Shown: positions 1-58,956 of the stretch, one piece after another
Layout of the letters: each line of letters opens with the position of its first letter
Numbering within the stretch: position 1 is the stretch's first letter
Origin: Candidatus Kryptoniota bacterium
GTDB taxonomy: Bacteria > Bacteroidota > Ignavibacteria > Kryptoniales > JAKASW01
Assembly (NCBI GenBank): GCA_024641705.1
Contig: JAHECO010000021.1
Coordinates: 1 to 58,956, forward strand
Direction of reading: 5' to 3'
DNA: 58,956 nucleotides
The notes under the pieces: model-generated
Database searches by the model: none
The model's input: only the letters and a program-made list of their open reading frames with translations
Told to the model about the DNA's origin: nothing
Translations under genes and position numbers: made by a program

Positions 1-10
1 TCCAGAAAGT

Positions 11-110
11 CTTGTCTGTCATGCTGAACGAAGTGAAGCATCCATTTTTCAGAACGAATAAGTGGATTCTTCAGTCGCTCCGCTCCTTCAGAATGACATT
101 TTCCTTGTTT
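11..110. repeat. Inverted repeat pair, 'TCATGCTGAACGAAG' family
   Basis: A left arm around 17-44 reading TGTCATGCTGAACGAAG is matched by an inverted right arm around 62-98 ending TTCAGAATGACA, with a short spacer. This is a long imperfect hairpin. The sequence resembles the short 'GTCATTCTGAACGAAGTGAAG' repeats common between genes in many environmental bacterial genomes; that resemblance is from memory, the arms are seen directly. No gene is visible in 1-471. Confidence 0.6.
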
Positions 111-248
111 TGGGACAACCACCTGCATGCTATGTAAGAGTATACGCAAATCCACACGAAAAATGAAAAGCTCCGTGCGAAACGACCCCAAGCAACTCAC
201 GGCAGGAAGCCCTCTGGTGAAGGGGGACCGCCACCCACGGGGGCCAAG

Positions 249-310
249 CTTGTCAAGGTTTCTTCAACTCAAAGGACAAACGGGTTGGCGGCGTCTCTAA
301 CCTTGACAAG
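249..310. repeat. Inverted repeat CTTGTCAAGGTT / AACCTTGACAAG
   Basis: A perfect 12-bp inverted repeat (249-260 and 299-310) encloses a 38-nt loop. Each arm is itself nearly palindromic. It lies in the otherwise gene-free stretch downstream of the Cys-rich gene and may be a mobile hairpin or part of the 3' end of that transcript. Confidence 0.6.
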
Positions 311-321
311 GTTGCATCGGG

Positions 322-361
322 GAAAAAAGGAAACGCGGCCCGGAGGAGGCCAGGCCGCGTT
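322..361 (-). terminator. Rho-independent terminator of the ccmF operon
   Basis: On the minus strand AACGCGGCC and GGCCGCGTT form a 9-bp GC-rich stem (332-340 / 353-361) followed by a T-rich run (complement of 322-331). It lies about 110 nt after the stop of the Cys-rich gene. The terminator at 3549-3584 has nearly the same stem sequence. Confidence 0.75.
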
Positions 362-471
362 AGGAGGAGCAGTCGATTTCCCGAACACGATGTTCGGGAC
401 GCCGATCATCACACGATGTGATTAGGATCGGCGCTCAGGGAGGAGGATCGAGCTCGTTATATGGGATAGAC

Positions 472-801
472 TTAAGGCATGTCGAGTTTCACCGCCGCGT
501 CGGCTACCGTTTCGAAGAAGGACTCAAGCGGACAGCCGAAACTGTCGCTGGTGTAGCAATAACCGGTCTCACCTTTAAACTTGCATGTCGAACAGACTTC
601 CGACCTCAGGGAAAGCATATACTCTTCCCTGCTGCCGCCGTGCGCCGCCTCGAGAGCTTTTGTGATCTGAGGCAGATACAGTTCGAGAACGCACTCGACT
701 CCCGCCTCGGCAGTGCATTTGCCGTTCTCGTCGCTCTTCGAGCACTCCTTGCAGACGCGGGAACGAATCCCGTCGATGTATTGGAAATTAACCTTCGACA
801 T
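472..801 (-). CDS. Small cysteine-rich protein with duplicated CX2CX8CX7C motif
   Basis: A 109-residue protein of unknown function. The start at 801 (MSKVNFQ) is chosen because the longer open frame upstream is a shadow of ccmF; the chosen start still overlaps the 3' end of ccmF by 14 bp, so the two are probably translationally coupled. It carries two identically spaced cysteine motifs, C17-C20-C29-C37 and C70-C73-C82-C90 (CX2CX8CX7C each, 53 residues apart). Eight cysteines in two equal sets suggest two metal or Fe-S sites, or an internal duplication. It has no signal peptide or membrane segment, so it is probably cytoplasmic. Coupling to ccmF hints at a redox or cytochrome-maturation link, but that is inference from position only. 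Confidence 0.75.
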   Translation of the reverse strand: MSKVNFQYIDGIRSRVCKECSKSDENGKCTAEAGVECVLELYLPQITKALEAAHGGSREEYMLSLRSEVCSTCKFKGETGYCYTSDSFGCPLESFFETVADAAVKLDMP

Positions 802-3268
802 TCTCCACCTCGGTCTTCTTGTCGTCACCCCTTGGATTCTCGGCCGCGGCAACCGAAGGCACCGCCGCGGATGATGTGTCTGCACTTTCGGACAGGGCAA
901 CCGCGGACAGTTTTCTCGACACACTCTCCTCGGTGAAACGCCTGTACATGGAAATAATAAGCCCGATGAACAGCAATACCGTGCCGGCCCACAGGAAGTT
1001 GATAAGAGGCTTCCTGCTTATCTCCGCGGTCAAAACCGGCGCCACCGCTGTCTGCGTCATGTCGCCGGAATGGACGACCATCCTCACGCTTGCCGTGCTG
1101 TTCGGCCCGCCCATACCGACGTTCATGTCCATGATAATGAGCATGTGACCGAATGCCTGAGCCGGTTCGGCTTTCTGCTTACCGTTGACGAAGTTCAATT
1201 CGGGAGTGACCTGGATCGATTTGCCGTCCTTCATCGCATTGACGACCGCGCCGACGCCGAAACTACCGCCCTGCTCCATCGCGGTGTGGCTCGATGTGTT
1301 CATCGCGAATCTCACGAGAGTGAGCTGCGTACCGTCGGCCAGTTTTGTCGGCTGGCCCTTCAAGAGCGTGACCACATCCACGCCGCCCTTGGTCATACCT
1401 GCGCTTGAGCCGTTGTCCACCGCCATCGGACTCACGTACAGGTCGTAGCTGAAATAGCTCTCGATATCCGGCTCGCGCATCGTACCCTGGTTGTAGTCGC
1501 TGAAGTACATCACCGGCTTGAGCTCGGCCGTCGTGCTCCCCTTCTGCAGGTGCACCACGTACGCATCTTTCCCGTCCACGGTCGTGTTGCCGGTATAAGT
1601 CAGCTGTTGACCGTACACGGTCACAGCTTTCCCTTCCGGGAGCTGCACCGTGGTTTTCGACTCGAGCGCCGTAGACGCGACTATTCCGACGAACATCAGG
1701 GCCAGACCGGCATGCGCGATCGGGCCGCCGATGAATTTCGGATTTCCCCTGACTATTCTCAGCATCGCGGCCGAATGAGCGACGAACGCGAAAGCGGCGG
1801 CGCTCATGATCACGATCGCCCACACGTCCTTTACGGACAGCAGGATGGCCGCAATTGCCGTTAACAATGCCGCGGCAACAGGCAGAACGAGATTCTTCCT
1901 GAATACTTTTCCCGCATCCTCCGACACAAACATATTGCGGGATCCCGCTCCGCGGGACTTGTCAGATGAGCGCCTTGCGCCATCCCGCACATCTGTAGAT
2001 ACGGATGAGCGGGACTTGTCCCACCAAACAAGCTGAGCAAAGCCAATTAAGGCGATAATAAGGAGCCCGAGCGGGAGGCTTGTTGTCACGTAGTATGAGG
2101 AGTCAACCGCTGTTGGTTTTCCCTGGAGCAGTCCAGTGATTATGGGAGAGGAGGTTCCTACGAGGACGAAAAGCGACAGCACAGAGAGGGAAGCTGCGCC
2201 TACGAACAACGCGTTCTCTCGCGACAACAAATTGTGGCCGACCCCCACGCTCGGGATTGAAGATCTGTTCTTGAAAAACGGGGCGAAGCCGAGTGCAAGA
2301 AACGTCCCCATCATTAGAAGAAGAATCATGTATTCGCTCTTACCGGGATCCACGAATGCGTGAACCGAGGTATCCCCAAGCACTCCGCTGCGAGTCAGGA
2401 AAGTGCTGTAGAGGACCAGAACGAAGCTTATAATAACCAGTATGAAACTCGTCTTGAGATAGCCCCTCGTCCTCTTCGACACTATGATCGTGTGAAGAGC
2501 GGCGGCAGAGAACAACCATGGGATAAGCGAGGAATTCTCGACAGGATCCCAGCCCCAGAATCCTCCCCAGCCGAGGGTGATATACGCCCAGTATCCGCCG
2601 ATGATGATCCCGGCGCCGAGCGTCAGCACGTTCAGTACGAGCCACGGCTGTAGATGTGTCGCCCAGTTGGTGTAGTCTTTCTTGATGAGCCCGGCGACCG
2701 CATACGCGAACGGGACGATCGCGCTGGCGAAGCCCAGGAATAGTATCGGAGGATGGATGACGATCCAGAAATTCTGAAGGAGCGGATTAAGTCCGCGGCC
2801 GTCCTGCGGCTGCGTCCCGACTGGTACGTTGGCAAATGACTGCCACACTTTGTCGAAGGGACTCTTGATGGTCAGTATCGCCAGGATAAAAACTTCGAAG
2901 AGCAACAAAACCGGAATTACTATCGATTCGTACTCATGTTTCCTGGAATAGCGAAGAAGAAAAACGCCGATTATAGCGGTAAAGAAAACCCACAGGAAGA
3001 AGCTCCCCTCCTGCCCGGCGTAAGAAGTCGAGAGGAGCAACGGAACCGAAAGATTGTTGGAGCTGTAACTCCAGACATACGTGTATTGATACTGGTGAGA
3101 AAGGATCAAATAAAGGAAAAACGCAAAGAGCGTTATAATCGAATAGACGCTGACCAGGAAGAACGACCTGGCCGGTCTCAGAAGACTCTCCCTTTTATTG
3201 GACAGGTAATAGTACACTATGCTGGCGACAGCGGCCAACAAAGGTACTATTGTCAGATACTGTTCCAT
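788..3268 (-). CDS. ccmF: Cytochrome c-type biogenesis protein CcmF (haem lyase subunit)
   Basis: CcmF is the large membrane subunit of the System I haem lyase that joins haem to apocytochrome c on the periplasmic side. The 826-residue product is rich in membrane helices and carries the WWD-family signature WGGFWGWDPVEN at about 234-245, histidines of the type used for haem handling ('VIHPPILF' near 171), and the large periplasmic domain with a final membrane helix at the C-terminus. ATG at 3268 follows AGGAGAAG. The length exceeds the usual ~650 residues, partly because of an in-frame Arg/Ser-rich insert at about 416-444 made of repeat DNA, and because of a polar tail. It overlaps the downstream Cys-rich gene. 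No ccmE, ccmG or ccmH lies in the window. Confidence 0.95.
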   Translation of the reverse strand: MEQYLTIVPLLAAVASIVYYYLSNKRESLLRPARSFFLVSVYSIITLFAFFLYLILSHQYQYTYVWSYSSNNLSVPLLLSTSYAGQEGSFFLWVFFTAIIGVFLLRYSRKHEYESIVIPVLLLFEVFILAILTIKSPFDKVWQSFANVPVGTQPQDGRGLNPLLQNFWIVIHPPILFLGFASAIVPFAYAVAGLIKKDYTNWATHLQPWLVLNVLTLGAGIIIGGYWAYITLGWGGFWGWDPVENSSLIPWLFSAAALHTIIVSKRTRGYLKTSFILVIISFVLVLYSTFLTRSGVLGDTSVHAFVDPGKSEYMILLLMMGTFLALGFAPFFKNRSSIPSVGVGHNLLSRENALFVGAASLSVLSLFVLVGTSSPIITGLLQGKPTAVDSSYYVTTSLPLGLLIIALIGFAQLVWWDKSRSSVSTDVRDGARRSSDKSRGAGSRNMFVSEDAGKVFRKNLVLPVAAALLTAIAAILLSVKDVWAIVIMSAAAFAFVAHSAAMLRIVRGNPKFIGGPIAHAGLALMFVGIVASTALESKTTVQLPEGKAVTVYGQQLTYTGNTTVDGKDAYVVHLQKGSTTAELKPVMYFSDYNQGTMREPDIESYFSYDLYVSPMAVDNGSSAGMTKGGVDVVTLLKGQPTKLADGTQLTLVRFAMNTSSHTAMEQGGSFGVGAVVNAMKDGKSIQVTPELNFVNGKQKAEPAQAFGHMLIIMDMNVGMGGPNSTASVRMVVHSGDMTQTAVAPVLTAEISRKPLINFLWAGTVLLFIGLIISMYRRFTEESVSRKLSAVALSESADTSSAAVPSVAAAENPRGDDKKTEVENVEG
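1935..2022. repeat. Palindromic repeat element inserted in frame in ccmF
   Basis: Inside ccmF there is a 12-bp palindrome GCGGGATCCCGC (1937-1948) and two direct copies of GCGGGACTTGTC (1952-1963 and 2009-2020), with further small inverted repeats between. It is translated as an Arg/Ser/Asp-rich stretch (about residues 416-444) between two membrane helices, where CcmF proteins usually have only a short loop. The DNA looks like REP-type intergenic repeat material rather than coding sequence. Confidence 0.6.
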
Positions 3269-3548
3269 TACTGCTTCTCCTATTTATATGTAAAGTGCCT
3301 CATACTTGTCTTCTAAGGGCAATGGATGTGCCGGAATCGGGAGGTTCAAAAGCGTCAAATCGGTGCTCAAAACAGTGCATCTTGAAGGGTGGGGTGGCAA
3401 TTAGGAACACCGTTGCGGATAAATTGCCACGGAAGACAAGGGGAACCTCCAGGTTCCAAAATCCAGGCTGAAAAGGAGTCTCAAAAAGGTAGACTCCTAA
3501 TGAAGAAGCAACCTTTACTTGGGTTTCCGCTCTAATGAAATAATGATA
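3269..3548. other. Gene-free stretch upstream of ccmF
   Basis: Apart from the ccmF ribosome binding site (AGGAGAAG just left of 3285 on the minus strand) and the terminator listed at 3549-3584, I see no supported gene. The small open frames here have no recognisable product or good start signals. Confidence 0.5.
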
Positions 3549-3584
3549 CAAAAAAACGCGGTCAGGCGGAATCCAGACCGCGTT
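3549..3584 (-). terminator. Rho-independent terminator after the subtilase pseudogene
   Basis: On the minus strand a 9-bp stem AACGCGGTC / GACCGCGTT (3555-3563 and 3576-3584) is followed by seven T residues (complement of 3550-3556). It lies 26 nt after the stop codon of the protease reading frame, the expected place for its terminator. Confidence 0.8.
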
Positions 3585-3609
3585 GGAATGCGATGGTCAG
3601 ATTACAATT

Positions 3610-5940
3610 TTACTTTACAACTACCATTCTCCTGATTTGTACAAATTCTGCGGTGGATAATCTGTAAATGTATATTCCGCTCGCGACCCGGCTGGCATCC
3701 CAGGTAACAGTGTGGTAGCCGGCCGCAAGCTGACCATCAACAGGTCTTGCAACTTCCCTACCGAGCATGTCATAGACGATGAGCTTGACGTAGGTACTCT
3801 TCGGGAGGGCGAAAGAGATATTCGTTGCAGGATTGAAAGGGTTGGGGAAGTTCTGACCGAGCATGAATTCCTCAGGAAGATCAACAGGCGCGTCGCGAAG
3901 CTGCAATGAATCCCCTGGCTGTTCTGCTGATTTCTGGCTGCCGGTGTACGGCGAGCAGTCTTCGCATCTGACGTGGCGTGTCACCGATGTCTGCTGGCTG
4001 CCGCTGGTTACATCGCAACGAATATCCAGGTACTGATCGTAATCATGCATCGTCGCCGAATAAGAAGTCGTTGTGCTCACAGGGCCGATCCAGTTCCCAT
4101 GTCCCTGAGGATCCGCGGACCTGACATACCACGCATAGCTGTACGAGGTGCTCCTGCCGGTTGCAGTGACAGTCCATGTCCCTGCTGGCCGACCCCCAAA
4201 GGCTGAGGGGGCCGGAGATAGTGGCGACCAAAGGGGAAAGGATAGTGTAAGCGTACACTGCATTCTGCGGCGTCGTTGGATACCAACCCATGAAGAGTCC
4301 GGAAAGGGTCCAGACCTCGTAGATATAGGTGCGAAGCGTCATGTTCGTGCTCGTCAATGTGCCGGAACCACATCGCACCAGCCCATTGCAAAGTTCGGAG
4401 ATTCTGTAGACCATCCCGTTGTGGCGACGCCCCTTCCCCAGGCGAAGTGATTCCTCTTTGCTTAGAAGGTTACCGTCTTTTGAATATCATGGTGCTTGAC
4501 GTTATAAATCAGAGGATCGAGTCCAGACACGCCGTAGATTCTCATCTGGTAGGTCCCGGTTGAGCCGACGTCCGTTCCGCCAGTTGCCGACGACTGAGTC
4601 AATGTGTAAGGTGGACGGAGATAATCCAATGCCCTCTTTGCATTCACGCGGCCGTAACCGTAGTACTGGTCCCATCCCGGATCACCTTTATCATCGGCCG
4701 ACAGCTGGATGATGCGCTGAACGTCGTCATTGTAAAGATTGGAGTTGTAACCTCTCAGAAGGGATGCAATTCCAGAGACGACCGGTGTTGCCATCGAGGT
4801 TCCCGCGAGATACCGGTACGAGCTATTACCCCAGGTTGACCAGATATCGTGCTAGTTGTTGTTCGGATATGGATTAATTCCTCCGGGAGCAACGACACTT
4901 ATATGGTTCCCGGTTTGAGAGAAACTCGAACGGGCATCTGCGTCGGTGGTTGCGCCTACCGCGATAATTCCTTGGCTGAATGCGGCAGGGTAAATGGTCG
5001 GATTACCGCTTTGGTAGGAATTTCCCATTGATGCCGTTGCAACCCGATTCATCTTATATGCATACGCGAATGCCGTTCGCACCGTCGTGGTGTACGGTCC
5101 GCCCCAGCTGTTGTTCACTATGGCTGCTCCATTATCTACTGCGCTGACCACTTTGTTGTAGGTGTTCACGTCTCCCATATATCCATCGGGATTGTCTGGA
5201 TAAGAAATGTAGGCCGTACTGAATATCTGCTTTGAGAGGATTTGAGCATTCCAATCGACGCCTCGTCCTCCCTTGTCATTGTTTGCCTTCGCCGCTGCTA
5301 TCCCGGCCACGTGTGTTCCGTGATAATCGCCGTCAGGTGAATCACCTGATGCTTTACCACTGAGGTCCTCATGGCTTGTTTCTACGCCTGCGTCAACGAT
5401 GGCGATCGTTACCGAAGAACTTCCCGTAAAAATGGACCATGCCTGTTCTGCCCTTATATCTGCTCCTGATGTTCCTCCGGACTGCCCGGTATTATTCAAA
5501 TGCCACTGATTGCCGTACGTTGGATCTGAAAAGAGCCGGGCACTCATATTCGGCTCGGCAAAAATAACGTTTGGGAGTTTCTTCAAAGAGTCAACCAGAG
5601 CATTTCCGGTGATGCTGTCCGGCACCTGAATTCTGAAGATCCTTCCCATATTCGGCAGGCTGATTGTTCTGCCGTCAGGGCTTTTCTTCAGCGTATCCGC
5701 CTCCAAGAAGGTGGGGAATGCAGAAATCACATGACTCCCGGGGATGTTGAATTGTGTAAGAAGGCGTTGAATTGCCCCCGAGCGTACGGGCGCAGCCTGT
5801 CCAGCCGGAGCCCGGTCGATTCCGGAAGCGAAGTAAACCAAAATCTCTTTCGTCGGATCACTCTGCGCATAGAGCAAGTCCGAAGAGACAAATAAGATCG
5901 CTGCATTAAGCAGCAATGCAGAGAGTATTCTTGAATTCAT
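3610..5940 (-). pseudogene. Secreted subtilisin-like protease with T9SS sorting domain, broken
   Basis: The frame starts at 5940 (MNSRILS, signal peptide, AGGAAAG upstream) and encodes a propeptide and an S8 catalytic domain: catalytic Asp in 'AIVDAGVETSHEDL', His in 'YHGTHVAGIAAA', Ser in 'GTSMATPVVSG'. The C-terminal part has a type A T9SS sorting domain ('NFPNPFNPATNISF', 'YDMLGREVA') ending at 3610. The gene is disrupted: an in-frame TAG at 4852-4854 falls between His and Ser regions, a second in-frame stop is at 4462-4464, and the linker then continues in another frame (about 4345-4200) before returning to the original one. Four lesions argue for decay rather than one sequencing error, although assembly errors cannot be excluded. 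When intact it would have been an outer-surface or secreted protease. Confidence 0.8.
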
Positions 5941-6136
5941 TGTCTTTCCTTTCTTATTGACTTGACAGCACATGGCAAAGATCTTTTCAGTCTCACTTCA
6001 TTAAATATTATTTCACAGACACTATAAGCCCTCGCTGGAACAATTATCCTGAAATACTTCTCCTTGCCGGGGGAATATTAAAGGAGATTGCCCGCGAGGG
6101 TGGTCTTATCTACGTTTCATGGCAAGCCACCTCCTT

Positions 6137-7387
6137 TCAGTACGATAATGGATGATTTTGGCTCCCATCGTTCCGGATGAGCCATAATTTTCCAAACGTT
6201 GTATCCGAATTAGTATAGACTATCCAATCTCCCGAAGGAGACCAATCACAGGAATATCCTTGTATTCTTGTAAGCTGGCGAAGATTCGTCCCGTCTGAAT
6301 TCATCATCCAGATTTGATCGTAACCACCGTAAGGTTGCGAGGTGAATACGATCTTTGAGCCATCAGGTGAGTATTTTGGGTAAGAATCAAAGCTGTTATT
6401 ACGCGTTAGTTGAAGCGCACTCGTCCCGGATCTGTCCATCGCGAATACTTCGGGGGCACCGGTGCCCACATATCTTTGGTATACTATCAACTGGCCATTT
6501 GGGGACCAATCAGGCATTCTCCATTCTCCTGTTCCGTGTCGGCTAATATCTTTCTTGGCTGTTCCGTCGGTTCTCATGATCCAAATTACATTAGCCCCCA
6601 GAGGGTCGTTTACGTTAGAATCGTATGCAATCCAGTTGCCATCCGGACTCCAAGCAGGAAAGAAGTTGCGTCCTTCAGATGTCAATTGAGTCAACCCCGT
6701 GCCGTCCGTTCTTATCTTGCAAATCTGGGCGTTGCAGGAAAACGCTATCCACTTTCCGTCCGGTGACCATGCTGGGCTGTACGCACTTGCGTTGGAATAT
6801 AGAATACGTTTGTTTTTCCCATTAGCATCAACAAGCCAAATCCCTGTTTGTCCATTGATTGTATCGCCGTGCACGTATGCAATCGTATTTCCGTCCGGGG
6901 ACCAGGCCGGTTCAAAATCTGTCAAGCGAAAATTCCATGGACAATCGAGGCATGGAGTATCACCGACGCCGTACGTCAGCCAGGTGGTATAGAAGCTTAA
7001 AGAAAGCCGGTTCTTACTTCGATCAAAGTTTATCCCGACCACCAAAATATCCGGCACAATCAATAATGTGGTATCTGTCTGAACCGCAAGACTGGGGATC
7101 GATACATGTATTTGATGCGTGCCGGCGGATATTGCTGGAACCAATCGAAAGGCAAAACCATTCGAAAGGTTTGTCCTTGTAGCCCTTTCATAGAGAATTT
7201 GATTGTCCACTTCGACAAGGACGGTATCTCCTTGAAAGCCGTTTTGCAGATCGATTGCAAATGCCACGTAATCGGGGTTATGCTGGTCCGTTGGCCCTGT
7301 CGGATACAGGCATCCGGAAATTAAGAGTGTGAACAAAAAAATCGCGACGACAACTACTACGGAGAAGAGTTTTGATCTCTTGTGCAT
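6137..7387 (-). CDS. PD40/TolB-like beta-propeller lipoprotein (copy 2)
   Basis: A 416-residue lipoprotein of unknown specific role. The signal sequence ends in a lipobox (LISG-C at about residues 23-27). An N-terminal domain of about 120 residues is followed by six WD40-like PD40 repeats, recognisable by 'PAWSPDGNTIAYV', 'PAWSPDGKWIAF', 'PAWSPDGNWIAYD', 'PDWSPNGQLIVY', 'PKYSPDGSKIVF' and 'CDWSPSGDWIVY', enough for a propeller like that of TolB. ATG at 7387 follows AAAGGATGG. It lies 23 bp after its paralogue at 7411-8739, probably in one transcript; the two share the N-terminal domain almost word for word. Anchored in the periplasm or outer membrane, it probably binds a protein or peptide partner (inference from the fold). 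Confidence 0.85.
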   Translation of the reverse strand: MHKRSKLFSVVVVVAIFLFTLLISGCLYPTGPTDQHNPDYVAFAIDLQNGFQGDTVLVEVDNQILYERATRTNLSNGFAFRLVPAISAGTHQIHVSIPSLAVQTDTTLLIVPDILVVGINFDRSKNRLSLSFYTTWLTYGVGDTPCLDCPWNFRLTDFEPAWSPDGNTIAYVHGDTINGQTGIWLVDANGKNKRILYSNASAYSPAWSPDGKWIAFSCNAQICKIRTDGTGLTQLTSEGRNFFPAWSPDGNWIAYDSNVNDPLGANVIWIMRTDGTAKKDISRHGTGEWRMPDWSPNGQLIVYQRYVGTGAPEVFAMDRSGTSALQLTRNNSFDSYPKYSPDGSKIVFTSQPYGGYDQIWMMNSDGTNLRQLTRIQGYSCDWSPSGDWIVYTNSDTTFGKLWLIRNDGSQNHPLSY

Positions 7388-7410
7388 CTGGAACCCATCC
7401 TTTTATTGCG

Positions 7411-8739
7411 TCAATTGTTAAACGTGAATTGTATTTCCGTTCCGGTATTGACATCAATCATCCACAGGACGCCGTTCCTTATCGTCCAATCGGTCGAACG
7501 ATATGGATATCGCGTGTATATAATCTTACTTCCGTCTGGCGACCAACTAAATGGTAGACCGAAGCTGACATCAACCCCAGATGTTGTGAGTTGCTGTTGG
7601 TCAGTCCCATCAGAGTCCATCATCCAGATATTGCCGTTCGACCAAAAGGCAATCGTTGTCCCGTCTGGCGAGTAGCGGGGAATACGGTTGTCGTCGCCCG
7701 CTAGCGAGATCGTATCTATCGCTTTCCTTAGGGTGACACTGTACCGGACTAATTTGGTACCCGCAGTCATGGGACTAATCCCAATTACGCCTAGAAGGAC
7801 ACTTCCACTTGCATCCCAGGCGGGAAACGATCCTGCAAACAATGCTTCTCTTGAAAGACCGTTGGATCCCATACGCCATATGCCAGCGGGCCCACTTTCA
7901 TCTGGAATAGATCGGTCGTAAGCGATCCATTTCCCATCCGGACTCCATGCAGGATAGAAATTGCGTCCCGTTTTTGTCAGTTGAGCCAGTGTTGTCGTAT
8001 CGAATCCATCACCGGTAAATCTCATCTTGAAGATGTGAACCTCATTTCCAATCGGGACGCAAAAAGCAATCCACTGACCATCCGGTGACCAGGCTGGACA
8101 TAAAAGGGTATGGGCGAAAATTCTCCTCATATTTGTGCCATCAGTATTGATAAGCCAGAATCCTGTTGAATTGTAATCAAACACTTGCTCAGGATAACAT
8201 GGTTCGGGATAAACAACCCCCCGCAATGGTGTATGATTGAATCCTATAAATCTTCCGCTCGGATGCCAGATAGGGCTGTCGTATGAGGGCTCTGGTACAA
8301 TTAAAGGATCAATCCCGCCGCAGCCGCCGTATGCTAACCAGGTATCATAAGGGATAAATGAAAACCGGCGTGTACCCCGGTCAAAGTTGATTCCGAGTAC
8401 CAGAGTGTCCTGAACGTCTAACATCGTATCTGCCTGGACAGAAAAAACCGGGATCGATACATGTATTTGATGCGTGCCGGCGGATACTGCAGGAACTAAT
8501 CGAAAGGCAAAACCATTCGAAGAATCTGTTGTTGTCAGCCTATCATAAAGGACCTGTCCATCAAGTTTGATGATTACGCTATCACCGTGAAACCCGTTTT
8601 GCAAATCGATCGCGAACGCCGCGTATTCCGGTGCAGGCCGCTCTGTCGGCTGAGTCGGATGCAGGCATCCGGAAATTAAGAGTGTGAACAATGAAATGGC
8701 GATGAGAATTGTGCTGAAAGGAAGCAGAAATGTCTTCAT
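7411..8739 (-). CDS. PD40/TolB-like beta-propeller lipoprotein (copy 1)
   Basis: A 442-residue paralogue of the following gene. I start it at 8739 (MKTFLLP) because that ATG has a GGGAGG ribosome binding site and opens directly into a signal sequence with lipobox LISG-C; the open frame extends 109 codons further upstream but that part has no protein character. PD40 repeats are visible ('PAWSPDGQWIAF', 'PAWSPDGKWIAYD', 'PRYSPDGTTIAFW', 'FSWSPDGSKIIY'). The shared N-terminal block with 'NGFAFRLVPA.SAGTHQIHVSIP' shows a recent tandem duplication. No recognised enzymatic motif. Confidence 0.85.
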   Translation of the reverse strand: MKTFLLPFSTILIAISLFTLLISGCLHPTQPTERPAPEYAAFAIDLQNGFHGDSVIIKLDGQVLYDRLTTTDSSNGFAFRLVPAVSAGTHQIHVSIPVFSVQADTMLDVQDTLVLGINFDRGTRRFSFIPYDTWLAYGGCGGIDPLIVPEPSYDSPIWHPSGRFIGFNHTPLRGVVYPEPCYPEQVFDYNSTGFWLINTDGTNMRRIFAHTLLCPAWSPDGQWIAFCVPIGNEVHIFKMRFTGDGFDTTTLAQLTKTGRNFYPAWSPDGKWIAYDRSIPDESGPAGIWRMGSNGLSREALFAGSFPAWDASGSVLLGVIGISPMTAGTKLVRYSVTLRKAIDTISLAGDDNRIPRYSPDGTTIAFWSNGNIWMMDSDGTDQQQLTTSGVDVSFGLPFSWSPDGSKIIYTRYPYRSTDWTIRNGVLWMIDVNTGTEIQFTFNN

Positions 8740-9165
8740 CAGACGACCCAACCTCCCGCTTGAATGAGTCCCGACAGAAGAAGCCGTCGCGGTATAGCCT
8801 TCGCTCGACTTATCGGCTCTTGTGCTTCGTGTTTTGCATCGAAAGCCCCCCTCATCTCCCGCACGCGGATTTCGCGTTTTCCCTAACCAGCGGCATGATG
8901 AGTGAGCAGAAATGAATTGAGATAACTCTTCCCGAACGCCGCTGACGGCGAAAATGTATACCCTTTTCTCGTGATTGTCAACAAATATTCTTGTTTCGCC
9001 GGTTCTAAATAACTGCCCCGGGAAGAACCTTGATGATAGCTGCGTCAAACAGGCCTCGATACTCACTAAATCCTCACCCTCTTTCCGGCCGTTCGTTCTG
9101 TCCCATCCCTTCTATTTCTCCGCCTGCGGGGTTATATTTTCTAAAAAGGAAGGCCGCTGGAAACG
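8740..9165. other. Divergent intergenic region between lipoprotein pair and YmdB gene
   Basis: About 425 bp without a supported gene. It should carry promoters for both directions. The minus strand has a TTGACA box (see the promoter entry). The long open frame crossing it from 9066 is only an upstream extension of the lipoprotein frame. Confidence 0.5.
8955..8981 (-). promoter_or_regulatory. Possible promoter for the PD40 lipoprotein operon
   Basis: The minus strand reads TTGACA (complement of 8976-8981), a 15-bp spacer and TATACA (complement of 8955-8960). The -35 box is perfect but the spacer is 2 bp short, and it lies about 215 nt before the start codon, so this is only a candidate. Confidence 0.35.
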
Positions 9166-9972
9166 CTGAATGTTCTTTTTGTAGGAGATATAGTGGGTAA
9201 TCCCGGAATCGGGATGGTTACCAACTTCCTCAAGAGTTTCGTAGAGAAGCATAAAATAGATTTCGTAATAGCAAACGGCGAGAACGCCGCCGATGGCAAG
9301 GGCATCACGGAGAAGATAGCCCAGAAGTTCTTCGGCGCGGGGATTCATGTCCTCACAAGCGGAAACCACATCTGGGACAAGTTCCAGATTCACGAATACA
9401 TGATGCAGGAGAGGAACCTCCTCCGCCCCCTCAATTTTCCAAAGGGTTCCTACGGCTCGGGTTATGTCATATACGATCTCAGTCAGAAGGGGAAAGCGGC
9501 TGTGGTAAATCTTCAGGGCCGGACTTTCATGTACCCTATCGACGACCCGTTCCGCACGGCAGACTGGGCCATCGAGAAGATCAAGGCCGAGACAAACATC
9601 GTCATAGTCGATATGCATGCCGAAGCGACGGCAGAGAAGGTGGCGATGGGGTGGTACCTGGACGGCAAGGTCAGCGCGGTAATCGGAACTCATTCACACA
9701 TACAGACCTCCGACGAGCGGATTCTCCCTGGCGGCACGGCATACATAACAGACGTCGGCATGACTGGCCCGTACGATTCGGTGATCGGCATGAAGAAGGA
9801 AAACGCGCTGAAGAGGTTTATCTACGCCACGCCTTCCCGGTACGAAGCCGCCGACAGCGATGCGAGATTCGCGGCGGTCGTGGTTTCAGTTGACAAAGAA
9901 AACGGCAAAGCCGTAAGCATGGAGAGAATTTTTTATCCACCATTTGAACAAACTCTAAACACTAAATCCTAA
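9166..9972 (+). CDS. YmdB-family metallophosphoesterase (TIGR00282 type)
   Basis: Calcineurin-like phosphoesterase of the YmdB group, known in Bacillus as a 2',3'-cyclic nucleotide phosphodiesterase with global RNA effects. Metal-binding motifs are in order: 'FVGDIVGNPG' (Asp), 'ANGENAADGKGI', 'TSGNHIWDK', 'VDMHAEATAEK' and 'IGTHSHIQT'. The first canonical start codon in frame, GTG at 9193, would delete the GDIVG motif. The frame is open back to 9145, and CTG at 9166 (giving LNVLFVGDIVG, aligned with the usual M-x-I-LFIGDIVG start) lies 12 nt after AAAGGAAGG, so I place the start there; CTG at 9157 is the alternative. The last codons (QTLNTKS) are encoded by the inverted-repeat arm starting at 9949. 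Confidence 0.85.
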   Translation: MNVLFVGDIVGNPGIGMVTNFLKSFVEKHKIDFVIANGENAADGKGITEKIAQKFFGAGIHVLTSGNHIWDKFQIHEYMMQERNLLRPLNFPKGSYGSGYVIYDLSQKGKAAVVNLQGRTFMYPIDDPFRTADWAIEKIKAETNIVIVDMHAEATAEKVAMGWYLDGKVSAVIGTHSHIQTSDERILPGGTAYITDVGMTGPYDSVIGMKKENALKRFIYATPSRYEAADSDARFAAVVVSVDKENGKAVSMERIFYPPFEQTLNTKS

Positions 9973-10130
9973 ATTCTAAACAAACGCAAAGCTCTAAACT
10001 TGAAATTCAAAACACCGGTCAGGAACAGTTGAGAGGAACTCCGATGCGAATTAACCAGTCATCACAAGTTTTTGGATTTTCGATATTAGAATTTGTTTAG
10101 AATTTAGAGTTTCGAATTTAGGATTTCAAA
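9949..10130. repeat. Hairpin element family A, empty form (A1)
   Basis: The left arm (9949-10013) is a run of units like AAACTCTAAACA, AAATCCTAAATTC; the right arm (about 10066-10130) is the inverted version (TTTGTTTAGAATTTAGAG). A loop of about 50 nt holds no gene. The left arm overlaps the 3' end of the phosphoesterase gene and supplies its last codons; the right arm ends 4 nt before the folD start. Confidence 0.8.
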
Positions 10131-10134
10131 AGAG

Positions 10135-11415
10135 ATGTCAGCCACAATAATCGACGGCAAAGTCGTATCACAGGAAATCAGAGAAGAAGTAAAGAAGCTT
10201 GCTGCAGTGTTGAAAGAGGAGCACGGGATAACGCCCGGCCTCGCTTTCATTCTGGTCGGCAACAATCCCGCCTCCGAGGTCTACGTCAGGAACAAGGCAA
10301 AAGCCTGCGAGGCGCTCGGATTCTATTCGATAACCGAGAAGATGCCTGAAGACGTGTCGCAGCAGAGCGTCATCGACAAAGTCGCTGAGTTCAACGAGGA
10401 CGGGCGCGTACACGGTATACTCGTCCAAATGCCGCTCCCGAAACACATGAACGAGTACGAGGTCATCGAGGCCGTGCACCCGTCAAAGGATGTTGACGCG
10501 CTGCATCCCTTCAATATCGGCATGTACTCGCAGGCCAAGTCCTGGGACGAGATCATGAAGAAGCGCCTCCTCCTTCCGTGTACTCCCTACGGAATGATGA
10601 TACTGCTGGAGAAATACGGCATCGAAGTGAGCGGTAAGAAGGCGGTCGTAGTCGGACGGTCCAACCTCGGCGGCAAGCCGACGGCGGCGCTCCTCCTTTC
10701 CAAGAACGCGACCGTGACGATAGCGCATTCCAGGACGGAGAACCTGCGGTCAGTTTGCCGGGATGCAGACATACTTGTGGCTGTTATCGGTAAGGCGAAT
10801 TTCATAAAGAAAGATTTCATCAAGCCCGGCGCGGCCGTACTTGATGTTGGCATCAACCGCACCGACAGCGGACTCGTCGGTGACGTCGACTTCGAAGCGG
10901 CGAAGGAAGTCGCCGGCTGGATCACCCCCGTTCCGGGCGGAGTCGGGGCAATGACGATCTCCATGTTGATGAAGAACACGTACATGGCCGCCTTGAGAAA
11001 AGCCGAGGGGACAAACTCTAAACACGAAATCCTAAACTCTAAACAAATCCGAAATTTAAAACCCCACAAGGAGACACGATTCGATTTAGAAGAAAGGACT
11101 GAACGCTTCTCAAAGCGAGTCATCCACTTCGTCGATGCCGTTCCCAAAGACATTGCGGACAACGAAATTGTAAAACAGGTAGTGAGATCAGCAGGCTCGA
11201 TCGGCGCAAACTATATCGAGGCGAATGAGGCACTGAGCCGAAAAGATTTCTTAATGAGAGCAAAAATTTCCCGCAAAGAGGCAAAAGAGACCCGGTATTG
11301 GCTGAGGCTCATAAAGTGCCCGCCGTCACAGGAAGACGAGCGCGATGCACTTGTAGAGGAGGCGACTGAGATTATGAAGATTCTCGGAGCAATCGTCACA
11401 AAATCAAGCCAGTAG
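10135..11415 (+). CDS. folD: FolD (methylene-THF dehydrogenase/cyclohydrolase) fused to a four-helix-bundle IVP domain
   Basis: Residues 1 to about 292 are a complete FolD, which interconverts 5,10-methylene-, methenyl- and 10-formyl-tetrahydrofolate. Visible are catalytic Y50/K54 ('YVRNKAKA'), 'VQMPLPKH', 'DVDALHPFN', the NAD(P) motif 'VVGRSNLGGKP' and 'PVPGGVGAMTISML'. FolD normally ends about there. Here the frame runs on through a linker (about 293-314) encoded by repeat arm DNA into a 112-residue domain ('FDLEERTERFSKRVI', 'VRSAGSIGANYIEANEA', 'KISRKEAKETRYWLR') typical of the 23S rRNA intervening-sequence protein/four-helix-bundle family. An SD-like AAGGAG is at 11068-11073 but no ATG, GTG or TTG follows in frame, so the bundle has no start of its own and should be made as a fusion. 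ATG at 10135 is preceded by AAAAGAGATG; family A arms flank the gene on both sides. Confidence 0.9.
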   Translation: MSATIIDGKVVSQEIREEVKKLAAVLKEEHGITPGLAFILVGNNPASEVYVRNKAKACEALGFYSITEKMPEDVSQQSVIDKVAEFNEDGRVHGILVQMPLPKHMNEYEVIEAVHPSKDVDALHPFNIGMYSQAKSWDEIMKKRLLLPCTPYGMMILLEKYGIEVSGKKAVVVGRSNLGGKPTAALLLSKNATVTIAHSRTENLRSVCRDADILVAVIGKANFIKKDFIKPGAAVLDVGINRTDSGLVGDVDFEAAKEVAGWITPVPGGVGAMTISMLMKNTYMAALRKAEGTNSKHEILNSKQIRNLKPHKETRFDLEERTERFSKRVIHFVDAVPKDIADNEIVKQVVRSAGSIGANYIEANEALSRKDFLMRAKISRKEAKETRYWLRLIKCPPSQEDERDALVEEATEIMKILGAIVTKSSQ

Positions 11416-11514
11416 CTGGAGGACTCCCTTTCATTGCAGAGCAGAAGCCCGTTTACGATTTCGAGCTTTGAATTTAGAATTTGTTTAGGATTTAGGGTTT
11501 AGAATTTAGTATTT
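11011..11514. repeat. Hairpin element family A with IVP domain in the loop (A2)
   Basis: The left arm at 11011-11063 (AAACTCTAAACACG, AATCCTAAACTC units) lies inside the folD frame. The inverted right arm at 11458-11514 (TTTAGAATTTGTTTAGGATT) ends 2 nt before the ECF sigma gene. Between them lies the IVP coding sequence. The arms are the same family as A1, A3 and A4, so the element looks like a hairpin carrying a gene in its loop. Confidence 0.75.
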
Positions 11515-11516
11515 CC

Positions 11517-12086
11517 TTGGAAGACGACACAAAGCTAATAGAAGCCGCCAAATCTGGCGACAAGAAAGCCTTCGGCAGGCTGGTCAAGAAGTACGAGCAG
11601 CTTGTCTACTCCTTTTCCTTCAAGATCTGCCGCGACAAACAGAAGGCCGATGAGGTCCTCCAGGAGACATTCATCAACGCTTACCGCGGACTCAAGTCTT
11701 TCTCCGGCAATTCAAAATTTTCGACCTGGCTTTACCGCATCGTGACGAACAACTGTCTCATGATGCACCGGAAGAAGTCGCATGAGCCGGTCGTCTCGCT
11801 GGAGGAAACGGACCTTTTCAAGGGTACGGAGGAGCTGCAGGTCGCGCACTGGGGTGAAACCCCGCATGATGCCGTCCTCAATAAGGAACTGAAGGAGGTT
11901 CTCGATGCCGCAATCCAGAAACTTCCGCTCGAATATCGCATCGTATTTGTGATGCGCGACGTCGAAGGGCTATCGACCGAAGAAGTGGGAAAATCGCTGA
12001 AATTATCGGTTCCGGCGGTAAAATCCCGTCTACACCGCGCCCGGCTGTTTTTAAGAAACGAACTGAACGAGTATTTTACGAAGTGA
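11517..12086 (+). CDS. ECF-type RNA polymerase sigma factor
   Basis: A 189-residue sigma-70 family factor of the extracytoplasmic-function class. Region 2 is visible as 'FGRLVKKYEQLVYSFSFKI...KADEVLQETFINAYRGLKSFSG..KFSTWLYRIVTNN' (about 18-82), and region 4 as 'LPLEYRIVFVMRDVEGLSTEEVGKSL..SVPAVKSRLHRARLFLR' (about 140-182). The start is TTG at 11517, only 2 nt after the right arm of a family A repeat, and no Shine-Dalgarno sequence is visible, as if the repeat had replaced the leader. It overlaps the putative anti-sigma gene by 4 bp (GTGA). Confidence 0.9.
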   Translation: MEDDTKLIEAAKSGDKKAFGRLVKKYEQLVYSFSFKICRDKQKADEVLQETFINAYRGLKSFSGNSKFSTWLYRIVTNNCLMMHRKKSHEPVVSLEETDLFKGTEELQVAHWGETPHDAVLNKELKEVLDAAIQKLPLEYRIVFVMRDVEGLSTEEVGKSLKLSVPAVKSRLHRARLFLRNELNEYFTK

Positions 12087-12349
12087 AGCTAGTCGACCAC
12101 AAGAAATATCTCCTTGAGATCTGCGAGAAGGTGGACCAGGACCTGACTTCGCCGACCTGCAAGAAACTCAGGGAACACCTCTCGCAATGCCCCGACTGTG
12201 CCGCGTACTACGATTCGCTGAAGAAGACGATTGTGCTCTATAGAGATTACGATGTCGAGATGAAGGGTTCGCGGGTGAAAGAGATCCTGGCACAACTGGA
12301 CCTCGATGAACCGCTGCGGATCACGCTTCCGAAGAAACGCTCGCGCTGA
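12083..12349 (+). CDS. Putative zinc-finger anti-sigma factor
   Basis: An 88-residue protein starting at GTG 12083, overlapping the stop of the ECF sigma gene (GTGA), so translationally coupled. It contains 'HLSQCPDCAAYYDSL', the H-x3-C-x2-C pattern of zinc-binding anti-sigma domains (ZAS). No membrane segment is seen, so it would be a soluble anti-sigma. Function is inferred from the motif and the coupling to the sigma gene. Confidence 0.75.
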   Translation: MKLVDHKKYLLEICEKVDQDLTSPTCKKLREHLSQCPDCAAYYDSLKKTIVLYRDYDVEMKGSRVKEILAQLDLDEPLRITLPKKRSR

Positions 12350-12421
12350 ATCCTCCTCCTCCCGGCTGCATCATACAGCTTGAAAATAGAATTATACCAA
12401 CAACTAATCCGGGATGACGCC

Positions 12422-12622
12422 ATGAAGAAAAACATCGGAACTGCAGACAAGTGGATTCGAATAGTCGTCGGTCTCTTTCTCATTAGCCTCGCCTTCTGGG
12501 GCCCGAAGACGGCCTGGGGCTGGATCGGACTCGTACCGCTCGTGACGGCGCTTATTAACTTCTGCCCGATTTGGGCAGCGCTCAAGATCTCCACGCGCAA
12601 GGAAGAACAGAAGCAGGCGTAA
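12422..12622 (+). CDS. DUF2892 (YgaP-like) small membrane protein
   Basis: A 66-residue protein (MKKNIGTADKWIRIVVG...) with two predicted membrane segments and the 'NFCPIWAALKIST' end that corresponds to the 'CPxYxxxGxST' motif of the YgaP/DUF2892 membrane family. I start it at ATG 12422; the open frame extends 14 codons upstream but the family starts at 'MKKNIG'. Role unknown; such domains often accompany rhodanese or thioredoxin-like proteins, and a glutaredoxin-like gene lies 338 bp downstream. Confidence 0.75.
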   Translation: MKKNIGTADKWIRIVVGLFLISLAFWGPKTAWGWIGLVPLVTALINFCPIWAALKISTRKEEQKQA

Positions 12623-12654
12623 GAAGAGCGTACCTGTCGAAGAATCCGACGGGT

Positions 12655-12900
12655 AAAATCCTAAACTCGAAGCGCTAAACTCTAAACAAACTCAAAATCC
12701 GAAAGAATAAAACTCGGAACCCATTGAGGCTAGGCTTCTTTTGAGTTTTGAGGTTTTGTCATTAGAGTTTGTCCCGTCAAAATTATTTATATGTCGGGAT
12801 GCCGCTGCCGCTTACGGCATGCCGTCTCATAGGAGACCTTTATTTCTGGACGGCAAAGGCGGCATTTAGGATTTAGAGTTTCGTGCTTAGAGTTTTGGTT
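12655..12900. repeat. Hairpin element family A, empty form with nested insertion (A3)
   Basis: The left arm (12655-12716) has the units AAACTCTAAACA and AAAATCC. The inverted right arm is split: 12737-12771 (GAGTTTTGAGGTTTTG) and 12862-12900 (ATTTAGGATTTAGAGTTTC). The intervening 12773-12861 carries its own inverted ends (GCCGTC near 12820, GACGGC near 12850) and looks like a second repeat that inserted into the arm. This accounts for most of the 337-bp gap 12623-12959, which has no gene. Confidence 0.7.
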
Positions 12901-12959
12901 CAGCCACACCCTAACGCGGCTCGGTATCAGAGGCTTTACAAAGCAGATCGGAGAGAGAT

Positions 12960-13625
12960 ATGTTTTTAGATCAGCAGGCACAGAATGAAATTAAGACACG
13001 GTTCGCCAACCTGGTCAACCCCGTCAGAATAATCAACTTCACGCAGTCGCTGGAATGCCAGTATTGCAAGGAGACCCGCCAGATACTTGAGGAGCTTGCC
13101 GCCCTGTCGGACAAACTCAAGCTCGAAGTTTACAACTTCATCAGCGACAAGGAGATGGTGGAGAAGTACAACATCGACAAGATCCCTGCGACCGTCATCG
13201 CATCCGAAGACACCGATTACGGCATACGGTATTACGGTATACCTTCAGGTTACGAATTCGCATCTTTGCTCGAGAGCATCGAGATGGTGTCGACTCAGAA
13301 GCACGGACTGAGCGACGAGGTCGCGGAGAAGGTAAAGATGATCAGCGAGCCGGTCCATATCCAGGTTTTCGTGACCCCGACCTGCCCCTATTGCCCGCGC
13401 GCTGTCTACACCGGACACCAGTTTGCCTTCCTCAACAAGAACATCAAGGCCGACATGGTCGAGGCGACGGAGTTTCCGCACCTCTCGATGAAGTACAATG
13501 TCCGCGGAGTGCCGAGGGTCGTAATAAACGAGACACATCATTTCGAGGGAGCACTGCCGGAAGACGCATACGCCGACGAAGTCCTTAAGGCGCTCAGCGA
13601 AAAACAGGGGAATCTGGTAAGCTGA
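12960..13625 (+). CDS. Protein disulfide oxidoreductase with two glutaredoxin-like domains (PDO type)
   Basis: A 221-residue protein with two thioredoxin-fold units, each with an active site: CQYC at 33-36 and CPYC at 142-145, with cis-Pro motifs 'DKIPATVI' and 'RGVPRVVI'. This is the layout of the archaeal/thermophile PDO family and of AhpF-like N-terminal domains. It should carry out cytoplasmic thiol-disulfide exchange, probably taking electrons from a thioredoxin reductase that is not in the window. ATG at 12960 follows GGAGAGA. Confidence 0.85.
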   Translation: MFLDQQAQNEIKTRFANLVNPVRIINFTQSLECQYCKETRQILEELAALSDKLKLEVYNFISDKEMVEKYNIDKIPATVIASEDTDYGIRYYGIPSGYEFASLLESIEMVSTQKHGLSDEVAEKVKMISEPVHIQVFVTPTCPYCPRAVYTGHQFAFLNKNIKADMVEATEFPHLSMKYNVRGVPRVVINETHHFEGALPEDAYADEVLKALSEKQGNLVS

Positions 13626-13664
13626 ATCGGAAACCGGAGACGGGAGGCCGGAGACCGGAAAAGG
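13626..13664. repeat. Low-complexity GC-rich array (single arm)
   Basis: Short repeats of the type CGGAAACCGGAGACGGGAGG follow the oxidoreductase stop directly. A similar array in the opposite sense (CTCCGTTCTCCGTGTTCCG) is near 16108-16130, too far to be the matching arm of the same hairpin. It looks like a solo or degraded member of the intergenic repeat families. Confidence 0.45.
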
Positions 13665-13693
13665 GGAAGCGCACATCCACCGTTATTTGTGTG

Positions 13694-13921
13694 TCAGTAA
13701 AGCTTCCCGTCTTTCTCGGCAGTTCTTATAATTTCCTTGTTCGTGGTAAGTAGGTAGAGTACATCGGAGAAGATGTAGAAATCCCCGTCATTTGAGAAAA
13801 CACAACACTTATTCTGCAGAGCCCTCATGACTGTTTCATACAGCAAATGGTCACCAAAGTCAGCGGAAGCACCTTGAAAGGTTGAGACGGTTTCCCTTAC
13901 GCGGGGAAAGTTGTCATACAA
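13694..13921 (-). pseudogene. C-terminal remnant of a PIN-domain-like protein
   Basis: A 75-codon frame with only a TTG start at 13921, overlapping the STAS-like gene by 8 bp. 'FGDHLLYETVMRALQNKCCVFSNDGDFY' followed by 'VLYLLTTNKEII' resembles the C-terminal half of PIN nucleases (acidic residues around 'ND.DF'), but the N-terminal strand with the first catalytic Asp is missing. PIN-like proteins are found downstream of STAS-like DUF4325 genes elsewhere (from memory). I read it as a deletion remnant; it could also be a genuine very short protein. Confidence 0.45.
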
Positions 13922-14276
13922 TGGGTATTCGAGAGGCGAAGTATTCCCGCAAATTTTTAACGCCCTGATTTATGAGCTTGCGCCTGAATTGTGCATTGTC
14001 AATTGCAAGGGCAAGATCATCCAAATCGTCTTCACTTAGATTGGTGATTTCCACCTTCTCAGCAAACTCCCTGGCACTCAGGTCAAGGTCGATGCAAAGC
14101 TGCCCGAAAGCTTTGTTCAGGAACGCGCTTGAGAGAAACTCATATCCCGAGAACTCGACTTTCACGTTACCGAAACGTTCTATGCCCGCCTTGATCTTCC
14201 TGCAGAGCTCTTCTCCCTTTTCGTGCGCGATTAGGACAGGATTATCGAGCAACTTAGTAACTTTTATCGTGTTCAT
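13914..14276 (-). CDS. STAS-like domain protein (DUF4325)
   Basis: A 120-residue protein with the DUF4325 pattern: 'AHEKGEELCRKI', then 'VKVEFSGYEFLSSAFLNKAFGQL' where the strand-turn-helix resembles STAS anti-sigma antagonists, then 'ITNLSEDDLDDLALAIDNA'. ATG at 14276 has a good AGGAGAAG. DUF4325 genes are usually accessory, paired with ATPases, PIN proteins or phage genes; here the partner is the truncated PIN-like frame. Biochemical role unknown. Confidence 0.75.
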   Translation of the reverse strand: MNTIKVTKLLDNPVLIAHEKGEELCRKIKAGIERFGNVKVEFSGYEFLSSAFLNKAFGQLCIDLDLSAREFAEKVEITNLSEDDLDDLALAIDNAQFRRKLINQGVKNLREYFASRIPIV

Positions 14277-14454
14277 ATATCTTCTCCTGCCATCTTATAA
14301 TGACGCACCTTCGCGTTTAATAGCCCATCAAGAATTTGTTCTTCCCATCGCTGGGCCGCGCGAGTGTTTGTTGGTGCGACGCAGAGTGACCCGCACTCGC
14401 GAGAAGAAACGAGGCAGAACAGAATGACGGCGAGAATAAGAAAGGATATGACTG

Positions 14455-14685
14455 TTACCTGGTCGTCAACTCACGTGCATGGGTGATCTCACGCTTGCTG
14501 ACCGGGCGCACCTGTGTGGCTTCCACTGTCACCACGGCGGCTGTGTCACCTCCCAGCGTGGTGAACTCGACTTCGTAAGCGAGACCGTCGTGGTAAAGGT
14601 GAACTACAGTCCCCACATCGCCGGCTTCCAGTCCCTCGTTTGGGATGGCCGCCTTCAACACCACTCGTTCGTGTTCCTTAATCAT
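14455..14685 (-). CDS. DUF4926 protein (possible immunity/antitoxin partner)
   Basis: A 76-residue protein beginning MIKEHERVVLKAAIPNEG, with the short beta-rich (KOW/SH3-like) DUF4926 pattern 'GDVGTVVHLYHDGLAYEVEF'. It follows the DUF6883 gene by 9 bp. DUF4926 and DUF6883 genes are recurrent neighbours, and a toxin-antitoxin-like relation is plausible but is inference. Confidence 0.75.
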   Translation of the reverse strand: MIKEHERVVLKAAIPNEGLEAGDVGTVVHLYHDGLAYEVEFTTLGGDTAAVVTVEATQVRPVSKREITHARELTTR

Positions 14686-14694
14686 ACCGTGCTC

Positions 14695-15033
14695 TCACTC
14701 TTCATGTGGATATACCGTCACCAGACGCGGAGCATCCTGGTCACGGTCAACAATCCAAATCGTGCGTACCTTCGCCTTCTTGCCGTTAGGCGAATCGATG
14801 TAGCCGTCTATAATATACTTGACACCGTGGGTGCATTCCACACTTTTGGTGACCTCCCCCGTTTCAGTCAAATGACGCAAAGCAGAGGCGAGTACTTGCC
14901 AATTTCCTGGACTGAAGCCGAGGGATTGAAAAAACGCAGACTTACCGCCGTTGTCGGGGTGCGCGGGGTTTAGGAGGTAACCCACAATTTTCTCACGCTC
15001 GATGACCGTCTTTTCGAGACCGGGCAGTTTCAC
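14695..15033 (-). CDS. DUF6883 protein (possible toxin-like partner)
   Basis: A 112-residue protein with 'YLLNPAHPDNGGKSAFFQSLGF', 'NWQVLASALRHL' and a C-terminal 'KVRTIWIVDRDQDAPRLVTVYP', the DUF6883 pattern, whose end recalls small RNase-like toxin folds. It starts at GTG 15033, overlapping the stop of the 44-codon gene upstream (GTGA), and is 9 bp ahead of DUF4926. Function not known. Confidence 0.75.
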   Translation of the reverse strand: MKLPGLEKTVIEREKIVGYLLNPAHPDNGGKSAFFQSLGFSPGNWQVLASALRHLTETGEVTKSVECTHGVKYIIDGYIDSPNGKKAKVRTIWIVDRDQDAPRLVTVYPHEE

Positions 15034-15164
15034 TTCTTTTCACCTTCCACAATCTTTATCTCCTCCTCCGTCAAGCCATAAAGCTGGTACACCAGTTCAT
15101 CAATCTTCTTGTCTGTCGCGGCGACCTGGCGCTCAATCGGCTCCCGCTCGTTTTGCTTGCTCAT
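15030..15164 (-). CDS. 44-residue restriction/methylase C-terminal fragment
   Basis: A short frame starting ATG 15164 (MSKQNEREPIERQVAATDKK) and ending 'VYQLYGLTEEEIKIVEGEKK'. The 'IERQ.AATDK.IDELVY.LYGLTEEEI.IVEG' string is the usual last helix of Eco57I/TaqI-like restriction-modification proteins and N6-adenine methylases. Here it stands alone, with ATG, and its stop overlaps the GTG of DUF6883 (GTGA), so it is the first gene of a three-gene string. It may be a scrap left by a deleted restriction system, or a retained small leader gene. Confidence 0.6.
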   Translation of the reverse strand: MSKQNEREPIERQVAATDKKIDELVYQLYGLTEEEIKIVEGEKK

Positions 15165-15412
15165 GTGTTATGGTTGCTTTCCGCTTCGGTTGTTCAATAA
15201 GAAATCCGCAAATCCCAATTCCCACCTCATGACGAGCCTCTTTTCTCTGGCGGCTAAAGAACCATATCGAACGCTGAAGAATTCATGAGCCCTTCTGTGT
15301 GCAGCCCGTTTTCAATTTGTGATTGATTTTAGCAAAGGGGGAGGAGATTTTCAAACTGTGGGAGGTCTCTTCCTATCGCCATCCGTTCAAAACGGACGGC
15401 TCAATCTCCCGC

Positions 15413-15438
15413 AAAACCCCGGTCTGCGGGGTTTTCCG
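15413..15438 (+). terminator. Intrinsic terminator (possibly bidirectional)
   Basis: AAAACCCCG (15413-15421) and CGGGGTTTT (15427-15435) form a perfect 9-bp stem with a 5-nt loop, A-rich on one side and T-rich on the other. With no gene just upstream on the plus strand, it may be a remnant or insulate the accessory patch. Confidence 0.6.
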
Positions 15439-15715
15439 TTTTCTCGGCGGCGTCCATTCCTGACCCGACGACAGGCAGGTTCTAATGAATGCCGATGTGG
15501 AAAGGCTGACTAGAAAGTCTCTGTGACTCGGTGGCTCAATTCAAACATAGAGAAGAGAATTCTTTTGGGACGGCCACCCCGCTTGTTCTATGCCATCCCG
15601 ACAAAATCGCATTCTGTCGGAGCACCGACCCATCGGTGCTTTGCATTCAACTGCCATTTCTCCGTCTCAAAAGAGTCCGCTCATTCTTCCAACGAGTCCG
15701 CGCCCACTTCAATAC

Positions 15716-15965
15716 CATTTCTGGCACTACCGACCTCATTTCTCCGTGTTCGAACTCCCCCGCGGCGATTTCCAACTCCATCTCTCCGAATCCAGGTCCA
15801 TTTCTTGAACTTCAATCTTCATTTCTCCCGCTTCGAATTACATTTCCGTAATTTCAATCCTCATTTCTCTCCATTCAAATCTCTCCGCGACACTTTCAAG
15901 TCTCAATTCTCCGGCTGCAACCACATTTCTTCCGCCGCGATTACCATTCCTGGCACACGGACCGC
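15716..15965. repeat. Degenerate 21-bp tandem repeat
   Basis: The motif CATTTCT or a close variant starts at 15716, 15737, 15779, 15799, 15820, 15841, 15862, 15904, 15924 and 15945, that is at steps of 20-21 or 42 bp. This gives about 11-12 units. Read on the plus strand they give heptads such as HFLNFNL, HFSRFEL, HFRNFNP; read on the minus strand they give REMRIEI, GEMKIEV, QEMDLDS heptads broken by a stop codon. Either a non-coding satellite or the remains of a heptad-repeat protein. Confidence 0.7.
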
Positions 15966-16163
15966 GTTTGTCCCGCCGCAATGTCTGTCTCGTTTCAAAC
16001 TAGCGCCGCCGGACCTGACGTGACGCTGTCCGCGAGAGCTCACACTCCTCCGGGATTATGCCGAACCCCTCCGCGCCGAATACGGAGTCACCCCCCTCTC
16101 CGTTCTCCGTGTTCCGTTCTTCCGTCTTTCTCTTGTTAGGATTATACCCCGCAGCGCAAGCGC

Positions 16164-16580
16164 TCATTCCCCATAAACGGTCACAATCACTTCCCTGGTT
16201 CGAGGCTTGATGTCAAGCTCGATCAGGAAGACCTGCTGCCACGTCCCGACGACTAGTTTTCCTTCGCTGACAGGGAGTGTCACTGACGGACCCAGCAGCG
16301 TCGCCTGCAAATGAGAGTGTCCGTTGCCGTCGTGCCAGGTCTGCTCGTGGCCGTAGCTCCTGCTCGGCGGGATCAGCCTGTCCAGCAACTCGGGAAGGTC
16401 TCTCTTCAGTCCCGGCTCGAATTCGATTGTGCTTATTCCCGCCGTGCTGCCGACAACGGAGATATTCACCATTCCGGCCGCGATTCCGGATTCACCGACG
16501 ATCTCCTGCACACTCCCGGTGACATCATGCATTTCACCGTGAGTCCGGGTCGAGATTCTGATATTTTTCTGGAAGACCAT
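16164..16580 (-). CDS. YjbQ family protein (UPF0047)
   Basis: A 138-residue protein of the YjbQ/UPF0047 family, reported to have weak thiamine-phosphate synthase activity in Escherichia coli. Family landmarks are 'GMVNISVVGSTAGISTIEFEPG', 'HEQTWHDGNGHSHLQATLLGPS' with conserved histidines, and 'LVVGTWQQVFLIELD'. It starts at ATG 16580, right beside a family B repeat arm, and no good ribosome binding site is visible, so expression may depend on upstream reading. Confidence 0.9.
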   Translation of the reverse strand: MVFQKNIRISTRTHGEMHDVTGSVQEIVGESGIAAGMVNISVVGSTAGISTIEFEPGLKRDLPELLDRLIPPSRSYGHEQTWHDGNGHSHLQATLLGPSVTLPVSEGKLVVGTWQQVFLIELDIKPRTREVIVTVYGE

Positions 16581-16590
16581 AGGTTATTTC

Positions 16591-17110
16591 GGGTTAAAAG
16601 GTTAAGAGGTCAAGAGGCTAAAAGGTTAAGAGGAAAAACTTCTTCGCTTCTTTATGAGTGAACTTAACATATAAGAAATCTCCTTCGCTTCTTCAACCAA
16701 CATATTTGCCTTGTCTCCGGACAAGAGATCGACTTCGGCGGCGATAAGTATCTGCGTTCGTAATTCGCCGCAGGAACCCTTCGCGATTAACAGGAACCGA
16801 ACAAACTCTTTGTTCGATCCCCTTTCATATCCTTCGGCAATATTCGATGGAATTGACAGGGCCGCTCTCGTCACCTGATCCCTGAATCCAAAGTCCCTGC
16901 ATTCTCTGAATGTCTTATACATCGCAACTGACAGGTTCTTGCTCTTCCGCCATACCTCAAGATCCTCAAATCTCTGCCCGCTCATGGCACCCCCTTGTTT
17001 AATTTGCCTAATTCTATCCGCTTAAAACCTCAGACCAACCACTTATATCATTCACCTCTTCACCTTTTCACCTTTTCACCTTTTTACCTTTTCACCTTTT
17101 TACCCTTTCC
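16591..17110. repeat. Hairpin element family B with IVP gene in the loop (B1)
   Basis: The left arm (16591-16634) is built from AGGTTAAGAGGTCAAGAGG and AAAAGGTT units. The right arm (about 17052-17110) is the inverted type (CACCTTTTCACCTTTT). The four-helix-bundle gene at 16626-16985 lies between, its stop codon inside the left arm, and the right arm directly abuts the rfbC stop codon. The element fills the whole gap between rfbC and the YjbQ gene. Confidence 0.75.
16626..16985 (-). CDS. Four-helix-bundle protein (23S rRNA intervening-sequence protein family)
   Basis: A 119-residue IVP-family protein: 'FEDLEVWRKSKNLSVAMYKTF', 'FGFRDQVTRAALSIPSNIAEGYERGS', 'FLLIAKGSCGELRTQILIA'. Such proteins were first found encoded in intervening sequences that sit in a stem-loop of 23S rRNA genes; their function is not settled. 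Here it is intergenic, between inverted low-complexity arms, which reproduces the stem-loop arrangement outside rRNA. ATG at 16985 has an AAGGGGGT site. It is a distant relative of the FolD-fused domain (different sub-branch: 'LEVWRK' against 'LEERT' type). Confidence 0.9.
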   Translation of the reverse strand: MSGQRFEDLEVWRKSKNLSVAMYKTFRECRDFGFRDQVTRAALSIPSNIAEGYERGSNKEFVRFLLIAKGSCGELRTQILIAAEVDLLSGDKANMLVEEAKEISYMLSSLIKKRRSFSS

Positions 17111-17662
17111 CTAGAAGTACTCCCCCTCTTCGTCGAACTTCGGTAACGCCTTGTCTTTGCTCGAGACAATGGGGTTGGACACCCTCCATTCGATCGCGAT
17201 CTTCAGGTCATTGTATACGACCCCGCGTTCGTCTTCGCGCGAGTAGAACTCGTCGACCTTGTAGACCACCTCCGCCTCATCCGAAAGCGTCGAGTAACCG
17301 TGGGCGAAACCCTTCGGTATGTAGAGCATTTTCTTATTCTCCGCAGACAGGACGATCCCGTACCATTCTCCGAACGTATCGGACTTCTTCCTTAGGTCGA
17401 CCGCGACGTCGAACACCTCGCCTCTGATGCATCTTACAAGCTTGGACTGCTCGTGCGGGTCCACCTGGAAGTGGAGACCGCGAATAACTCCCTTCGACGA
17501 CCTCGAATGGTTGTCCTGTATGAACTCTTCTTTAATCCCGACCTTCTCGAACTCATCGCCGCGGTAAGTCTCCATGAAGAAACCGCGTTCATCGTTGAAA
17601 ACGTACGGAGTCACTATTATCAGCCCTTCGGGCCTCTCAACTTTTGTAAAGGTAAATGTCAT
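17111..17662 (-). CDS. rfbC: dTDP-4-dehydrorhamnose 3,5-epimerase (RmlC/RfbC)
   Basis: A 183-residue cupin epimerase of dTDP-L-rhamnose synthesis. Landmarks are the catalytic histidine H64 in 'KGVIRGLHFQ', 'QDNHSRSSKG', 'VFDVAVDLRKKSDTFG', and 'IPKGFAHGYSTLS' with the active-site tyrosine. Length is normal. The other rml genes are not in the window. It is bounded by repeats on both sides: family B1 downstream and an AT-rich hairpin (17672-17734) upstream, which leaves almost no room for a leader or ribosome binding site. Confidence 0.93.
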   Translation of the reverse strand: MTFTFTKVERPEGLIIVTPYVFNDERGFFMETYRGDEFEKVGIKEEFIQDNHSRSSKGVIRGLHFQVDPHEQSKLVRCIRGEVFDVAVDLRKKSDTFGEWYGIVLSAENKKMLYIPKGFAHGYSTLSDEAEVVYKVDEFYSREDERGVVYNDLKIAIEWRVSNPIVSSKDKALPKFDEEGEYF

Positions 17663-17671
17663 GTCGTTAGG

Positions 17672-17734
17672 TAATTCTCAATTTTTAATTTTGAATTCTC
17701 AATTAAGCATTTAAAATTCATAATTTAGAATTCC
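17672..17734. repeat. AT-rich inverted array between yajQ and rfbC
   Basis: A left array of AATTCTCAATTTTTAATT units (about 17672-17705) faces an inverted right array (TTAAAATTCATAATTTAG, about 17710-17734). It fills the gap between the rfbC start and the yajQ stop. This is a third sequence family with the same inverted-arm architecture. Confidence 0.6.
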
Positions 17735-17737
17735 GGT

Positions 17738-18229
17738 CTAGTTTTTCATATTCACGAACTGCAGCGGTATTCCGAGGTTCTCCGCCCGCAGCATCTTTAT
17801 CACTTCCTGCAGCTCGTCGATCTTCTTCCCGCTGACGCGCACCTGCTCGTCCTGTATAGCAGCCTGGACCTTCAGCTTCCGATCCTTGATAAGTTTCACG
17901 ATCTTCTTCGCGATCTCGGTTTCTATTCCCTCCTGTATCGCGATCTCGCGCTTGACGTGGCCCTGGGAAGTCGGTTCAATCCCCTTCGGTTTCAGGACTT
18001 TGGGATCGACTTTCCGCTTTATCATATGCGTCATCAGCATGTCCATGACCGCGTCCATTCTCATCTCGTGCTCGGCCACGACGTGGATTTTCTTCTCCTT
18101 CTTGTCGAGGGTCACTTCGGCCGGCGAACCGCGGAAATCGTAGCGGGTCGCGATTTCTTTCTTGGTGTTGTTGATCGCGTTGTCGACTTCCTGCAAATCG
18201 ACGCGATTGACGATGTCAAAAGACGGCAT
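17738..18229 (-). CDS. yajQ: YajQ family nucleotide/c-di-GMP-binding protein
   Basis: A 163-residue YajQ protein, a family with members shown to bind cyclic di-GMP in Xanthomonas. Visible are the start 'MPSFDIVNRVDLQEVDNAINN', 'ATRYDFRGSPAEVTLDKK', 'MRMDAVMDMLMTHMIKRKVD' and the end 'AENLGIPLQFVNMKN'. I choose ATG 18229, which has CGGAG 7-8 nt upstream and matches the usual start; a GTG two codons earlier is possible. Flanked by two different intergenic hairpin repeats. Confidence 0.93.
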   Translation of the reverse strand: MPSFDIVNRVDLQEVDNAINNTKKEIATRYDFRGSPAEVTLDKKEKKIHVVAEHEMRMDAVMDMLMTHMIKRKVDPKVLKPKGIEPTSQGHVKREIAIQEGIETEIAKKIVKLIKDRKLKVQAAIQDEQVRVSGKKIDELQEVIKMLRAENLGIPLQFVNMKN

Positions 18230-18246
18230 GGTCACTCCGATTTTGT

Positions 18247-18377
18247 AGGTAAAAAGGTAAACAGGTTAAGAGGTTAAAAGGTAAAGAGGAACAAATGGAG
18301 AGCTGAATGTCATGCAATTAACCGATGTTGTCGCCGGATTTCGTCTAACCTTTTCACCTCTTGGCCTTTTAACCTTC
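18247..18377. repeat. Hairpin element family B, empty form (B2)
   Basis: The left arm 18247-18290 (AGGTAAAAAGG, ACAGGTTAAGAGGTTAAAAGG) faces an inverted right arm 18345-18377 (CTTTTCACCTCTTGGCC, TTTTAACC). The loop of about 54 nt has no gene. The right arm reaches into the valS stop codon (18376-18378). Same family as B1, without the IVP gene. Confidence 0.75.
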
Positions 18378-21045
18378 ATTTTATCGATTGATAGTTCTCC
18401 TCGAGTTTCGACAGGTTCAGCCTCATCGACTCGATCTTCGTCTTTTCTTTTTCGATCACCTGCGCCGGCGCACGCTGGATGAACTGCTCGTTCTTCAGCT
18501 TGGCTTCGATGCCGGCGATAACGCCTTTCACCCGGGCGATCTCTTTCTCAAGCCTGGCGCGTTCGGCCTCAACATTTATCAAGCCTTCGAGCGAAACGAA
18601 TATCTCCGTCCCGCGAACGACTGCGCTGGCAGATGTCGTGGGTTTGTGGAGGTCGTAACCGATGCTCAACGCTCCGACCTTCGCAAGGCGCCTGAAGTAG
18701 GCTTCGTTGGTCGAAAGGATTTCCAGCGTCGTCTCGTCTTTCGGTTTTACAACTACGTCGACGAGCTGGCCCGGCGGCACGCTGGCTTCCTTGCGCATCG
18801 CCCTGACTGAGGTAATCGCCTCCTGCACGAGGTCCATCTCCACTTCGATCCTCTCCTTGATGAATCGTGGCTCCGATTCGGGAAATTCGGTGACGGCGAT
18901 GCTCTCCGTGCGGGCGGGATTCACCAGGCTGTACATTTCCTCGGTGATGAACGGCATGAACGGGTGGAGCATCTTCAGGGCAGCCTCGAAAGTCGCGATC
19001 GCGTTTGAGATAATTATGGCGCGCGTCATCTCGACCGTCTTTCCGGGAGCTCCTTCCGGCTGGTCGAGGCGCTCCTTCACCATCTCGACGTACCAGTCGC
19101 AGTAGTCGTGCCAGAAGAAATCGTAGATGATCTTCGCGGCGTCGTTTATCCTGAAGTTGTCGAGCGCTGCGTTGAGATCGCGTATCGTGTGGTGAAGCCT
19201 GCTGACGATCCACCTGTCCGCGAAATCGAAGACCGACATGTCGGGCGCCGCCGAGACGCTCTGTTTCTCGCGGTTCATTAGAAGGAAGCGCCCGGCGTTC
19301 CAGATCTTGTTCGCGAAATTCCTCCCCATCTCGCATTTCGAGCTCTCGAAAAGGACGTCCTGTCCGAGGGGGGCCAGGTAGAGTATAGTGAATCTGAGCG
19401 CATCGGCGCCGTATTCCGCGATTACGTCGAGAGGATCCGGAGAATTGCCGAGCGATTTCGACATCTTCCTTCCCTTCATGTCGCGGATGACGCTGGTGAA
19501 GTAGACGTCTTTGAAAGGCACGTCTCCCATGAACTCGATCCCGGACATGACCATCCTGGCCACCCAGAAGAAGATTATGTCTGGCGCCGTGACGAGCGTG
19601 TCTGTGGGATAGAAGTATTTCAGGTCGCCGGTCTTTTCGGGCCAGCCGAAAACCGAGAACGGCCAGAGCCACGAAGAGAACCACGTGTCGAGGACGTCTT
19701 CGTCCTGGCGGTAAACCTTCCCGCCGCACTTCCTGCAGGGCTCTCCCGGATGCGTCGTGCTGACCACGTACTCGTTGCACTTCTCGCAATACCATACCGG
19801 GATCCTGTGTCCCCACCAGAGCTGGCGGCTGATGCACCAGTCGCGGATGTTCTCCATCCAGTGCTCGTAGGTCTTGACCCAGCGCTCGGGGTAGAAGTGT
19901 ATCCGGCCGTTGCGTACCGCCTGCAGGGCCGGCTCCGCGAGCGGCTTCATCTTCACGAACCACTGGTCTGAAAGATACGGCTCGATGACCGTGTGGCAGC
20001 GGTAGCACTCGCCCACGCTCAACTTGTAGTCGTCTATCTTCTCCACGAAGCCGAGCGCCTCGAGGTCCTCGATAACCTGCTTCCTGGCTTTGAACCTGTC
20101 GAGGCCGCGGTACTTCTCCGGCGCGTTCTCGTTCACCTTCCCGGATATGTCGAGGACGATCACCTTCTCGAGGTCGTGGCGCTCCGCGATCCTGAAATCG
20201 TTGGGATCGTGCGCCGGCGTGATCTTGACGGCGCCCGTGCCGAATTCCTTATCGACATAGTCGTCGGCTATCACTTTCATCTTCCTCCCCACGAGCGGGA
20301 GGACAAGATTTTTTCCGACCAGGCTCTTGTACCGTTCGTCGGAGGGGTTCACCGCGACGGCTACATCGCCGAGCATCGTCTCCGGCCTGGTCGTCGCGAC
20401 AACAACGTGGCCGCTGCCGTCTTCCAGCGGGTACCTGAGATAGTAAAGCTTCCCGTTCTTCTCCTGGTATTCAACCTCGTCGTCGCTGATGGCGGTATGA
20501 TCCTTCGGGCACCAGTTGACGATGTATTTGCCCCGGTAGATGAGACCCTTCTCGTAAAGCCTGACGAAGACTTCCCGCACGGCGTGCGAAAGCCCCTCGT
20601 CCATGGTGAACCTCTCGCGGGTCCAGTCGCACGAGACGCCGAGTTTCTTCAACTGCCGTATTATAGTCCCGCCGTATTCCTCGCGCCATTTCCACACGAG
20701 GTCGACGAATTCCTCGCGACCGAGCGAATGCCGGTCCTTTCCTTCCTTGGCAAGGCTCTTCTCGACTACGTTTTGTGTCGCGATGCCGGCGTGGTCAGTG
20801 CCCGGCACCCAGCAGGCTTCGCAACCCTTCATCCGTCTCCATCTCACGAAGACGTCCTGTATGGAGTTATTCAGGACGTGTCCCATTGTAAGGATTCCGG
20901 TTATGTTCGGCGGCGGTATGACAACCGTGTAGGGCTTCTTCTCAATATTCGGCCTGGCTTCGAAGAGCTTGTTATCGAGCCAGTACTTGTACCACTTCTC
21001 TTCGATTTCGGATGGAGAATATGTCTTTGGGATTTCTCTATTCAT
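18376..21045 (-). CDS. valS: Valyl-tRNA synthetase
   Basis: A class I aminoacyl-tRNA synthetase of 889 residues, complete. The HIGH-type motif is '[18 protein letters not shown]' (TMGH at about 54-57, with Thr in place of the first His), and KMSKS is in '[15 protein letters not shown]' at about 524. An editing (CP1) domain with '[18 protein letters not shown]' and a C-terminal coiled-coil arm ('[24 protein letters not shown]') are present. Start at ATG 21045 with only a weak GAAGAA upstream. Confidence 0.97.
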
Positions 21046-21156
21046 TCGATTCTTCTTCTACCTTGCCAATGCTTCCGCTTCGCGCAAGGTATGATTTGTC
21101 ACGTAACAATGAAACGACAACGACTTTCCCGGGACACGTGGAGCCGCCGCGGTCTG

Positions 21157-21672
21157 CTATCTCTCGAGCGCGAGGCCGAGCGCGGTGGTTACTTTCAGGA
21201 GGTCGTTGTTCGTCCTGCTCAACCTTTCGCTGAGCACCCACGAAATGTTCAGGAAGGTTCTGTAGCCGATCTCGTGGTCCGACTCGGCGAGCTTCACGAA
21301 GTCCGCCAGATCAATCACCGCGAACCGGCACGGCGTGACGGTCCGGACGGTCGCCGCTCGCACGCTCTGCTTCTCGAAGAGCGACATCTCGCCGAAAAAA
21401 GGCTGGGCCTTAGAAGTCAACCTCATCAGCGACTTGTCGCGCGGGTCGACCGCGGCGCCGGTCGTGCGGAGCACCAGCGACTTGGACACTTCAACCTCGC
21501 CGTCGAGCAAGATATACAGGCTTTCTCCGCTTTCCCCTTCCTTCATCACCGTGCTATTGACAGGAAAGTCCTTCGGCTTTACGATAGCGGATATCTTGGC
21601 AAGCTTATTCTCGGGAAGACCCGCAAAGATCGCGGTCTTTCCCAGCTCTATGTTCGAGGCGCGGCTGCTCAT
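21157..21672 (-). CDS. Cyclic-nucleotide-binding domain protein
   Basis: A 171-residue protein that is essentially one CRP-type cNMP-binding domain ('IFAGLPENKLAKIS', 'MKEGESGESLYILLDGEVEV', 'FFGEMSLFEKQSVRAATVRTV') without a DNA-binding domain. ATG 21672 overlaps the stop of the K+ channel gene (ATGA), so it is probably a regulatory subunit or companion of that channel. Ligand unknown; the phosphate-binding cassette 'FFGEMSLFEKQSVRAATV' is partly degenerate. Confidence 0.85.
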   Translation of the reverse strand: MSSRASNIELGKTAIFAGLPENKLAKISAIVKPKDFPVNSTVMKEGESGESLYILLDGEVEVSKSLVLRTTGAAVDPRDKSLMRLTSKAQPFFGEMSLFEKQSVRAATVRTVTPCRFAVIDLADFVKLAESDHEIGYRTFLNISWVLSERLSRTNNDLLKVTTALGLALER

Positions 21673-22805
21673 CCGATCACTATCGCGTCTTCTTTTTGCC
21701 TGATTATATAGTCGAGCGGCGGGTTGAGGTTGAGCCGCAAGCCGCCTTTTTCAAGACCTTCCAACCCGGCTGCCTTGAATTTCCGTTCTATAAAAGAATC
21801 GATCGCGCTGTAATCGGACGAAAGGACATCCGAGAGCCTCATCGCGCTCTCCTCGGTAACGAGGCCGATGGCTATGCTGTTGAACTGGCGCTTGAAATAC
21901 TCCTGCATATCGGCAAAGCTCTTCCCGACGAGCTCGCCGGGGACATTAACCCGCTGCAACCTCGTTCCCTTTTCCGCATCCAGAAGCGCGGCGACAGCCT
22001 GGGCTATGCCGGGCGATGTTATCTGCGAGGCGAGGAGGTAGCCGATGTGTTCGTCGCTCACGATCACGTCGTCGATGCCGGCGCGACGGAGGTGAGTGAG
22101 GTTCTCCCGGTCTATGATATGGGCATAGACTTTCACGTCCCGCCTGAGAGACTTGACGGCCAGCGCAGCCGGGAGCGTCTTGTCGTCGCGCGGCACGGAC
22201 GTCAGCGACATGTCCGGGAGTATGATTACGGCGCGCGCCTCCTTCAGATTGGCGCGGGTGAGCGTCGGTTCCTTCGTGTAATCTCCGTAGACGTACTTCA
22301 GATTCAAGTTGGAGTAGCCGGTCAGCATCTCCTCCATTCGTTCCGGGGACATTTCATTCACAAGAACAACGCCTTCCCTGCGGTCACGGGCCTCATTGTC
22401 CAGAGTCTCAAGAAGGCTGTCAAGCCTCCCGTTCCAACCGCAGATGATCGTATGCCCCTTCAACTTAACCTGCCGCAAGCCCTGGTTCTCCATTATTCTC
22501 TGTTCGACAAATATGGACGATATCGTGGCCGTCAGGATCGAAATCACCGATATGCCCGCGAGCATCACGAACATTCCGGCGAGTCTTCCGAGCACCGTCC
22601 TCGGGACGATGTCGCCATAGCCGACCGTTGTGATCGTTACGACCGAATACCAGACCGCATCCCAGAATGAATTTATGTTGTCGTGATGCCAGTCGGCGAA
22701 GTAGACGATCACTGCACCGGCGATGACGACTACCACCAGCGCAGTAAGTACCGGTACCAGCCGCGTACTCATCAAGCTTCCGCGACGACGGGATGCCCTT
22801 TTCAT
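21669..22805 (-). CDS. Potassium channel with cytoplasmic TrkA-N (RCK) domain
   Basis: A 378-residue MthK-like channel: two membrane helices around the selectivity filter TVGYGD (60-65), then a TrkA-N/RCK NAD-type domain ('KGHTIICGWNGRLDSLLETL', 'VVLVNEMSPERMEEML', 'VYGDYTKEPTLTRANLKEARAVIIL') and a C-terminal RCK-like region. It starts at ATG 22805 overlapping the M23 peptidase stop (ATGA), and its stop overlaps the cNMP-binding gene (ATGA). Confidence 0.92.
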   Translation of the reverse strand: MKRASRRRGSLMSTRLVPVLTALVVVVIAGAVIVYFADWHHDNINSFWDAVWYSVVTITTVGYGDIVPRTVLGRLAGMFVMLAGISVISILTATISSIFVEQRIMENQGLRQVKLKGHTIICGWNGRLDSLLETLDNEARDRREGVVLVNEMSPERMEEMLTGYSNLNLKYVYGDYTKEPTLTRANLKEARAVIILPDMSLTSVPRDDKTLPAALAVKSLRRDVKVYAHIIDRENLTHLRRAGIDDVIVSDEHIGYLLASQITSPGIAQAVAALLDAEKGTRLQRVNVPGELVGKSFADMQEYFKRQFNSIAIGLVTEESAMRLSDVLSSDYSAIDSFIERKFKAAGLEGLEKGGLRLNLNPPLDYIIRQKEDAIVIG

Positions 22806-24490
22806 CTGAGCCTGAGCCTGGAAATGACAGTCCTTGAGTTGCCGGCATTGTCGTGAACGACGACCTCCACCCTTTTCTCACGCCGCAGGAGTGCCGCGTC
22901 GACCCGGCAGTAAGCCGCGTGCTTGTCAACGTCATATTCACACAAGAAGTCCTGGGTACCAACTCTCAACAAGATATTGTCCGTGTTGATATTCGACAGC
23001 CTGTCAAATACCCTGAAATATACGAAATCTCTCCCAAAGTCTGCGGGGGCAACGGACCTGTAGAACGGATTCCTCCTCGAAACCCTGATTTTTTGCACGA
23101 CCGGAGGAGTATTGTCGCGTATCAGTGCGAATACCCCGACCTCGTACCCGATGTTTGCGGTGAGCACTTTCCCGTTGTTTTCGCAAGGAACATGGATCCA
23201 GCTCCCTCTTCCTTTCCTGAAGAGTTGAACCTTGGGATCATCGACATTCCACGTAAGCCGGACCCTTTTCCTCAGCTCCTGTCCTCCGGAGCGGATCCTG
23301 AACGACGTCCCGGAGAGCATGTCGACTTGCACATCCGCATCTCTGAGGAAAGCGTTCCTCGGGAAACGAAGCTCCAGCCCCGGCGAAGGGTTTACAACCT
23401 TACCTTCGAACGGCTCGATCGACGGCGGGTCGTCCGGATCCGATTTATCGGGCTCGATATTCAAAACGAATTTCCCAGTCACGCTCGCTGAGTTGCCGTT
23501 CTCGTCGCGGACGGTAATCTCGTAGAGATGCGTCCCGTTGGGCAAGCCGCTCCCGACCAGCCCGCTCAGCGGAGCGGAAGGATTGAAGACGGTGAACGGT
23601 ATTGCCCTGTCGACGCAGAGGACATAGTACGTCTTGTAACCGCGCGACAGTTTCAGATCCACCAGCGAACCGACGTCGAGATAATCTTCGGGATCGAAGC
23701 GCGTGAGGTCGAGCGAGATGTATTCCCTTCCGTCTATGCTGAGGTTGATATACTTCGGCGGTCTTTTGAACCGGCCGCGCGCGTAGGAGTCGGCCGCGTG
23801 AATGACGAAGTAGAACGGCTCCCTCATTCTGAACACGTCGCGGGCACGGTAGCCGTTCCTGATCCTGACAACGCCGCTGACCCGGGCTCTGCCGGAACCG
23901 AAGCCTCTTACCGCTACATTGAAGATGCGCGGGATCCTGTATTTCGGAACATCAAGCGACTTGTAGACGAGCGGGTCGACGAAAGTATAATCCTTGTCGT
24001 GTATCTCAAAGTGAAGGTGCGGGCCGCCCGCGCCGGTGGCGCCGGTACGTGCGATGACGTCCCCGCGGTTCACCCTGATCTCGTCGGGCCGGAACCACAG
24101 GTCTACTTCGTACTTTCCTTCGGACTTCTGCGCCGCCTCCACCCGTTTCTCGATTTCGTCTGCGAAGGCGGAGAGATGGGCGTAAAGCGTGAACGTCGAG
24201 TCGGCGTGTCTCAGGACGACCTTTTTGCCGTAGCCGAACGGCGAAACGGTTACACGGTACACGTAGCCCGACCTGGCGGCATACACCGGATAACCGATCT
24301 TCCCGTTTGTGGAGATATCTATCCCGCCGTGGAGATGCGTGTCGCGGTAGTCGGCAAAGCCCGAGTTGACGCGATGAGAAGCGTCGGTCGGAAACAGATA
24401 TGAATCACTCGATGTACTGCCGCCTGCCCGGGTGTATCCCGCAATCGGATTGATGATGAACACGACAATGAGAGAAGCGATGAATCTCAT
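22802..24490 (-). CDS. Periplasmic M23 (LytM-type) metallopeptidase
   Basis: A 562-residue exported protein with N-terminal signal peptide and an M23 zinc peptidase domain near the N-terminus: 'HLHGGIDIS' (HxxxD ligands) and 'GPHLHFEIHDKDY' (HxH). The remaining ~350 residues are beta-rich, Ig-like segments without a name I can give. M23 peptidases cut peptidoglycan cross-bridges or activate amidases. Start overlaps the ParA stop (TGATG), stop overlaps the channel start, so it is co-translated with both. Confidence 0.88.
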   Translation of the reverse strand: MRFIASLIVVFIINPIAGYTRAGGSTSSDSYLFPTDASHRVNSGFADYRDTHLHGGIDISTNGKIGYPVYAARSGYVYRVTVSPFGYGKKVVLRHADSTFTLYAHLSAFADEIEKRVEAAQKSEGKYEVDLWFRPDEIRVNRGDVIARTGATGAGGPHLHFEIHDKDYTFVDPLVYKSLDVPKYRIPRIFNVAVRGFGSGRARVSGVVRIRNGYRARDVFRMREPFYFVIHAADSYARGRFKRPPKYINLSIDGREYISLDLTRFDPEDYLDVGSLVDLKLSRGYKTYYVLCVDRAIPFTVFNPSAPLSGLVGSGLPNGTHLYEITVRDENGNSASVTGKFVLNIEPDKSDPDDPPSIEPFEGKVVNPSPGLELRFPRNAFLRDADVQVDMLSGTSFRIRSGGQELRKRVRLTWNVDDPKVQLFRKGRGSWIHVPCENNGKVLTANIGYEVGVFALIRDNTPPVVQKIRVSRRNPFYRSVAPADFGRDFVYFRVFDRLSNINTDNILLRVGTQDFLCEYDVDKHAAYCRVDAALLRREKRVEVVVHDNAGNSRTVISRLRLR

Positions 24491-25359
24491 CAGAGAGAGT
24501 CTGGCTCCGACGGATTCTTTTTTTCGTCCCGTTCCGAATCTGCAACGCGCCCGTATGACCCCGGCCCGTCGCCTCCCGCATCGCGGACATTCCCGGGCAC
24601 CGAATCTCTCGCGATGATCTCGGTCGCCAGCTCGAAATACGCCTGCGCCCCCTTGGAGTTGATGTTGTAGAGAAGTGCCGGCCTCCCGTAGAATGCAGCT
24701 TCCGCCAGGGTAGAGTTCTTTGGAATGACCACCTTGAAAAGGAATTTCGAATAACGCGCACGGAGCTCGCGGCCGGTTATCTCAGCGATCTTGGTGTTGG
24801 GTTCGAACATCGTGAGAAGGATTCCCTCGACAAATATCTGGGGGTTCGCAACTTCGCGTATCCACTTGAGGTAACGCATCAGCCTCATGACCGCGTCGAG
24901 CGAAAAATGGCTGGCACGCATAGGTATGATGACTGAGTTCGATGCGCACAAGGCATTGGTCGTTATCCCTCGGAGTGTGGGGGGACAGTCTATGATGATA
25001 TAATCGTACTGCTTCTCTACGTCGCGAAGGGCAATCCGCATGACGGTCCGGTTCTCGCTCAGACGGAGGAGGCGTTCCTCCATCTGCACGGTCGATATGT
25101 TCGACGGGACAAAATCGAGATAGGTGAGCTCTGTCTTATATATGACGCGGTTCAGCGAGTGAGTATAGTTAAAAACGTCGTAAAGTCCGCTCTTGACCTG
25201 GTCGGCTGTGTAACCCAGGGATATTCCGCTGGCGCCGAGGGTATCGGCGTCAATCAGCAGAGTTTTCTTCTCGGCCGCCGCGAGGCTCGCGGCAAGATTG
25301 ACCGACGTGGTAGTCTTGCCTTCTCCCCCCTTCGGAATGGCGACCGATATGACGCGCAT
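24490..25359 (-). CDS. ParA/MinD-type ATPase
   Basis: A 289-residue deviant Walker ATPase: 'AIPKGGEGKTTTSVNLAASL' (KGGxGKTT), 'LLIDADTLGASG', 'YDYIIIDCPPTLRGITTNAL', and the C-terminal 'KNSTLAEAAFYGRPALLYN'. It is a chromosomal ParA without a ParB partner nearby, so it probably positions an envelope or cytosolic complex rather than a plasmid. It lies 2 nt after the FAH gene and overlaps the M23 gene by TGATG. The last ~35 residues are polar and probably disordered. Confidence 0.9.
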   Translation of the reverse strand: MRVISVAIPKGGEGKTTTSVNLAASLAAAEKKTLLIDADTLGASGISLGYTADQVKSGLYDVFNYTHSLNRVIYKTELTYLDFVPSNISTVQMEERLLRLSENRTVMRIALRDVEKQYDYIIIDCPPTLRGITTNALCASNSVIIPMRASHFSLDAVMRLMRYLKWIREVANPQIFVEGILLTMFEPNTKIAEITGRELRARYSKFLFKVVIPKNSTLAEAAFYGRPALLYNINSKGAQAYFELATEIIARDSVPGNVRDAGGDGPGSYGRVADSERDEKKNPSEPDSL

Positions 25360-25361
25360 GC

Positions 25362-26057
25362 TCAGCCAATCTCGATATCAAGAGATGCAACGCGCTCCGA
25401 CGCAATACGTTGCGACACAACATTTTGTGTCGCGACTAGAAGTTCCGCGTGAAGCTTATCGCCTGGATTGAGCTTCGCAACACCCTCAGGTGTCCCCGTG
25501 AAGATGAGGTCGCCCCTCTCAAGGGTGAAGAGCCGGGATATGTACGCGACGACTTCCTCGATCTTGTAGATTGTGTTCGTGTAGCTCCCGTGCTGCCGAG
25601 GTTTGCCGTTCACTTTGAGATCCAGCTCGAGCGAATTGAAATCCACGCCGTCGACGGGAACCGCATCCGAGATCGGGGCAGAACCGTCGAATCCCTTTGA
25701 GATAAGCCACGGTTTTCCGGCATCCTTCAGCTTGTTCTGCACGTCGCGAAGGGTAAGGTCAAATCCGATTCCCATCGCCGCTATATACGAGCGCGCCTTC
25801 TCCTTACTGATGTTCTTACCTTCCTTGCCGATAACGAAGAAGATTTCGGTCTCATGATGGAAGTCTTTCGTCATCGCAGGGATGCTGACCCTCCCGCCGG
25901 AATGCACGATTGCGCTGGAGGGCTTCATGAATATCATAGGTTCTTCGGGGACTTCGGAATTAAGTTCAGCCGCATGTTTAGCGTAATTTCTGCCGAGGCA
26001 AAATATCGAAGGTACGACCACGTCTTCGTTTGACGCGGTGAGATGCACGGTTTTCAT
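25362..26057 (-). CDS. Fumarylacetoacetate hydrolase family protein
   Basis: A 231-residue FAH-fold enzyme (acylpyruvate hydrolase/oxaloacetate decarboxylase-like): 'CLGRNYAKHAAEL', 'PMIFMKPSSAIV', metal ligands in 'DFHHETEIFFVIGKEGK' and 'GFDLTLRDVQNKLKDAGKPW', and 'LIFTGTPEGVAKLNPGD'. Exact substrate cannot be told. Near the C-terminus about 15 residues (TQNVVSQRIASERVA) separate the usual penultimate strand from the final 'SLDIEIG'; they are encoded by palindromic DNA (25378-25440) and look like an insertion. It heads the operon ParA-M23-channel-cNMP, only 2 nt from parA. Confidence 0.88.
   Translation of the reverse strand: MKTVHLTASNEDVVVPSIFCLGRNYAKHAAELNSEVPEEPMIFMKPSSAIVHSGGRVSIPAMTKDFHHETEIFFVIGKEGKNISKEKARSYIAAMGIGFDLTLRDVQNKLKDAGKPWLISKGFDGSAPISDAVPVDGVDFNSLELDLKVNGKPRQHGSYTNTIYKIEEVVAYISRLFTLERGDLIFTGTPEGVAKLNPGDKLHAELLVATQNVVSQRIASERVASLDIEIG
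25378..25440. repeat. Palindromic element in the 3' end of the FAH gene
   Basis: GCGACACAA and TTGTGTCGC form a 9-bp stem with a 3-nt loop near 25410-25432, and GCAACG / CGTTGC (about 25388-25412) forms a second nested stem. The DNA is inside the coding frame and gives the extra residues before the final strand of the protein. Confidence 0.55.
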
Positions 26058-26127
26058 GAACTGAATATAAAGGTAGGTGCGGTTTTATTCAAGAATGGGG
26101 TAGTAACTCAGCTTGGGATCGGGATGC

Positions 26128-26772
26128 TTACCAGGTGGGCGGCTTGGCCAAGGTTGTACCGTCGGTCAGCGTGAACGGATCAGGAAATTGGTGGCCAGTA
26201 TAGACGGCGGCTTTGATCTTAGCGGAGCCCGGACAGAGTTGCGCTAATTCCTTGTTCTTCCGTTTGTAGGGGAAAAGCATTCGGAAGCCAACATGAGGAT
26301 ATAGTATACGAGCTGTTCGTATCGCTGGGGCAATATCTGTGTCGCCAGTGACTACCACAATAGTATCGCACTTGCCGCGCACACAAAGCTCAAGTATCTT
26401 TATGGCCAGCGCTACATCCGTTTCTTTTTCTTCGTGATGTGTGGTGTACTTTTTGCAGTTACGACAATAGACCTGCTTTTCCTTGAATCGCGCCAATTCC
26501 ACAATGACACCCGTCGACTGAATGCAAGAAATAAAGGTCTGATGCCGTGCTACTACACCAGGATTATTGGGTTCGCAATGGGTAGCCAATGCTGAAAAGT
26601 AAAATATCTCTTCAAGCGCGTGATCCTTCCCCCATATTTGGAGGTACGATTCACATAAGGATTTAATATTCAGCCACTTTGTCGTCGCACCTGCAAGGTC
26701 TATGCTTGCATCGACCACAGAGTGATACAGGTTAAACCCGTCAATTAGATATGTGGTTCTATTAGTACCCAT
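26128..26772 (-). CDS. NYN-domain (LabA/DUF88-type) nuclease
   Basis: A 214-residue protein of the PIN-like NYN family, predicted metal-dependent RNases. Acidic residues are in place: 'TTYLIDGFNLYHSV', 'KETDVALAIKILEL' and 'IVVVTGDTDIAPAI'. A probable small zinc site is in 'YCRNCKKYTTHHEE'. I start at ATG 26772 (MGTNRTTYLIDG); the 13 codons before it read through the leader hairpin. The Shine-Dalgarno GGGGGA lies inside a terminator-like hairpin (next entry). A transposase remnant lies just upstream, so the gene may be laterally acquired. Confidence 0.88.
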   Translation of the reverse strand: MGTNRTTYLIDGFNLYHSVVDASIDLAGATTKWLNIKSLCESYLQIWGKDHALEEIFYFSALATHCEPNNPGVVARHQTFISCIQSTGVIVELARFKEKQVYCRNCKKYTTHHEEKETDVALAIKILELCVRGKCDTIVVVTGDTDIAPAIRTARILYPHVGFRMLFPYKRKNKELAQLCPGSAKIKAAVYTGHQFPDPFTLTDGTTLAKPPTW

Positions 26773-26830
26773 AAAAAAATCCCCCAGACCGTAGCCTGGG
26801 GGGGGCTGCATCTGCTATATGCAGATGCAG
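26773..26830 (-). promoter_or_regulatory. Double-hairpin leader of the NYN gene, SD in a terminator-like stem
   Basis: On the minus strand, first a perfect 10-bp hairpin (arms 26821-26830 and 26806-26815, loop of 5), then a CCCCCAG/CTGGGGG hairpin (arms 26796-26802 and 26781-26787), then seven Ts (26773-26779) running directly into the ATG. The second hairpin plus T run has the form of an intrinsic terminator, and its 3' arm is the only Shine-Dalgarno-like sequence. This suggests control by RNA folding, perhaps by the nuclease itself (inference). Confidence 0.6.
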
Positions 26831-26906
26831 GGATGAGACTCATGCATTATATAAATAATTAGCTAATAATTGTCAAGTGAATTCTTGCAATTCTAATTGT
26901 ACTTGA

Positions 26907-27038
26907 TTATATATCGGTCAATTTTGCCAAATCTTCAGTTATCCAAAACTTCTTAGTGATCCCCGCCGCCATTGCTGGAGTTATTCTGAGGCTCTTGTGA
27001 ATTCTAACGAAATTGTAATACACAAAACGGGTAATGTC
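26907..27038 (-). pseudogene. C-terminal remnant of an IS1-like transposase
   Basis: The minus strand of 27038-26907 reads DITRFVYYNFVRIHKSLR and then ITPAMAAGITKKFWITEDL, ending at TAA 26907-26909. 'YNF.R.H..LR.TPAM.AGI...W' is the C-terminal end of the widespread IS1-type transposases in environmental bacteria. An in-frame TGA lies just upstream and no rest of the element is visible, so only the last ~43 codons survive. This is the only content I see in the gap 26831-27145. Confidence 0.7.
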
Positions 27039-27145
27039 TCAATTTCACACTTAACATTACCGAATTGGGACCTCGTAAACCTGACGCGGCCTTCACAGTT
27101 CAGACGTCAACGCGGTCGCCTCACGCCCGGATGATACGCCCCCAG

Positions 27146-28279
27146 TTATGCCGTCAGGACCTTCTTGTAGCACCTGCGTCTCTTGTGCTGTCGCCTGTCG
27201 AAAAACTTCCATTGCGCCTGGACCCGGACGTTGTCCTGCAGCTCGCGGTTCGTCTCGACTTTCTCTATCTTGTTCTCCACAAACACCCTGTTCACCTCGT
27301 GTATCAGGATTGCGTTCACCCCCTTGCTCTGCATGTCCGGACGGACGGCGGTCAGGTAGAGGTCGGCTTTCTTGTTGTTCTTCATCGCCTTGAGTAACGG
27401 GATAAATCCGAACGGGAAGAGACGTCCCCTGTTCTTCTGCAGTGCCTCCGACAACGAGGGCATCGTAATTCCGAACGCAGCAACCCTGCCGTTGCTGTCG
27501 AGCACTACCGGCACGTACTCCGGCTTGATGAAGCCGAAGTATTGCTTGACGTACATATCGATCTGCCTGTCGGACAGCGCGACGAAGCCGTAGAGGTCTT
27601 TGTACGCTTCGTTGAGAACGTAGAAGATCTCCTTTGCATATGGCAGCATCTCCTTGGCCTTCCTGGCCTTCAGCAGACTGAGGTTATACCTTCTCATCGC
27701 GATTTCCGCGACTCTCTGCACTTCCTCGTTGATTTCCTTCGGCGCCGTGACCTCGTACTCCACCCAGTCGGCGTCCTTGACGTATCCGGCCCTCTCGATA
27801 TGCACAGGGTAATAGGGGTAGTTGTACAGCGCACCGAGAGTGCTCACTTCCTCGAACCCCTCGACCAGCGCGCCTTCCCCGTCCATGTCCGTGAAACCGA
27901 GCGGCCCATGCACGGATCCCATCCCGTTTTGCACGGCCCATTCTTCGACCTGGCGAAGAAGCTGCTCCGACACCTCGCTATCGTCGATGAAGTCGAACCA
28001 GCCGAACCTCGCCGACTTCGTGTTCCATCTCTCGTTGCATTTCCTGTTGATTATCCCCGCGATACGGCCCACGATCTTTCCGTTGTCATGAGCCAGCCAG
28101 TAGGCGGCATCGCAGAAATCGAAGGCGGGGTTCTTGTCCTTTCGCAGCGACTTCATCTCGTCACCGCGCAGAGGAGGCACCCAATACTTGTTGCCTTCAT
28201 ATAAAGAATACTGAAACGAGACGAACCTTTTCAGCTCGCGGTTCGACTCAATTCGTTCGATTTGCATATCACGATCCAT
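27146..28279 (-). CDS. GNAT-fold acyltransferase-like protein (YghO type)
   Basis: A 377-residue protein with 'FVSFQYSLYEGNKYWVPPLRGDEMKSL', 'ARFGWFDFIDDSEVSEQLL', 'VHGPLGFTDMDGEGALVEGF' and 'LYLTAVRPDMQSKGVNAILIHEV', a set typical of the YghO-like family annotated as N-acetyltransferases. Substrate unknown. Start: ATG 28279 is listed, but ATG 28267 (MQIERIES) is better spaced from AAAGGATGG. No operon partner is evident. Confidence 0.8.
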   Translation of the reverse strand: MDRDMQIERIESNRELKRFVSFQYSLYEGNKYWVPPLRGDEMKSLRKDKNPAFDFCDAAYWLAHDNGKIVGRIAGIINRKCNERWNTKSARFGWFDFIDDSEVSEQLLRQVEEWAVQNGMGSVHGPLGFTDMDGEGALVEGFEEVSTLGALYNYPYYPVHIERAGYVKDADWVEYEVTAPKEINEEVQRVAEIAMRRYNLSLLKARKAKEMLPYAKEIFYVLNEAYKDLYGFVALSDRQIDMYVKQYFGFIKPEYVPVVLDSNGRVAAFGITMPSLSEALQKNRGRLFPFGFIPLLKAMKNNKKADLYLTAVRPDMQSKGVNAILIHEVNRVFVENKIEKVETNRELQDNVRVQAQWKFFDRRQHKRRRCYKKVLTA

Positions 28280-28426
28280 CCTTTCATTTCAACCGATAGA
28301 GCCCCGGAATTGCAACATACCGGGGGTTAGTTTTCACAGCCGGCCCGATCCGGTGCAATTCATCTTCAGATTCCCTTCCAGGTGCATCAATCGCTGCACA
28401 GCCTGCAATCCTCTGCAGGATTCCTT

Positions 28427-30424
28427 CTACTCTTTCGCCCTCATCGAATCCCACACAGCGTAGCCGCAGAGGAGGACGAACATTACAAGTCCCATTATTT
28501 CGCCGCCCGTCGATTCCGCCCAGCCGGCGTTGAACCAGCCGTTGTAACCGAACGACCATTGCTGGTCTATGAATTTCAGGAACGCGTTGACAACGCCGAG
28601 GAGCGCGCCGCCCGCGATGAAGCCCGACGCGATCAGCGTCCCGCGGTGTAGTCTTGCGTTGTTCAGCTTCTCGTTCTTACTTCTCGTCGAAACGAACCAG
28701 GCAATCGCCCCGCCGATAAGGAGAGGCGTGTTCAGCTCCTGAGGGATGTACATTCCCAGCGCGAAGGCGAGCGGCGGGACCTTCAGCACCAGGAGAAGCA
28801 GCGCGATGACGCCGCCGACGGCATACAGCATCCACGGAGTCTGCGCGTTCGACATGAGCGGCTTGATTACAGCCGCCATCGCATTCGCCTGCGGCGCGAC
28901 AAGCCCCTGCGGGCCCGTGAAGCCGTACGCCTTGTTCAGTACCAGAATGACTCCGCCGACCGTCGCCGCGGACACGAGCACACCGAGGAACTTCCATGTC
29001 TCCTGCTTCTTCGGGGTCGAGCCAAGCCAGTAGCCGATCTTGAGATCGGTGATGAAGGATCCCGCGACGGAGAGAGCGGTGCACACGACTCCACCGATTA
29101 TCATCGCGCTCAGCATCCCGGATTTTCCCGTCAGCCCGATCTCGACAAGGACAACGGAGGAGAGTATAAGCGTCATGAGTGTCATGCCCGAAACCGGGTT
29201 CGTTCCAACGATTGCTATTGCGTTCGCCGCGACTGTCGTAAACAGGAAGGAGATAATGACGACCACAAGCAAGGCAACAACAGCCTGGTAAAGCGACGGG
29301 ACCACTCCGACGGCGAAGAAAGCGAATACCCCGATCGCCGTCAGAAGGACCAGCATAACGACCCAGAGCATCTTGATGTCTGTTTGCGTCCTGACAGCCT
29401 GTTCTCCTTCGCCCGATTTCCTGCGCGCGATTTCAACGTAGGCAAGCTTGAACGCGCCCGCGATGATCCTCCATGAACGGACGATCCCGATTATCCCCGC
29501 CATGGCGATCCCGCCGATGCCGATCGGCCTCACATAGTTGCGGAAGATATCTCCCGGACTCATCTGCGAAATGAGCGCCGTGACTCCGGCTCCAAGCGGG
29601 GTCGTAAGGTTCCGGCCGATTTCATGGACGAGCGGTACAAACACGAACCAGGAAAGGAATGAACCGGCAACAATTATGGCGGAGTATCTCAGTCCAATGA
29701 TATATCCGAGTCCAAGTATCATGGCCGAGACGTCTATTTTCAGAACCATCTTGAACTTGTCCGACAGGATCTCCCCCCACGAGATTATGCGCGAGGTGAC
29801 GACCTCCGACCACAGGCCGAAAGCGCTGAAGGTAAAGTCGAACGCTCCACCGATGAGCCCGCTGATCACAAGCACCAGCGCTTCCTTCCCGCCCTTCTCA
29901 CCGGTGACGAGAATCTCCGTCGTGGCGGTCCCTTCCGGAAAAGGAAGCTTTCCGTGCATGTCCTTGACGAAATACTTCCTGAAGGGTATGAGGAAAAGTA
30001 TGCCGATGAACCCGCCGAGTGCGGACGCGATGAACATGTGGAAATAGCTCGCCGGGAGGGCGAGTATGTACAAGGCCGGTATAGTGAAGATCGCGCCCGC
30101 GACCACGCTTCCGGACGCAGAGCCGATCGACTGGATAATCACGTTTTGTCCGAGACCGTTCGGCTTCTTCGCCAGTCCGGTCACTCCGACCGCGAGTATC
30201 GCGATCGGTATCGCCGCCTCGAAGACCTGGCCGATCTTGAGGCCGGAATATGCCGCGGCAGCGGAGAAGAGAACCGCCATGACGAGCCCCCAGATGACGG
30301 ACCAGGGAGTAATTTCCGGGTAGACTCTTCCCGGCGACATTATAGGTTGGTACTCTTCGCCTTCCTTCAGTTCCTTGAACGCGTTCTCAGGAAGCCCGGT
30401 TAAGACAGTTTCATCCCGCTCCAT
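28427..30424 (-). CDS. OPT family oligopeptide transporter
   Basis: A 665-residue integral membrane protein of the OPT superfamily, which takes up peptides or metal chelates by cation symport. Visible are 'AYSGLKIGQVFEAAIPIAIL', 'GQNVIIQSIGSASGSVVAGAIFTIPAL', 'LPFPEGTATTEILVTGEKGG', and many helices to the C-terminus. ATG 30424 follows a very good AGAAGGAGA. pepT lies upstream on the same strand, so uptake and cleavage of small peptides may be coupled (inference; a 129-bp gap separates them). Confidence 0.93.
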   Translation of the reverse strand: MERDETVLTGLPENAFKELKEGEEYQPIMSPGRVYPEITPWSVIWGLVMAVLFSAAAAYSGLKIGQVFEAAIPIAILAVGVTGLAKKPNGLGQNVIIQSIGSASGSVVAGAIFTIPALYILALPASYFHMFIASALGGFIGILFLIPFRKYFVKDMHGKLPFPEGTATTEILVTGEKGGKEALVLVISGLIGGAFDFTFSAFGLWSEVVTSRIISWGEILSDKFKMVLKIDVSAMILGLGYIIGLRYSAIIVAGSFLSWFVFVPLVHEIGRNLTTPLGAGVTALISQMSPGDIFRNYVRPIGIGGIAMAGIIGIVRSWRIIAGAFKLAYVEIARRKSGEGEQAVRTQTDIKMLWVVMLVLLTAIGVFAFFAVGVVPSLYQAVVALLVVVIISFLFTTVAANAIAIVGTNPVSGMTLMTLILSSVVLVEIGLTGKSGMLSAMIIGGVVCTALSVAGSFITDLKIGYWLGSTPKKQETWKFLGVLVSAATVGGVILVLNKAYGFTGPQGLVAPQANAMAAVIKPLMSNAQTPWMLYAVGGVIALLLLVLKVPPLAFALGMYIPQELNTPLLIGGAIAWFVSTRSKNEKLNNARLHRGTLIASGFIAGGALLGVVNAFLKFIDQQWSFGYNGWFNAGWAESTGGEIMGLVMFVLLCGYAVWDSMRAKE

Positions 30425-30553
30425 TGAATCTCCTTCTACGTGGTGAGGTTGCGATCAGTGTCTGACATCTATTTATAATGTCCGGATATCATCCTGAGCC
30501 GCGACACGGAGGGGCACGTTATTCCCCGCCTTCGCGATTCCACGATTGACGGA

Positions 30554-31792
30554 TCACTTGCTCTTTTCCACCCAGATCTGGAGCGTATTCAATACGGTCT
30601 CGACTGCTTTCTGCATCCCCCAGACGTTCACCCATTCCATGCGGCCGTGGAAGTTCGCGCCGCCGGTAAAGATGTTCGGAGTCGGAAGCCCCATTTCAGT
30701 GAGCCTCGAGCCGTCTGTTCCCCCGCGGATGGGCTTCCATTCTGCTTCGAGTCCCGCTCTCTTCGCCCCCTCTAACAGGTAGTCCGCGACGCGCGTGTCC
30801 TTCTCAACTCCCTCGCGCATGTTGCGATACTGCTCGGTCACCTTCACGTCTATCTTCGCCTTCGGAAACATCGCCTGTACTTCCGGCACCACTTTGTCTA
30901 CAATTTCCTTCAGCTTGTCGAGTCCCTCGGTCTTGAAATCCCTGAAGAGAATTTTCACCGAGGACTTCCCGACTCCTCCCTCGAGAACGCAGGGGTGAAT
31001 GTACGGCTCGTAGCCGTCGGTCGTCTCAGGTGAAATATCTTTCGGGAGACGGGAAATTATTTCGGAAATTACCCGCACGGAGTTCACCATGACATTCTTC
31101 GCCGTGCCGGGATGAATGTCGCGGCCTTCAACCGTGATCAGGCAGGAGTTCGCGCTGAATGTCTCCTTGTTGAGTTCGCCCGGCGTATCTCCATCGACGG
31201 TGTAGGCAAACTGTGCTCCGAATTTCTTGATGTCGAAAAATTTCGTTCCTGCCCCGACTTCTTCATCCGGCGTAAAACCTATTTTGACTTCGCCGTGCGG
31301 GATCTTCGGGTTGATCATCAGCTCCTGCACTGCCGTCATAACTGCGGCGACTCCCGCCTTGTCGTCGGCGCCGAGAAGCGTAGTTCCGTCGGTCGTCACG
31401 ATGGCCTTTCCCAGGGCAAGTTTGAGAGAGGGGTTCTCCGATTCTTTTATGACAATGCTCGGGTCCCCCGGGAGTACGATGTCGCCTCCTTTGTACTCAT
31501 TTATCACCTGCGGCTTAACATTCGCGCCGGTCACTTCGGGTGAAGTGTCGACGTGCGCGATGAGTCCGACGACGGGGACCGGCTTGTTCACGTTCGACGG
31601 AATGGTCGCCATCACGTAGCCGTACTCATCCATCGCGACCTGCGGAACGCCGAGATCTTTCAGCTCCTTCGCAAGAAACTTCAGGAGATCGAGCTGCTTC
31701 GCGGTGCTGGGGTAAGACTCAGAATCTTCTTTAGACTGGGTGTCGATAACGACATAGCGGAGAAATCTCTGGAGAACTGTCTCGGCTGGCAT
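30554..31792 (-). CDS. pepT: Peptidase T (tripeptide aminopeptidase)
   Basis: A 412-residue M20B zinc peptidase that releases the N-terminal residue from tripeptides in the cytoplasm. Ligand motifs: 'VGLIAHVDTSPEVTG', 'LLGADDKAGVAAVM', 'GFTPDEEVGAG', 'YTVDGDTPGEL', and 'PIRGGTDGSRLTEMGLPTPNIF'. I start at ATG 31792 (MPAETVLQRFLRYV), which has GAGAGG; the 42 codons upstream lack protein character. Normal length. Precedes the OPT transporter. Confidence 0.95.
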   Translation of the reverse strand: MPAETVLQRFLRYVVIDTQSKEDSESYPSTAKQLDLLKFLAKELKDLGVPQVAMDEYGYVMATIPSNVNKPVPVVGLIAHVDTSPEVTGANVKPQVINEYKGGDIVLPGDPSIVIKESENPSLKLALGKAIVTTDGTTLLGADDKAGVAAVMTAVQELMINPKIPHGEVKIGFTPDEEVGAGTKFFDIKKFGAQFAYTVDGDTPGELNKETFSANSCLITVEGRDIHPGTAKNVMVNSVRVISEIISRLPKDISPETTDGYEPYIHPCVLEGGVGKSSVKILFRDFKTEGLDKLKEIVDKVVPEVQAMFPKAKIDVKVTEQYRNMREGVEKDTRVADYLLEGAKRAGLEAEWKPIRGGTDGSRLTEMGLPTPNIFTGGANFHGRMEWVNVWGMQKAVETVLNTLQIWVEKSK

Positions 31793-31985
31793 GTTAACCT
31801 CTCGATAATGATTTGAACCGGCGGGAAGGCGGGATGTGCGATTCTCGTCGCGGAGCGGAGTTGCAACTGTGGTGTCGGGTCGTAAGCACGGCTCTAGCCC
31901 TGATTCATGGTCTGGCAAGAAGATACCGAGGCCGCCTTACAAATTCAATGAGAGAAGACTTGCTTCATCCCGACGGCACTATTCC

Positions 31986-34259
31986 TTACTTCACCACGAT
32001 CTCGTCTATGAACAGCCATGCCTTCCCTCCCGCACCGATGTGCCAGTCGGGACAGACCTTCCGTGAGATAGCGTCGACCTTTACGTAACGAGCCTTGACC
32101 GCAGGGAAACTGACGTTGAAAGGAGTCACGAAAGCACCTCCGGTAGTATCCGGCACCGGATCGGGGAGCTCTCCAACTTGCGTGAAATTCTTTCCGTCGG
32201 TGGATACGGAAAACTTCACTTCGAGCGGAAGCCAAATCCACGCATACCATTGCTGCAGGAAAGATGTCTTTATCTCGTGGACCGGCTTGACGGACTGCAG
32301 GTCGACGACAGCTTCACAGTTGTCCCCCTGGAAGCCGAGCCAGTTGCAGTGATAGTCGGCCGGGCCGTGGAAGCCGTTCGTGAGAGCCGAGCCGCCGCCG
32401 ACCGGATATTGATCGCTGTATTGAGTCAGCACCTTCACCGGTTTGCCGAACGCGAGATTACCTCTCACGCTCACATGAAGAAGCTGCTCTACCGATTTTT
32501 TGTACTCTTCCGGAGACGTGCCGTGCTCTTCGAGGCGCTGCATGCCCGCCTTCTCCGCTTCAGCGACGAACGAATCCAGCAGTTTCCTCATCGACTTGCG
32601 CACGGTCCAGTTCTTACCGTTCTTGTTGAAGTAAGACAATTCCGGTGAAACGTCGTGTATCGAGATATCCAGGATCGCGAATTCGAGCGGGAGCCGTGCT
32701 CGCTTTACGCGCTTGAGAACGTCGGCGTGATTCGCGACCGCGCGTTCAGCCTGGTCGAACAGCCGCGAGTATTTCCTGATCAATGCCGGCGTGAGGTAAC
32801 TATTGATCTGGTCGTAGGGATAGCTGTAGATACCAAGTTCCTTCCCGGATTTCGCCAGAGCGTCCTCCATCGTGTTGATATATTTCCGGATGTAAGGAGC
32901 CGCCGCGCCGTAATAACCGTGGAGGAAATCGTTCATCACCGAGTCGATGTTGATGTCCGGATTCCATAGAAGTTTCGCGATAAGATAGGTACGCAGCGCG
33001 CCGAACTCGCCGACGTTCGCACCGCATCCCTGTTCGAAAATCATCCTTATGCCGTTCTTCCTGAAGAACCGGATGTTCGGCTGCAACACACGGAAATTCG
33101 GAAACGGGCTTATGAGATTGCGGAAGTCGACGACATAATCCCACATGATAATGTTGTGAGTGAGCCTGCCCCAATCTTCCACGTCTTTCCTGAATGAAGC
33201 GCTCCGCGGATCCGTGGCGATCGGCTCGCTGCGGTTGCATTCGATGGAGCAGAGCATGATGTTGACGTTCGGCGCCGGCTTGATGTGCGTGGGGGCAGCA
33301 CGCGTGTACTGGTACGCGAGTGTCGAGATTATCTTGCCGGGGAACTGCTCCGCGACATGATTGACGAAGTTGATCACCGTTCCGGAGCTCCCGCCGAATT
33401 TCTCGTTCAAAGCCCTGCACGAATCGCACTGGCACTCGTTGAAGTTGTCGTTTTGCGAGACCGACCAGTATTTCGCCGCAGGCTGTTTCGCCATCATAGC
33501 CCGGAGGTTCTTCACAAGCGTATCCAGCACGTTGGGGTTCGAAAGACAGAGCTGGCCCGATGGAATCCGCCGGCCTCCCTGCTCCGTGAAATATTCCGGA
33601 TGGCTGGCGAAGTATTCCGACGCCGGAACGAGCTTGTCAAAAGTGTGAACCCACATTCCCCATTCTTTCCGCTGGTCCGACAGAGAATACAGCTTCTGCC
33701 AGTCGCTGTAGCCGCGGTCCATCGCGTTGAGATAGTGTACTTCGCGCCATCGGAAGAACGGATTATAAAGGACATGCAGCTCCGGCAGAACGATATTCCG
33801 CGAATGCGGTACGACGGTCACGGTCGCACTGTATTTACGGCAGCCGAGGTAATCCTCGAGAAGTGAATAGATTCCGTAGAGGGTTCCCTTCCTGGCGCCG
33901 CCGCATATGACGAGTTTCTGACCGTCGGTTCGAAGGAGATACCCGTCTGCTTCGAGCGAATCGAGCGTCTTCGCGGAAATGATCCTCTGTGTTTCCTGTG
34001 TTCTTCCGACGAGGATCTCATGTTCATAAGAAGCAGGTTCGCGCTCGATGGGGAGGACTGCGCCGCTTATCTGCCTGAAGTATGACTGGAGCTCCGACGC
34101 CGCGTGCTGCTCGACGGAGTCCGCGTCAGCCGATATCACGATGTGGTAATCACTTTTTCCGTCGACGACTATGCGGGTTTTCTCTCCGGCGGCAGACTTT
34201 CCAAATGCGGACGACAAAATCGTGAAGGTGAGGCCGAGGAATAGCAGCAGCTTAGTCAT
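31986..34259 (-). CDS. DUF4838 protein with C-terminal discoidin-like domain
   Basis: A 757-residue exported protein (signal peptide 'LLLFLGLTFTILSSAFG'). The N-terminal part (about 25-140) resembles the GH67/GH20-type accessory domain ('ADADSVEQHAASELQSYFRQISGAVLPI'); the central part is the DUF4838 barrel ('FRWREVHYLNAMDRGYSDW', 'YWSVSQNDNFNECQCDSCRALNE', 'IISTLAYQYTRAAP'), and the end (about 620-757) is a F5/8 type C-like carbohydrate-binding domain ('VKFSVSTDGKNFTQVGEL', 'VKARYVKVDAIS'). Likely a glycoside hydrolase-related enzyme on complex glycans; activity not proven for the family. ATG 34259 follows AGGAGA. Confidence 0.85.
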   Translation of the reverse strand: MTKLLLFLGLTFTILSSAFGKSAAGEKTRIVVDGKSDYHIVISADADSVEQHAASELQSYFRQISGAVLPIEREPASYEHEILVGRTQETQRIISAKTLDSLEADGYLLRTDGQKLVICGGARKGTLYGIYSLLEDYLGCRKYSATVTVVPHSRNIVLPELHVLYNPFFRWREVHYLNAMDRGYSDWQKLYSLSDQRKEWGMWVHTFDKLVPASEYFASHPEYFTEQGGRRIPSGQLCLSNPNVLDTLVKNLRAMMAKQPAAKYWSVSQNDNFNECQCDSCRALNEKFGGSSGTVINFVNHVAEQFPGKIISTLAYQYTRAAPTHIKPAPNVNIMLCSIECNRSEPIATDPRSASFRKDVEDWGRLTHNIIMWDYVVDFRNLISPFPNFRVLQPNIRFFRKNGIRMIFEQGCGANVGEFGALRTYLIAKLLWNPDINIDSVMNDFLHGYYGAAAPYIRKYINTMEDALAKSGKELGIYSYPYDQINSYLTPALIRKYSRLFDQAERAVANHADVLKRVKRARLPLEFAILDISIHDVSPELSYFNKNGKNWTVRKSMRKLLDSFVAEAEKAGMQRLEEHGTSPEEYKKSVEQLLHVSVRGNLAFGKPVKVLTQYSDQYPVGGGSALTNGFHGPADYHCNWLGFQGDNCEAVVDLQSVKPVHEIKTSFLQQWYAWIWLPLEVKFSVSTDGKNFTQVGELPDPVPDTTGGAFVTPFNVSFPAVKARYVKVDAISRKVCPDWHIGAGGKAWLFIDEIVVK

Positions 34260-34454
34260 GAGGCATCTCCTGTTTGCGGATTGAACAAGGTCCGGCGCGA
34301 GTATAGCGGGTCCTGTAACATGTGAAGCTAAGCAGCCGGTATCGGAGATACAAGAGGAGTGTGTCGGTTTGAGAATTGGACCGGGGGTTTGCTTCGAAGG
34401 AACTCTGGGCAGGAGTGGTCCCGGCGAACACGCCGGGAAGGGACCAGACCGTTT

Positions 34455-34982
34455 CTACTTCCCGGAGTCCGGGACGAATATCAGCGCCGCAGAATTCATG
34501 CAGTACCTTTTTCCTGTCGGCTGCGGACCGTCGTCGAAGACATGGCCGAGATGATTGCCCGCCCTGTCGAGTACCTCAATTCGCGGCTCGCCCGGGAGGC
34601 TGCAGTCCCAGCGAAGGACTACCGCGTTGGGGCTTATCGGTGCCCAGAAGCTCGGCCAGCCTGTGCCGGAATCGTATTTCTGTTTTGAGCTGAAGACCGG
34701 CTGGTGAGTTGCGGCGCTGTAGTATGTGCCCGATTTGAACTCATGATCCAGCTTGCCGCTGAACGGCGCTTCCGTGCCGGCCTCGCGCATGATGTAGTAC
34801 TGGTACGGCGTCAGGAGTCTCTTCCACTGCGGGCCAGTCTTGAACTCACTCGTGTCGAACGTGCCGGAAATGATCTTCCCGTTCGACGGGACGGGACCGG
34901 GCTTCTCGCCGGTTCCCTTGCTCAGCACCGCGCCGACTCCGCCGACTGCAACAGCTAGTAGTATGATCCAGATGGTTTTCAT
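34455..34982 (-). CDS. msrB: Membrane-anchored methionine-R-sulfoxide reductase MsrB
   Basis: A 175-residue MsrB with an N-terminal membrane anchor or signal sequence ('IWIILLAVAVGGVGAVLS'), so acting in the periplasm. Catalytic Cys is in 'GKRYCMNSAALIF' (C161); 'DSGTGWPSFW' and 'HLGHVFDDGP' are conserved. The usual two CxxC zinc pairs are absent ('TYYSAATHQPVFSS' replaces the first), so this is the zinc-free form. It lies downstream of the DipZ-like reductase, a likely electron donor. Confidence 0.93.
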   Translation of the reverse strand: MKTIWIILLAVAVGGVGAVLSKGTGEKPGPVPSNGKIISGTFDTSEFKTGPQWKRLLTPYQYYIMREAGTEAPFSGKLDHEFKSGTYYSAATHQPVFSSKQKYDSGTGWPSFWAPISPNAVVLRWDCSLPGEPRIEVLDRAGNHLGHVFDDGPQPTGKRYCMNSAALIFVPDSGK

Positions 34983-35008
34983 TCACTCAATTCCCTATAT
35001 GTCTATAT

Positions 35009-35152
35009 TCTCTCATTTCTCTGCGTCTCTCTGTGCCCCCTTTATGTTTCTCTGTGTCGGTGCTCTATCTGTTACACAGAGTTCCACACCTGTGTGCCGG
35101 AGCACTTCGGTGCGCAGGCACAGAGAAGCACAGAGTGACACGGAGACGAAGA
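35009..35152. repeat. Hairpin element family C between msrB and the DipZ-like gene
   Basis: The left array 35009-35059 (CTCTGCGTCTCTCTGTG, TTTCTCTGTGTC) faces an inverted array 35117-35152 (CACAGAGAAGCACAGAG, ACACGGAGACG). Inside the loop is a perfect GCAC-TTCG-GTGC hairpin (35102-35113). A further sequence family with the same inverted-arm layout; it fills most of the 212-bp gap. Confidence 0.65.
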
Positions 35153-35194
35153 CGTGCACTCATACGCAGGAGCGTGCACTGTATCGAGAATTCT

Positions 35195-36928
35195 TCATCC
35201 GAATGTGAAGGCGAACGCTTCGACGCCGGGATTCTCGAACTCCAATCTCAAGATGTGGCTTCCAGCCTTGCCGTGCAGGTCTACCAGGGCATAGAGTCTC
35301 GCGGAGTCTATCGTGATCACGCCGTCCTTCACATCCGAGCCGGTGGTCGAGCTGTCGGCGGGCTTCCCGTCGACGAATACTCTTACCTTCGCGCCCACCC
35401 CCGCACTCCCGGGCCGCAGCACGAGAAAGACTTTGTCGGCCGAGAAGTGGTAACTCAGCACAGCCCCTTCGCCCGATACCGCCTCGTGCTGTCTTATGTC
35501 CCATTCACCTCCCAGGCTGAAGGAGTTTACCTGCGGTTTTCGGGCAAGGACGAATTCCCGCTTCCCCGTCGACAGGGTCCCGGACGGGTAGTAATACTCC
35601 ATCCTGTACGCGCCGAGATACGTCTCAGGCGATTGCATTCCTTCCGGCGTCTGATCGGGGATGCTTGCCAGAGGAGAACTCACGCTCTGGCCCGCCTGTC
35701 TCAATAAATCCTGAATCGCCAATTCCATCTTGTCATACTCGCCTTCGCCGAAGTGCGTCCTGCGCACGACGCCGTTCGCGTCGATCAGGTATTCAGCCGG
35801 CCAGTACTCGTTGTTGTAGTTGTCCCAGGTCGCATAGTCGTTGTCCTGCGCGACCGGGTAATGGATATGGTACATCTTCATAGCGTCGAGAACGTTGTCG
35901 GTATTGTGCTCGAACTGGAATTCCGGCGTATGGACGCCGATGACGACGAATCCTTTGTCCCTGTATTTATCGTACCACTCGGTCACGTGCGGAAGCGTTC
36001 TGATGCAGTTGATGCAGGTATATGTCCAGAAATCTACGAGGACCACTTTGCCTCTCAAGCTTTTCATGGATATCGGGCCGTCCGTGTTGAGCCACTTCGT
36101 CACGCTGACGAAATCCGGAGCCCTGTAATCGGCATTAAACAGATTACTCTGGGGAGGATCCGTGTACTTAACGGGCCTCACTCCTTTGAGAAGGTTCAGC
36201 TGCTCGGTCACCGCACTGTCGCTCTCGAAACCGTTGAGGGTGAACTGCGGGAACGCGTTGAGAAGCCTCGTCTCGATATACCTGTCGTAGTTCGTGTATA
36301 TCGCAACGGCCGCGAGAATTATTATCACGCCGAATCCCTGCTGTATCTTTCCGAGATGCGCCGAAAGAAATCTGGTTCTCGTAATGACGCGCTGTCCACC
36401 GTACGCAAAAATGAAAAGAGGTATTCCCACACCTATAACGTAAGCGGCGGTCACGAGTACGACTGTGAAAGTAACCTTCCCTGTCGCGGCGAGCGTCGCG
36501 ATCGCTGCGAGGATCGGGCCGGCACACGGCGACCAGACGATGCCGAGCGAAAGCCCCGTCAGGAAACCGGCGCCGAATCCGCTCCCCTGCTTTGACCTCT
36601 GTCCGAAGTAGCTGCTGAGCCTGCTGATGAAACCTTCCACCGCCCTCGACAAGGAAGGAACAACCATCGTCAAGCCGAGGAAACCGATGACGAACACTGC
36701 GACGACGCGGAGCGAATTCGGATCGAAATGGAATATCTTCACGAGATATGAGATTGCGAGCGTGAAGAATCCGAAACTCAGCATGATGCCCAGCGTGATG
36801 CCGAGCGGTCTCTTATGTCCCTTGCTCGCGACCGATGACGAGAGTATTATCGGCAGAATCGGCCAGATGCAAGGGGCGAGGATCGTCACCAATCCGGCCA
36901 GGAAAGCGAATCCAATCAGTACTATCAT
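35195..36928 (-). CDS. DipZ-like thiol reductase (CcdA + thioredoxin + C-terminal beta domain)
   Basis: A 577-residue three-part protein. Residues 1 to ~225 are a CcdA/DsbD-type membrane domain with paired cysteines in 'LVTILAPCIWPILPIILSSS' and 'GIVWSPCAGPILAAI'. Then follows a thioredoxin domain with 'DFWTYTCINCIRTLPHV' (CINC at about 306-309), and a C-terminal beta-sandwich like that of Mycobacterium DipZ. It should move electrons from cytoplasmic thioredoxin to periplasmic partners; MsrB directly downstream is an obvious candidate. ATG 36928 with AGGAG. Confidence 0.92.
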   Translation of the reverse strand: MIVLIGFAFLAGLVTILAPCIWPILPIILSSSVASKGHKRPLGITLGIMLSFGFFTLAISYLVKIFHFDPNSLRVVAVFVIGFLGLTMVVPSLSRAVEGFISRLSSYFGQRSKQGSGFGAGFLTGLSLGIVWSPCAGPILAAIATLAATGKVTFTVVLVTAAYVIGVGIPLFIFAYGGQRVITRTRFLSAHLGKIQQGFGVIIILAAVAIYTNYDRYIETRLLNAFPQFTLNGFESDSAVTEQLNLLKGVRPVKYTDPPQSNLFNADYRAPDFVSVTKWLNTDGPISMKSLRGKVVLVDFWTYTCINCIRTLPHVTEWYDKYRDKGFVVIGVHTPEFQFEHNTDNVLDAMKMYHIHYPVAQDNDYATWDNYNNEYWPAEYLIDANGVVRRTHFGEGEYDKMELAIQDLLRQAGQSVSSPLASIPDQTPEGMQSPETYLGAYRMEYYYPSGTLSTGKREFVLARKPQVNSFSLGGEWDIRQHEAVSGEGAVLSYHFSADKVFLVLRPGSAGVGAKVRVFVDGKPADSSTTGSDVKDGVITIDSARLYALVDLHGKAGSHILRLEFENPGVEAFAFTFG

Positions 36929-37304
36929 GACACTCCTATCTATTTGTAAACTCAGATCAACTGTGAAAGTTCCGCCCGCTATGCGCGCCGCGGGCCTTCA
37001 GATGATCTGTCGTGGAAAAGCCCGAAACCTTACATGACGGGACACGCTCTTTCGCCCCGCGGCCGAACCGCCGTTTGCGGGCTGGACGGGGCGGTTTGAG
37101 ATATGGCCGCGCCGGGCGGGCCGGGGCCCGATACTAGTTTCATTCTGCGCGGAAAAAGTCTTACTTTATGCCCAAGGGCATGCGTTTCAGGTGGCTGTTT
37201 GTGACCTCCCCCCTCATCCGAGGCGGGTGCAGATCGTGGTAACATCGCACGCCCCGCGAGAAGTATTCCGGATTGTTTCGTCAACTATCAAGGAGGTTTG
37301 TGGC
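36929..37304. other. Divergent promoter region between DipZ-like and M16 genes
   Basis: A 376-bp GC-rich gap with no supported gene, placed between divergent transcripts. It ends with a strong ribosome binding site AAGGAGG (37290-37296) for the M16 gene. I see no confident -10/-35 pair. Confidence 0.5.
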
Positions 37305-40067
37305 ATGCGCAACCCAAGGGTATTCATCTCAATACTGATCTGTCTCTTCGCGATACCTGCGCTCTCCATCGCACAGAAGTCATCGGGAGCCGGGACGAGC
37401 GGAGACATTGATGTCCCATATCAGAAATACGTCCTGGATAACGGTCTGACGCTGATCGTACACGAGGACCACAAAGTCCCGATCGTAGCCGTCAACGTCT
37501 GGTACCACGTCGGCTCGAAGAACGAGAAGGCCGGAAAGACCGGCTTCGCGCACTTGTTCGAGCACCTAATGTTCAACGGAAGCGAGAACTTCAACGACGA
37601 TTACTTCCAGGCGCTCGAACGCGTAGGCGCGACAGACCTGAACGGGACGACGAGCGAGGACCGCACGAACTATTTCCAGAACGTCCCGACCTCCGCAGTC
37701 GACCTTGCACTCTGGATGGAGTCGGACCGCATGGGACACCTGCTCGGCGCCATCACGCAGGGCAAGCTGGACGAGCAGCGGGGGGTCGTACAGAATGAGA
37801 AGCGGCAGTATGAGAACCAGCCGTACGCGGTCGCAGAAGAGCTTACCATCAAGAGCACTTACCCGGCCGGGCATCCGTACTCCTGGTCCGTCATCGGATC
37901 GATGGAGGATCTTAACGCGGCGTCGCTCGACGACGTAAAGGAATGGTTCAGGTCATACTACGGCCCTGCCAACGCGGTACTCGTCATCGCGGGCGACATA
38001 GATGCCCCGACGGCGCTGGAGAAGGCAAAGAAATTTTTCGGCGATATCCCGTCCGGACCGCCCGTCGCGAGACAGGACGTCTGGGTTGCCAAGAGAACCG
38101 GGACCCAGCGCCAGGAGGTCCAGGACCGCGTCCCCCAGGCCAGAGTGTACATGGTCTGGAACGTGCCGCAGTGGGGGAGTGCGGAGGCTGATTACCTGAA
38201 CCTCGTCGGGAAGGTACTGACGTCAGGAAAGACATCCCGACTGTACAAGCGACTGGTCTACGACGACCAGATCGCAACGGATGTCTCCGTTTATCTCGAC
38301 GCTCGCGAGATCGGAAGCCAGTTCGACATAATTGCCACAGCCAAGCCTGGAGGTGACATAAGGAAAGTTGAGGCGGCGATCAACGAAGAGCTGGCCAGGT
38401 TCCTGAAGAGCGGCCCGACACAGAATGAGCTTAAGCGTGTGAAGACCGAATACATCGCCGGGTTCATCCGCGGCATCGAACGCATCGGCGGGTTCGGCGG
38501 GAAGTCGGATATCCTCGCGCAGAACCAGGTTTACGCCGGCGACCCTGACCACTACAAGACCACGCTCGCCCGGATCGATAACGCGACCGCCGACGATCTC
38601 CTGACGACCGCCAAAGCCTGGCTGTCGGACGGCGCGTATGTCCTGGACGTCACTCCTTTCCCGCAGTATTCATCGGCACCGTCCGATTCCACCGTGCGCA
38701 AGACGATGCCGCAGGTGGGTGAGCCCCCTACGGCGAAATTCCCGGCGCTGCAGCGTGCCACGCTGAAAAACGGTTTGAAGGTCGTACTGGCGGAAAGACC
38801 ATCGATCCCGGTGGTCTCACTCAATCTGCAGTTCGATGCCGGCTACGCGTCCGACCAGTTCGCAGCCCCGGGGACGGCGTACCTCGCCATGAACATGCTT
38901 GACGAAGGAACCACCTCGAGAGACGCACTTGCCATCAGCGACGAGCTTGCCATGCTCGGTGCGAACCTGAGCACCGGCTCGAACCTGGACGCGTCGTACG
39001 TGTCGATGTCGGCGCTCAAGGCGAATCTGGATGCTTCGCTGGAGCTCTTCGGTGACATCGTCATGAACCCCTCGTTTCCTGAAGCGGAGCTGAAGCGGTT
39101 GCAGGCACAGACGATCGCGAGAATCCAGCGCGAGAAATCTCAACCCATACTGATGGCTCTGCGGATACTTCCCCGCTTGGTTTACGGACGCAATCATCCG
39201 TATGGCAATTCCTTCACGGGCACCGGCACGGAGGAGTCGGTCGGCAAGATGACCCGCGACGACATGATGAAGTTCTACCGGAGCTGGCTCAAGCCTAACA
39301 ACGCAACTTTGATCGTCGTCGGGGCCACGACAATGGCCGAGATCAAGCCGAAGCTGGAGAAACTGTTCGCGGATTGGAAGGCAGGCGACGTTCCCCGGAT
39401 CGACGTGGCGAAGGTCGAGCTTCCCGCCAAACCGGTCGTTTACGTCATGGACAAGCCGGGTGCGCAGCAGTCCGTGATCTTCGCGTGCGAGGTTGCTCCC
39501 CCCACGAACAACCCCGACGAGGTCGCGATCGAAGCGATGAACACCGTTCTCGGGTCGGCATTTACTTCACGAATCAACATGAATTTGAGAGAGGACAAAC
39601 ACTGGTCCTACGGCGCCGGCTCATTCCTCCCGGACGCACGGGGTCAGCGGCCGTTCATAGCATACGGACCGGTGCAGTCGGACAAGACCAAAGAAGCCAT
39701 GGCCGAGATGAGGAAAGAGCTTGGCGACATCCTCAGCAGTCGTCCACCGACGGCAGAGGAGCTCGCGAAAGTGAAGAACAACCTGACCCTGGAGCTGCCG
39801 GGGTCGTGGGAGACGATGAGTGCGGTAAGCAGGTCGATATCCTCCCTCATCACGTATGGACTCGCCGATGACTATTACGAGACTTATCCGGCGAAGGTGC
39901 GGGCACTCACGCTGGCGGAAGTGTCCAATGGCGCAGGAGAAGTCGTTCATCCCGACAACCTGATCTGGGTCATCGTCGGCGATCGCAGCAAGATACAGTC
40001 GGGTGTCGACGAACTCAAATACGGAGAGATGCACTTCATCGACACCGACGGAAACATTGTCGAGTAG
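37305..40067 (+). CDS. Exported M16-family zinc peptidase (two-unit)
   Basis: A 920-residue peptidase with signal peptide ('ISILICLFAIPALSIA'). The first M16 unit has the inverse zinc motif HLFEH in 'GFAHLFEHLMFNGSENF', with downstream Glu in 'EQRGVVQNEKRQYEN'. The second unit (from about 500: 'RATLKNGLKVVLAERPSIPVVSL') lacks HxxEH (it reads 'AMNMLDEGTT'), as usual for the inactive partner half. Likely a periplasmic degrader of short peptides. ATG 37305 lies 8 nt after AAGGAGG; the open frame starting at 37191 is an extension. Confidence 0.93.
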   Translation: MRNPRVFISILICLFAIPALSIAQKSSGAGTSGDIDVPYQKYVLDNGLTLIVHEDHKVPIVAVNVWYHVGSKNEKAGKTGFAHLFEHLMFNGSENFNDDYFQALERVGATDLNGTTSEDRTNYFQNVPTSAVDLALWMESDRMGHLLGAITQGKLDEQRGVVQNEKRQYENQPYAVAEELTIKSTYPAGHPYSWSVIGSMEDLNAASLDDVKEWFRSYYGPANAVLVIAGDIDAPTALEKAKKFFGDIPSGPPVARQDVWVAKRTGTQRQEVQDRVPQARVYMVWNVPQWGSAEADYLNLVGKVLTSGKTSRLYKRLVYDDQIATDVSVYLDAREIGSQFDIIATAKPGGDIRKVEAAINEELARFLKSGPTQNELKRVKTEYIAGFIRGIERIGGFGGKSDILAQNQVYAGDPDHYKTTLARIDNATADDLLTTAKAWLSDGAYVLDVTPFPQYSSAPSDSTVRKTMPQVGEPPTAKFPALQRATLKNGLKVVLAERPSIPVVSLNLQFDAGYASDQFAAPGTAYLAMNMLDEGTTSRDALAISDELAMLGANLSTGSNLDASYVSMSALKANLDASLELFGDIVMNPSFPEAELKRLQAQTIARIQREKSQPILMALRILPRLVYGRNHPYGNSFTGTGTEESVGKMTRDDMMKFYRSWLKPNNATLIVVGATTMAEIKPKLEKLFADWKAGDVPRIDVAKVELPAKPVVYVMDKPGAQQSVIFACEVAPPTNNPDEVAIEAMNTVLGSAFTSRINMNLREDKHWSYGAGSFLPDARGQRPFIAYGPVQSDKTKEAMAEMRKELGDILSSRPPTAEELAKVKNNLTLELPGSWETMSAVSRSISSLITYGLADDYYETYPAKVRALTLAEVSNGAGEVVHPDNLIWVIVGDRSKIQSGVDELKYGEMHFIDTDGNIVE

Positions 40068-40146
40068 CCACTGGCTGCCTCGAAGTGATTATGACACCGG
40101 GGCACGACCAGTGCCCCGGGTGCTTCATCATAAGATCGGAGAAAAA

Positions 40147-40761
40147 GTGAGAACTTTCGTATTCATATTCGTATCGCTCCTCATTTCCGCGCAGACGTTT
40201 GCGCAGGAGGAGACATTGATCAGCGGCCCCGTTGAGAACGGCGGGTACGGCGGGCCGGTTGTGAAATTCTCAACAGTCAGCGACAAGTTCGCGGTGCTCG
40301 TGGGAGGTTACGGCGGGTGGTTGATCAACCACTCGTTCATGATAGGCGGCGGAGGCTACGGCCTCGTCAACAGTATACACGCATCGAGAGCCGCGCAGAC
40401 TTACTACGGCACGGGAGATAACCTGAGAGTGCAGTTCGGATACGGCGGACTCGTGCTGGAATACATCGGCATACCTAACAACCTCATCCATTTTTCGGTG
40501 TCGGCACTCATCGGTGCAGGCGGCGTCAATTACAATTACCTGTACGATGTGTACCTCCCCTACTTCGAGAACACACAGCATAATTCTTCATGTTTCGTGC
40601 TTGAGCCGACCGCCGGAGTGGAGCTCAACGTCACACCATTCTTCCGGATGAACGCGGGTGTGGGCTACAGGCTGGTGAGGGGGACGGACCTGCCGGGTAT
40701 TACCGACGCGGATCTATCGAATGTTTCCGGGCACATTACATTCAAGTTCGGGAAGTTCTAG
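40147..40761 (+). CDS. Small outer-membrane beta-barrel-like protein
   Basis: A 204-residue exported protein of unknown function. GTG 40147 after CGGAG gives a signal peptide ('FVFIFVSLLISAQTFAQ'), and the rest alternates Gly/aromatic beta-strands ('GGYGGPVVKFSTVSDKFAVLVGGYGGW') ending in 'SGHITFKFGKF', a C-terminal Phe as in outer-membrane barrels. It lies 79 bp after the M16 gene, probably co-transcribed, and its stop overlaps by 4 bp the stop of the convergent dioxygenase gene. Confidence 0.75.
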   Translation: MRTFVFIFVSLLISAQTFAQEETLISGPVENGGYGGPVVKFSTVSDKFAVLVGGYGGWLINHSFMIGGGGYGLVNSIHASRAAQTYYGTGDNLRVQFGYGGLVLEYIGIPNNLIHFSVSALIGAGGVNYNYLYDVYLPYFENTQHNSSCFVLEPTAGVELNVTPFFRMNAGVGYRLVRGTDLPGITDADLSNVSGHITFKFGKF

Positions 40762-41630
40762 CGGGTTGCGCCGGAGCCCGACTCTTCCTCCATGGCGTCG
40801 AAGAGCGGGTCTATAAGCCCGGCCTCTGCGCTGAGCATCGTCGCGACGAGCGAAACGCCGTAGTACATGAACTCGTGTAGAATTGTTTTCCCGATGAAGC
40901 TCTGCATGTCTGAGGCACCCAAAGCTGTGTACAGCGGATTGAGTCTCCCTTCCGGCGCCGCCGAGTGAAAGAGAGAAGGAAAGTCTCTCTGAAGCCGGGC
41001 AATCTTGTCTGCATCGCCCGACGCAATTACCTCGATCAGCTTCTCGTCAGACTTCGCTCCCGGCTCGAACTTATCGCTACCGTAGTAACCGTATCTTATC
41101 AGGTCAAGCCTGTGGACCGGCGAACCCGTTCCAAAGACTGCGAACGTCCCGTCGACCTTTTCAGCGGCGGATTTTATCGCCTCTCCGAACCTGATATGCT
41201 CTTCCGGATCGGCAGAGGTCATAGATACCGGGACGACCCTGACTTTCTTTTCCGGGAACATGAAATACAAAGGAAGCCATGCTCCGTGGTCCAGCCCCCA
41301 CGCTTGTGAAGTCGTGACTTCGAGCCCTCTCTCACGCGAAGCGTGGACGATTTGTTCGGCAAGCGAGAGACTGTTCTTCACCTCATAGGAAAACCTGTAA
41401 AGTTCTTCCGGGAAGCCGTAGTAATCCTGAATGCAGGGAATGTCTTCCCGCGACTCGACTTCGAATCTGCCGTGTGTAAAGTAGTGCGGAGATGAGATGA
41501 TCACTGTATCGACTCCGCGCCCGGTCAGAATCCTCCCGAGTTTCTCATAGACATCATGAATCGCGGTTCTCTCGACCAGCGACGTCGGCGCACCATGGGA
41601 TATGTATGAAGTCAAAACGATTTTACCCAT
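40758..41630 (-). CDS. DODA/LigB-type extradiol dioxygenase family protein
   Basis: A 290-residue protein of the class III extradiol dioxygenase fold. Metal-ligand histidines are in 'LTSYISHGAPTSLV', 'IISSPHYFTHG', and 'AWGLDHGAWLPLYFMFP'. In this family the range extends from DOPA dioxygenases to related proteins with unknown substrates; the substrate here cannot be read. ATG 41630 has GGAG and overlaps the tail of the broken MBL gene by 8 bp. Confidence 0.85.
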   Translation of the reverse strand: MGKIVLTSYISHGAPTSLVERTAIHDVYEKLGRILTGRGVDTVIISSPHYFTHGRFEVESREDIPCIQDYYGFPEELYRFSYEVKNSLSLAEQIVHASRERGLEVTTSQAWGLDHGAWLPLYFMFPEKKVRVVPVSMTSADPEEHIRFGEAIKSAAEKVDGTFAVFGTGSPVHRLDLIRYGYYGSDKFEPGAKSDEKLIEVIASGDADKIARLQRDFPSLFHSAAPEGRLNPLYTALGASDMQSFIGKTILHEFMYYGVSLVATMLSAEAGLIDPLFDAMEEESGSGATR

Positions 41631-42035
41631 GTTTCTCCAGGAATCCTTTCAATTCGTTTCTTGCGTTTGATATGAGCCATCTCCCGCCGTGTCCTGCAAG
41701 TATGTATTCGAAATCATATTCCAGAAGCTTGCGTGCACTCACAAGCTGCAGTTCGTAGCTGTATGTCCACGAGAAATTTTCCGCGACCGGCTTTCCGCGG
41801 TCGGCCGTGATATGATCGCCGGTGAACATTACCTTGGTTTCCCCTTGCCTTCGATGAAGCTTAAGTTCTCATCGATGAATTCAGGTACGTCGACCATGAA
41901 AGTCGTTCCTTCTGAGACGATCAGGTACGAGATCCCGCCGAAGCTGTCGGGATTCGGTGGGAACGCGAAAATGCCGGGAAGCATCTCCTTCACCGGGACC
42001 GGTGATCTTTTCAAATCAAGCCTGGCTTGCGTCAT
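41623..42035 (-). pseudogene. MBL-fold hydrolase with internal deletion
   Basis: The first 68 codons (42035-41829: 'LPGIFAFPPNPDSFGGISYLIVSEGTTFMVDVPEF') are the N-terminus of a metallo-beta-lactamase-fold hydrolase. The next 68 codons in another frame (41829-41623: 'MFTGDHITADRGKP.. EYILAGHGGRWL') are its C-terminus. The middle with the HxHxDH motif is missing and the frames do not match at the junction near 41829, so a deletion of roughly 80-100 codons killed the gene. Confidence 0.75.
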
Positions 42036-42201
42036 ATCACAAGTCTCTCTTGATCGACGCGGTTCCGGGCACCGAAAAGATATTCCGGCACGTCATTGGA
42101 ATCATTCTTGCATTGAAGTATTGTTCGACCGTTTTACCAGTCTCAACAGCAAAGGCGGCCGGGCAGTTTCAGCGATTTGGATCCCCTGGCAGGACTGTCG
42201 C

Positions 42202-43584
42202 TTAAAACACCATCGTGAATATGGTCTGTTCACCCGGTTGCGAGGTCACGCTGATCAGCGCGTTGTGCAAATGGAGTATTTGGCGGGAGAGACTCAATCC
42301 GATCCCTGAGCCGTTGTCTTTTGTGGTGAAAAACGGGATGAATATCTTCCCCTGTATTTCCTTCGGAATGCCCGGCCCGTTGTCCTCCACCCGAATCGTT
42401 ACCTTCCCCTTCTCTTCGAGCCGTGCCGAGAGGCTTATCCTTCCACCCGGTTCCCCTTCCAGCGCCTGCACGGAGTTCATCACTAAGTTTAGAAGCACCT
42501 GCTCCAGCAAGCCCGGGTCGGCCGTCAGCTCGAGCGATTCAGGTTCCACTGCCGTCGTGAGCTCTATGCCGCCCTCGCTTATAGCCGACCTGACCAGCTG
42601 CTCGACGCGCGAGAAAAGCATCGCGATCGGGAAGATCACAAACTTAGGGTCGGGTACGTGAGTGAGGGTCCTGTAAGAATTGACGAAGCGAAGCAGCCCT
42701 TCGCTTCTCCCCTCGATTGTCCGAACCGCCGTTTGAACATCCTCGAGGACCGGCGGCAGCGGCTGTCCGTCTTCACGGGACTGCGTGTGCGTATCGGACA
42801 ACAGTTTGCTTGCCGTTGAAGCGAGCGACGCGATGGGTGCAATGGAGTTCACGATTTCGTGGGTGAGGACCCGTATCAGATTCTGCCACGCTTCCAGCTC
42901 GATCTCCTCCATTTCACCCCGCATGTCCTGCAATGACGCAAGGGTATAACTAATCCCCCGCATCCTGAATTGAGAGAGCTGCACGGCCAGCCGCACCGAG
43001 AGATTGTCGTTCTCTATGCGGACAAGGTTCTTGGTTTGCGGACTGTTGCTGCGCAGGATCTGGAAAAGATCGCTGCTTATAGCGGCAATCTCCTCCACAT
43101 TTTTGAGACGCGACACCCCGAGCAGCCGCTTGGCAGCCCTGTTCATGATATCTATCTCGCCGTCTCTCCTGAAAACCATGAGCCCAATAGTGAGCTGTTG
43201 CACGACGAACTGGAAGTATTGAAACTGACTTTCGCTTTCGGCTTTCATCTCTTCGAATCGCTGCGTTATTCTGTTGAGCGTCTTGTTCAGCTCATCGAAA
43301 GCCTTCCCCGTCCTGCCGACGCTGAAAGTCTGTGTGAAATCCTCCGCCTCGACCGCCTCCAGGAACCGGGCAAGATTCCGGCTCCTTCTTTCCATCCACC
43401 TGACCAATGCAAAGACCTGGTACAGCGCAAGAAGGCCCATGACCGCGGCCATCTCGTCCATCTTGGTGTGGAACAGCAGGTACGCAAACAACGAGATCGT
43501 GCAGGCCAGGAGAATTGCGCGCGCGACCGCGGCCATCCTGAAACGATCAAGGGTGATGAAACGGCCTTTCAGGTTACCAGGCAT
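42202..43584 (-). CDS. Membrane sensor histidine kinase
   Basis: A 460-residue kinase with two N-terminal membrane helices ('ARAILLACTISLFAYLLF', 'AAVMGLLALYQVFALVRW') and almost no periplasmic loop, a PAS-like domain (about 120-220, 'LTIGLMVFRRDGEIDIMNRAAKRLLG'), phosphoacceptor His in 'IRVLTHEIVNSIAPI', and HATPase motifs 'LLNLVMNSVQAL', 'VEDNGPGI', 'SGIGLSLSRQI'. NtrY-like layout. It is downstream of the NtrC-type regulator on the same strand and likely its partner. Sensing without a periplasmic domain suggests a membrane or cytoplasmic signal such as envelope stress. Confidence 0.9.
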   Translation of the reverse strand: MPGNLKGRFITLDRFRMAAVARAILLACTISLFAYLLFHTKMDEMAAVMGLLALYQVFALVRWMERRSRNLARFLEAVEAEDFTQTFSVGRTGKAFDELNKTLNRITQRFEEMKAESESQFQYFQFVVQQLTIGLMVFRRDGEIDIMNRAAKRLLGVSRLKNVEEIAAISSDLFQILRSNSPQTKNLVRIENDNLSVRLAVQLSQFRMRGISYTLASLQDMRGEMEEIELEAWQNLIRVLTHEIVNSIAPIASLASTASKLLSDTHTQSREDGQPLPPVLEDVQTAVRTIEGRSEGLLRFVNSYRTLTHVPDPKFVIFPIAMLFSRVEQLVRSAISEGGIELTTAVEPESLELTADPGLLEQVLLNLVMNSVQALEGEPGGRISLSARLEEKGKVTIRVEDNGPGIPKEIQGKIFIPFFTTKDNGSGIGLSLSRQILHLHNALISVTSQPGEQTIFTMVF

Positions 43585-43778
43585 GGTAATACCCTACGGC
43601 ACGATATAAGTCGCCGGCAACGAGTTGCCCATGTACGAGCAATGACTACTCGACGGCACGATTTGTCGCCTTGCGGCGCAGTTGAGGTTCAGATATGCGC
43701 CTTCCGGGCTCATGACCTTTTGTACAATCCCTGGTCCGGCTTCTGATTTTCGAGGCACTGTTACACCAACTATCCTTT

Positions 43779-45164
43779 TTATATCCCGAACTTCCTTATT
43801 CTTCTGTAGAGAGCAGTCCTGGTCAGGCCGAGTTCCTTTGCCGCCTCGGAGACGTTCCCGTGGTGCTTCTTAATCACCATCTCAATATGCCTCTTCTCCA
43901 CTTCGTTCAGCGAGTGATCCGATACCGTCCCTTCCCCGCGAGAGGCGGGGGAGGGTTTGAAAAGGATCTCGTCCGGTCGCAGATCGTCCGAATCGCTCAG
44001 GATCACTGCTCGCTCTATCACGTGCTGCAGTTCCCTGACATTACCCGGCCAGTGGTACCCGCCCAAGACCTTCATGGCCTCCGGGGATACGACGATGCCC
44101 GGCTTCTGGTACTTCCGGCCGTAGGTTTTCACGAAATGTTCGACCAAGAGAGGGATATCGTCCAAACGGTCGCGCAACGGGGGCAAATTGATCTCAACCG
44201 TATTTATACGATAGAGGAGATCTTCCCTGAATCTCTTCTGCATTACCATTTCATGGATCGGCATGTTCGTGGCTGTAATAAGACGGATGTCGATCGGTCG
44301 TGGCCGGTCGGAGCCCACTCTCATCACTTCGCGTCTCTCGACCACCGCCAGCAGTTTAGCCTGAAGGGTCAGCGAAAGATTGGCTATCTCGTCGAGAAAG
44401 AGAGTGCCCCCGGACGCAATCTCGAACCTCCCCATTCGTTCGCTCGTCGCACCCGTGAATGAGCCTTTCTCATGTCCGAAGAGCTCGCTTTCAAAAAGAG
44501 TCTCGCTGATTGCACCCATGTCGACAGCTATGAAAGGGTCGTCCGCCCGTTTCGAGAACCTGTGTATGGCGCGGGCCACCAGCTCTTTGCCCGTGCCGTT
44601 CTCACCGAGGAGGAGTATGTTCGCCTCGGTCACGGCGACCTTCCGTATGGTCTCAAATACGTCCGACATCGCCTGCGACTTCCCTACTATCTCCTGAAAC
44701 GGCTGGTCAAGATCGGCGCTCAACAACTTCTCTCGGGTACGCAAAGCGGCAAGTTTCACCTGAGACTCGCGGAGCTTAAGTGCCGATGAGAGGGTTGCCA
44801 GGATCTTCTCGTTCTGCCAAGGCTTCACGACAAAATCCGTTGCGCCCTCCTTGATAGCGCGGACCGCCGTCTCAATGTCACCATATGCCGTGATCAGTAT
44901 TACGACGGCACCGGGATCCACCTTGAGTATCTTGTTGAGCCACTGGAATCCTTCTTCGCCCGTCGTCACTCCCTTGGCGAAATTCATGTCCAAGAAGACA
45001 ACATCATATGACTTTGATTTGAGTCGTTTCTCGATGTTGCGCGGATCTCGTTCCGTCTCCACCGAACGTACATGCGGTTTGATGAGGAGATCGAATGCCG
45101 TGAGAACGGCGGTATCGTCGTCGACGATCAGCACGCTCCCTTTGTTTTCATTAGTTGAACCCAT
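43779..45164 (-). CDS. NtrC-family sigma-54 response regulator
   Basis: A 461-residue regulator: receiver domain ('VLIVDDDTAVLTAF', phospho-Asp in 'DVVFLDMNFAKG', Lys in 'FVVKPW'), AAA+ domain ('LGENGTGKELVARAIH', 'ELFGHEKGSFTGATSE' with GSFTGA in place of GAFTGA, 'GGTLFLDEIANLS'), and a Fis-type HTH at the end ('GNVSEAAKELGLTRTALYRRIRKF'). Between AAA+ and HTH a short segment (KPSPASRGEGTV) is encoded by palindromic repeat DNA. I start at ATG 45164 (MGSTNENKG). It is divergent from the ABC transporter genes, its probable target. Confidence 0.93.
   Translation of the reverse strand: MGSTNENKGSVLIVDDDTAVLTAFDLLIKPHVRSVETERDPRNIEKRLKSKSYDVVFLDMNFAKGVTTGEEGFQWLNKILKVDPGAVVILITAYGDIETAVRAIKEGATDFVVKPWQNEKILATLSSALKLRESQVKLAALRTREKLLSADLDQPFQEIVGKSQAMSDVFETIRKVAVTEANILLLGENGTGKELVARAIHRFSKRADDPFIAVDMGAISETLFESELFGHEKGSFTGATSERMGRFEIASGGTLFLDEIANLSLTLQAKLLAVVERREVMRVGSDRPRPIDIRLITATNMPIHEMVMQKRFREDLLYRINTVEINLPPLRDRLDDIPLLVEHFVKTYGRKYQKPGIVVSPEAMKVLGGYHWPGNVRELQHVIERAVILSDSDDLRPDEILFKPSPASRGEGTVSDHSLNEVEKRHIEMVIKKHHGNVSEAAKELGLTRTALYRRIRKFGI
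43929..43955. repeat. Palindromic repeat in frame in the response regulator gene
   Basis: CCCTTCCCCGC (43929-43939) and GCGGGGGAGGG (43945-43955) form an imperfect palindrome with a GAGAG loop. It encodes the 'SPASRGEG' linker before the HTH. The same kind of sequence is a common free-standing intergenic repeat in other genomes (from memory). Confidence 0.55.
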
Positions 45165-45374
45165 GCCCAAATCTAACCATCCCAGGTCGATAATGCGAAT
45201 ACTGCGCTCGAAATGTGGAGAAAGTCGGACCTGTATCGAATCCGAACACGTGAATACCAAAAACGAACAGGCCCAGTACGCGTTGTGCATTTGTGAAATC
45301 CAAAGCGCGATACGAAATTAGGCATGGACTTTGAACTTGCATTCACGAATAGCAACTCAGCAAGGACCGGCTGG

Positions 45375-46079
45375 ATGATACGAATTGCTGATCTCAAGAA
45401 AGTATACCGAACCGACGAGGTCGAGACGATTGCGGTAGCCAATGCCAATTTGCGTGTCGACGTCGGCGAATTTGTAGCTATCATGGGGCCGTCCGGCTCC
45501 GGCAAGACAACGCTGCTCACCATACTCGGGCTTCTCGACAGCCCAACCGAAGGGGAGTATTATTTCCTTGGAAACGATGTTTCACAATATTCGGAGAAGC
45601 AGCGCACAGCCCTCCGTAGAAGAAATATCGGCTTCGTTTTTCAGAACTTTAATCTGATAAACGAAATGACCGTGTACGAGAACATCGAACTCCCGCTGCT
45701 GTATATGGGAATCGGCTCCTCGGAGCGCAAAGCGATGGTGACGGAGATGCTGGAGAAGATGAGGATGACGACAAGACGGAACCATCTCCCGCAACAACTG
45801 TCCGGGGGACAGCAGCAGAGAGTCGCTGTTGCGAGAGCCGTTGTCGGAAGGCAAAGGCTTATCCTTGCGGATGAACCGACGGGAAATCTCGACTCGAGGA
45901 ACGGCGACGAAGTCATGAACCTTCTCGCCCAGCTGAACGAAGGAGGGGCAACAATAATCATCGTGACACACTCGACGGAGTACGCCAGCTGGGCCAACCG
46001 GACGGTGCAGCTGTACGACGGTCACCTTGTCAACGAAAACGTTACGCGTGGAGTGGAGGATGTTCTGGAGCTACGTTAA
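45375..46079 (+). CDS. ABC transporter ATP-binding protein (LolD/MacB type)
   Basis: A 234-residue ATPase: Walker A 'MGPSGSGKTTLL', Q-loop 'VFQNFNLINEMTVYENIELPL', signature 'LSGGQQQRVAVARA', Walker B 'LILADEPTGNLDS', H-loop 'IIVTHSTEYAS'. I start at ATG 45375 (MIRIADLKKVYRT), 8 nt after AAGGA; the open frame begins 17 codons earlier. It overlaps the permease gene by 20 bp. With that permease it forms a MacB-like exporter, possibly for the peptide made by the genes downstream. Confidence 0.93.
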   Translation: MIRIADLKKVYRTDEVETIAVANANLRVDVGEFVAIMGPSGSGKTTLLTILGLLDSPTEGEYYFLGNDVSQYSEKQRTALRRRNIGFVFQNFNLINEMTVYENIELPLLYMGIGSSERKAMVTEMLEKMRMTTRRNHLPQQLSGGQQQRVAVARAVVGRQRLILADEPTGNLDSRNGDEVMNLLAQLNEGGATIIIVTHSTEYASWANRTVQLYDGHLVNENVTRGVEDVLELR

Positions 46080-48444
46080 GACGATCTTCAGGAATATATC
46101 GAGCTCCAAGGTTTACTTCTTCATAAACATTGCGGGCCTTGCGATCGGCTTCACGGTCTTTACGCTGATAATGCTGTTCGTGTTGAACGAGTTCAACTAC
46201 GATACCTTCAACAGGAAGGCCGACCGGATATACAGGGTGGTCGAGACGCAGAAGGCGCCCGGGACAAAAGCGCAGCAGGTTGCCATAACCATGGGTGCTC
46301 TCGCGCCGGCGCTGGCATCCGGATTTCCGGAGGTGGAAGATGCCGCCAGATATATTCCATGGTCCACTGTTCTGTGCCGCTATGGCGATCGGCAGTTTTA
46401 CGAGAACGGCCTTTCGTTTGCCGATTCAAGTTTCTTCCAAATTTTCACCTTCCATTTTATCGAGGGAAACGAGTCCGCGGCATTTGACGGCCCCTATAGT
46501 GTGGTCATCGACAAATCGACTGCCCGAAAGTACTTCGGCGATGCCGATCCGATCGGAAGAACCCTGAGCATCCAGGCGGGTCTCGACCAGAACACGTTCC
46601 AGGTTAGTGGCGTGATTCAGGATTTCCCCCGGAACTCTCACCTGCACTTCAATATGATCGCCTCGATGAATGCGGTTGAAAGGCACTCGCGGTTCTTCAA
46701 CGGATGGGGGAATAACAACGCCGTCACCTATGTCCTGCTTAAGAATGGGTACTCTCCCGAAGAACTTGAGAAACAATTTCCGGCGCTCCTGAGAGCAAAC
46801 TTACCGGCGGACAGCTGGAATGCACTGGAGATGCATCTGCAACCGCTAAGAAACATTCACTTGTATTCGGACCAGATACTGTACCAGGTCAACTACAACA
46901 AAGGGGACATTGACTATGTGAGGTTGTTCGTGCTGATCGCGTTGTTCGTGATTATCCTCGCCTGCATAAACTTCATCAACCTGACAACCGCGCGTTCCGC
47001 AATCAGGAGCAGAGAGGTGGGAATTCGCAAGCTCCTCGGATCGTACCATTCACATCTCGTTTACCAGTTCATCGGGGAGTCGATAGCACTCTCACTGATC
47101 GGTCTTCTCCTCTCTTTTCCGGTAGTCGAAGCACTACTCCCGACGTTCAATTCTATAATGGGCGGCAGGATCATTATAGACTACAACAACGAGCTTTCGT
47201 TTCTCCTCATGCTGATTCTGGTCGCTACCATCGTCGGCCTCGTCGCCGGCTTCTACCCGGCCATCTACCTGTCGTCGTATCACCCGGTGGAACTCCTGAG
47301 GGGGAGGTTCTCATCCAGCAGGAGGGGAATCATTCTGAGAAAGATACTCATCGTGCTTCAGTTCAGCGTCGCGATCGGACTTGTGACAGGAACCGGTATA
47401 GTCGTCAGTCAGATGGATTACGTCTATAGCAAGCCGCTGGGGTTCGATAAGAACGATCTGATGTATATTCCCCTTCATGACGCGGAATCGAGAAACAAGA
47501 TCGGATTGCTCGGCGACCGGCTTCTCGGTAACCCGAAGATTCTGGCCGTCTCGGCGGGGGAACGGACGGGAGCGGGTAGAACTCAGGGGCCGGTCTCTGT
47601 TCTGGGAACGAATGGCCGGTCCCGTTTGCTGGTGAGGGAAAGCTATGTCGATTACGGTTACGAAAAGACAATGGGCATGCAAATTGTCGAAGGGAGGAGT
47701 TTCTCCCGAAATTTTCCCTCCGACTCAGCGTCCGCAATCATCAACGAGACTATGAGAAAAATCCTTGGCTGGAAGGATGCGATTGGGAAGCAAATCGAGA
47801 TGGACAATGGGCGAGTGTTTTCAGTGGTCGGCGTGGTAAAGGATTTCAACTATTCCTCTCTGCAGCACAAAATTGACCCCCTTGTTATCTGGCTCGATCC
47901 TGGCAGATGCCCCTACCTCCTCGTCAGAGTGGCTCCCCAGAATATGCAGTCGACGATCGACTTTGCAGGGAAGACCTGGGATTACGTATTGCCGAACCAC
48001 CCGTTCGAGTACGGTTTCGTGAACAATCACCTGGATAACCTGTACGGGAATGAACGCCAGACCGAGCACCTTCTCGCCCTCTTTTCCACAGTTGCCATAC
48101 TCATTGCGTGTCTGGGGTTGTTCGGGCTCACACTGCACACCACTGAGCAACGGACGAAGGAGATTGGCGTCAGAAAGGTTCTCGGGGCGTCGGTTGGGAG
48201 CATAGTATTTATGTTGTCGACGGAATCCATCAGGCTCGTCATTATCGCAGGCTTAGTTGCGTGGCCGACGGTATACTACCTGATGAGCAGGTGGCTTCAA
48301 AACTTCGAGTACAGAACCGCGATAAGCGCGTGGATATTTGTCCTTTCGGGAGTTGTCGTCTTCCTGGTTGCCATGTTTACCCTGAGTTTCCAGGCAATCA
48401 GGGCCGGCCTTACTAATCCAGTGAACGCACTAAGATATGAATGA
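46060..48444 (+). CDS. MacB/FtsX-type ABC permease (duplicated)
   Basis: A 794-residue permease of the Bacteroidota type: N-terminal helix ('FFINIAGLAIGFTVFTLIM'), periplasmic MacB-like domain ('FNRKADRIYRVVETQ'), FtsX helices (about 285-405), then a second set: helix ('ILIVLQFSVAIGLVTGTGIV'), periplasmic domain and FtsX block near the C-terminus ('TVAILIACLGLFGLTLHTTEQRTKEIGVRKVLGASV'). ATG 46060 is inside the ATPase gene. MacB-type pumps move peptides or lipid-linked substrates from periplasm outward. Its end overlaps or touches the following activator gene. Confidence 0.92.
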   Translation: MFWSYVKTIFRNISSSKVYFFINIAGLAIGFTVFTLIMLFVLNEFNYDTFNRKADRIYRVVETQKAPGTKAQQVAITMGALAPALASGFPEVEDAARYIPWSTVLCRYGDRQFYENGLSFADSSFFQIFTFHFIEGNESAAFDGPYSVVIDKSTARKYFGDADPIGRTLSIQAGLDQNTFQVSGVIQDFPRNSHLHFNMIASMNAVERHSRFFNGWGNNNAVTYVLLKNGYSPEELEKQFPALLRANLPADSWNALEMHLQPLRNIHLYSDQILYQVNYNKGDIDYVRLFVLIALFVIILACINFINLTTARSAIRSREVGIRKLLGSYHSHLVYQFIGESIALSLIGLLLSFPVVEALLPTFNSIMGGRIIIDYNNELSFLLMLILVATIVGLVAGFYPAIYLSSYHPVELLRGRFSSSRRGIILRKILIVLQFSVAIGLVTGTGIVVSQMDYVYSKPLGFDKNDLMYIPLHDAESRNKIGLLGDRLLGNPKILAVSAGERTGAGRTQGPVSVLGTNGRSRLLVRESYVDYGYEKTMGMQIVEGRSFSRNFPSDSASAIINETMRKILGWKDAIGKQIEMDNGRVFSVVGVVKDFNYSSLQHKIDPLVIWLDPGRCPYLLVRVAPQNMQSTIDFAGKTWDYVLPNHPFEYGFVNNHLDNLYGNERQTEHLLALFSTVAILIACLGLFGLTLHTTEQRTKEIGVRKVLGASVGSIVFMLSTESIRLVIIAGLVAWPTVYYLMSRWLQNFEYRTAISAWIFVLSGVVVFLVAMFTLSFQAIRAGLTNPVNALRYE

Positions 48445-48455
48445 GAAGGGTTATC

Positions 48456-49559
48456 ATGACTGATACAGCTATGTTCGGATTCTTTGGTTTGGTGGCGAGC
48501 GTCCATTCTCTTTTTCCCTGGAGCGCAGCGAGTCACCTATTGCCTGCTCCAATTCACGGCGTACACTTGCTGATGTCGGCTGTTGCCGCTGCCGCTCTCG
48601 GCTTCCCAATCGTCAGGAATGCCGCCGTCCAAAAGATTTACGACCGTGCCCGGAAGCTTTCCAAATCCGATCTCCCCATGTTGATTTCCGGCGAAACCGG
48701 GAGCGGAAAGGAAATCCTCGCGAGATACGTTCACGAGAATTCTTCGAGAAGTTCGACCGGGAGCTTCGTGGCGATAAACTGCGCGGCGATCCCCGACAAT
48801 TTACTGGAGTCCGAGCTCTTCGGGTACGTCAAGGGGGCCTTCACCGATGCGCGGGCCGACAAAACGGGCCTCTTTACTATGGCCAGCGGCGGCACGCTTT
48901 TTCTGGACGAGGTTGCAGAGATGAGCCTGGCCGTTCAGAAGAAGTTGTTGAGGGCGGTGGAGTACCAGGAGTTCTACCCCGTGGGCTCCGTCGTGCCGAA
49001 GAAGGTAGATTTCAGGTTGATCTGTGCTACAAGCGAGGACCTGGATCAGATGGTCAGGAACAAAACTTTCAGGATGGATCTGTACCACCGGATCCAGGCG
49101 TGTGAACTGACCTTGCCTCCTTTACGTGATCGGATCGACGAGATCCCGCTTCTGGTGCGGCATTTCCTCGACGAGAAAGGATACGGCGAAGTTGTCGCAT
49201 CACCGGATGTAATGGAAATATTCTCCTGCTACGGCTGGCCAGGCAACATAAGGGAGCTCAAAAATGTCGTGGAGTATGCCCTGGCTGTTCTCGAGGTTGG
49301 TGAAACGGTAATCGAGGTCGGTCATCTCCCCGCCGAGAAGTTCGGATCCATGGATTGCGGGATACTGCGGGGGGAAAGTCTTAACCTAAAGGAAAAGGAA
49401 AGGTGTTTCAAAGAAAACCTTGTAATTGCCGCGCTCACCGTTTGCTCCGGTGATTACAAGACAGTGGCAAAGTCATTGGGAACCTCAAAGAGCACAGTCT
49501 ACGAACTTGTCGGCGGCAAAACTACTAAGCAAAAAGCTTCCGCGGCAGTAGAAGAGTAG
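48456..49559 (+). CDS. Orphan sigma-54-dependent activator (no receiver domain)
   Basis: A 367-residue bacterial enhancer-binding protein. ATG 48456 is chosen because of GAGAAGGG 6 nt upstream; another ATG at 48441 overlaps the permease stop. The N-terminal ~50 residues are hydrophobic ('FFGLVASVHSLFPWSAASHLL') and may be a membrane or sensor segment. AAA+ motifs: 'ISGETGSGKEILARYVH', 'ELFGYVKGAFTDARADKTG' (GAFTDA replaces GAFTGA), 'GGTLFLDEVAEMS', 'YGWPGNIRELKNVVEYAL'. C-terminal HTH: 'DYKTVAKSLGTSKSTVYEL'. Position between the exporter and the radical SAM gene suggests it controls one or both. Confidence 0.9.
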   Translation: MTDTAMFGFFGLVASVHSLFPWSAASHLLPAPIHGVHLLMSAVAAAALGFPIVRNAAVQKIYDRARKLSKSDLPMLISGETGSGKEILARYVHENSSRSSTGSFVAINCAAIPDNLLESELFGYVKGAFTDARADKTGLFTMASGGTLFLDEVAEMSLAVQKKLLRAVEYQEFYPVGSVVPKKVDFRLICATSEDLDQMVRNKTFRMDLYHRIQACELTLPPLRDRIDEIPLLVRHFLDEKGYGEVVASPDVMEIFSCYGWPGNIRELKNVVEYALAVLEVGETVIEVGHLPAEKFGSMDCGILRGESLNLKEKERCFKENLVIAALTVCSGDYKTVAKSLGTSKSTVYELVGGKTTKQKASAAVEE

Positions 49560-49634
49560 CTCTTCCTTTCGGCAGGTCCGGCTGGATCTCCTCAAGTCTA
49601 ATCTTCCCTGGAACTGGAAAATCGGAGAGCTGTA

Positions 49635-49652
49635 TTTCCAGATTTCTGGAAA
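49635..49652. promoter_or_regulatory. Palindromic operator / enhancer site upstream of the radical SAM gene
   Basis: TTTCCAGATTTCTGGAAA has perfect 8-bp inverted arms (TTTCCAGA / TCTGGAAA) with a 2-bp spacer, and a further half-site CTGGAA lies at about 49608-49613. Such a palindrome ~115 bp before the start codon is a likely binding site for the orphan sigma-54 activator encoded just upstream. Confidence 0.5.
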
Positions 49653-49700
49653 ACTCTCCTTCATTCCTGCCCATTCGCAAGAAAATACAAGGGTCAACAC

Positions 49701-49715
49701 CGGCACGGTTTTGGT
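49701..49715 (+). promoter_or_regulatory. Weak sigma-54-like promoter before the radical SAM gene
   Basis: CGGCACGGTTTTGGT matches the -24 element (GGCAC) well; the -12 element reads TGGT instead of TTGC, so only its G is conserved. It is 36 nt upstream of the start codon and 50 bp downstream of the palindrome, the right geometry, but the -12 match is poor. Confidence 0.3.
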
Positions 49716-49750
49716 AGAACTTCTGTGACCATCAAAACCGGAGTGTCGGT

Positions 49751-51082
49751 ATGAACTATAAAAAGAGCCGCTATAACGTAAATGTGAGAACGGAAACCGG
49801 TGTACGTCTTTTCAATGCCAGGACCGGTGCCATAGTCGAACTGTCATGCACAGATCCGCTGTTTCCAAAATTCGAGGAGTCCTGGAGGCGTGAGACATTC
49901 CAGCTGAGCGATCACGAATGGTTCCCGCCGCTGGAAGACGGCAAGTTCATCGTTCCTGAAGGAACACAGGAAATACCGGAATATATAGCATCGTTCAACG
50001 CAAGGCAGGCCACCAAAGACAGGATGAGCCTGATAGTACTGCCGACGGAGCAGTGCAACTTCAGGTGTGTGTACTGCTATGAAACCTTCCAGAAGCCGAG
50101 CATGAGCGAAGAGAATCAGGCTGCCCTGAAGAAATACATCTCAAAAACCATGGAGCAGGTCCGCGGTTTCATGATTGAATGGTTCGGCGGCGAACCTCTC
50201 CTCGGAATCGACGTCATCAGGGACATTTCCACGCATGCAGTCGCAGCTGCCAGGCAGCATAACGCCTCCTACGACTCATCAATTACGACGAACGGGTACC
50301 TGCTGACTCCGGAAGTCTTCGAGGAAGCGATCAGCGAGTGGAAGATATCGCGCTACCAGATCACGATAGATGGTCCCAGAGACTTTCACAACGGGCGCCG
50401 TGTCCTCGAGTCGGGAGGACACACTTACGACAGAATCATCTCCAATCTGCAGTACATGGCCAAATCGGATCATCCCGAGCTGATGTACATAGTGAGGATG
50501 AACGTCGACAGGGACAACCTGAGGACCGTGCCGGAATTCGCCGGGATTGTCAAGGACATCGTCGGCGACGACAGGAGGGCACGGTTTTATGTGAGGCCCA
50601 CATGGGGAGAAAGCAAGTTCGACCTCCTCACCAACTTCGAGACCCGCAGCCTTAGGAAGCAAATTATCGAAGTATGCAACGAACTCGGATTATATCTGTA
50701 TGACAGCGATCTCTTCCTGAACCCGGCACTGGGAATGTGTTATGCAGCCGATCCCCGTTCTCTTGTCATCGGTCCCGATGGCAGCGTTTATAAATGCACC
50801 TCCGCTTTTGACCTTCCGGAAAACCTGGTGGGCAGGTTGACCAGCGAAGGAACGATAAAGCTCAATCAGGAACACTTCAGCCTTTGGGTCGAATCCGGCA
50901 TCGAAAAGTATCCGCAGTGTCGGCGCTGCGCCGTGCTGCCGATATGCAATTCCGCTCATTGTCCCAAGATAGAAGTTACAAGATCGAAGCTGGGAAACCG
51001 GGACAACCATCCGGTGTGCCCTCCATACAAGGATCAAATCAAGATGTTCGTGGGCGGCGCACTTCAGGAGAAATTCGATTAG
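49751..51082 (+). CDS. Radical SAM/SPASM peptide-modifying enzyme
   Basis: A 443-residue radical SAM enzyme. An N-terminal ~90-residue region ('YNVNVRTETGVRLFNARTGAIVEL') resembles the leader-side part of peptide maturases. The [4Fe-4S] motif CX3CX2C is C102-C106-C109 ('TEQCNFRCVYCYETF'), followed by 'IEWFGGEPLLG' and 'TNGYLL'. The C-terminal SPASM region has 'GMCYAADPR', 'GSVYKCTSAF', 'YPQCRRCAVLPICNSAHCPK' and a last Cys in 'HPVCPPYKDQIK', enough for two auxiliary Fe-S clusters. SPASM enzymes of this layout install thioether or C-C crosslinks in ribosomal peptides. A Cys-containing 32-codon gene follows 77 bp downstream, the likely substrate. Confidence 0.93.
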   Translation: MNYKKSRYNVNVRTETGVRLFNARTGAIVELSCTDPLFPKFEESWRRETFQLSDHEWFPPLEDGKFIVPEGTQEIPEYIASFNARQATKDRMSLIVLPTEQCNFRCVYCYETFQKPSMSEENQAALKKYISKTMEQVRGFMIEWFGGEPLLGIDVIRDISTHAVAAARQHNASYDSSITTNGYLLTPEVFEEAISEWKISRYQITIDGPRDFHNGRRVLESGGHTYDRIISNLQYMAKSDHPELMYIVRMNVDRDNLRTVPEFAGIVKDIVGDDRRARFYVRPTWGESKFDLLTNFETRSLRKQIIEVCNELGLYLYDSDLFLNPALGMCYAADPRSLVIGPDGSVYKCTSAFDLPENLVGRLTSEGTIKLNQEHFSLWVESGIEKYPQCRRCAVLPICNSAHCPKIEVTRSKLGNRDNHPVCPPYKDQIKMFVGGALQEKFD

Positions 51083-51159
51083 AAGAACCAACTGAGTAGT
51101 CTCAATAAACGATCCTGTAACACTAAATCACTGGCGAGAGAGGAAAGGAGGTGAAACAG

Positions 51160-51258
51160 ATGAAGATAATTGCAAAACCTAAGGTCATTGAACAGTTAGC
51201 TTACGGTCCCGACCTGAACTGCACGATGTGTAACTCAAATCTTTGTTGGCCCGATTGA
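51160..51258 (+). CDS. Candidate RiPP precursor peptide (three-Cys core)
   Basis: A 32-residue ORF, too short for routine calling. It has the strongest ribosome binding site in the area: AAAGGAGGTGA (51144-51154 region), 8 nt before ATG 51160. The first ~19 residues (MKIIAKPKVIEQLAYGPDL) are basic/hydrophobic and leader-like; the end is NCTMCNSNLCWPD with C21, C24 and C29. A short peptide with a Cys/Asn/Ser core right after a radical SAM/SPASM gene is the classic precursor arrangement (as in sactipeptides, ranthipeptides and related groups). An in-frame GTG at 51151 overlaps the SD and is less likely. I do not recognise the family. Crosslink type, cleavage site and activity are unknown. Confidence 0.8.
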   Translation: MKIIAKPKVIEQLAYGPDLNCTMCNSNLCWPD

Positions 51259-51273
51259 GGTGCGCCAACAAAG
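51241..51273 (+). promoter_or_regulatory. Stem-loop over the precursor stop codon
   Basis: CTTTGTTGGC (51241-51250) and GCCAACAAAG (51264-51273) form a perfect 10-bp stem with a 13-nt loop that contains the stop codon (51256-51258). There is no T run after it, so it is more likely an mRNA-stabilising or processing structure, or a weak attenuator, that raises precursor mRNA relative to downstream genes. Confidence 0.6.
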
Positions 51274-51341
51274 CCGGCTGGCAACACACTCTGGAGAGAA
51301 TCGAGTCGTGTTTCGACTTACAGCTTAACCGGTAAAAAATT

Positions 51342-51596
51342 ATGTTTGCCAGAGACTGTCCCGGCGAATGCAGTCACTTCTTGGTGATCGTTTCGGGAGG
51401 CAGGAAAGCACACATCAGTACAGGCTTTCTCGCTCACCCGGACAGTAAGGTAGGGGTGGCGGCCGGGACAGCCGCGGCATACAGAAGGCAGTTTCCATCT
51501 ATGCCCGCCACGGAGAGCGACCTAAGGGCAATGGGCATACTATACGGTCGCCGGGAACATTTTAGATTCACGAGCCCGGCTGAAAGGAGAATCTGA
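51342..51596 (+). CDS. Unknown 84-residue ORF in the peptide locus
   Basis: An ORF beginning MFARDCPGECSHF, with no recognised domain, no membrane segment and no clear ribosome binding site. It ends in TGAG directly at the GTG of the next ORF (TGAGTG). Its position between the precursor and the hybrid kinase, and the two early cysteines, make it worth keeping, but it may be non-coding. Confidence 0.3.
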   Translation: MFARDCPGECSHFLVIVSGGRKAHISTGFLAHPDSKVGVAAGTAAAYRRQFPSMPATESDLRAMGILYGRREHFRFTSPAERRI

Positions 51597-51827
51597 GTGT
51601 ATTCCATCTCTAGTGGCATGATGAGGCGAAGTGCAAAAGTTACTTCGGCGGAAGGCAAGCATACCCTTCCTGCGACGGAGGCGAACAACCCCTGGGCAGA
51701 GCCCCAGGATCTTCAGCAATCATACCGTAATCGCGCAACCCCCTTTTGCAGGTACAACGACGGCATCGTGGGGCGCATAGAGTTTGAAATCGTGCGCAGA
51801 ACAGAAGTCGGATCACATGAGTCGTGA
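51597..51827 (+). CDS. Unknown 76-residue ORF in the peptide locus
   Basis: Starts at GTG 51597, 6 nt after a good GAAAGGAGA (51582-51590), and ends at 51827, overlapping the start of the hybrid kinase by 11 bp. The product is polar ('TEANNPWAEPQDLQQSYRNR') with a single Cys and no known domain. The strong ribosome binding site and the overlap support translation, perhaps to couple the kinase; protein identity unknown. Confidence 0.4.
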   Translation: MYSISSGMMRRSAKVTSAEGKHTLPATEANNPWAEPQDLQQSYRNRATPFCRYNDGIVGRIEFEIVRRTEVGSHES

Positions 51828-53100
51828 AGGCAAGCGAAGACATACGCGGGACAACGCCTCAAGTAAGCCGGACCCCCTCGGCGACCGCCAGTATGTCAGT
51901 CAGCACCTTTCGGAAGAGAAACTCAGACGACAGTCTCAGGAACAGCTGCTTCAATCACAGAGGCTCGAGGCGCTTGGGACTCTTGTCGGCGGAATCGCTC
52001 ATGATTTCAACAACATCCTGAACGTGATCTCGGGTCATGTGTCGCTCATGGAAAGATGGAGGGAGAGTCCTGAACGATTCATGAAAAGCTTCGAGGCCGT
52101 CAAGAAGGCAACCGAACGCGGTGCCGGCACGGCCAAACAGCTCCTCACCTTCGCGCGTAAAGTCGAAGTAGTGACAGAATCGGTCAGGATGGAAGAGGTC
52201 ATCGATGAACTGGTAGTGTTCCTGAAGGGGACCTTCCCCGAGAAGATCGTTTTCCGCGTCGAGATCGGTCCTGATATCCCCGCAATTTCCGCCGATTCAA
52301 ACCAAATCCACCAGGCACTTCTCAATCTCTGTCTCAACGCACGCGATGCCATTCCGAATTCGGGTACCATAAACATCGTCGTTAAGAACGTCGGGCCGGG
52401 AATCCTGAAGGGACACTCGCGTGAAGCTGAGGCCGGAAGGTATGTACAGGTTGCAGTATCGGATACCGGCTCCGGAATGGACAGCGAAACCCTGAGCCAC
52501 ATTTTTGAACCGTTCTTCACGACGAAGGCGAATGGACGCGGCACAGGCCTCGGTCTGTCCGTGGTATTCGGGATCATGAAAGCGCATAACGGTTTCATCG
52601 ACGTCGAAAGCAAGGCCGGTATGGGCACCTCTTTCTCTCTTTATTTTCCGGCCCTTCCTCAACCGGCCGAGGTGCCGCCCAGAAAAAAGGTAAGAACAGA
52701 AATACCGAAAGGGCACGGCGAACTGATCCTTGTGATAGAGGACGAGGAGCCCCTGAGAGATTTCCTGAAGACGGTTCTTGAAGAAAGTGGATACAGAGTG
52801 ATCCTCGAATCCGACGGAATCAAGGGCCTCCAGACCTACCGGGAAGAAATGGACGAAATCAATCTCGTTCTTCTCGACATGGGGCTTCCGAGAATGAGCG
52901 GGAACGAAGTCCTGGAGGAACTCGTACTATTGAACGCACACGTGAAAGTGATCTCGGCAAGCGGTTACATCGAGCCGGAGGTTAAGTCAGGCGCCTTCGA
53001 CATCGGGGCTCTGGATTTCCTCCCAAAGCCGTACATGATAGAAGACCTGCTCGTGAAGATTCACGACGTGCTGCAAGCGGGGTCCGCTCCGAGCATGTAA
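51817..53100 (+). CDS. Hybrid histidine kinase with receiver, no sensor domain
   Basis: A 427-residue protein: a short basic N-terminus and coiled coil (about 30-55), HisKA with His in 'LVGGIAHDFNNILNVISGHVSLM', HATPase ('LLNLCLNARDAIP', 'VSDTGSGMD', 'GRGTGLGLSVVFGI'), then a C-terminal receiver ('LVIEDEEPLRDFLKTVLE', phospho-Asp in 'LVLLDMGLPRMSG', Lys in 'DFLPKPYM'). No PAS, GAF or membrane part precedes the kinase core, unlike most relatives. It closes the radical SAM locus and may feed the orphan activator or the NtrC-type regulator. Confidence 0.88.
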   Translation: MSREGKRRHTRDNASSKPDPLGDRQYVSQHLSEEKLRRQSQEQLLQSQRLEALGTLVGGIAHDFNNILNVISGHVSLMERWRESPERFMKSFEAVKKATERGAGTAKQLLTFARKVEVVTESVRMEEVIDELVVFLKGTFPEKIVFRVEIGPDIPAISADSNQIHQALLNLCLNARDAIPNSGTINIVVKNVGPGILKGHSREAEAGRYVQVAVSDTGSGMDSETLSHIFEPFFTTKANGRGTGLGLSVVFGIMKAHNGFIDVESKAGMGTSFSLYFPALPQPAEVPPRKKVRTEIPKGHGELILVIEDEEPLRDFLKTVLEESGYRVILESDGIKGLQTYREEMDEINLVLLDMGLPRMSGNEVLEELVLLNAHVKVISASGYIEPEVKSGAFDIGALDFLPKPYMIEDLLVKIHDVLQAGSAPSM

Positions 53101-53236
53101 ATAGACGGAGGAGGTCCCACTCCTTCATGTTCCCGCATGGCATTCCCTTCCACAAACCTGCATTCTCCGGCCGTTTGCGGTCGGGGCTTGACACCGATAG
53201 TCGCAGCCCATCGACCGCGTCCCGCCGGAGCACGTG

Positions 53237-53998
53237 TTAGTCCGAAACTACCTGCAGGTTGTTGACCACGCTTATGGCGTCCGTCCGGAATCTTACCTGG
53301 CTGGCGAGATAGCCGCGTTCGCCCATCGAATCGACGTACCCTTCGAGGATAACCCTGTCGTTGTCGACTATCACATGAATCGGCGGATTGAGCTCGAGAC
53401 CGTACTGCCAGAACATCGGGTCGTCGTAGATCAACCGCGCGACCCTGTAGCGCAGGTAACCGAAGCTCATCTCTGTTTTCAAATCGTTGACGATCTTCCT
53501 CACTCCGGGAACCCTTGACGCTTCGGACTCGTACTGGCCGACATCCCATGGATTGTCCACCCATCCGTGCAGTGTCACCACGCCGTTTCTTACTCCGACC
53601 GTCAGCCAGTCGAATACCGTGTAGAACACATGGTTTTCAACGCGTTTCAGGACTGCGGCCGCAAGAGCGCTGTCCGGCCTGTAAGGCGCAGAAACCGAGA
53701 GATCGTTCACAACGGCGTAGCTATCGTCGACGTCACGGGCCTCTTTCTCAGCTTCCATACGATCGTGAAGCGTCGGCACGGTCCCGGTAAGAGTTATCTT
53801 GCCGTCCGCCACACCTACCTTTATGTTGTCGTTCGTGAGTATTCCGTCTTTCGCGAGTTTATATTCGACGAATATTCTTATCGTGCCGTCCGGTCTTCTT
53901 TTGTTCTCCGCCCGCGCGGGGAGCGGACCGCTTATCATCGCGAGTGTGCTCACGGCGAGAACCACCGCCAGTAATGGTGCTATGCGATTCCTTTTCAT
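53237..53998 (-). CDS. Exported protein with three BON domains
   Basis: A 253-residue periplasmic protein with signal peptide ('LLAVVLAVSTLAMISGPLPARA') and three BON units: 'NDNIKVGVADGKITLTGTVPTLHDRMEAE', 'TVGVRNGVVTLHGWVDNPWDVGQYE', and 'HVIVDNDRVILEGYVDSMGERGYLA'. BON domains bind membranes or phospholipids, as in OsmY. ATG 53998 follows AAAGGGAGAAAG. Likely induced by envelope or osmotic stress (inference from family). Confidence 0.88.
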   Translation of the reverse strand: MKRNRIAPLLAVVLAVSTLAMISGPLPARAENKRRPDGTIRIFVEYKLAKDGILTNDNIKVGVADGKITLTGTVPTLHDRMEAEKEARDVDDSYAVVNDLSVSAPYRPDSALAAAVLKRVENHVFYTVFDWLTVGVRNGVVTLHGWVDNPWDVGQYESEASRVPGVRKIVNDLKTEMSFGYLRYRVARLIYDDPMFWQYGLELNPPIHVIVDNDRVILEGYVDSMGERGYLASQVRFRTDAISVVNNLQVVSD

Positions 53999-54106
53999 GA
54001 CTTTCTCCCTTTCTTTTCCGCCGCATCATGTGTGATCAGTGCGCCACTCCCCCCGCGGCGTGTTTGCATCAGGATAGACGCCGGATTGTCGCTAGAAGTT
54101 TTGCCG

Positions 54107-54134
54107 CCGGTTGTGACAACGCGTCACAAACCGG
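54107..54134. promoter_or_regulatory. Inverted repeat TTGTGAC-N5-GTCACAA upstream of the BON gene
   Basis: Perfect 7-bp arms TTGTGAC / GTCACAA separated by 5 bp, extended by CCGG on both ends. It resembles a CRP/FNR-type operator but has one base more between TGTGA and TCACA than the CRP consensus. It lies ~110 nt before the BON start and ~60 nt after the outer-membrane protein stop, so it may instead belong to that transcript's 3' end. Confidence 0.35.
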
Positions 54135-54193
54135 TCTTATGAAAGAGATTTAATCTTCCGGGATCAGAGTAAGCTGCGTGGGAATACGGCAGT

Positions 54194-57100
54194 TTAGAAG
54201 AAGGCTCTCACTTCAGCGGTCATGGTATGCAACGGCGCTCCGCCGGCCTGACTCCGTCCCGAATAGTCCGCGTTTGCCTGTATGAAGGAGTTTATACGAT
54301 ACTGGAAGCCTAGTTCCCATATGTACGTTTGGCCGGGGAGGAACCCCTGAGTAAGTTCGAAGGGCATGTAGACATTCGGCTGCTGATTGCTGATGGCAAC
54401 CTCGTCGCGTTCGAGCTGGACGGTCAATCTTCCCTTCGTGAGGATCGAATAAGCGACTCTGAGGATCTCGGAGTTCGTCGAGGCTGTGAGATCCGATCTC
54501 GATGCGTCGACAGCCTTCGAGACGACAAGCCTGAATGACGATTCAACGTTTATGTTCGGGCGGTAGGAAAGTTCGGATGAAATGCTGTTCGAGCCGATCA
54601 GGTGCGCCCGGTCCGTGTACGTCGTGTAAATGTTGTCGTCGTTCCAGGAGAGATCGAGCTGCTCGTAAAATGTATCTGTCAGTTTCGTCCGCAGCCTCAT
54701 GCTCTGCTCGCGGCGGTAGCCCTGCTCCGTGGCGATCGAGTACTGGCTCAGCGACTTGTTTTGCAGGAACCTGAGGCGAAGCGAGAAGTCGCGGTTGTTC
54801 TGAAGGACGTACAAATCCTGCTGGAACACCTGCGCGCCGCCGATCGTCAGGCTGTCGTTCAGGAACTTCGAAAGGCGGAGCAGATAGATATCGCTGACGT
54901 TTGACGTCTGGTTGTTTTCAGCAATCTGCCATAGAGTCACCGACGAAAGCGACCGTACGACCGTGTTCAGTATACTGCCGTCGTTCTTCACAAACTTGTC
55001 GGGGGTGAGCGCAACCCTTACGTTTGTCTTGAGGTCCACGACCGGATAGAGCGTCGTCGTCGGTCTCGTCAGGAGCACGTAGTCGCCGTTGTAGTTCACC
55101 TGCTCGAAGTCCGCCGGGTTGGTTATGTCCACCTGGCCGTTGTGGTTGCCGTCGATCCACTTGTACTGCCCCTGTCCCGGCTGCACTTTCCAGAAAATCT
55201 GTTCCAACCGCGCCGCCCGTTCGGTCGTGACCTGGTAGAAAAAGTTGGTCTGGATTCCTCGGTTGAGGGGGGAGTAGTTCGTCTCCCACTTCGACAACAC
55301 GGATTCGTTGTCCGAATTACCGAGGTTCCTGAAGCTTTCTGTGTAAGTCTTCTTTCGGTAAGTGAGCGTCAGGTTGGAATTGAAGTCGTTCCATTCCGTA
55401 ATCCGCATCGAGAGCTGGTCCATGACTGAAGTGGACGACGGGAGGAGTTCCCCTCCGATGATTCCGCTCTCGTTCCTGAAAAACATCTGGGCCGACAGGT
55501 CGATGTTGTAGAACCTCGCGATCGAGAGACTGGGCCCGTATTCGAAGTAGCGGTAGGAGTTGGTCCAGAGAGAATCGGTTCCTGTGGTCGCGAGCCTGCG
55601 GTCTTCCGATTCGAGCTTGAAGCCGGGGGTGAGCTTCCAGACCGTGAACTGGACGGTTCCCTGCTGCCTGAACCAGTTCCCGGAATTGGAGAAGGTGTTG
55701 TCCCTGCTCTTCACGAGCGTCGCCTGGTAGCTCACGGACGGTATCCAGGTCGAGTCCCCGCCAAGGTTGAAGAAACCGGAGTATCTCCCGGAGCTGAACC
55801 CCTCCCCGCGCGTGATCCGCCCGACGTCGCCGCCGAAAGTAAGCTTCGCCTTCTTCATCGAAGGAGAGAAGTCGACATGCGCCTGGTTGAGGATCTCGTC
55901 GACCGCCGTGAGCGTATCTATTCCCCACTCGCGGTTGAACTCCACGTCGTTGGTCCGGTCCATGGGATTGAAGTTCCTGTTTTCGAAACGCGTCATCTCG
56001 TTGAAGGTCAGCGCACCGATGTCGGAATCACCGATGCGGATGTTCTTCGGTGCATAGTCGAGCCCGAATTTCATGCCGTAGCCGTTGGTCGTCACGCCCG
56101 GGAGTGAAGACAGCCTGTTGGCGTCGAGACTGCTCGCGGCGTACTCCAGACTGACGGCGCCGTCTTTATTGAACCTGTACCTCGTGTTCACATCAGCCAT
56201 CTGCTGGAACTGCGGCATCGGGAGGATCACTATCGGTGCGTAGTCTCCCTGATTCACGCCGACGAAGTTGAATTGTCCGAACCCGACCGACTGGTAGTCC
56301 CCTTTGCCGGTGCCGACAAGCGAGAAGGCGACGCTGTACACGGCGTTCACCAGGTCCACGGTGTCGGTCGGCTGTACGAAGGAGTAGTAATAATACGGTT
56401 TCCCGTTGGCCGTGGTCGAATCGAGCATGTACTGTCCCTTACCCATGCCGGTGACGGAGTCGCGTCCGACGTAAACTACGCCGCTGCGCGCGGCCGCCAG
56501 CCTGTTCTTCCCCGCGTCCCTGAGCAGAGCCTTGTCCGAATCCGCCAGAGCGACCCCGAAAGACGAGTTGGGGTCGTCGCCCTCCTGGTAGTAAGACACA
56601 CCGACTTCCACCTTGTTGTTCAAGACTTTTGTCTGAGCCGCGCCTCCCGCGAACGTGCGCTGGAACTGCCCGTCTGAGTATTCGAACTCGACGAAGATGC
56701 GGCTCAGGTTTGTGATGAGGTGCTTCGGAGTGAACGTCACCTGTGCGTTCGAATAGTCGATGACGTAATCGTTGGTCTCGCCGCGGACCATCTGCACTCC
56801 GTCGAGGTAGACCCTTTCGGTTCCCGCTATTACGATAATATTCGGACTGCCGTCGTCGCCGAGGAGCTGATACGGTCCCTGGCTGCCGTCTATCGGCGCG
56901 ACCTGCTGAGTCGTGAATTTTCCCCTGCTCACCGCGCCGCTGATCATCACCGTCGATTCGCCGTAGTTGGCTGTCCCCATCGCTCCCTGAAGCTTCCTGT
57001 GGATGATGCCGAATTCTGTGCCGTTCTCAGCAAGCTCAAAATCACCAAGAGTACCCGAAATGTGAGGCGAGCGGATGTTCACAAAGACCTTGTCGAATTC

Positions 57101-57715
57101 CTGCAGAGTCTTCGTGTTCCCTTCGGGCTGTATCGGGCTCGACTGGTCGGTCAGGGCGGCGGTGACTTCGACGTCGTTTGTAAGCTTGCCGTCGAGCTGC
57201 ATCCTGAAGCCGGAGTTGACCGTGAGGTCGCGGTTCGAGCCGATCGTGAATCCGCGGACGATGCTTCCGCTCTTTTGTATGTTGCTGCCGAACATTTCCG
57301 CGGGAGTCAGCGGCGCGCTTTCCTCGATCATCGTGATCTTTTGCTTCGACGTCGTGTCGAACCTGGTAACGGTTATATGCCGCGTGTATCCGGTCGGAAG
57401 ATCGAAGGGAAAATTGCGGTACGATATGCCGATCGCGTATGAGCTGTCTCTGCGGGAACGGAAGAAGGCGCCGCTCGAATCGAACCTGACGGTGCCGGCC
57501 GTGTAATCGATGTTGTAATCGACTCCGCGCCTCAGAAGCACGGAGTCGCAGACTACTCGTTCGGAATTCTGTATGATATACTTAGCGGGGAGCCGGACCG
57601 TAGAGTCCGGCGAAGTCACGCGGACGACAAGCGAGTCGGAGGTTGACTGCGCGAATGCCGCGGACGATGCTACCAGGCATAGCAGGATGGAACAAACGCA
57701 CTTGGCAGTAGACAT
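54194..57715 (-). CDS. Large outer-membrane beta-barrel-like protein
   Basis: A 1173-residue exported protein of unknown function. After a signal peptide ('CSILLCLVASSAAFA') come an N-terminal beta domain (about 25-110), a plug-like region ('GSIVRGFTIGSNRDLTVNSGFRMQLDGKLTNDVEVTAALTDQ'), and a long series of aromatic-rich alternating strands to the C-terminal '..MTAEVRAFF', with the final Phe typical of barrel proteins. No TonB box is evident. 'LTNDVEVTAALTDQSSPIQPEGNTKTLQEFDKVFVNI' style blocks are familiar from hypothetical proteins of Chlorobiota/Ignavibacteriota. Probably a surface or translocation-related protein. Confidence 0.8.
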   Translation of the reverse strand: MSTAKCVCSILLCLVASSAAFAQSTSDSLVVRVTSPDSTVRLPAKYIIQNSERVVCDSVLLRRGVDYNIDYTAGTVRFDSSGAFFRSRRDSSYAIGISYRNFPFDLPTGYTRHITVTRFDTTSKQKITMIEESAPLTPAEMFGSNIQKSGSIVRGFTIGSNRDLTVNSGFRMQLDGKLTNDVEVTAALTDQSSPIQPEGNTKTLQEFDKVFVNIRSPHISGTLGDFELAENGTEFGIIHRKLQGAMGTANYGESTVMISGAVSRGKFTTQQVAPIDGSQGPYQLLGDDGSPNIIVIAGTERVYLDGVQMVRGETNDYVIDYSNAQVTFTPKHLITNLSRIFVEFEYSDGQFQRTFAGGAAQTKVLNNKVEVGVSYYQEGDDPNSSFGVALADSDKALLRDAGKNRLAAARSGVVYVGRDSVTGMGKGQYMLDSTTANGKPYYYYSFVQPTDTVDLVNAVYSVAFSLVGTGKGDYQSVGFGQFNFVGVNQGDYAPIVILPMPQFQQMADVNTRYRFNKDGAVSLEYAASSLDANRLSSLPGVTTNGYGMKFGLDYAPKNIRIGDSDIGALTFNEMTRFENRNFNPMDRTNDVEFNREWGIDTLTAVDEILNQAHVDFSPSMKKAKLTFGGDVGRITRGEGFSSGRYSGFFNLGGDSTWIPSVSYQATLVKSRDNTFSNSGNWFRQQGTVQFTVWKLTPGFKLESEDRRLATTGTDSLWTNSYRYFEYGPSLSIARFYNIDLSAQMFFRNESGIIGGELLPSSTSVMDQLSMRITEWNDFNSNLTLTYRKKTYTESFRNLGNSDNESVLSKWETNYSPLNRGIQTNFFYQVTTERAARLEQIFWKVQPGQGQYKWIDGNHNGQVDITNPADFEQVNYNGDYVLLTRPTTTLYPVVDLKTNVRVALTPDKFVKNDGSILNTVVRSLSSVTLWQIAENNQTSNVSDIYLLRLSKFLNDSLTIGGAQVFQQDLYVLQNNRDFSLRLRFLQNKSLSQYSIATEQGYRREQSMRLRTKLTDTFYEQLDLSWNDDNIYTTYTDRAHLIGSNSISSELSYRPNINVESSFRLVVSKAVDASRSDLTASTNSEILRVAYSILTKGRLTVQLERDEVAISNQQPNVYMPFELTQGFLPGQTYIWELGFQYRINSFIQANADYSGRSQAGGAPLHTMTAEVRAFF

Positions 57716-57791
57716 CGTCTCAATTGCGCAGCGATCACCTCAGGCTGTTTCCGGCAGAGATCACGCCGACTCCGGACAAGCCAAGGAATGG

Positions 57792-57883
57792 CACACGGAT
57801 TACGCTGATAAAACAGATTTTCACCGATTTCACATCAATATCTTTATCCGTGAGAATCGGTCCTATCCGTATCATCAGTGTGC
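57792..57883. repeat. Hairpin element family D beside tpiA
   Basis: The left array (57792-57829: CACGGATTACGCTGAT, CAGATTTTCACCGATTT) faces an imperfectly inverted right array (57846-57883: ATCCGTGAGAATCGG, ATCCGTATCATCAGTG). The right array runs into the tpiA frame and supplies its last codons (IPTAH). Fills most of the gap 57716-57874. Confidence 0.6.
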
Positions 57884-58654
57884 CGTCGGAATTTCTTTGG
57901 GTGAACTCTTCACGATCTTCGCGAACGAATCTGCCTTCAGGCTCGCGCCGCCGACAAGTGCACCGTCCACGTCGGGCTGCGAGAGGAGCTCGACCGCGTT
58001 TTCCGGCTTCACGCTTCCGCCGTACTGTATCGTCAACGCCGCGGAGGCATGTTCGCCGAGCATCCCAGCGACGGTTTTCCTTATGAAGGCGTGAGCGTCT
58101 TGCGCCTGCTGCGGAGTAGCGTTTCGCCCTGTGCCGATAGCCCAGATAGGTTCGTATGCAATGACAAGAGAAGCGAGCTGCTGTTCGGTCAGGCCGGCCA
58201 GTGCCGCCTTGACCTGGCGCTCGAGCACCTTCTCCGTCACGCCGCCGTCACGCTCCGCCAGGGATTCGCCGACGCAGAGTATGACTTTCAGATCCGCGGA
58301 TAGCGCCTTCTTCACCTTCTTCGCGACGATCTCGTCGGTCTCTCCGAAGTACTGTCTTCGTTCAGAGTGACCGACTATCACGTAGTGCGCACCGAGTGAC
58401 TTCAGCATCCTGGCAGAAATTTCGCCGGTGAAGGCGCCGTCCTCCTCGAAATGGAGGTTCTGCGCGCCGAGCTTGAAGGGGCTTCCCTGCAACAGCTCGA
58501 ATGCAGTGTCGAGCGCGATGAAGGGCGGGCAGATAACGACCTCCGCCGCTGTCACGACACCCTTCATCTCGTTTTGAAAAGCGTAAATAAATTCCGATGT
58601 CTCGTTTACATCCTTGTTCATTTTCCAGTTTGCCGCTATGATCTGCTTTCTCAT
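57875..58654 (-). CDS. tpiA: Triosephosphate isomerase
   Basis: A complete 259-residue TIM, interconverting dihydroxyacetone phosphate and glyceraldehyde 3-phosphate. Catalytic Lys is in 'AANWKMN' (K11), His in 'YVIVGHSERRQYF', Glu in 'VIAYEPIWAIGTGRNA', and phosphate-binding 'IQYGGSVKPEN' and 'GALVGGASLKADSF' are present. ATG 58654 follows AAGGGAAAA. The C-terminus (SSPKEIPTAH) is about 10 residues longer than usual and is partly encoded by repeat DNA. Upstream lies a family A hairpin. Confidence 0.97.
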   Translation of the reverse strand: MRKQIIAANWKMNKDVNETSEFIYAFQNEMKGVVTAAEVVICPPFIALDTAFELLQGSPFKLGAQNLHFEEDGAFTGEISARMLKSLGAHYVIVGHSERRQYFGETDEIVAKKVKKALSADLKVILCVGESLAERDGGVTEKVLERQVKAALAGLTEQQLASLVIAYEPIWAIGTGRNATPQQAQDAHAFIRKTVAGMLGEHASAALTIQYGGSVKPENAVELLSQPDVDGALVGGASLKADSFAKIVKSSPKEIPTAH

Positions 58655-58671
58655 ATTTTCCCTTCGTTGAG

Positions 58672-58797
58672 AAAATCCTAAATATTAAGCACCAAACTCT
58701 AAACAAATTCGAAATACTAAAGGCTCGGGGCAACCAAGCCACGGATTTGTAGGTTTAGGATTTGGGCTTTTGAACATTGTTTAGGATTTAGAGTTTC
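58672..58797. repeat. Hairpin element family A, empty form (A4)
   Basis: The left arm (58672-58722: AAATCCTAAATATT, AAACTCTAAACAAATTC) faces an inverted right arm (58742-58797: GTTTAGGATTTGG, TGTTTAGGATTTAGAG) across a ~20-nt loop that itself has GGCT/AGCC ends. Same family as A1-A3. It sits 18 nt upstream of the tpiA start. The remaining 58798-58956 shows no gene. Confidence 0.8.
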
Positions 58798-58956
58798 TTC
58801 TGCCGTATTAATACAAACGCATTAAGGTATGTTACATAATTGTTTGATTTTTCTGGGAGACCAGGCTCGTGTTGTTTTCTGAACTGTGCAAAGTATGTCG
58901 TCAAGACTTGCAAACCAGCGATTTGTTGTTGCTTCGTAACGCACTCGACGCCATAT

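Follow-up and report, generated by a model that had tools for sequence, protein, structure and literature searches.

Introduction

Short precursor genes that are co-conserved with a radical SAM/SPASM maturase mark RiPPs of the radical SAM type. The maturase NxxcB bonds a Cys to the C-beta of an upstream Asn, and ranthipeptides is the joint name under which its product stands with SCIFFs and freyrasin, which bear other non-alpha thioethers (PMC8326336; PMC13361665). PapB links Cys to Asp or Glu through thioethers and tolerates Cys-Xn-Asp substrates with n from 0 to 6 (PMC9413430).

Here we describe a locus in a window of 58,956 nucleotides (the whole stretch of DNA that was analysed) in which such a maturase and a short precursor gene are co-conserved. 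Like the NxxC ranthipeptides (NxxcA/NxxcB, Streptococcus orisratti), it has an Asn shortly before a Cys, a radical SAM/SPASM neighbour and, as predicted here, a bridge from the Cys sulfur to the Asn C-beta. Unlike the NxxC system, with one bridge in an N-x2-C motif, it has tandem N-x3-C units (N-x3-C in 8/8 peptides), and a sigma-54 activator with a tandem operator stands where NxxC has Rgg/SHP quorum-sensing control; neither N-x2-C nor Rgg/SHP control, by which NxxC RaS-RiPPs are defined, was found in this comparison of precursor motifs and regulators. The hosts of this cluster are Bacteroidota.

The leader start MKIIAKP resembles MKFIKKP of the Clo7bot system (TIGR04334) and fits its MKxIxKP pattern, several Clo7bot peptides contain N-x2-C, and the enzyme is 27.5% identical to the Clo7bot maturase. 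However, it scores 159.7 bits against a TIGR04334 cut-off of 600, most Clo7bot peptides examined have more than three Cys whereas the single precursor here has three, and the transporter is different. The TIGR04463 maturases are the best-scoring named family (E 6.8e-58), but the 196.4 bits obtained lie below their cut-off of 525; their annotated plasmid example has the 679-aa CefA as partner. The SCIFF maturase CteB (5WHY/5WGG) shares the RRE, radical SAM and SPASM arrangement over a nearly full-length structural match, yet is only 17–20% identical, and SCIFF precursors carry six Cys over about 45 residues, compared to three in 32 here. With PapB/freyrasin the peptide shares a conserved C-terminal Cys and acidic residue (C-x2-[DE]), but PapA contains six C-x3-D motifs and the peptide here one C-x2-[DE], and the enzyme reaches 103 bits with the PapB model (cut-off 340). 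Judged by sequence, the system is not a member of TIGR04463, Clo7bot, PapB, SCIFF or NxxC as these are defined.

Results

Features of the Locus

The following features were assigned (coordinates of the window).

42202-43584, minus strand: sensor histidine kinase; matches in cluster-free genomes at most 43% identical
43779-45290, minus strand: NtrC-type response regulator, transcribed away from the ABC genes; start codon uncertain
45324-46079, plus strand: ABC transporter ATPase; top NCBIfam score to the darobactin exporter DarD, below cut-off; start codon uncertain
46027-48444, plus strand: MacB/ADOP-like ABC permease, 805 aa; start codon uncertain
48441-49559, plus strand: sigma-54 activator (AAA+ enhancer-binding protein), immediately before the enzyme gene
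49604-49651, plus strand: tandem palindromes TTCC-N8-GGAA, starts 32 bp apart, putative activator sites
49701-49716, plus strand: sigma-54-like -24/-12 promoter CGGCACGGTTTTGGTA (orthologues: GGCACGGTATTGGCA), downstream of the palindromes
49751-51082, plus strand: radical SAM/SPASM peptide maturase, 443-aa ORF; predicted RRE-like N-terminal domain (about 1-88), radical SAM core (C102/C106/C109) and SPASM domain
51145-51154, plus strand: ribosome-binding site of the peptide gene, AAGGAGGTGA; GGAGGTGA kept in 8/8 orthologous loci
51160-51258, plus strand: precursor peptide gene, 32 aa, MKIIAKPKVIEQLAYGPDLNCTMCNSNLCWPD
51160-51186, plus strand: leader motif MKIIAKPKV (consensus MK-x-[IV]-x-x-PKV)
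51217-51231, plus strand: core unit 1, N20-C21-T-M-C24 (N-x3-C), 7/8 orthologues
51232-51246, plus strand: core unit 2, N25-S-N-L-C29 (N-x3-C), 8/8 orthologues
51244-51255, plus strand: C-terminal C-x2-[DE]-COOH, here CWPD; acidic last residue in 8/8
51784-53100, plus strand: hybrid histidine kinase, closing the block

The Maturase Is Conserved Within One Genus

A search of the whole genomes of 149 relatives identified eight orthologues of the maturase, 63–78% identical and all from the genus of the window; the source organisms were Bacteroidota metagenome-assembled genomes. Seven of these loci are complete. In the eighth (G003) the contig ends before the position of the peptide gene, and it was left out of the peptide counts. 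With the window this gives eight complete loci and nine in total. The initial annotation had called a full radical SAM/SPASM enzyme, which agrees with our findings: the CX3CX2C motif is formed by C102, C106 and C109, and the SPASM Cys residues C330, C349, C390, C393, C399, C404 and C423 were invariant in the eight genus orthologues. The enzyme scored above the Radical_SAM cut-off in the Pfam scan, and no curated NCBIfam or Pfam family claims either the maturase or the peptide.

The AlphaFold model of the maturase had a mean pLDDT of 83.5 and predicts, N-terminal to the radical SAM core, a domain rich in beta structure. CteB was its top structural match (Z 24.6, rmsd 4.9, 382 residues, 17% identity); since this match spans model residues 6–439, it covers the leader-binding domain as well. 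The anSME match was less than one Z unit behind, yet spans only residues 90–442.

The Short Open Reading Frame Is a Gene

The 32-codon reading frame starts 77 bp after the enzyme stop codon, and five bases separate AAGGAGGTGA from its ATG. It contains three Cys, all within nine residues. Its position and its good ribosome-binding site, both noted in the initial annotation, were confirmed, and the peptide gene adjoins the enzyme in 8/8 complete loci (window included) with position and Shine-Dalgarno sequence unchanged. The proposed pairing of enzyme and Cys peptide in a RiPP locus thus held when looked for beside the enzyme homologues, as none of the complete loci lacked the peptide. The seven orthologous peptides are MKVVVAPKVQVQQPDAEQQPGTNCLGCNALICVPD, MKVVVAPKVQVQQPETEQQPGTNCLGCNALLCVPD, (TTG)MKIIVSPKVSADPQENIQNPGTNCIFCNTLLCVPD, MKIIVSPKVDEETERTVDELCSGSNMLLCWPD, (TTG)MKIIVEPKVEVESDSDSRQPGANCLFCNTLFCTAD, MKIIVAPKVLVLPEDLKDTPGANCWGCNTMFCVPE and MKMVVAPKVLLQSEDTSWTPGLNCGGCNYMFCVPD.

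The pN/pS ratio of the peptide gene was below 1 in 28/28 pairs, with 0.11 for the closest one. Across leader and core codons identity was 80% at position 2 and 43% at position 3. Because of this ratio and the contrast between codon positions, we conclude that the reading frame is a real gene under purifying selection. The identification of the cluster and its precursor is firm.

A profile of the eight precursors was compared to 395 genomes of the phylum. The sole clear match was the copy in this genome (E 1.4e-16), and the next one (E 3.3e-4) has a stop in its reading frame; the peptide family was therefore not found outside the genus at the sensitivity of the profile search. NCBIfam and Pfam scans of the peptides gave only one chance-level match, to an actinobacterial precursor, and the Rfam search gave none. 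In the window, REP-like repeats (core GACTGTCCCGG) lie behind the peptide gene at 51349-51375; L003, L008, and L009 have them as well, also just after this gene.

Leader and Core Motifs of the Peptide

Residues M1, K2, P7, K8, V9, C21, N25, and C29 were invariant among the eight aligned peptides, and the conserved core consists of the tandem units NCTMC-NSNLC. The core had previously been read as C-x2-C-x4-C followed by W. The W did not prove to be conserved, being V or T in 6/8 peptides, and the core is better described as two N-x3-C units and a C-terminal C-x2-[DE]. In the peptide of L006 (G005) N20 and C24 are both replaced, while C21, N25, C29, and D32 are retained. Such joint replacement, a single event, is how the loss of a bonded Asn-Cys pair would be expected to look.

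Precursors Beside Related Enzymes

Related enzymes, 29–40% identical over the best segment, were found in Actinomycetota, Bacillota, and Pseudomonadota, with small Cys peptides adjoining. Precursors beside these relatives were selected by hand among small Cys-containing ORFs, the criteria being position, Cys content and ribosome-binding site but not Asn. Among 14 such precursors, an Asn stood exactly three residues before a Cys in 11 (2.6 in shuffles) and four residues before in 6 (2.5 in shuffles, P 0.017). In a separate set of nine named-plasmid loci, chosen in the same way and examined after the motif had been noticed, 8/9 had an Asn at -3 or -4 (3.4 in shuffles). The motifs include NIYKC in Deinococcus, NNGC in Clo7bot, NSGDC and NTGTC in Rhizosphaericola, NSGC in Rhizobium, and NGNC in Acetobacter. 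CefA, outside the nine-locus count, is an exception: every fifth residue is a Cys, and the part of its sequence that was examined has no N-x2/3-C. Whereas N-x2/3-C is kept in the distant relatives, C-x2/3-[DE] mostly is not. Close counterparts of the leader MKIIAKPK are MKFIKKPA in Clo7bot, MKLIAKPK in a paralogous G010 system and the actinobacterial MTWIAK.

Some related loci have features of their own. On a Rhizosphaericola mali plasmid (L119 916-2405) five tandem precursors with GG-type leaders, most having several N-x3-C motifs, adjoin a related radical SAM enzyme and a peptidase-containing ABC transporter, which makes this a good comparison system. On a Paraclostridium plasmid (L117 481-2384) roughly nine peptides of the Clo7bot type form an array in front of one maturase; several of them combine a leader similar to MKFIKKPA with N-x2-C motifs. 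Contig 102 of G010 (L113 3322-6528) has a truncated yifB/comM-like gene that is immediately followed by a gene for a serine recombinase and by a radical SAM enzyme whose precursor is MKLIAKPKDEKK...ECCVNHLCGCSK; this locus is likely to be a mobile RiPP island. An HFCD-type flavoprotein (PF02441) adjoins the radical SAM enzyme in Catenulispora and Halobacillus (L051 7623-8297 and L052 5384-5935), where the precursors are very short and end in Cys (MTWIAKSRINSKRERKLDNYGC; ...DTNNCNC); L052 also contains a B12-binding radical SAM protein. A further RiPP variant, in which the C-terminal Cys is decarboxylated following thioether formation, is possible for these two loci.

Putative Upstream Operator and Promoter

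The TTCC-N8-GGAA doublet was present upstream of the enzyme gene in 9/9 loci. Both copies were exact in 8/9, the first palindrome being degenerate in L009, and the exact doublet occurs only once in this genome. We infer that it is bound by the sigma-54 activator encoded next to it. A search of a limited collection of papers turned up no sigma-54 control of other radical SAM RiPPs.

The other operator doublets, those of G002, G005, and G007, have no enzyme/peptide pair next to them. The doublets in G002 and G007 (L110 7413 and L112 8277) are found upstream of a gene for a secreted, lipoprotein-like protein (MDKH[NK]LLQR...SFSCR[ST]SPTGP), possibly a second target of the activator.

The Cluster Is Present or Absent as a Unit

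In the loci that were long enough the block is syntenic, with kinase and response regulator, ATPase, permease, activator, enzyme, peptide, and hybrid kinase. Four genomes of the genus that have no enzyme retain the flanks (a large flanking protein 75–84% identical and a DODA-like gene), and the cluster genes are absent from the corresponding site. Elsewhere in the enzyme-free genomes the permease and the kinase had no match better than 43% identical, and the activator none better than 52%. The block is gained or lost as a unit at one fixed site. When trees were compared to the grouping of the flanks with respect to horizontal transfer, the enzyme tree did not reject this grouping (p 0.14) and the permease tree did (p 0.006). 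None of the cluster genes was identified as a leader protease. A flanking M16 peptidase was considered for this role and discarded, as it also occurs in a genome without the cluster.

Discussion

Proposed Product and Mechanism

The initial annotation suggested that the locus may be a new class. As worded this was not supported, since N-x2/3-C is common to related precursors and the leader is Clo7bot-like. The best reading is a new variant of the ranthipeptide type and not a wholly new class; it is counted as new because peptide and enzyme belong to no NCBIfam or Pfam family. We consider it fairly probable that the cluster makes a ranthipeptide-type RiPP with two Asn-Cys rings, under sigma-54 control, with an RRE-bound leader and ABC export. 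The system most likely operates in the manner of an NxxC ranthipeptide, with two rings.

Starting from the genes, their co-conservation, coding selection, motifs, operator, presence or absence as a unit and fold match, we infer activator-operator pairing, bond type and partners, export and sensing as follows. The sigma-54 activator, on the tandem TTCC-N8-GGAA, would direct transcription of enzyme and peptide from the -24/-12 promoter. The RRE-like N-terminal domain of the enzyme would bind the extreme N-terminal leader MK-x-[IV]-x-x-PKV. The enzyme would then cleave SAM and take a hydrogen from an Asn side chain, and the Asn carbon, most likely C-beta, would be joined to the Cys sulfur four residues further on (N20-C24 and N25-C29), each bridge costing 2 H; the N-x3-C pattern gives good reason to propose this bond type and these partners. 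C21 and the C-terminal C-x2-[DE] may serve for an additional bridge, for metal binding or for recognition. A protease would take off the leader before the MacB-like ABC transporter exports the product, and the kinases would sense the product or its target.

Alternative Explanations

Some observations were counted against the Asn-Cys reading. The covariation of the motif is one loss event (L006), the spacing is N-x3-C compared to N-x2-C in the characterised case, the characterised relatives are distant (CteB 17–20% identity; PapB model 103 compared to 340 bits), and C21 is likewise invariant; in addition, the related precursors were hand-picked, the plasmid set was looked at once the motif was known, and no protease for the leader was identified among the cluster genes. 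A PapB-like enzyme, with the main bridge from C29 to the C-terminal Asp/Glu and Asn merely structural, would account for the invariant C-x2-[DE] with D or E last in 8/8 peptides and for the weak PapB-model score, and PapB itself bonds Cys to Asp or Glu and tolerates a range of Cys-Xn-Asp spacings (PMC9413430). We regard it as unlikely, given that N-x2/3-C persists in distant relatives where C-x2/3-[DE] is mostly lost, that there is one C-x2-[DE] per peptide and that the PapB score is far under the cut-off. Slightly less likely still is a sactipeptide with thioethers from Cys to alpha-carbon: a radical SAM/SPASM enzyme with a Cys peptide suits sactisynthases and SkfB is among the structural matches, but the top match is the ranthisynthase CteB, and the Asn, conserved at a constant distance from the Cys, argues for attack on a side chain, as occurs in NxxcA.

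The modified peptide could also be a metal-binding peptide or redox cofactor and not a secreted bioactive compound, consistent with three Cys within nine residues and with its detection in one genus only. This seems improbable for a peptide that is linked to an ABC exporter and kinases and is dispensable, being absent from four related genomes; moreover, Cys bound in thioethers would not ligate metal as thiolates. That the reading frame is a chance ORF or a regulatory leader peptide, and no precursor, is very improbable: its shortness and the REP-like repeats behind it would fit, but pN/pS, the conservation of Shine-Dalgarno sequence, leader and core in 8/8 loci, and the lack of an Rfam match speak against it.

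The preferred Asn-Cys reading can be taken further, although only tentatively and with less confidence than the ranthipeptide assignment itself. The cluster would represent a new subclass in which one enzyme makes two back-to-back N-x3-C rings, possibly with a third bridge from C21/C29 to the C-terminal Asp/Glu, giving a compact polycycle of ~13 residues; and an MxxI-x-K leader with an N-x2/3-C core would be a recognition code common to a far larger group of enzymes (Bacteroidota, Actinomycetota, Deinococcota, Pseudomonadota, and Bacillota) filed under separate names.

Altogether, the locus offers a clean and small enzyme-substrate pair for the Asn-Cys thioether hypothesis, with 32 amino acids, two repeats and eight natural variants, one of which is without unit 1. 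It adds sigma-54 control to the picture of radical SAM RiPPs. The comparison suggests N-x2/3-C as a signature common to Clo7bot, NxxC and TIGR04463-like enzymes, and if this is true, the precursors of many orphan maturases would become recognisable.
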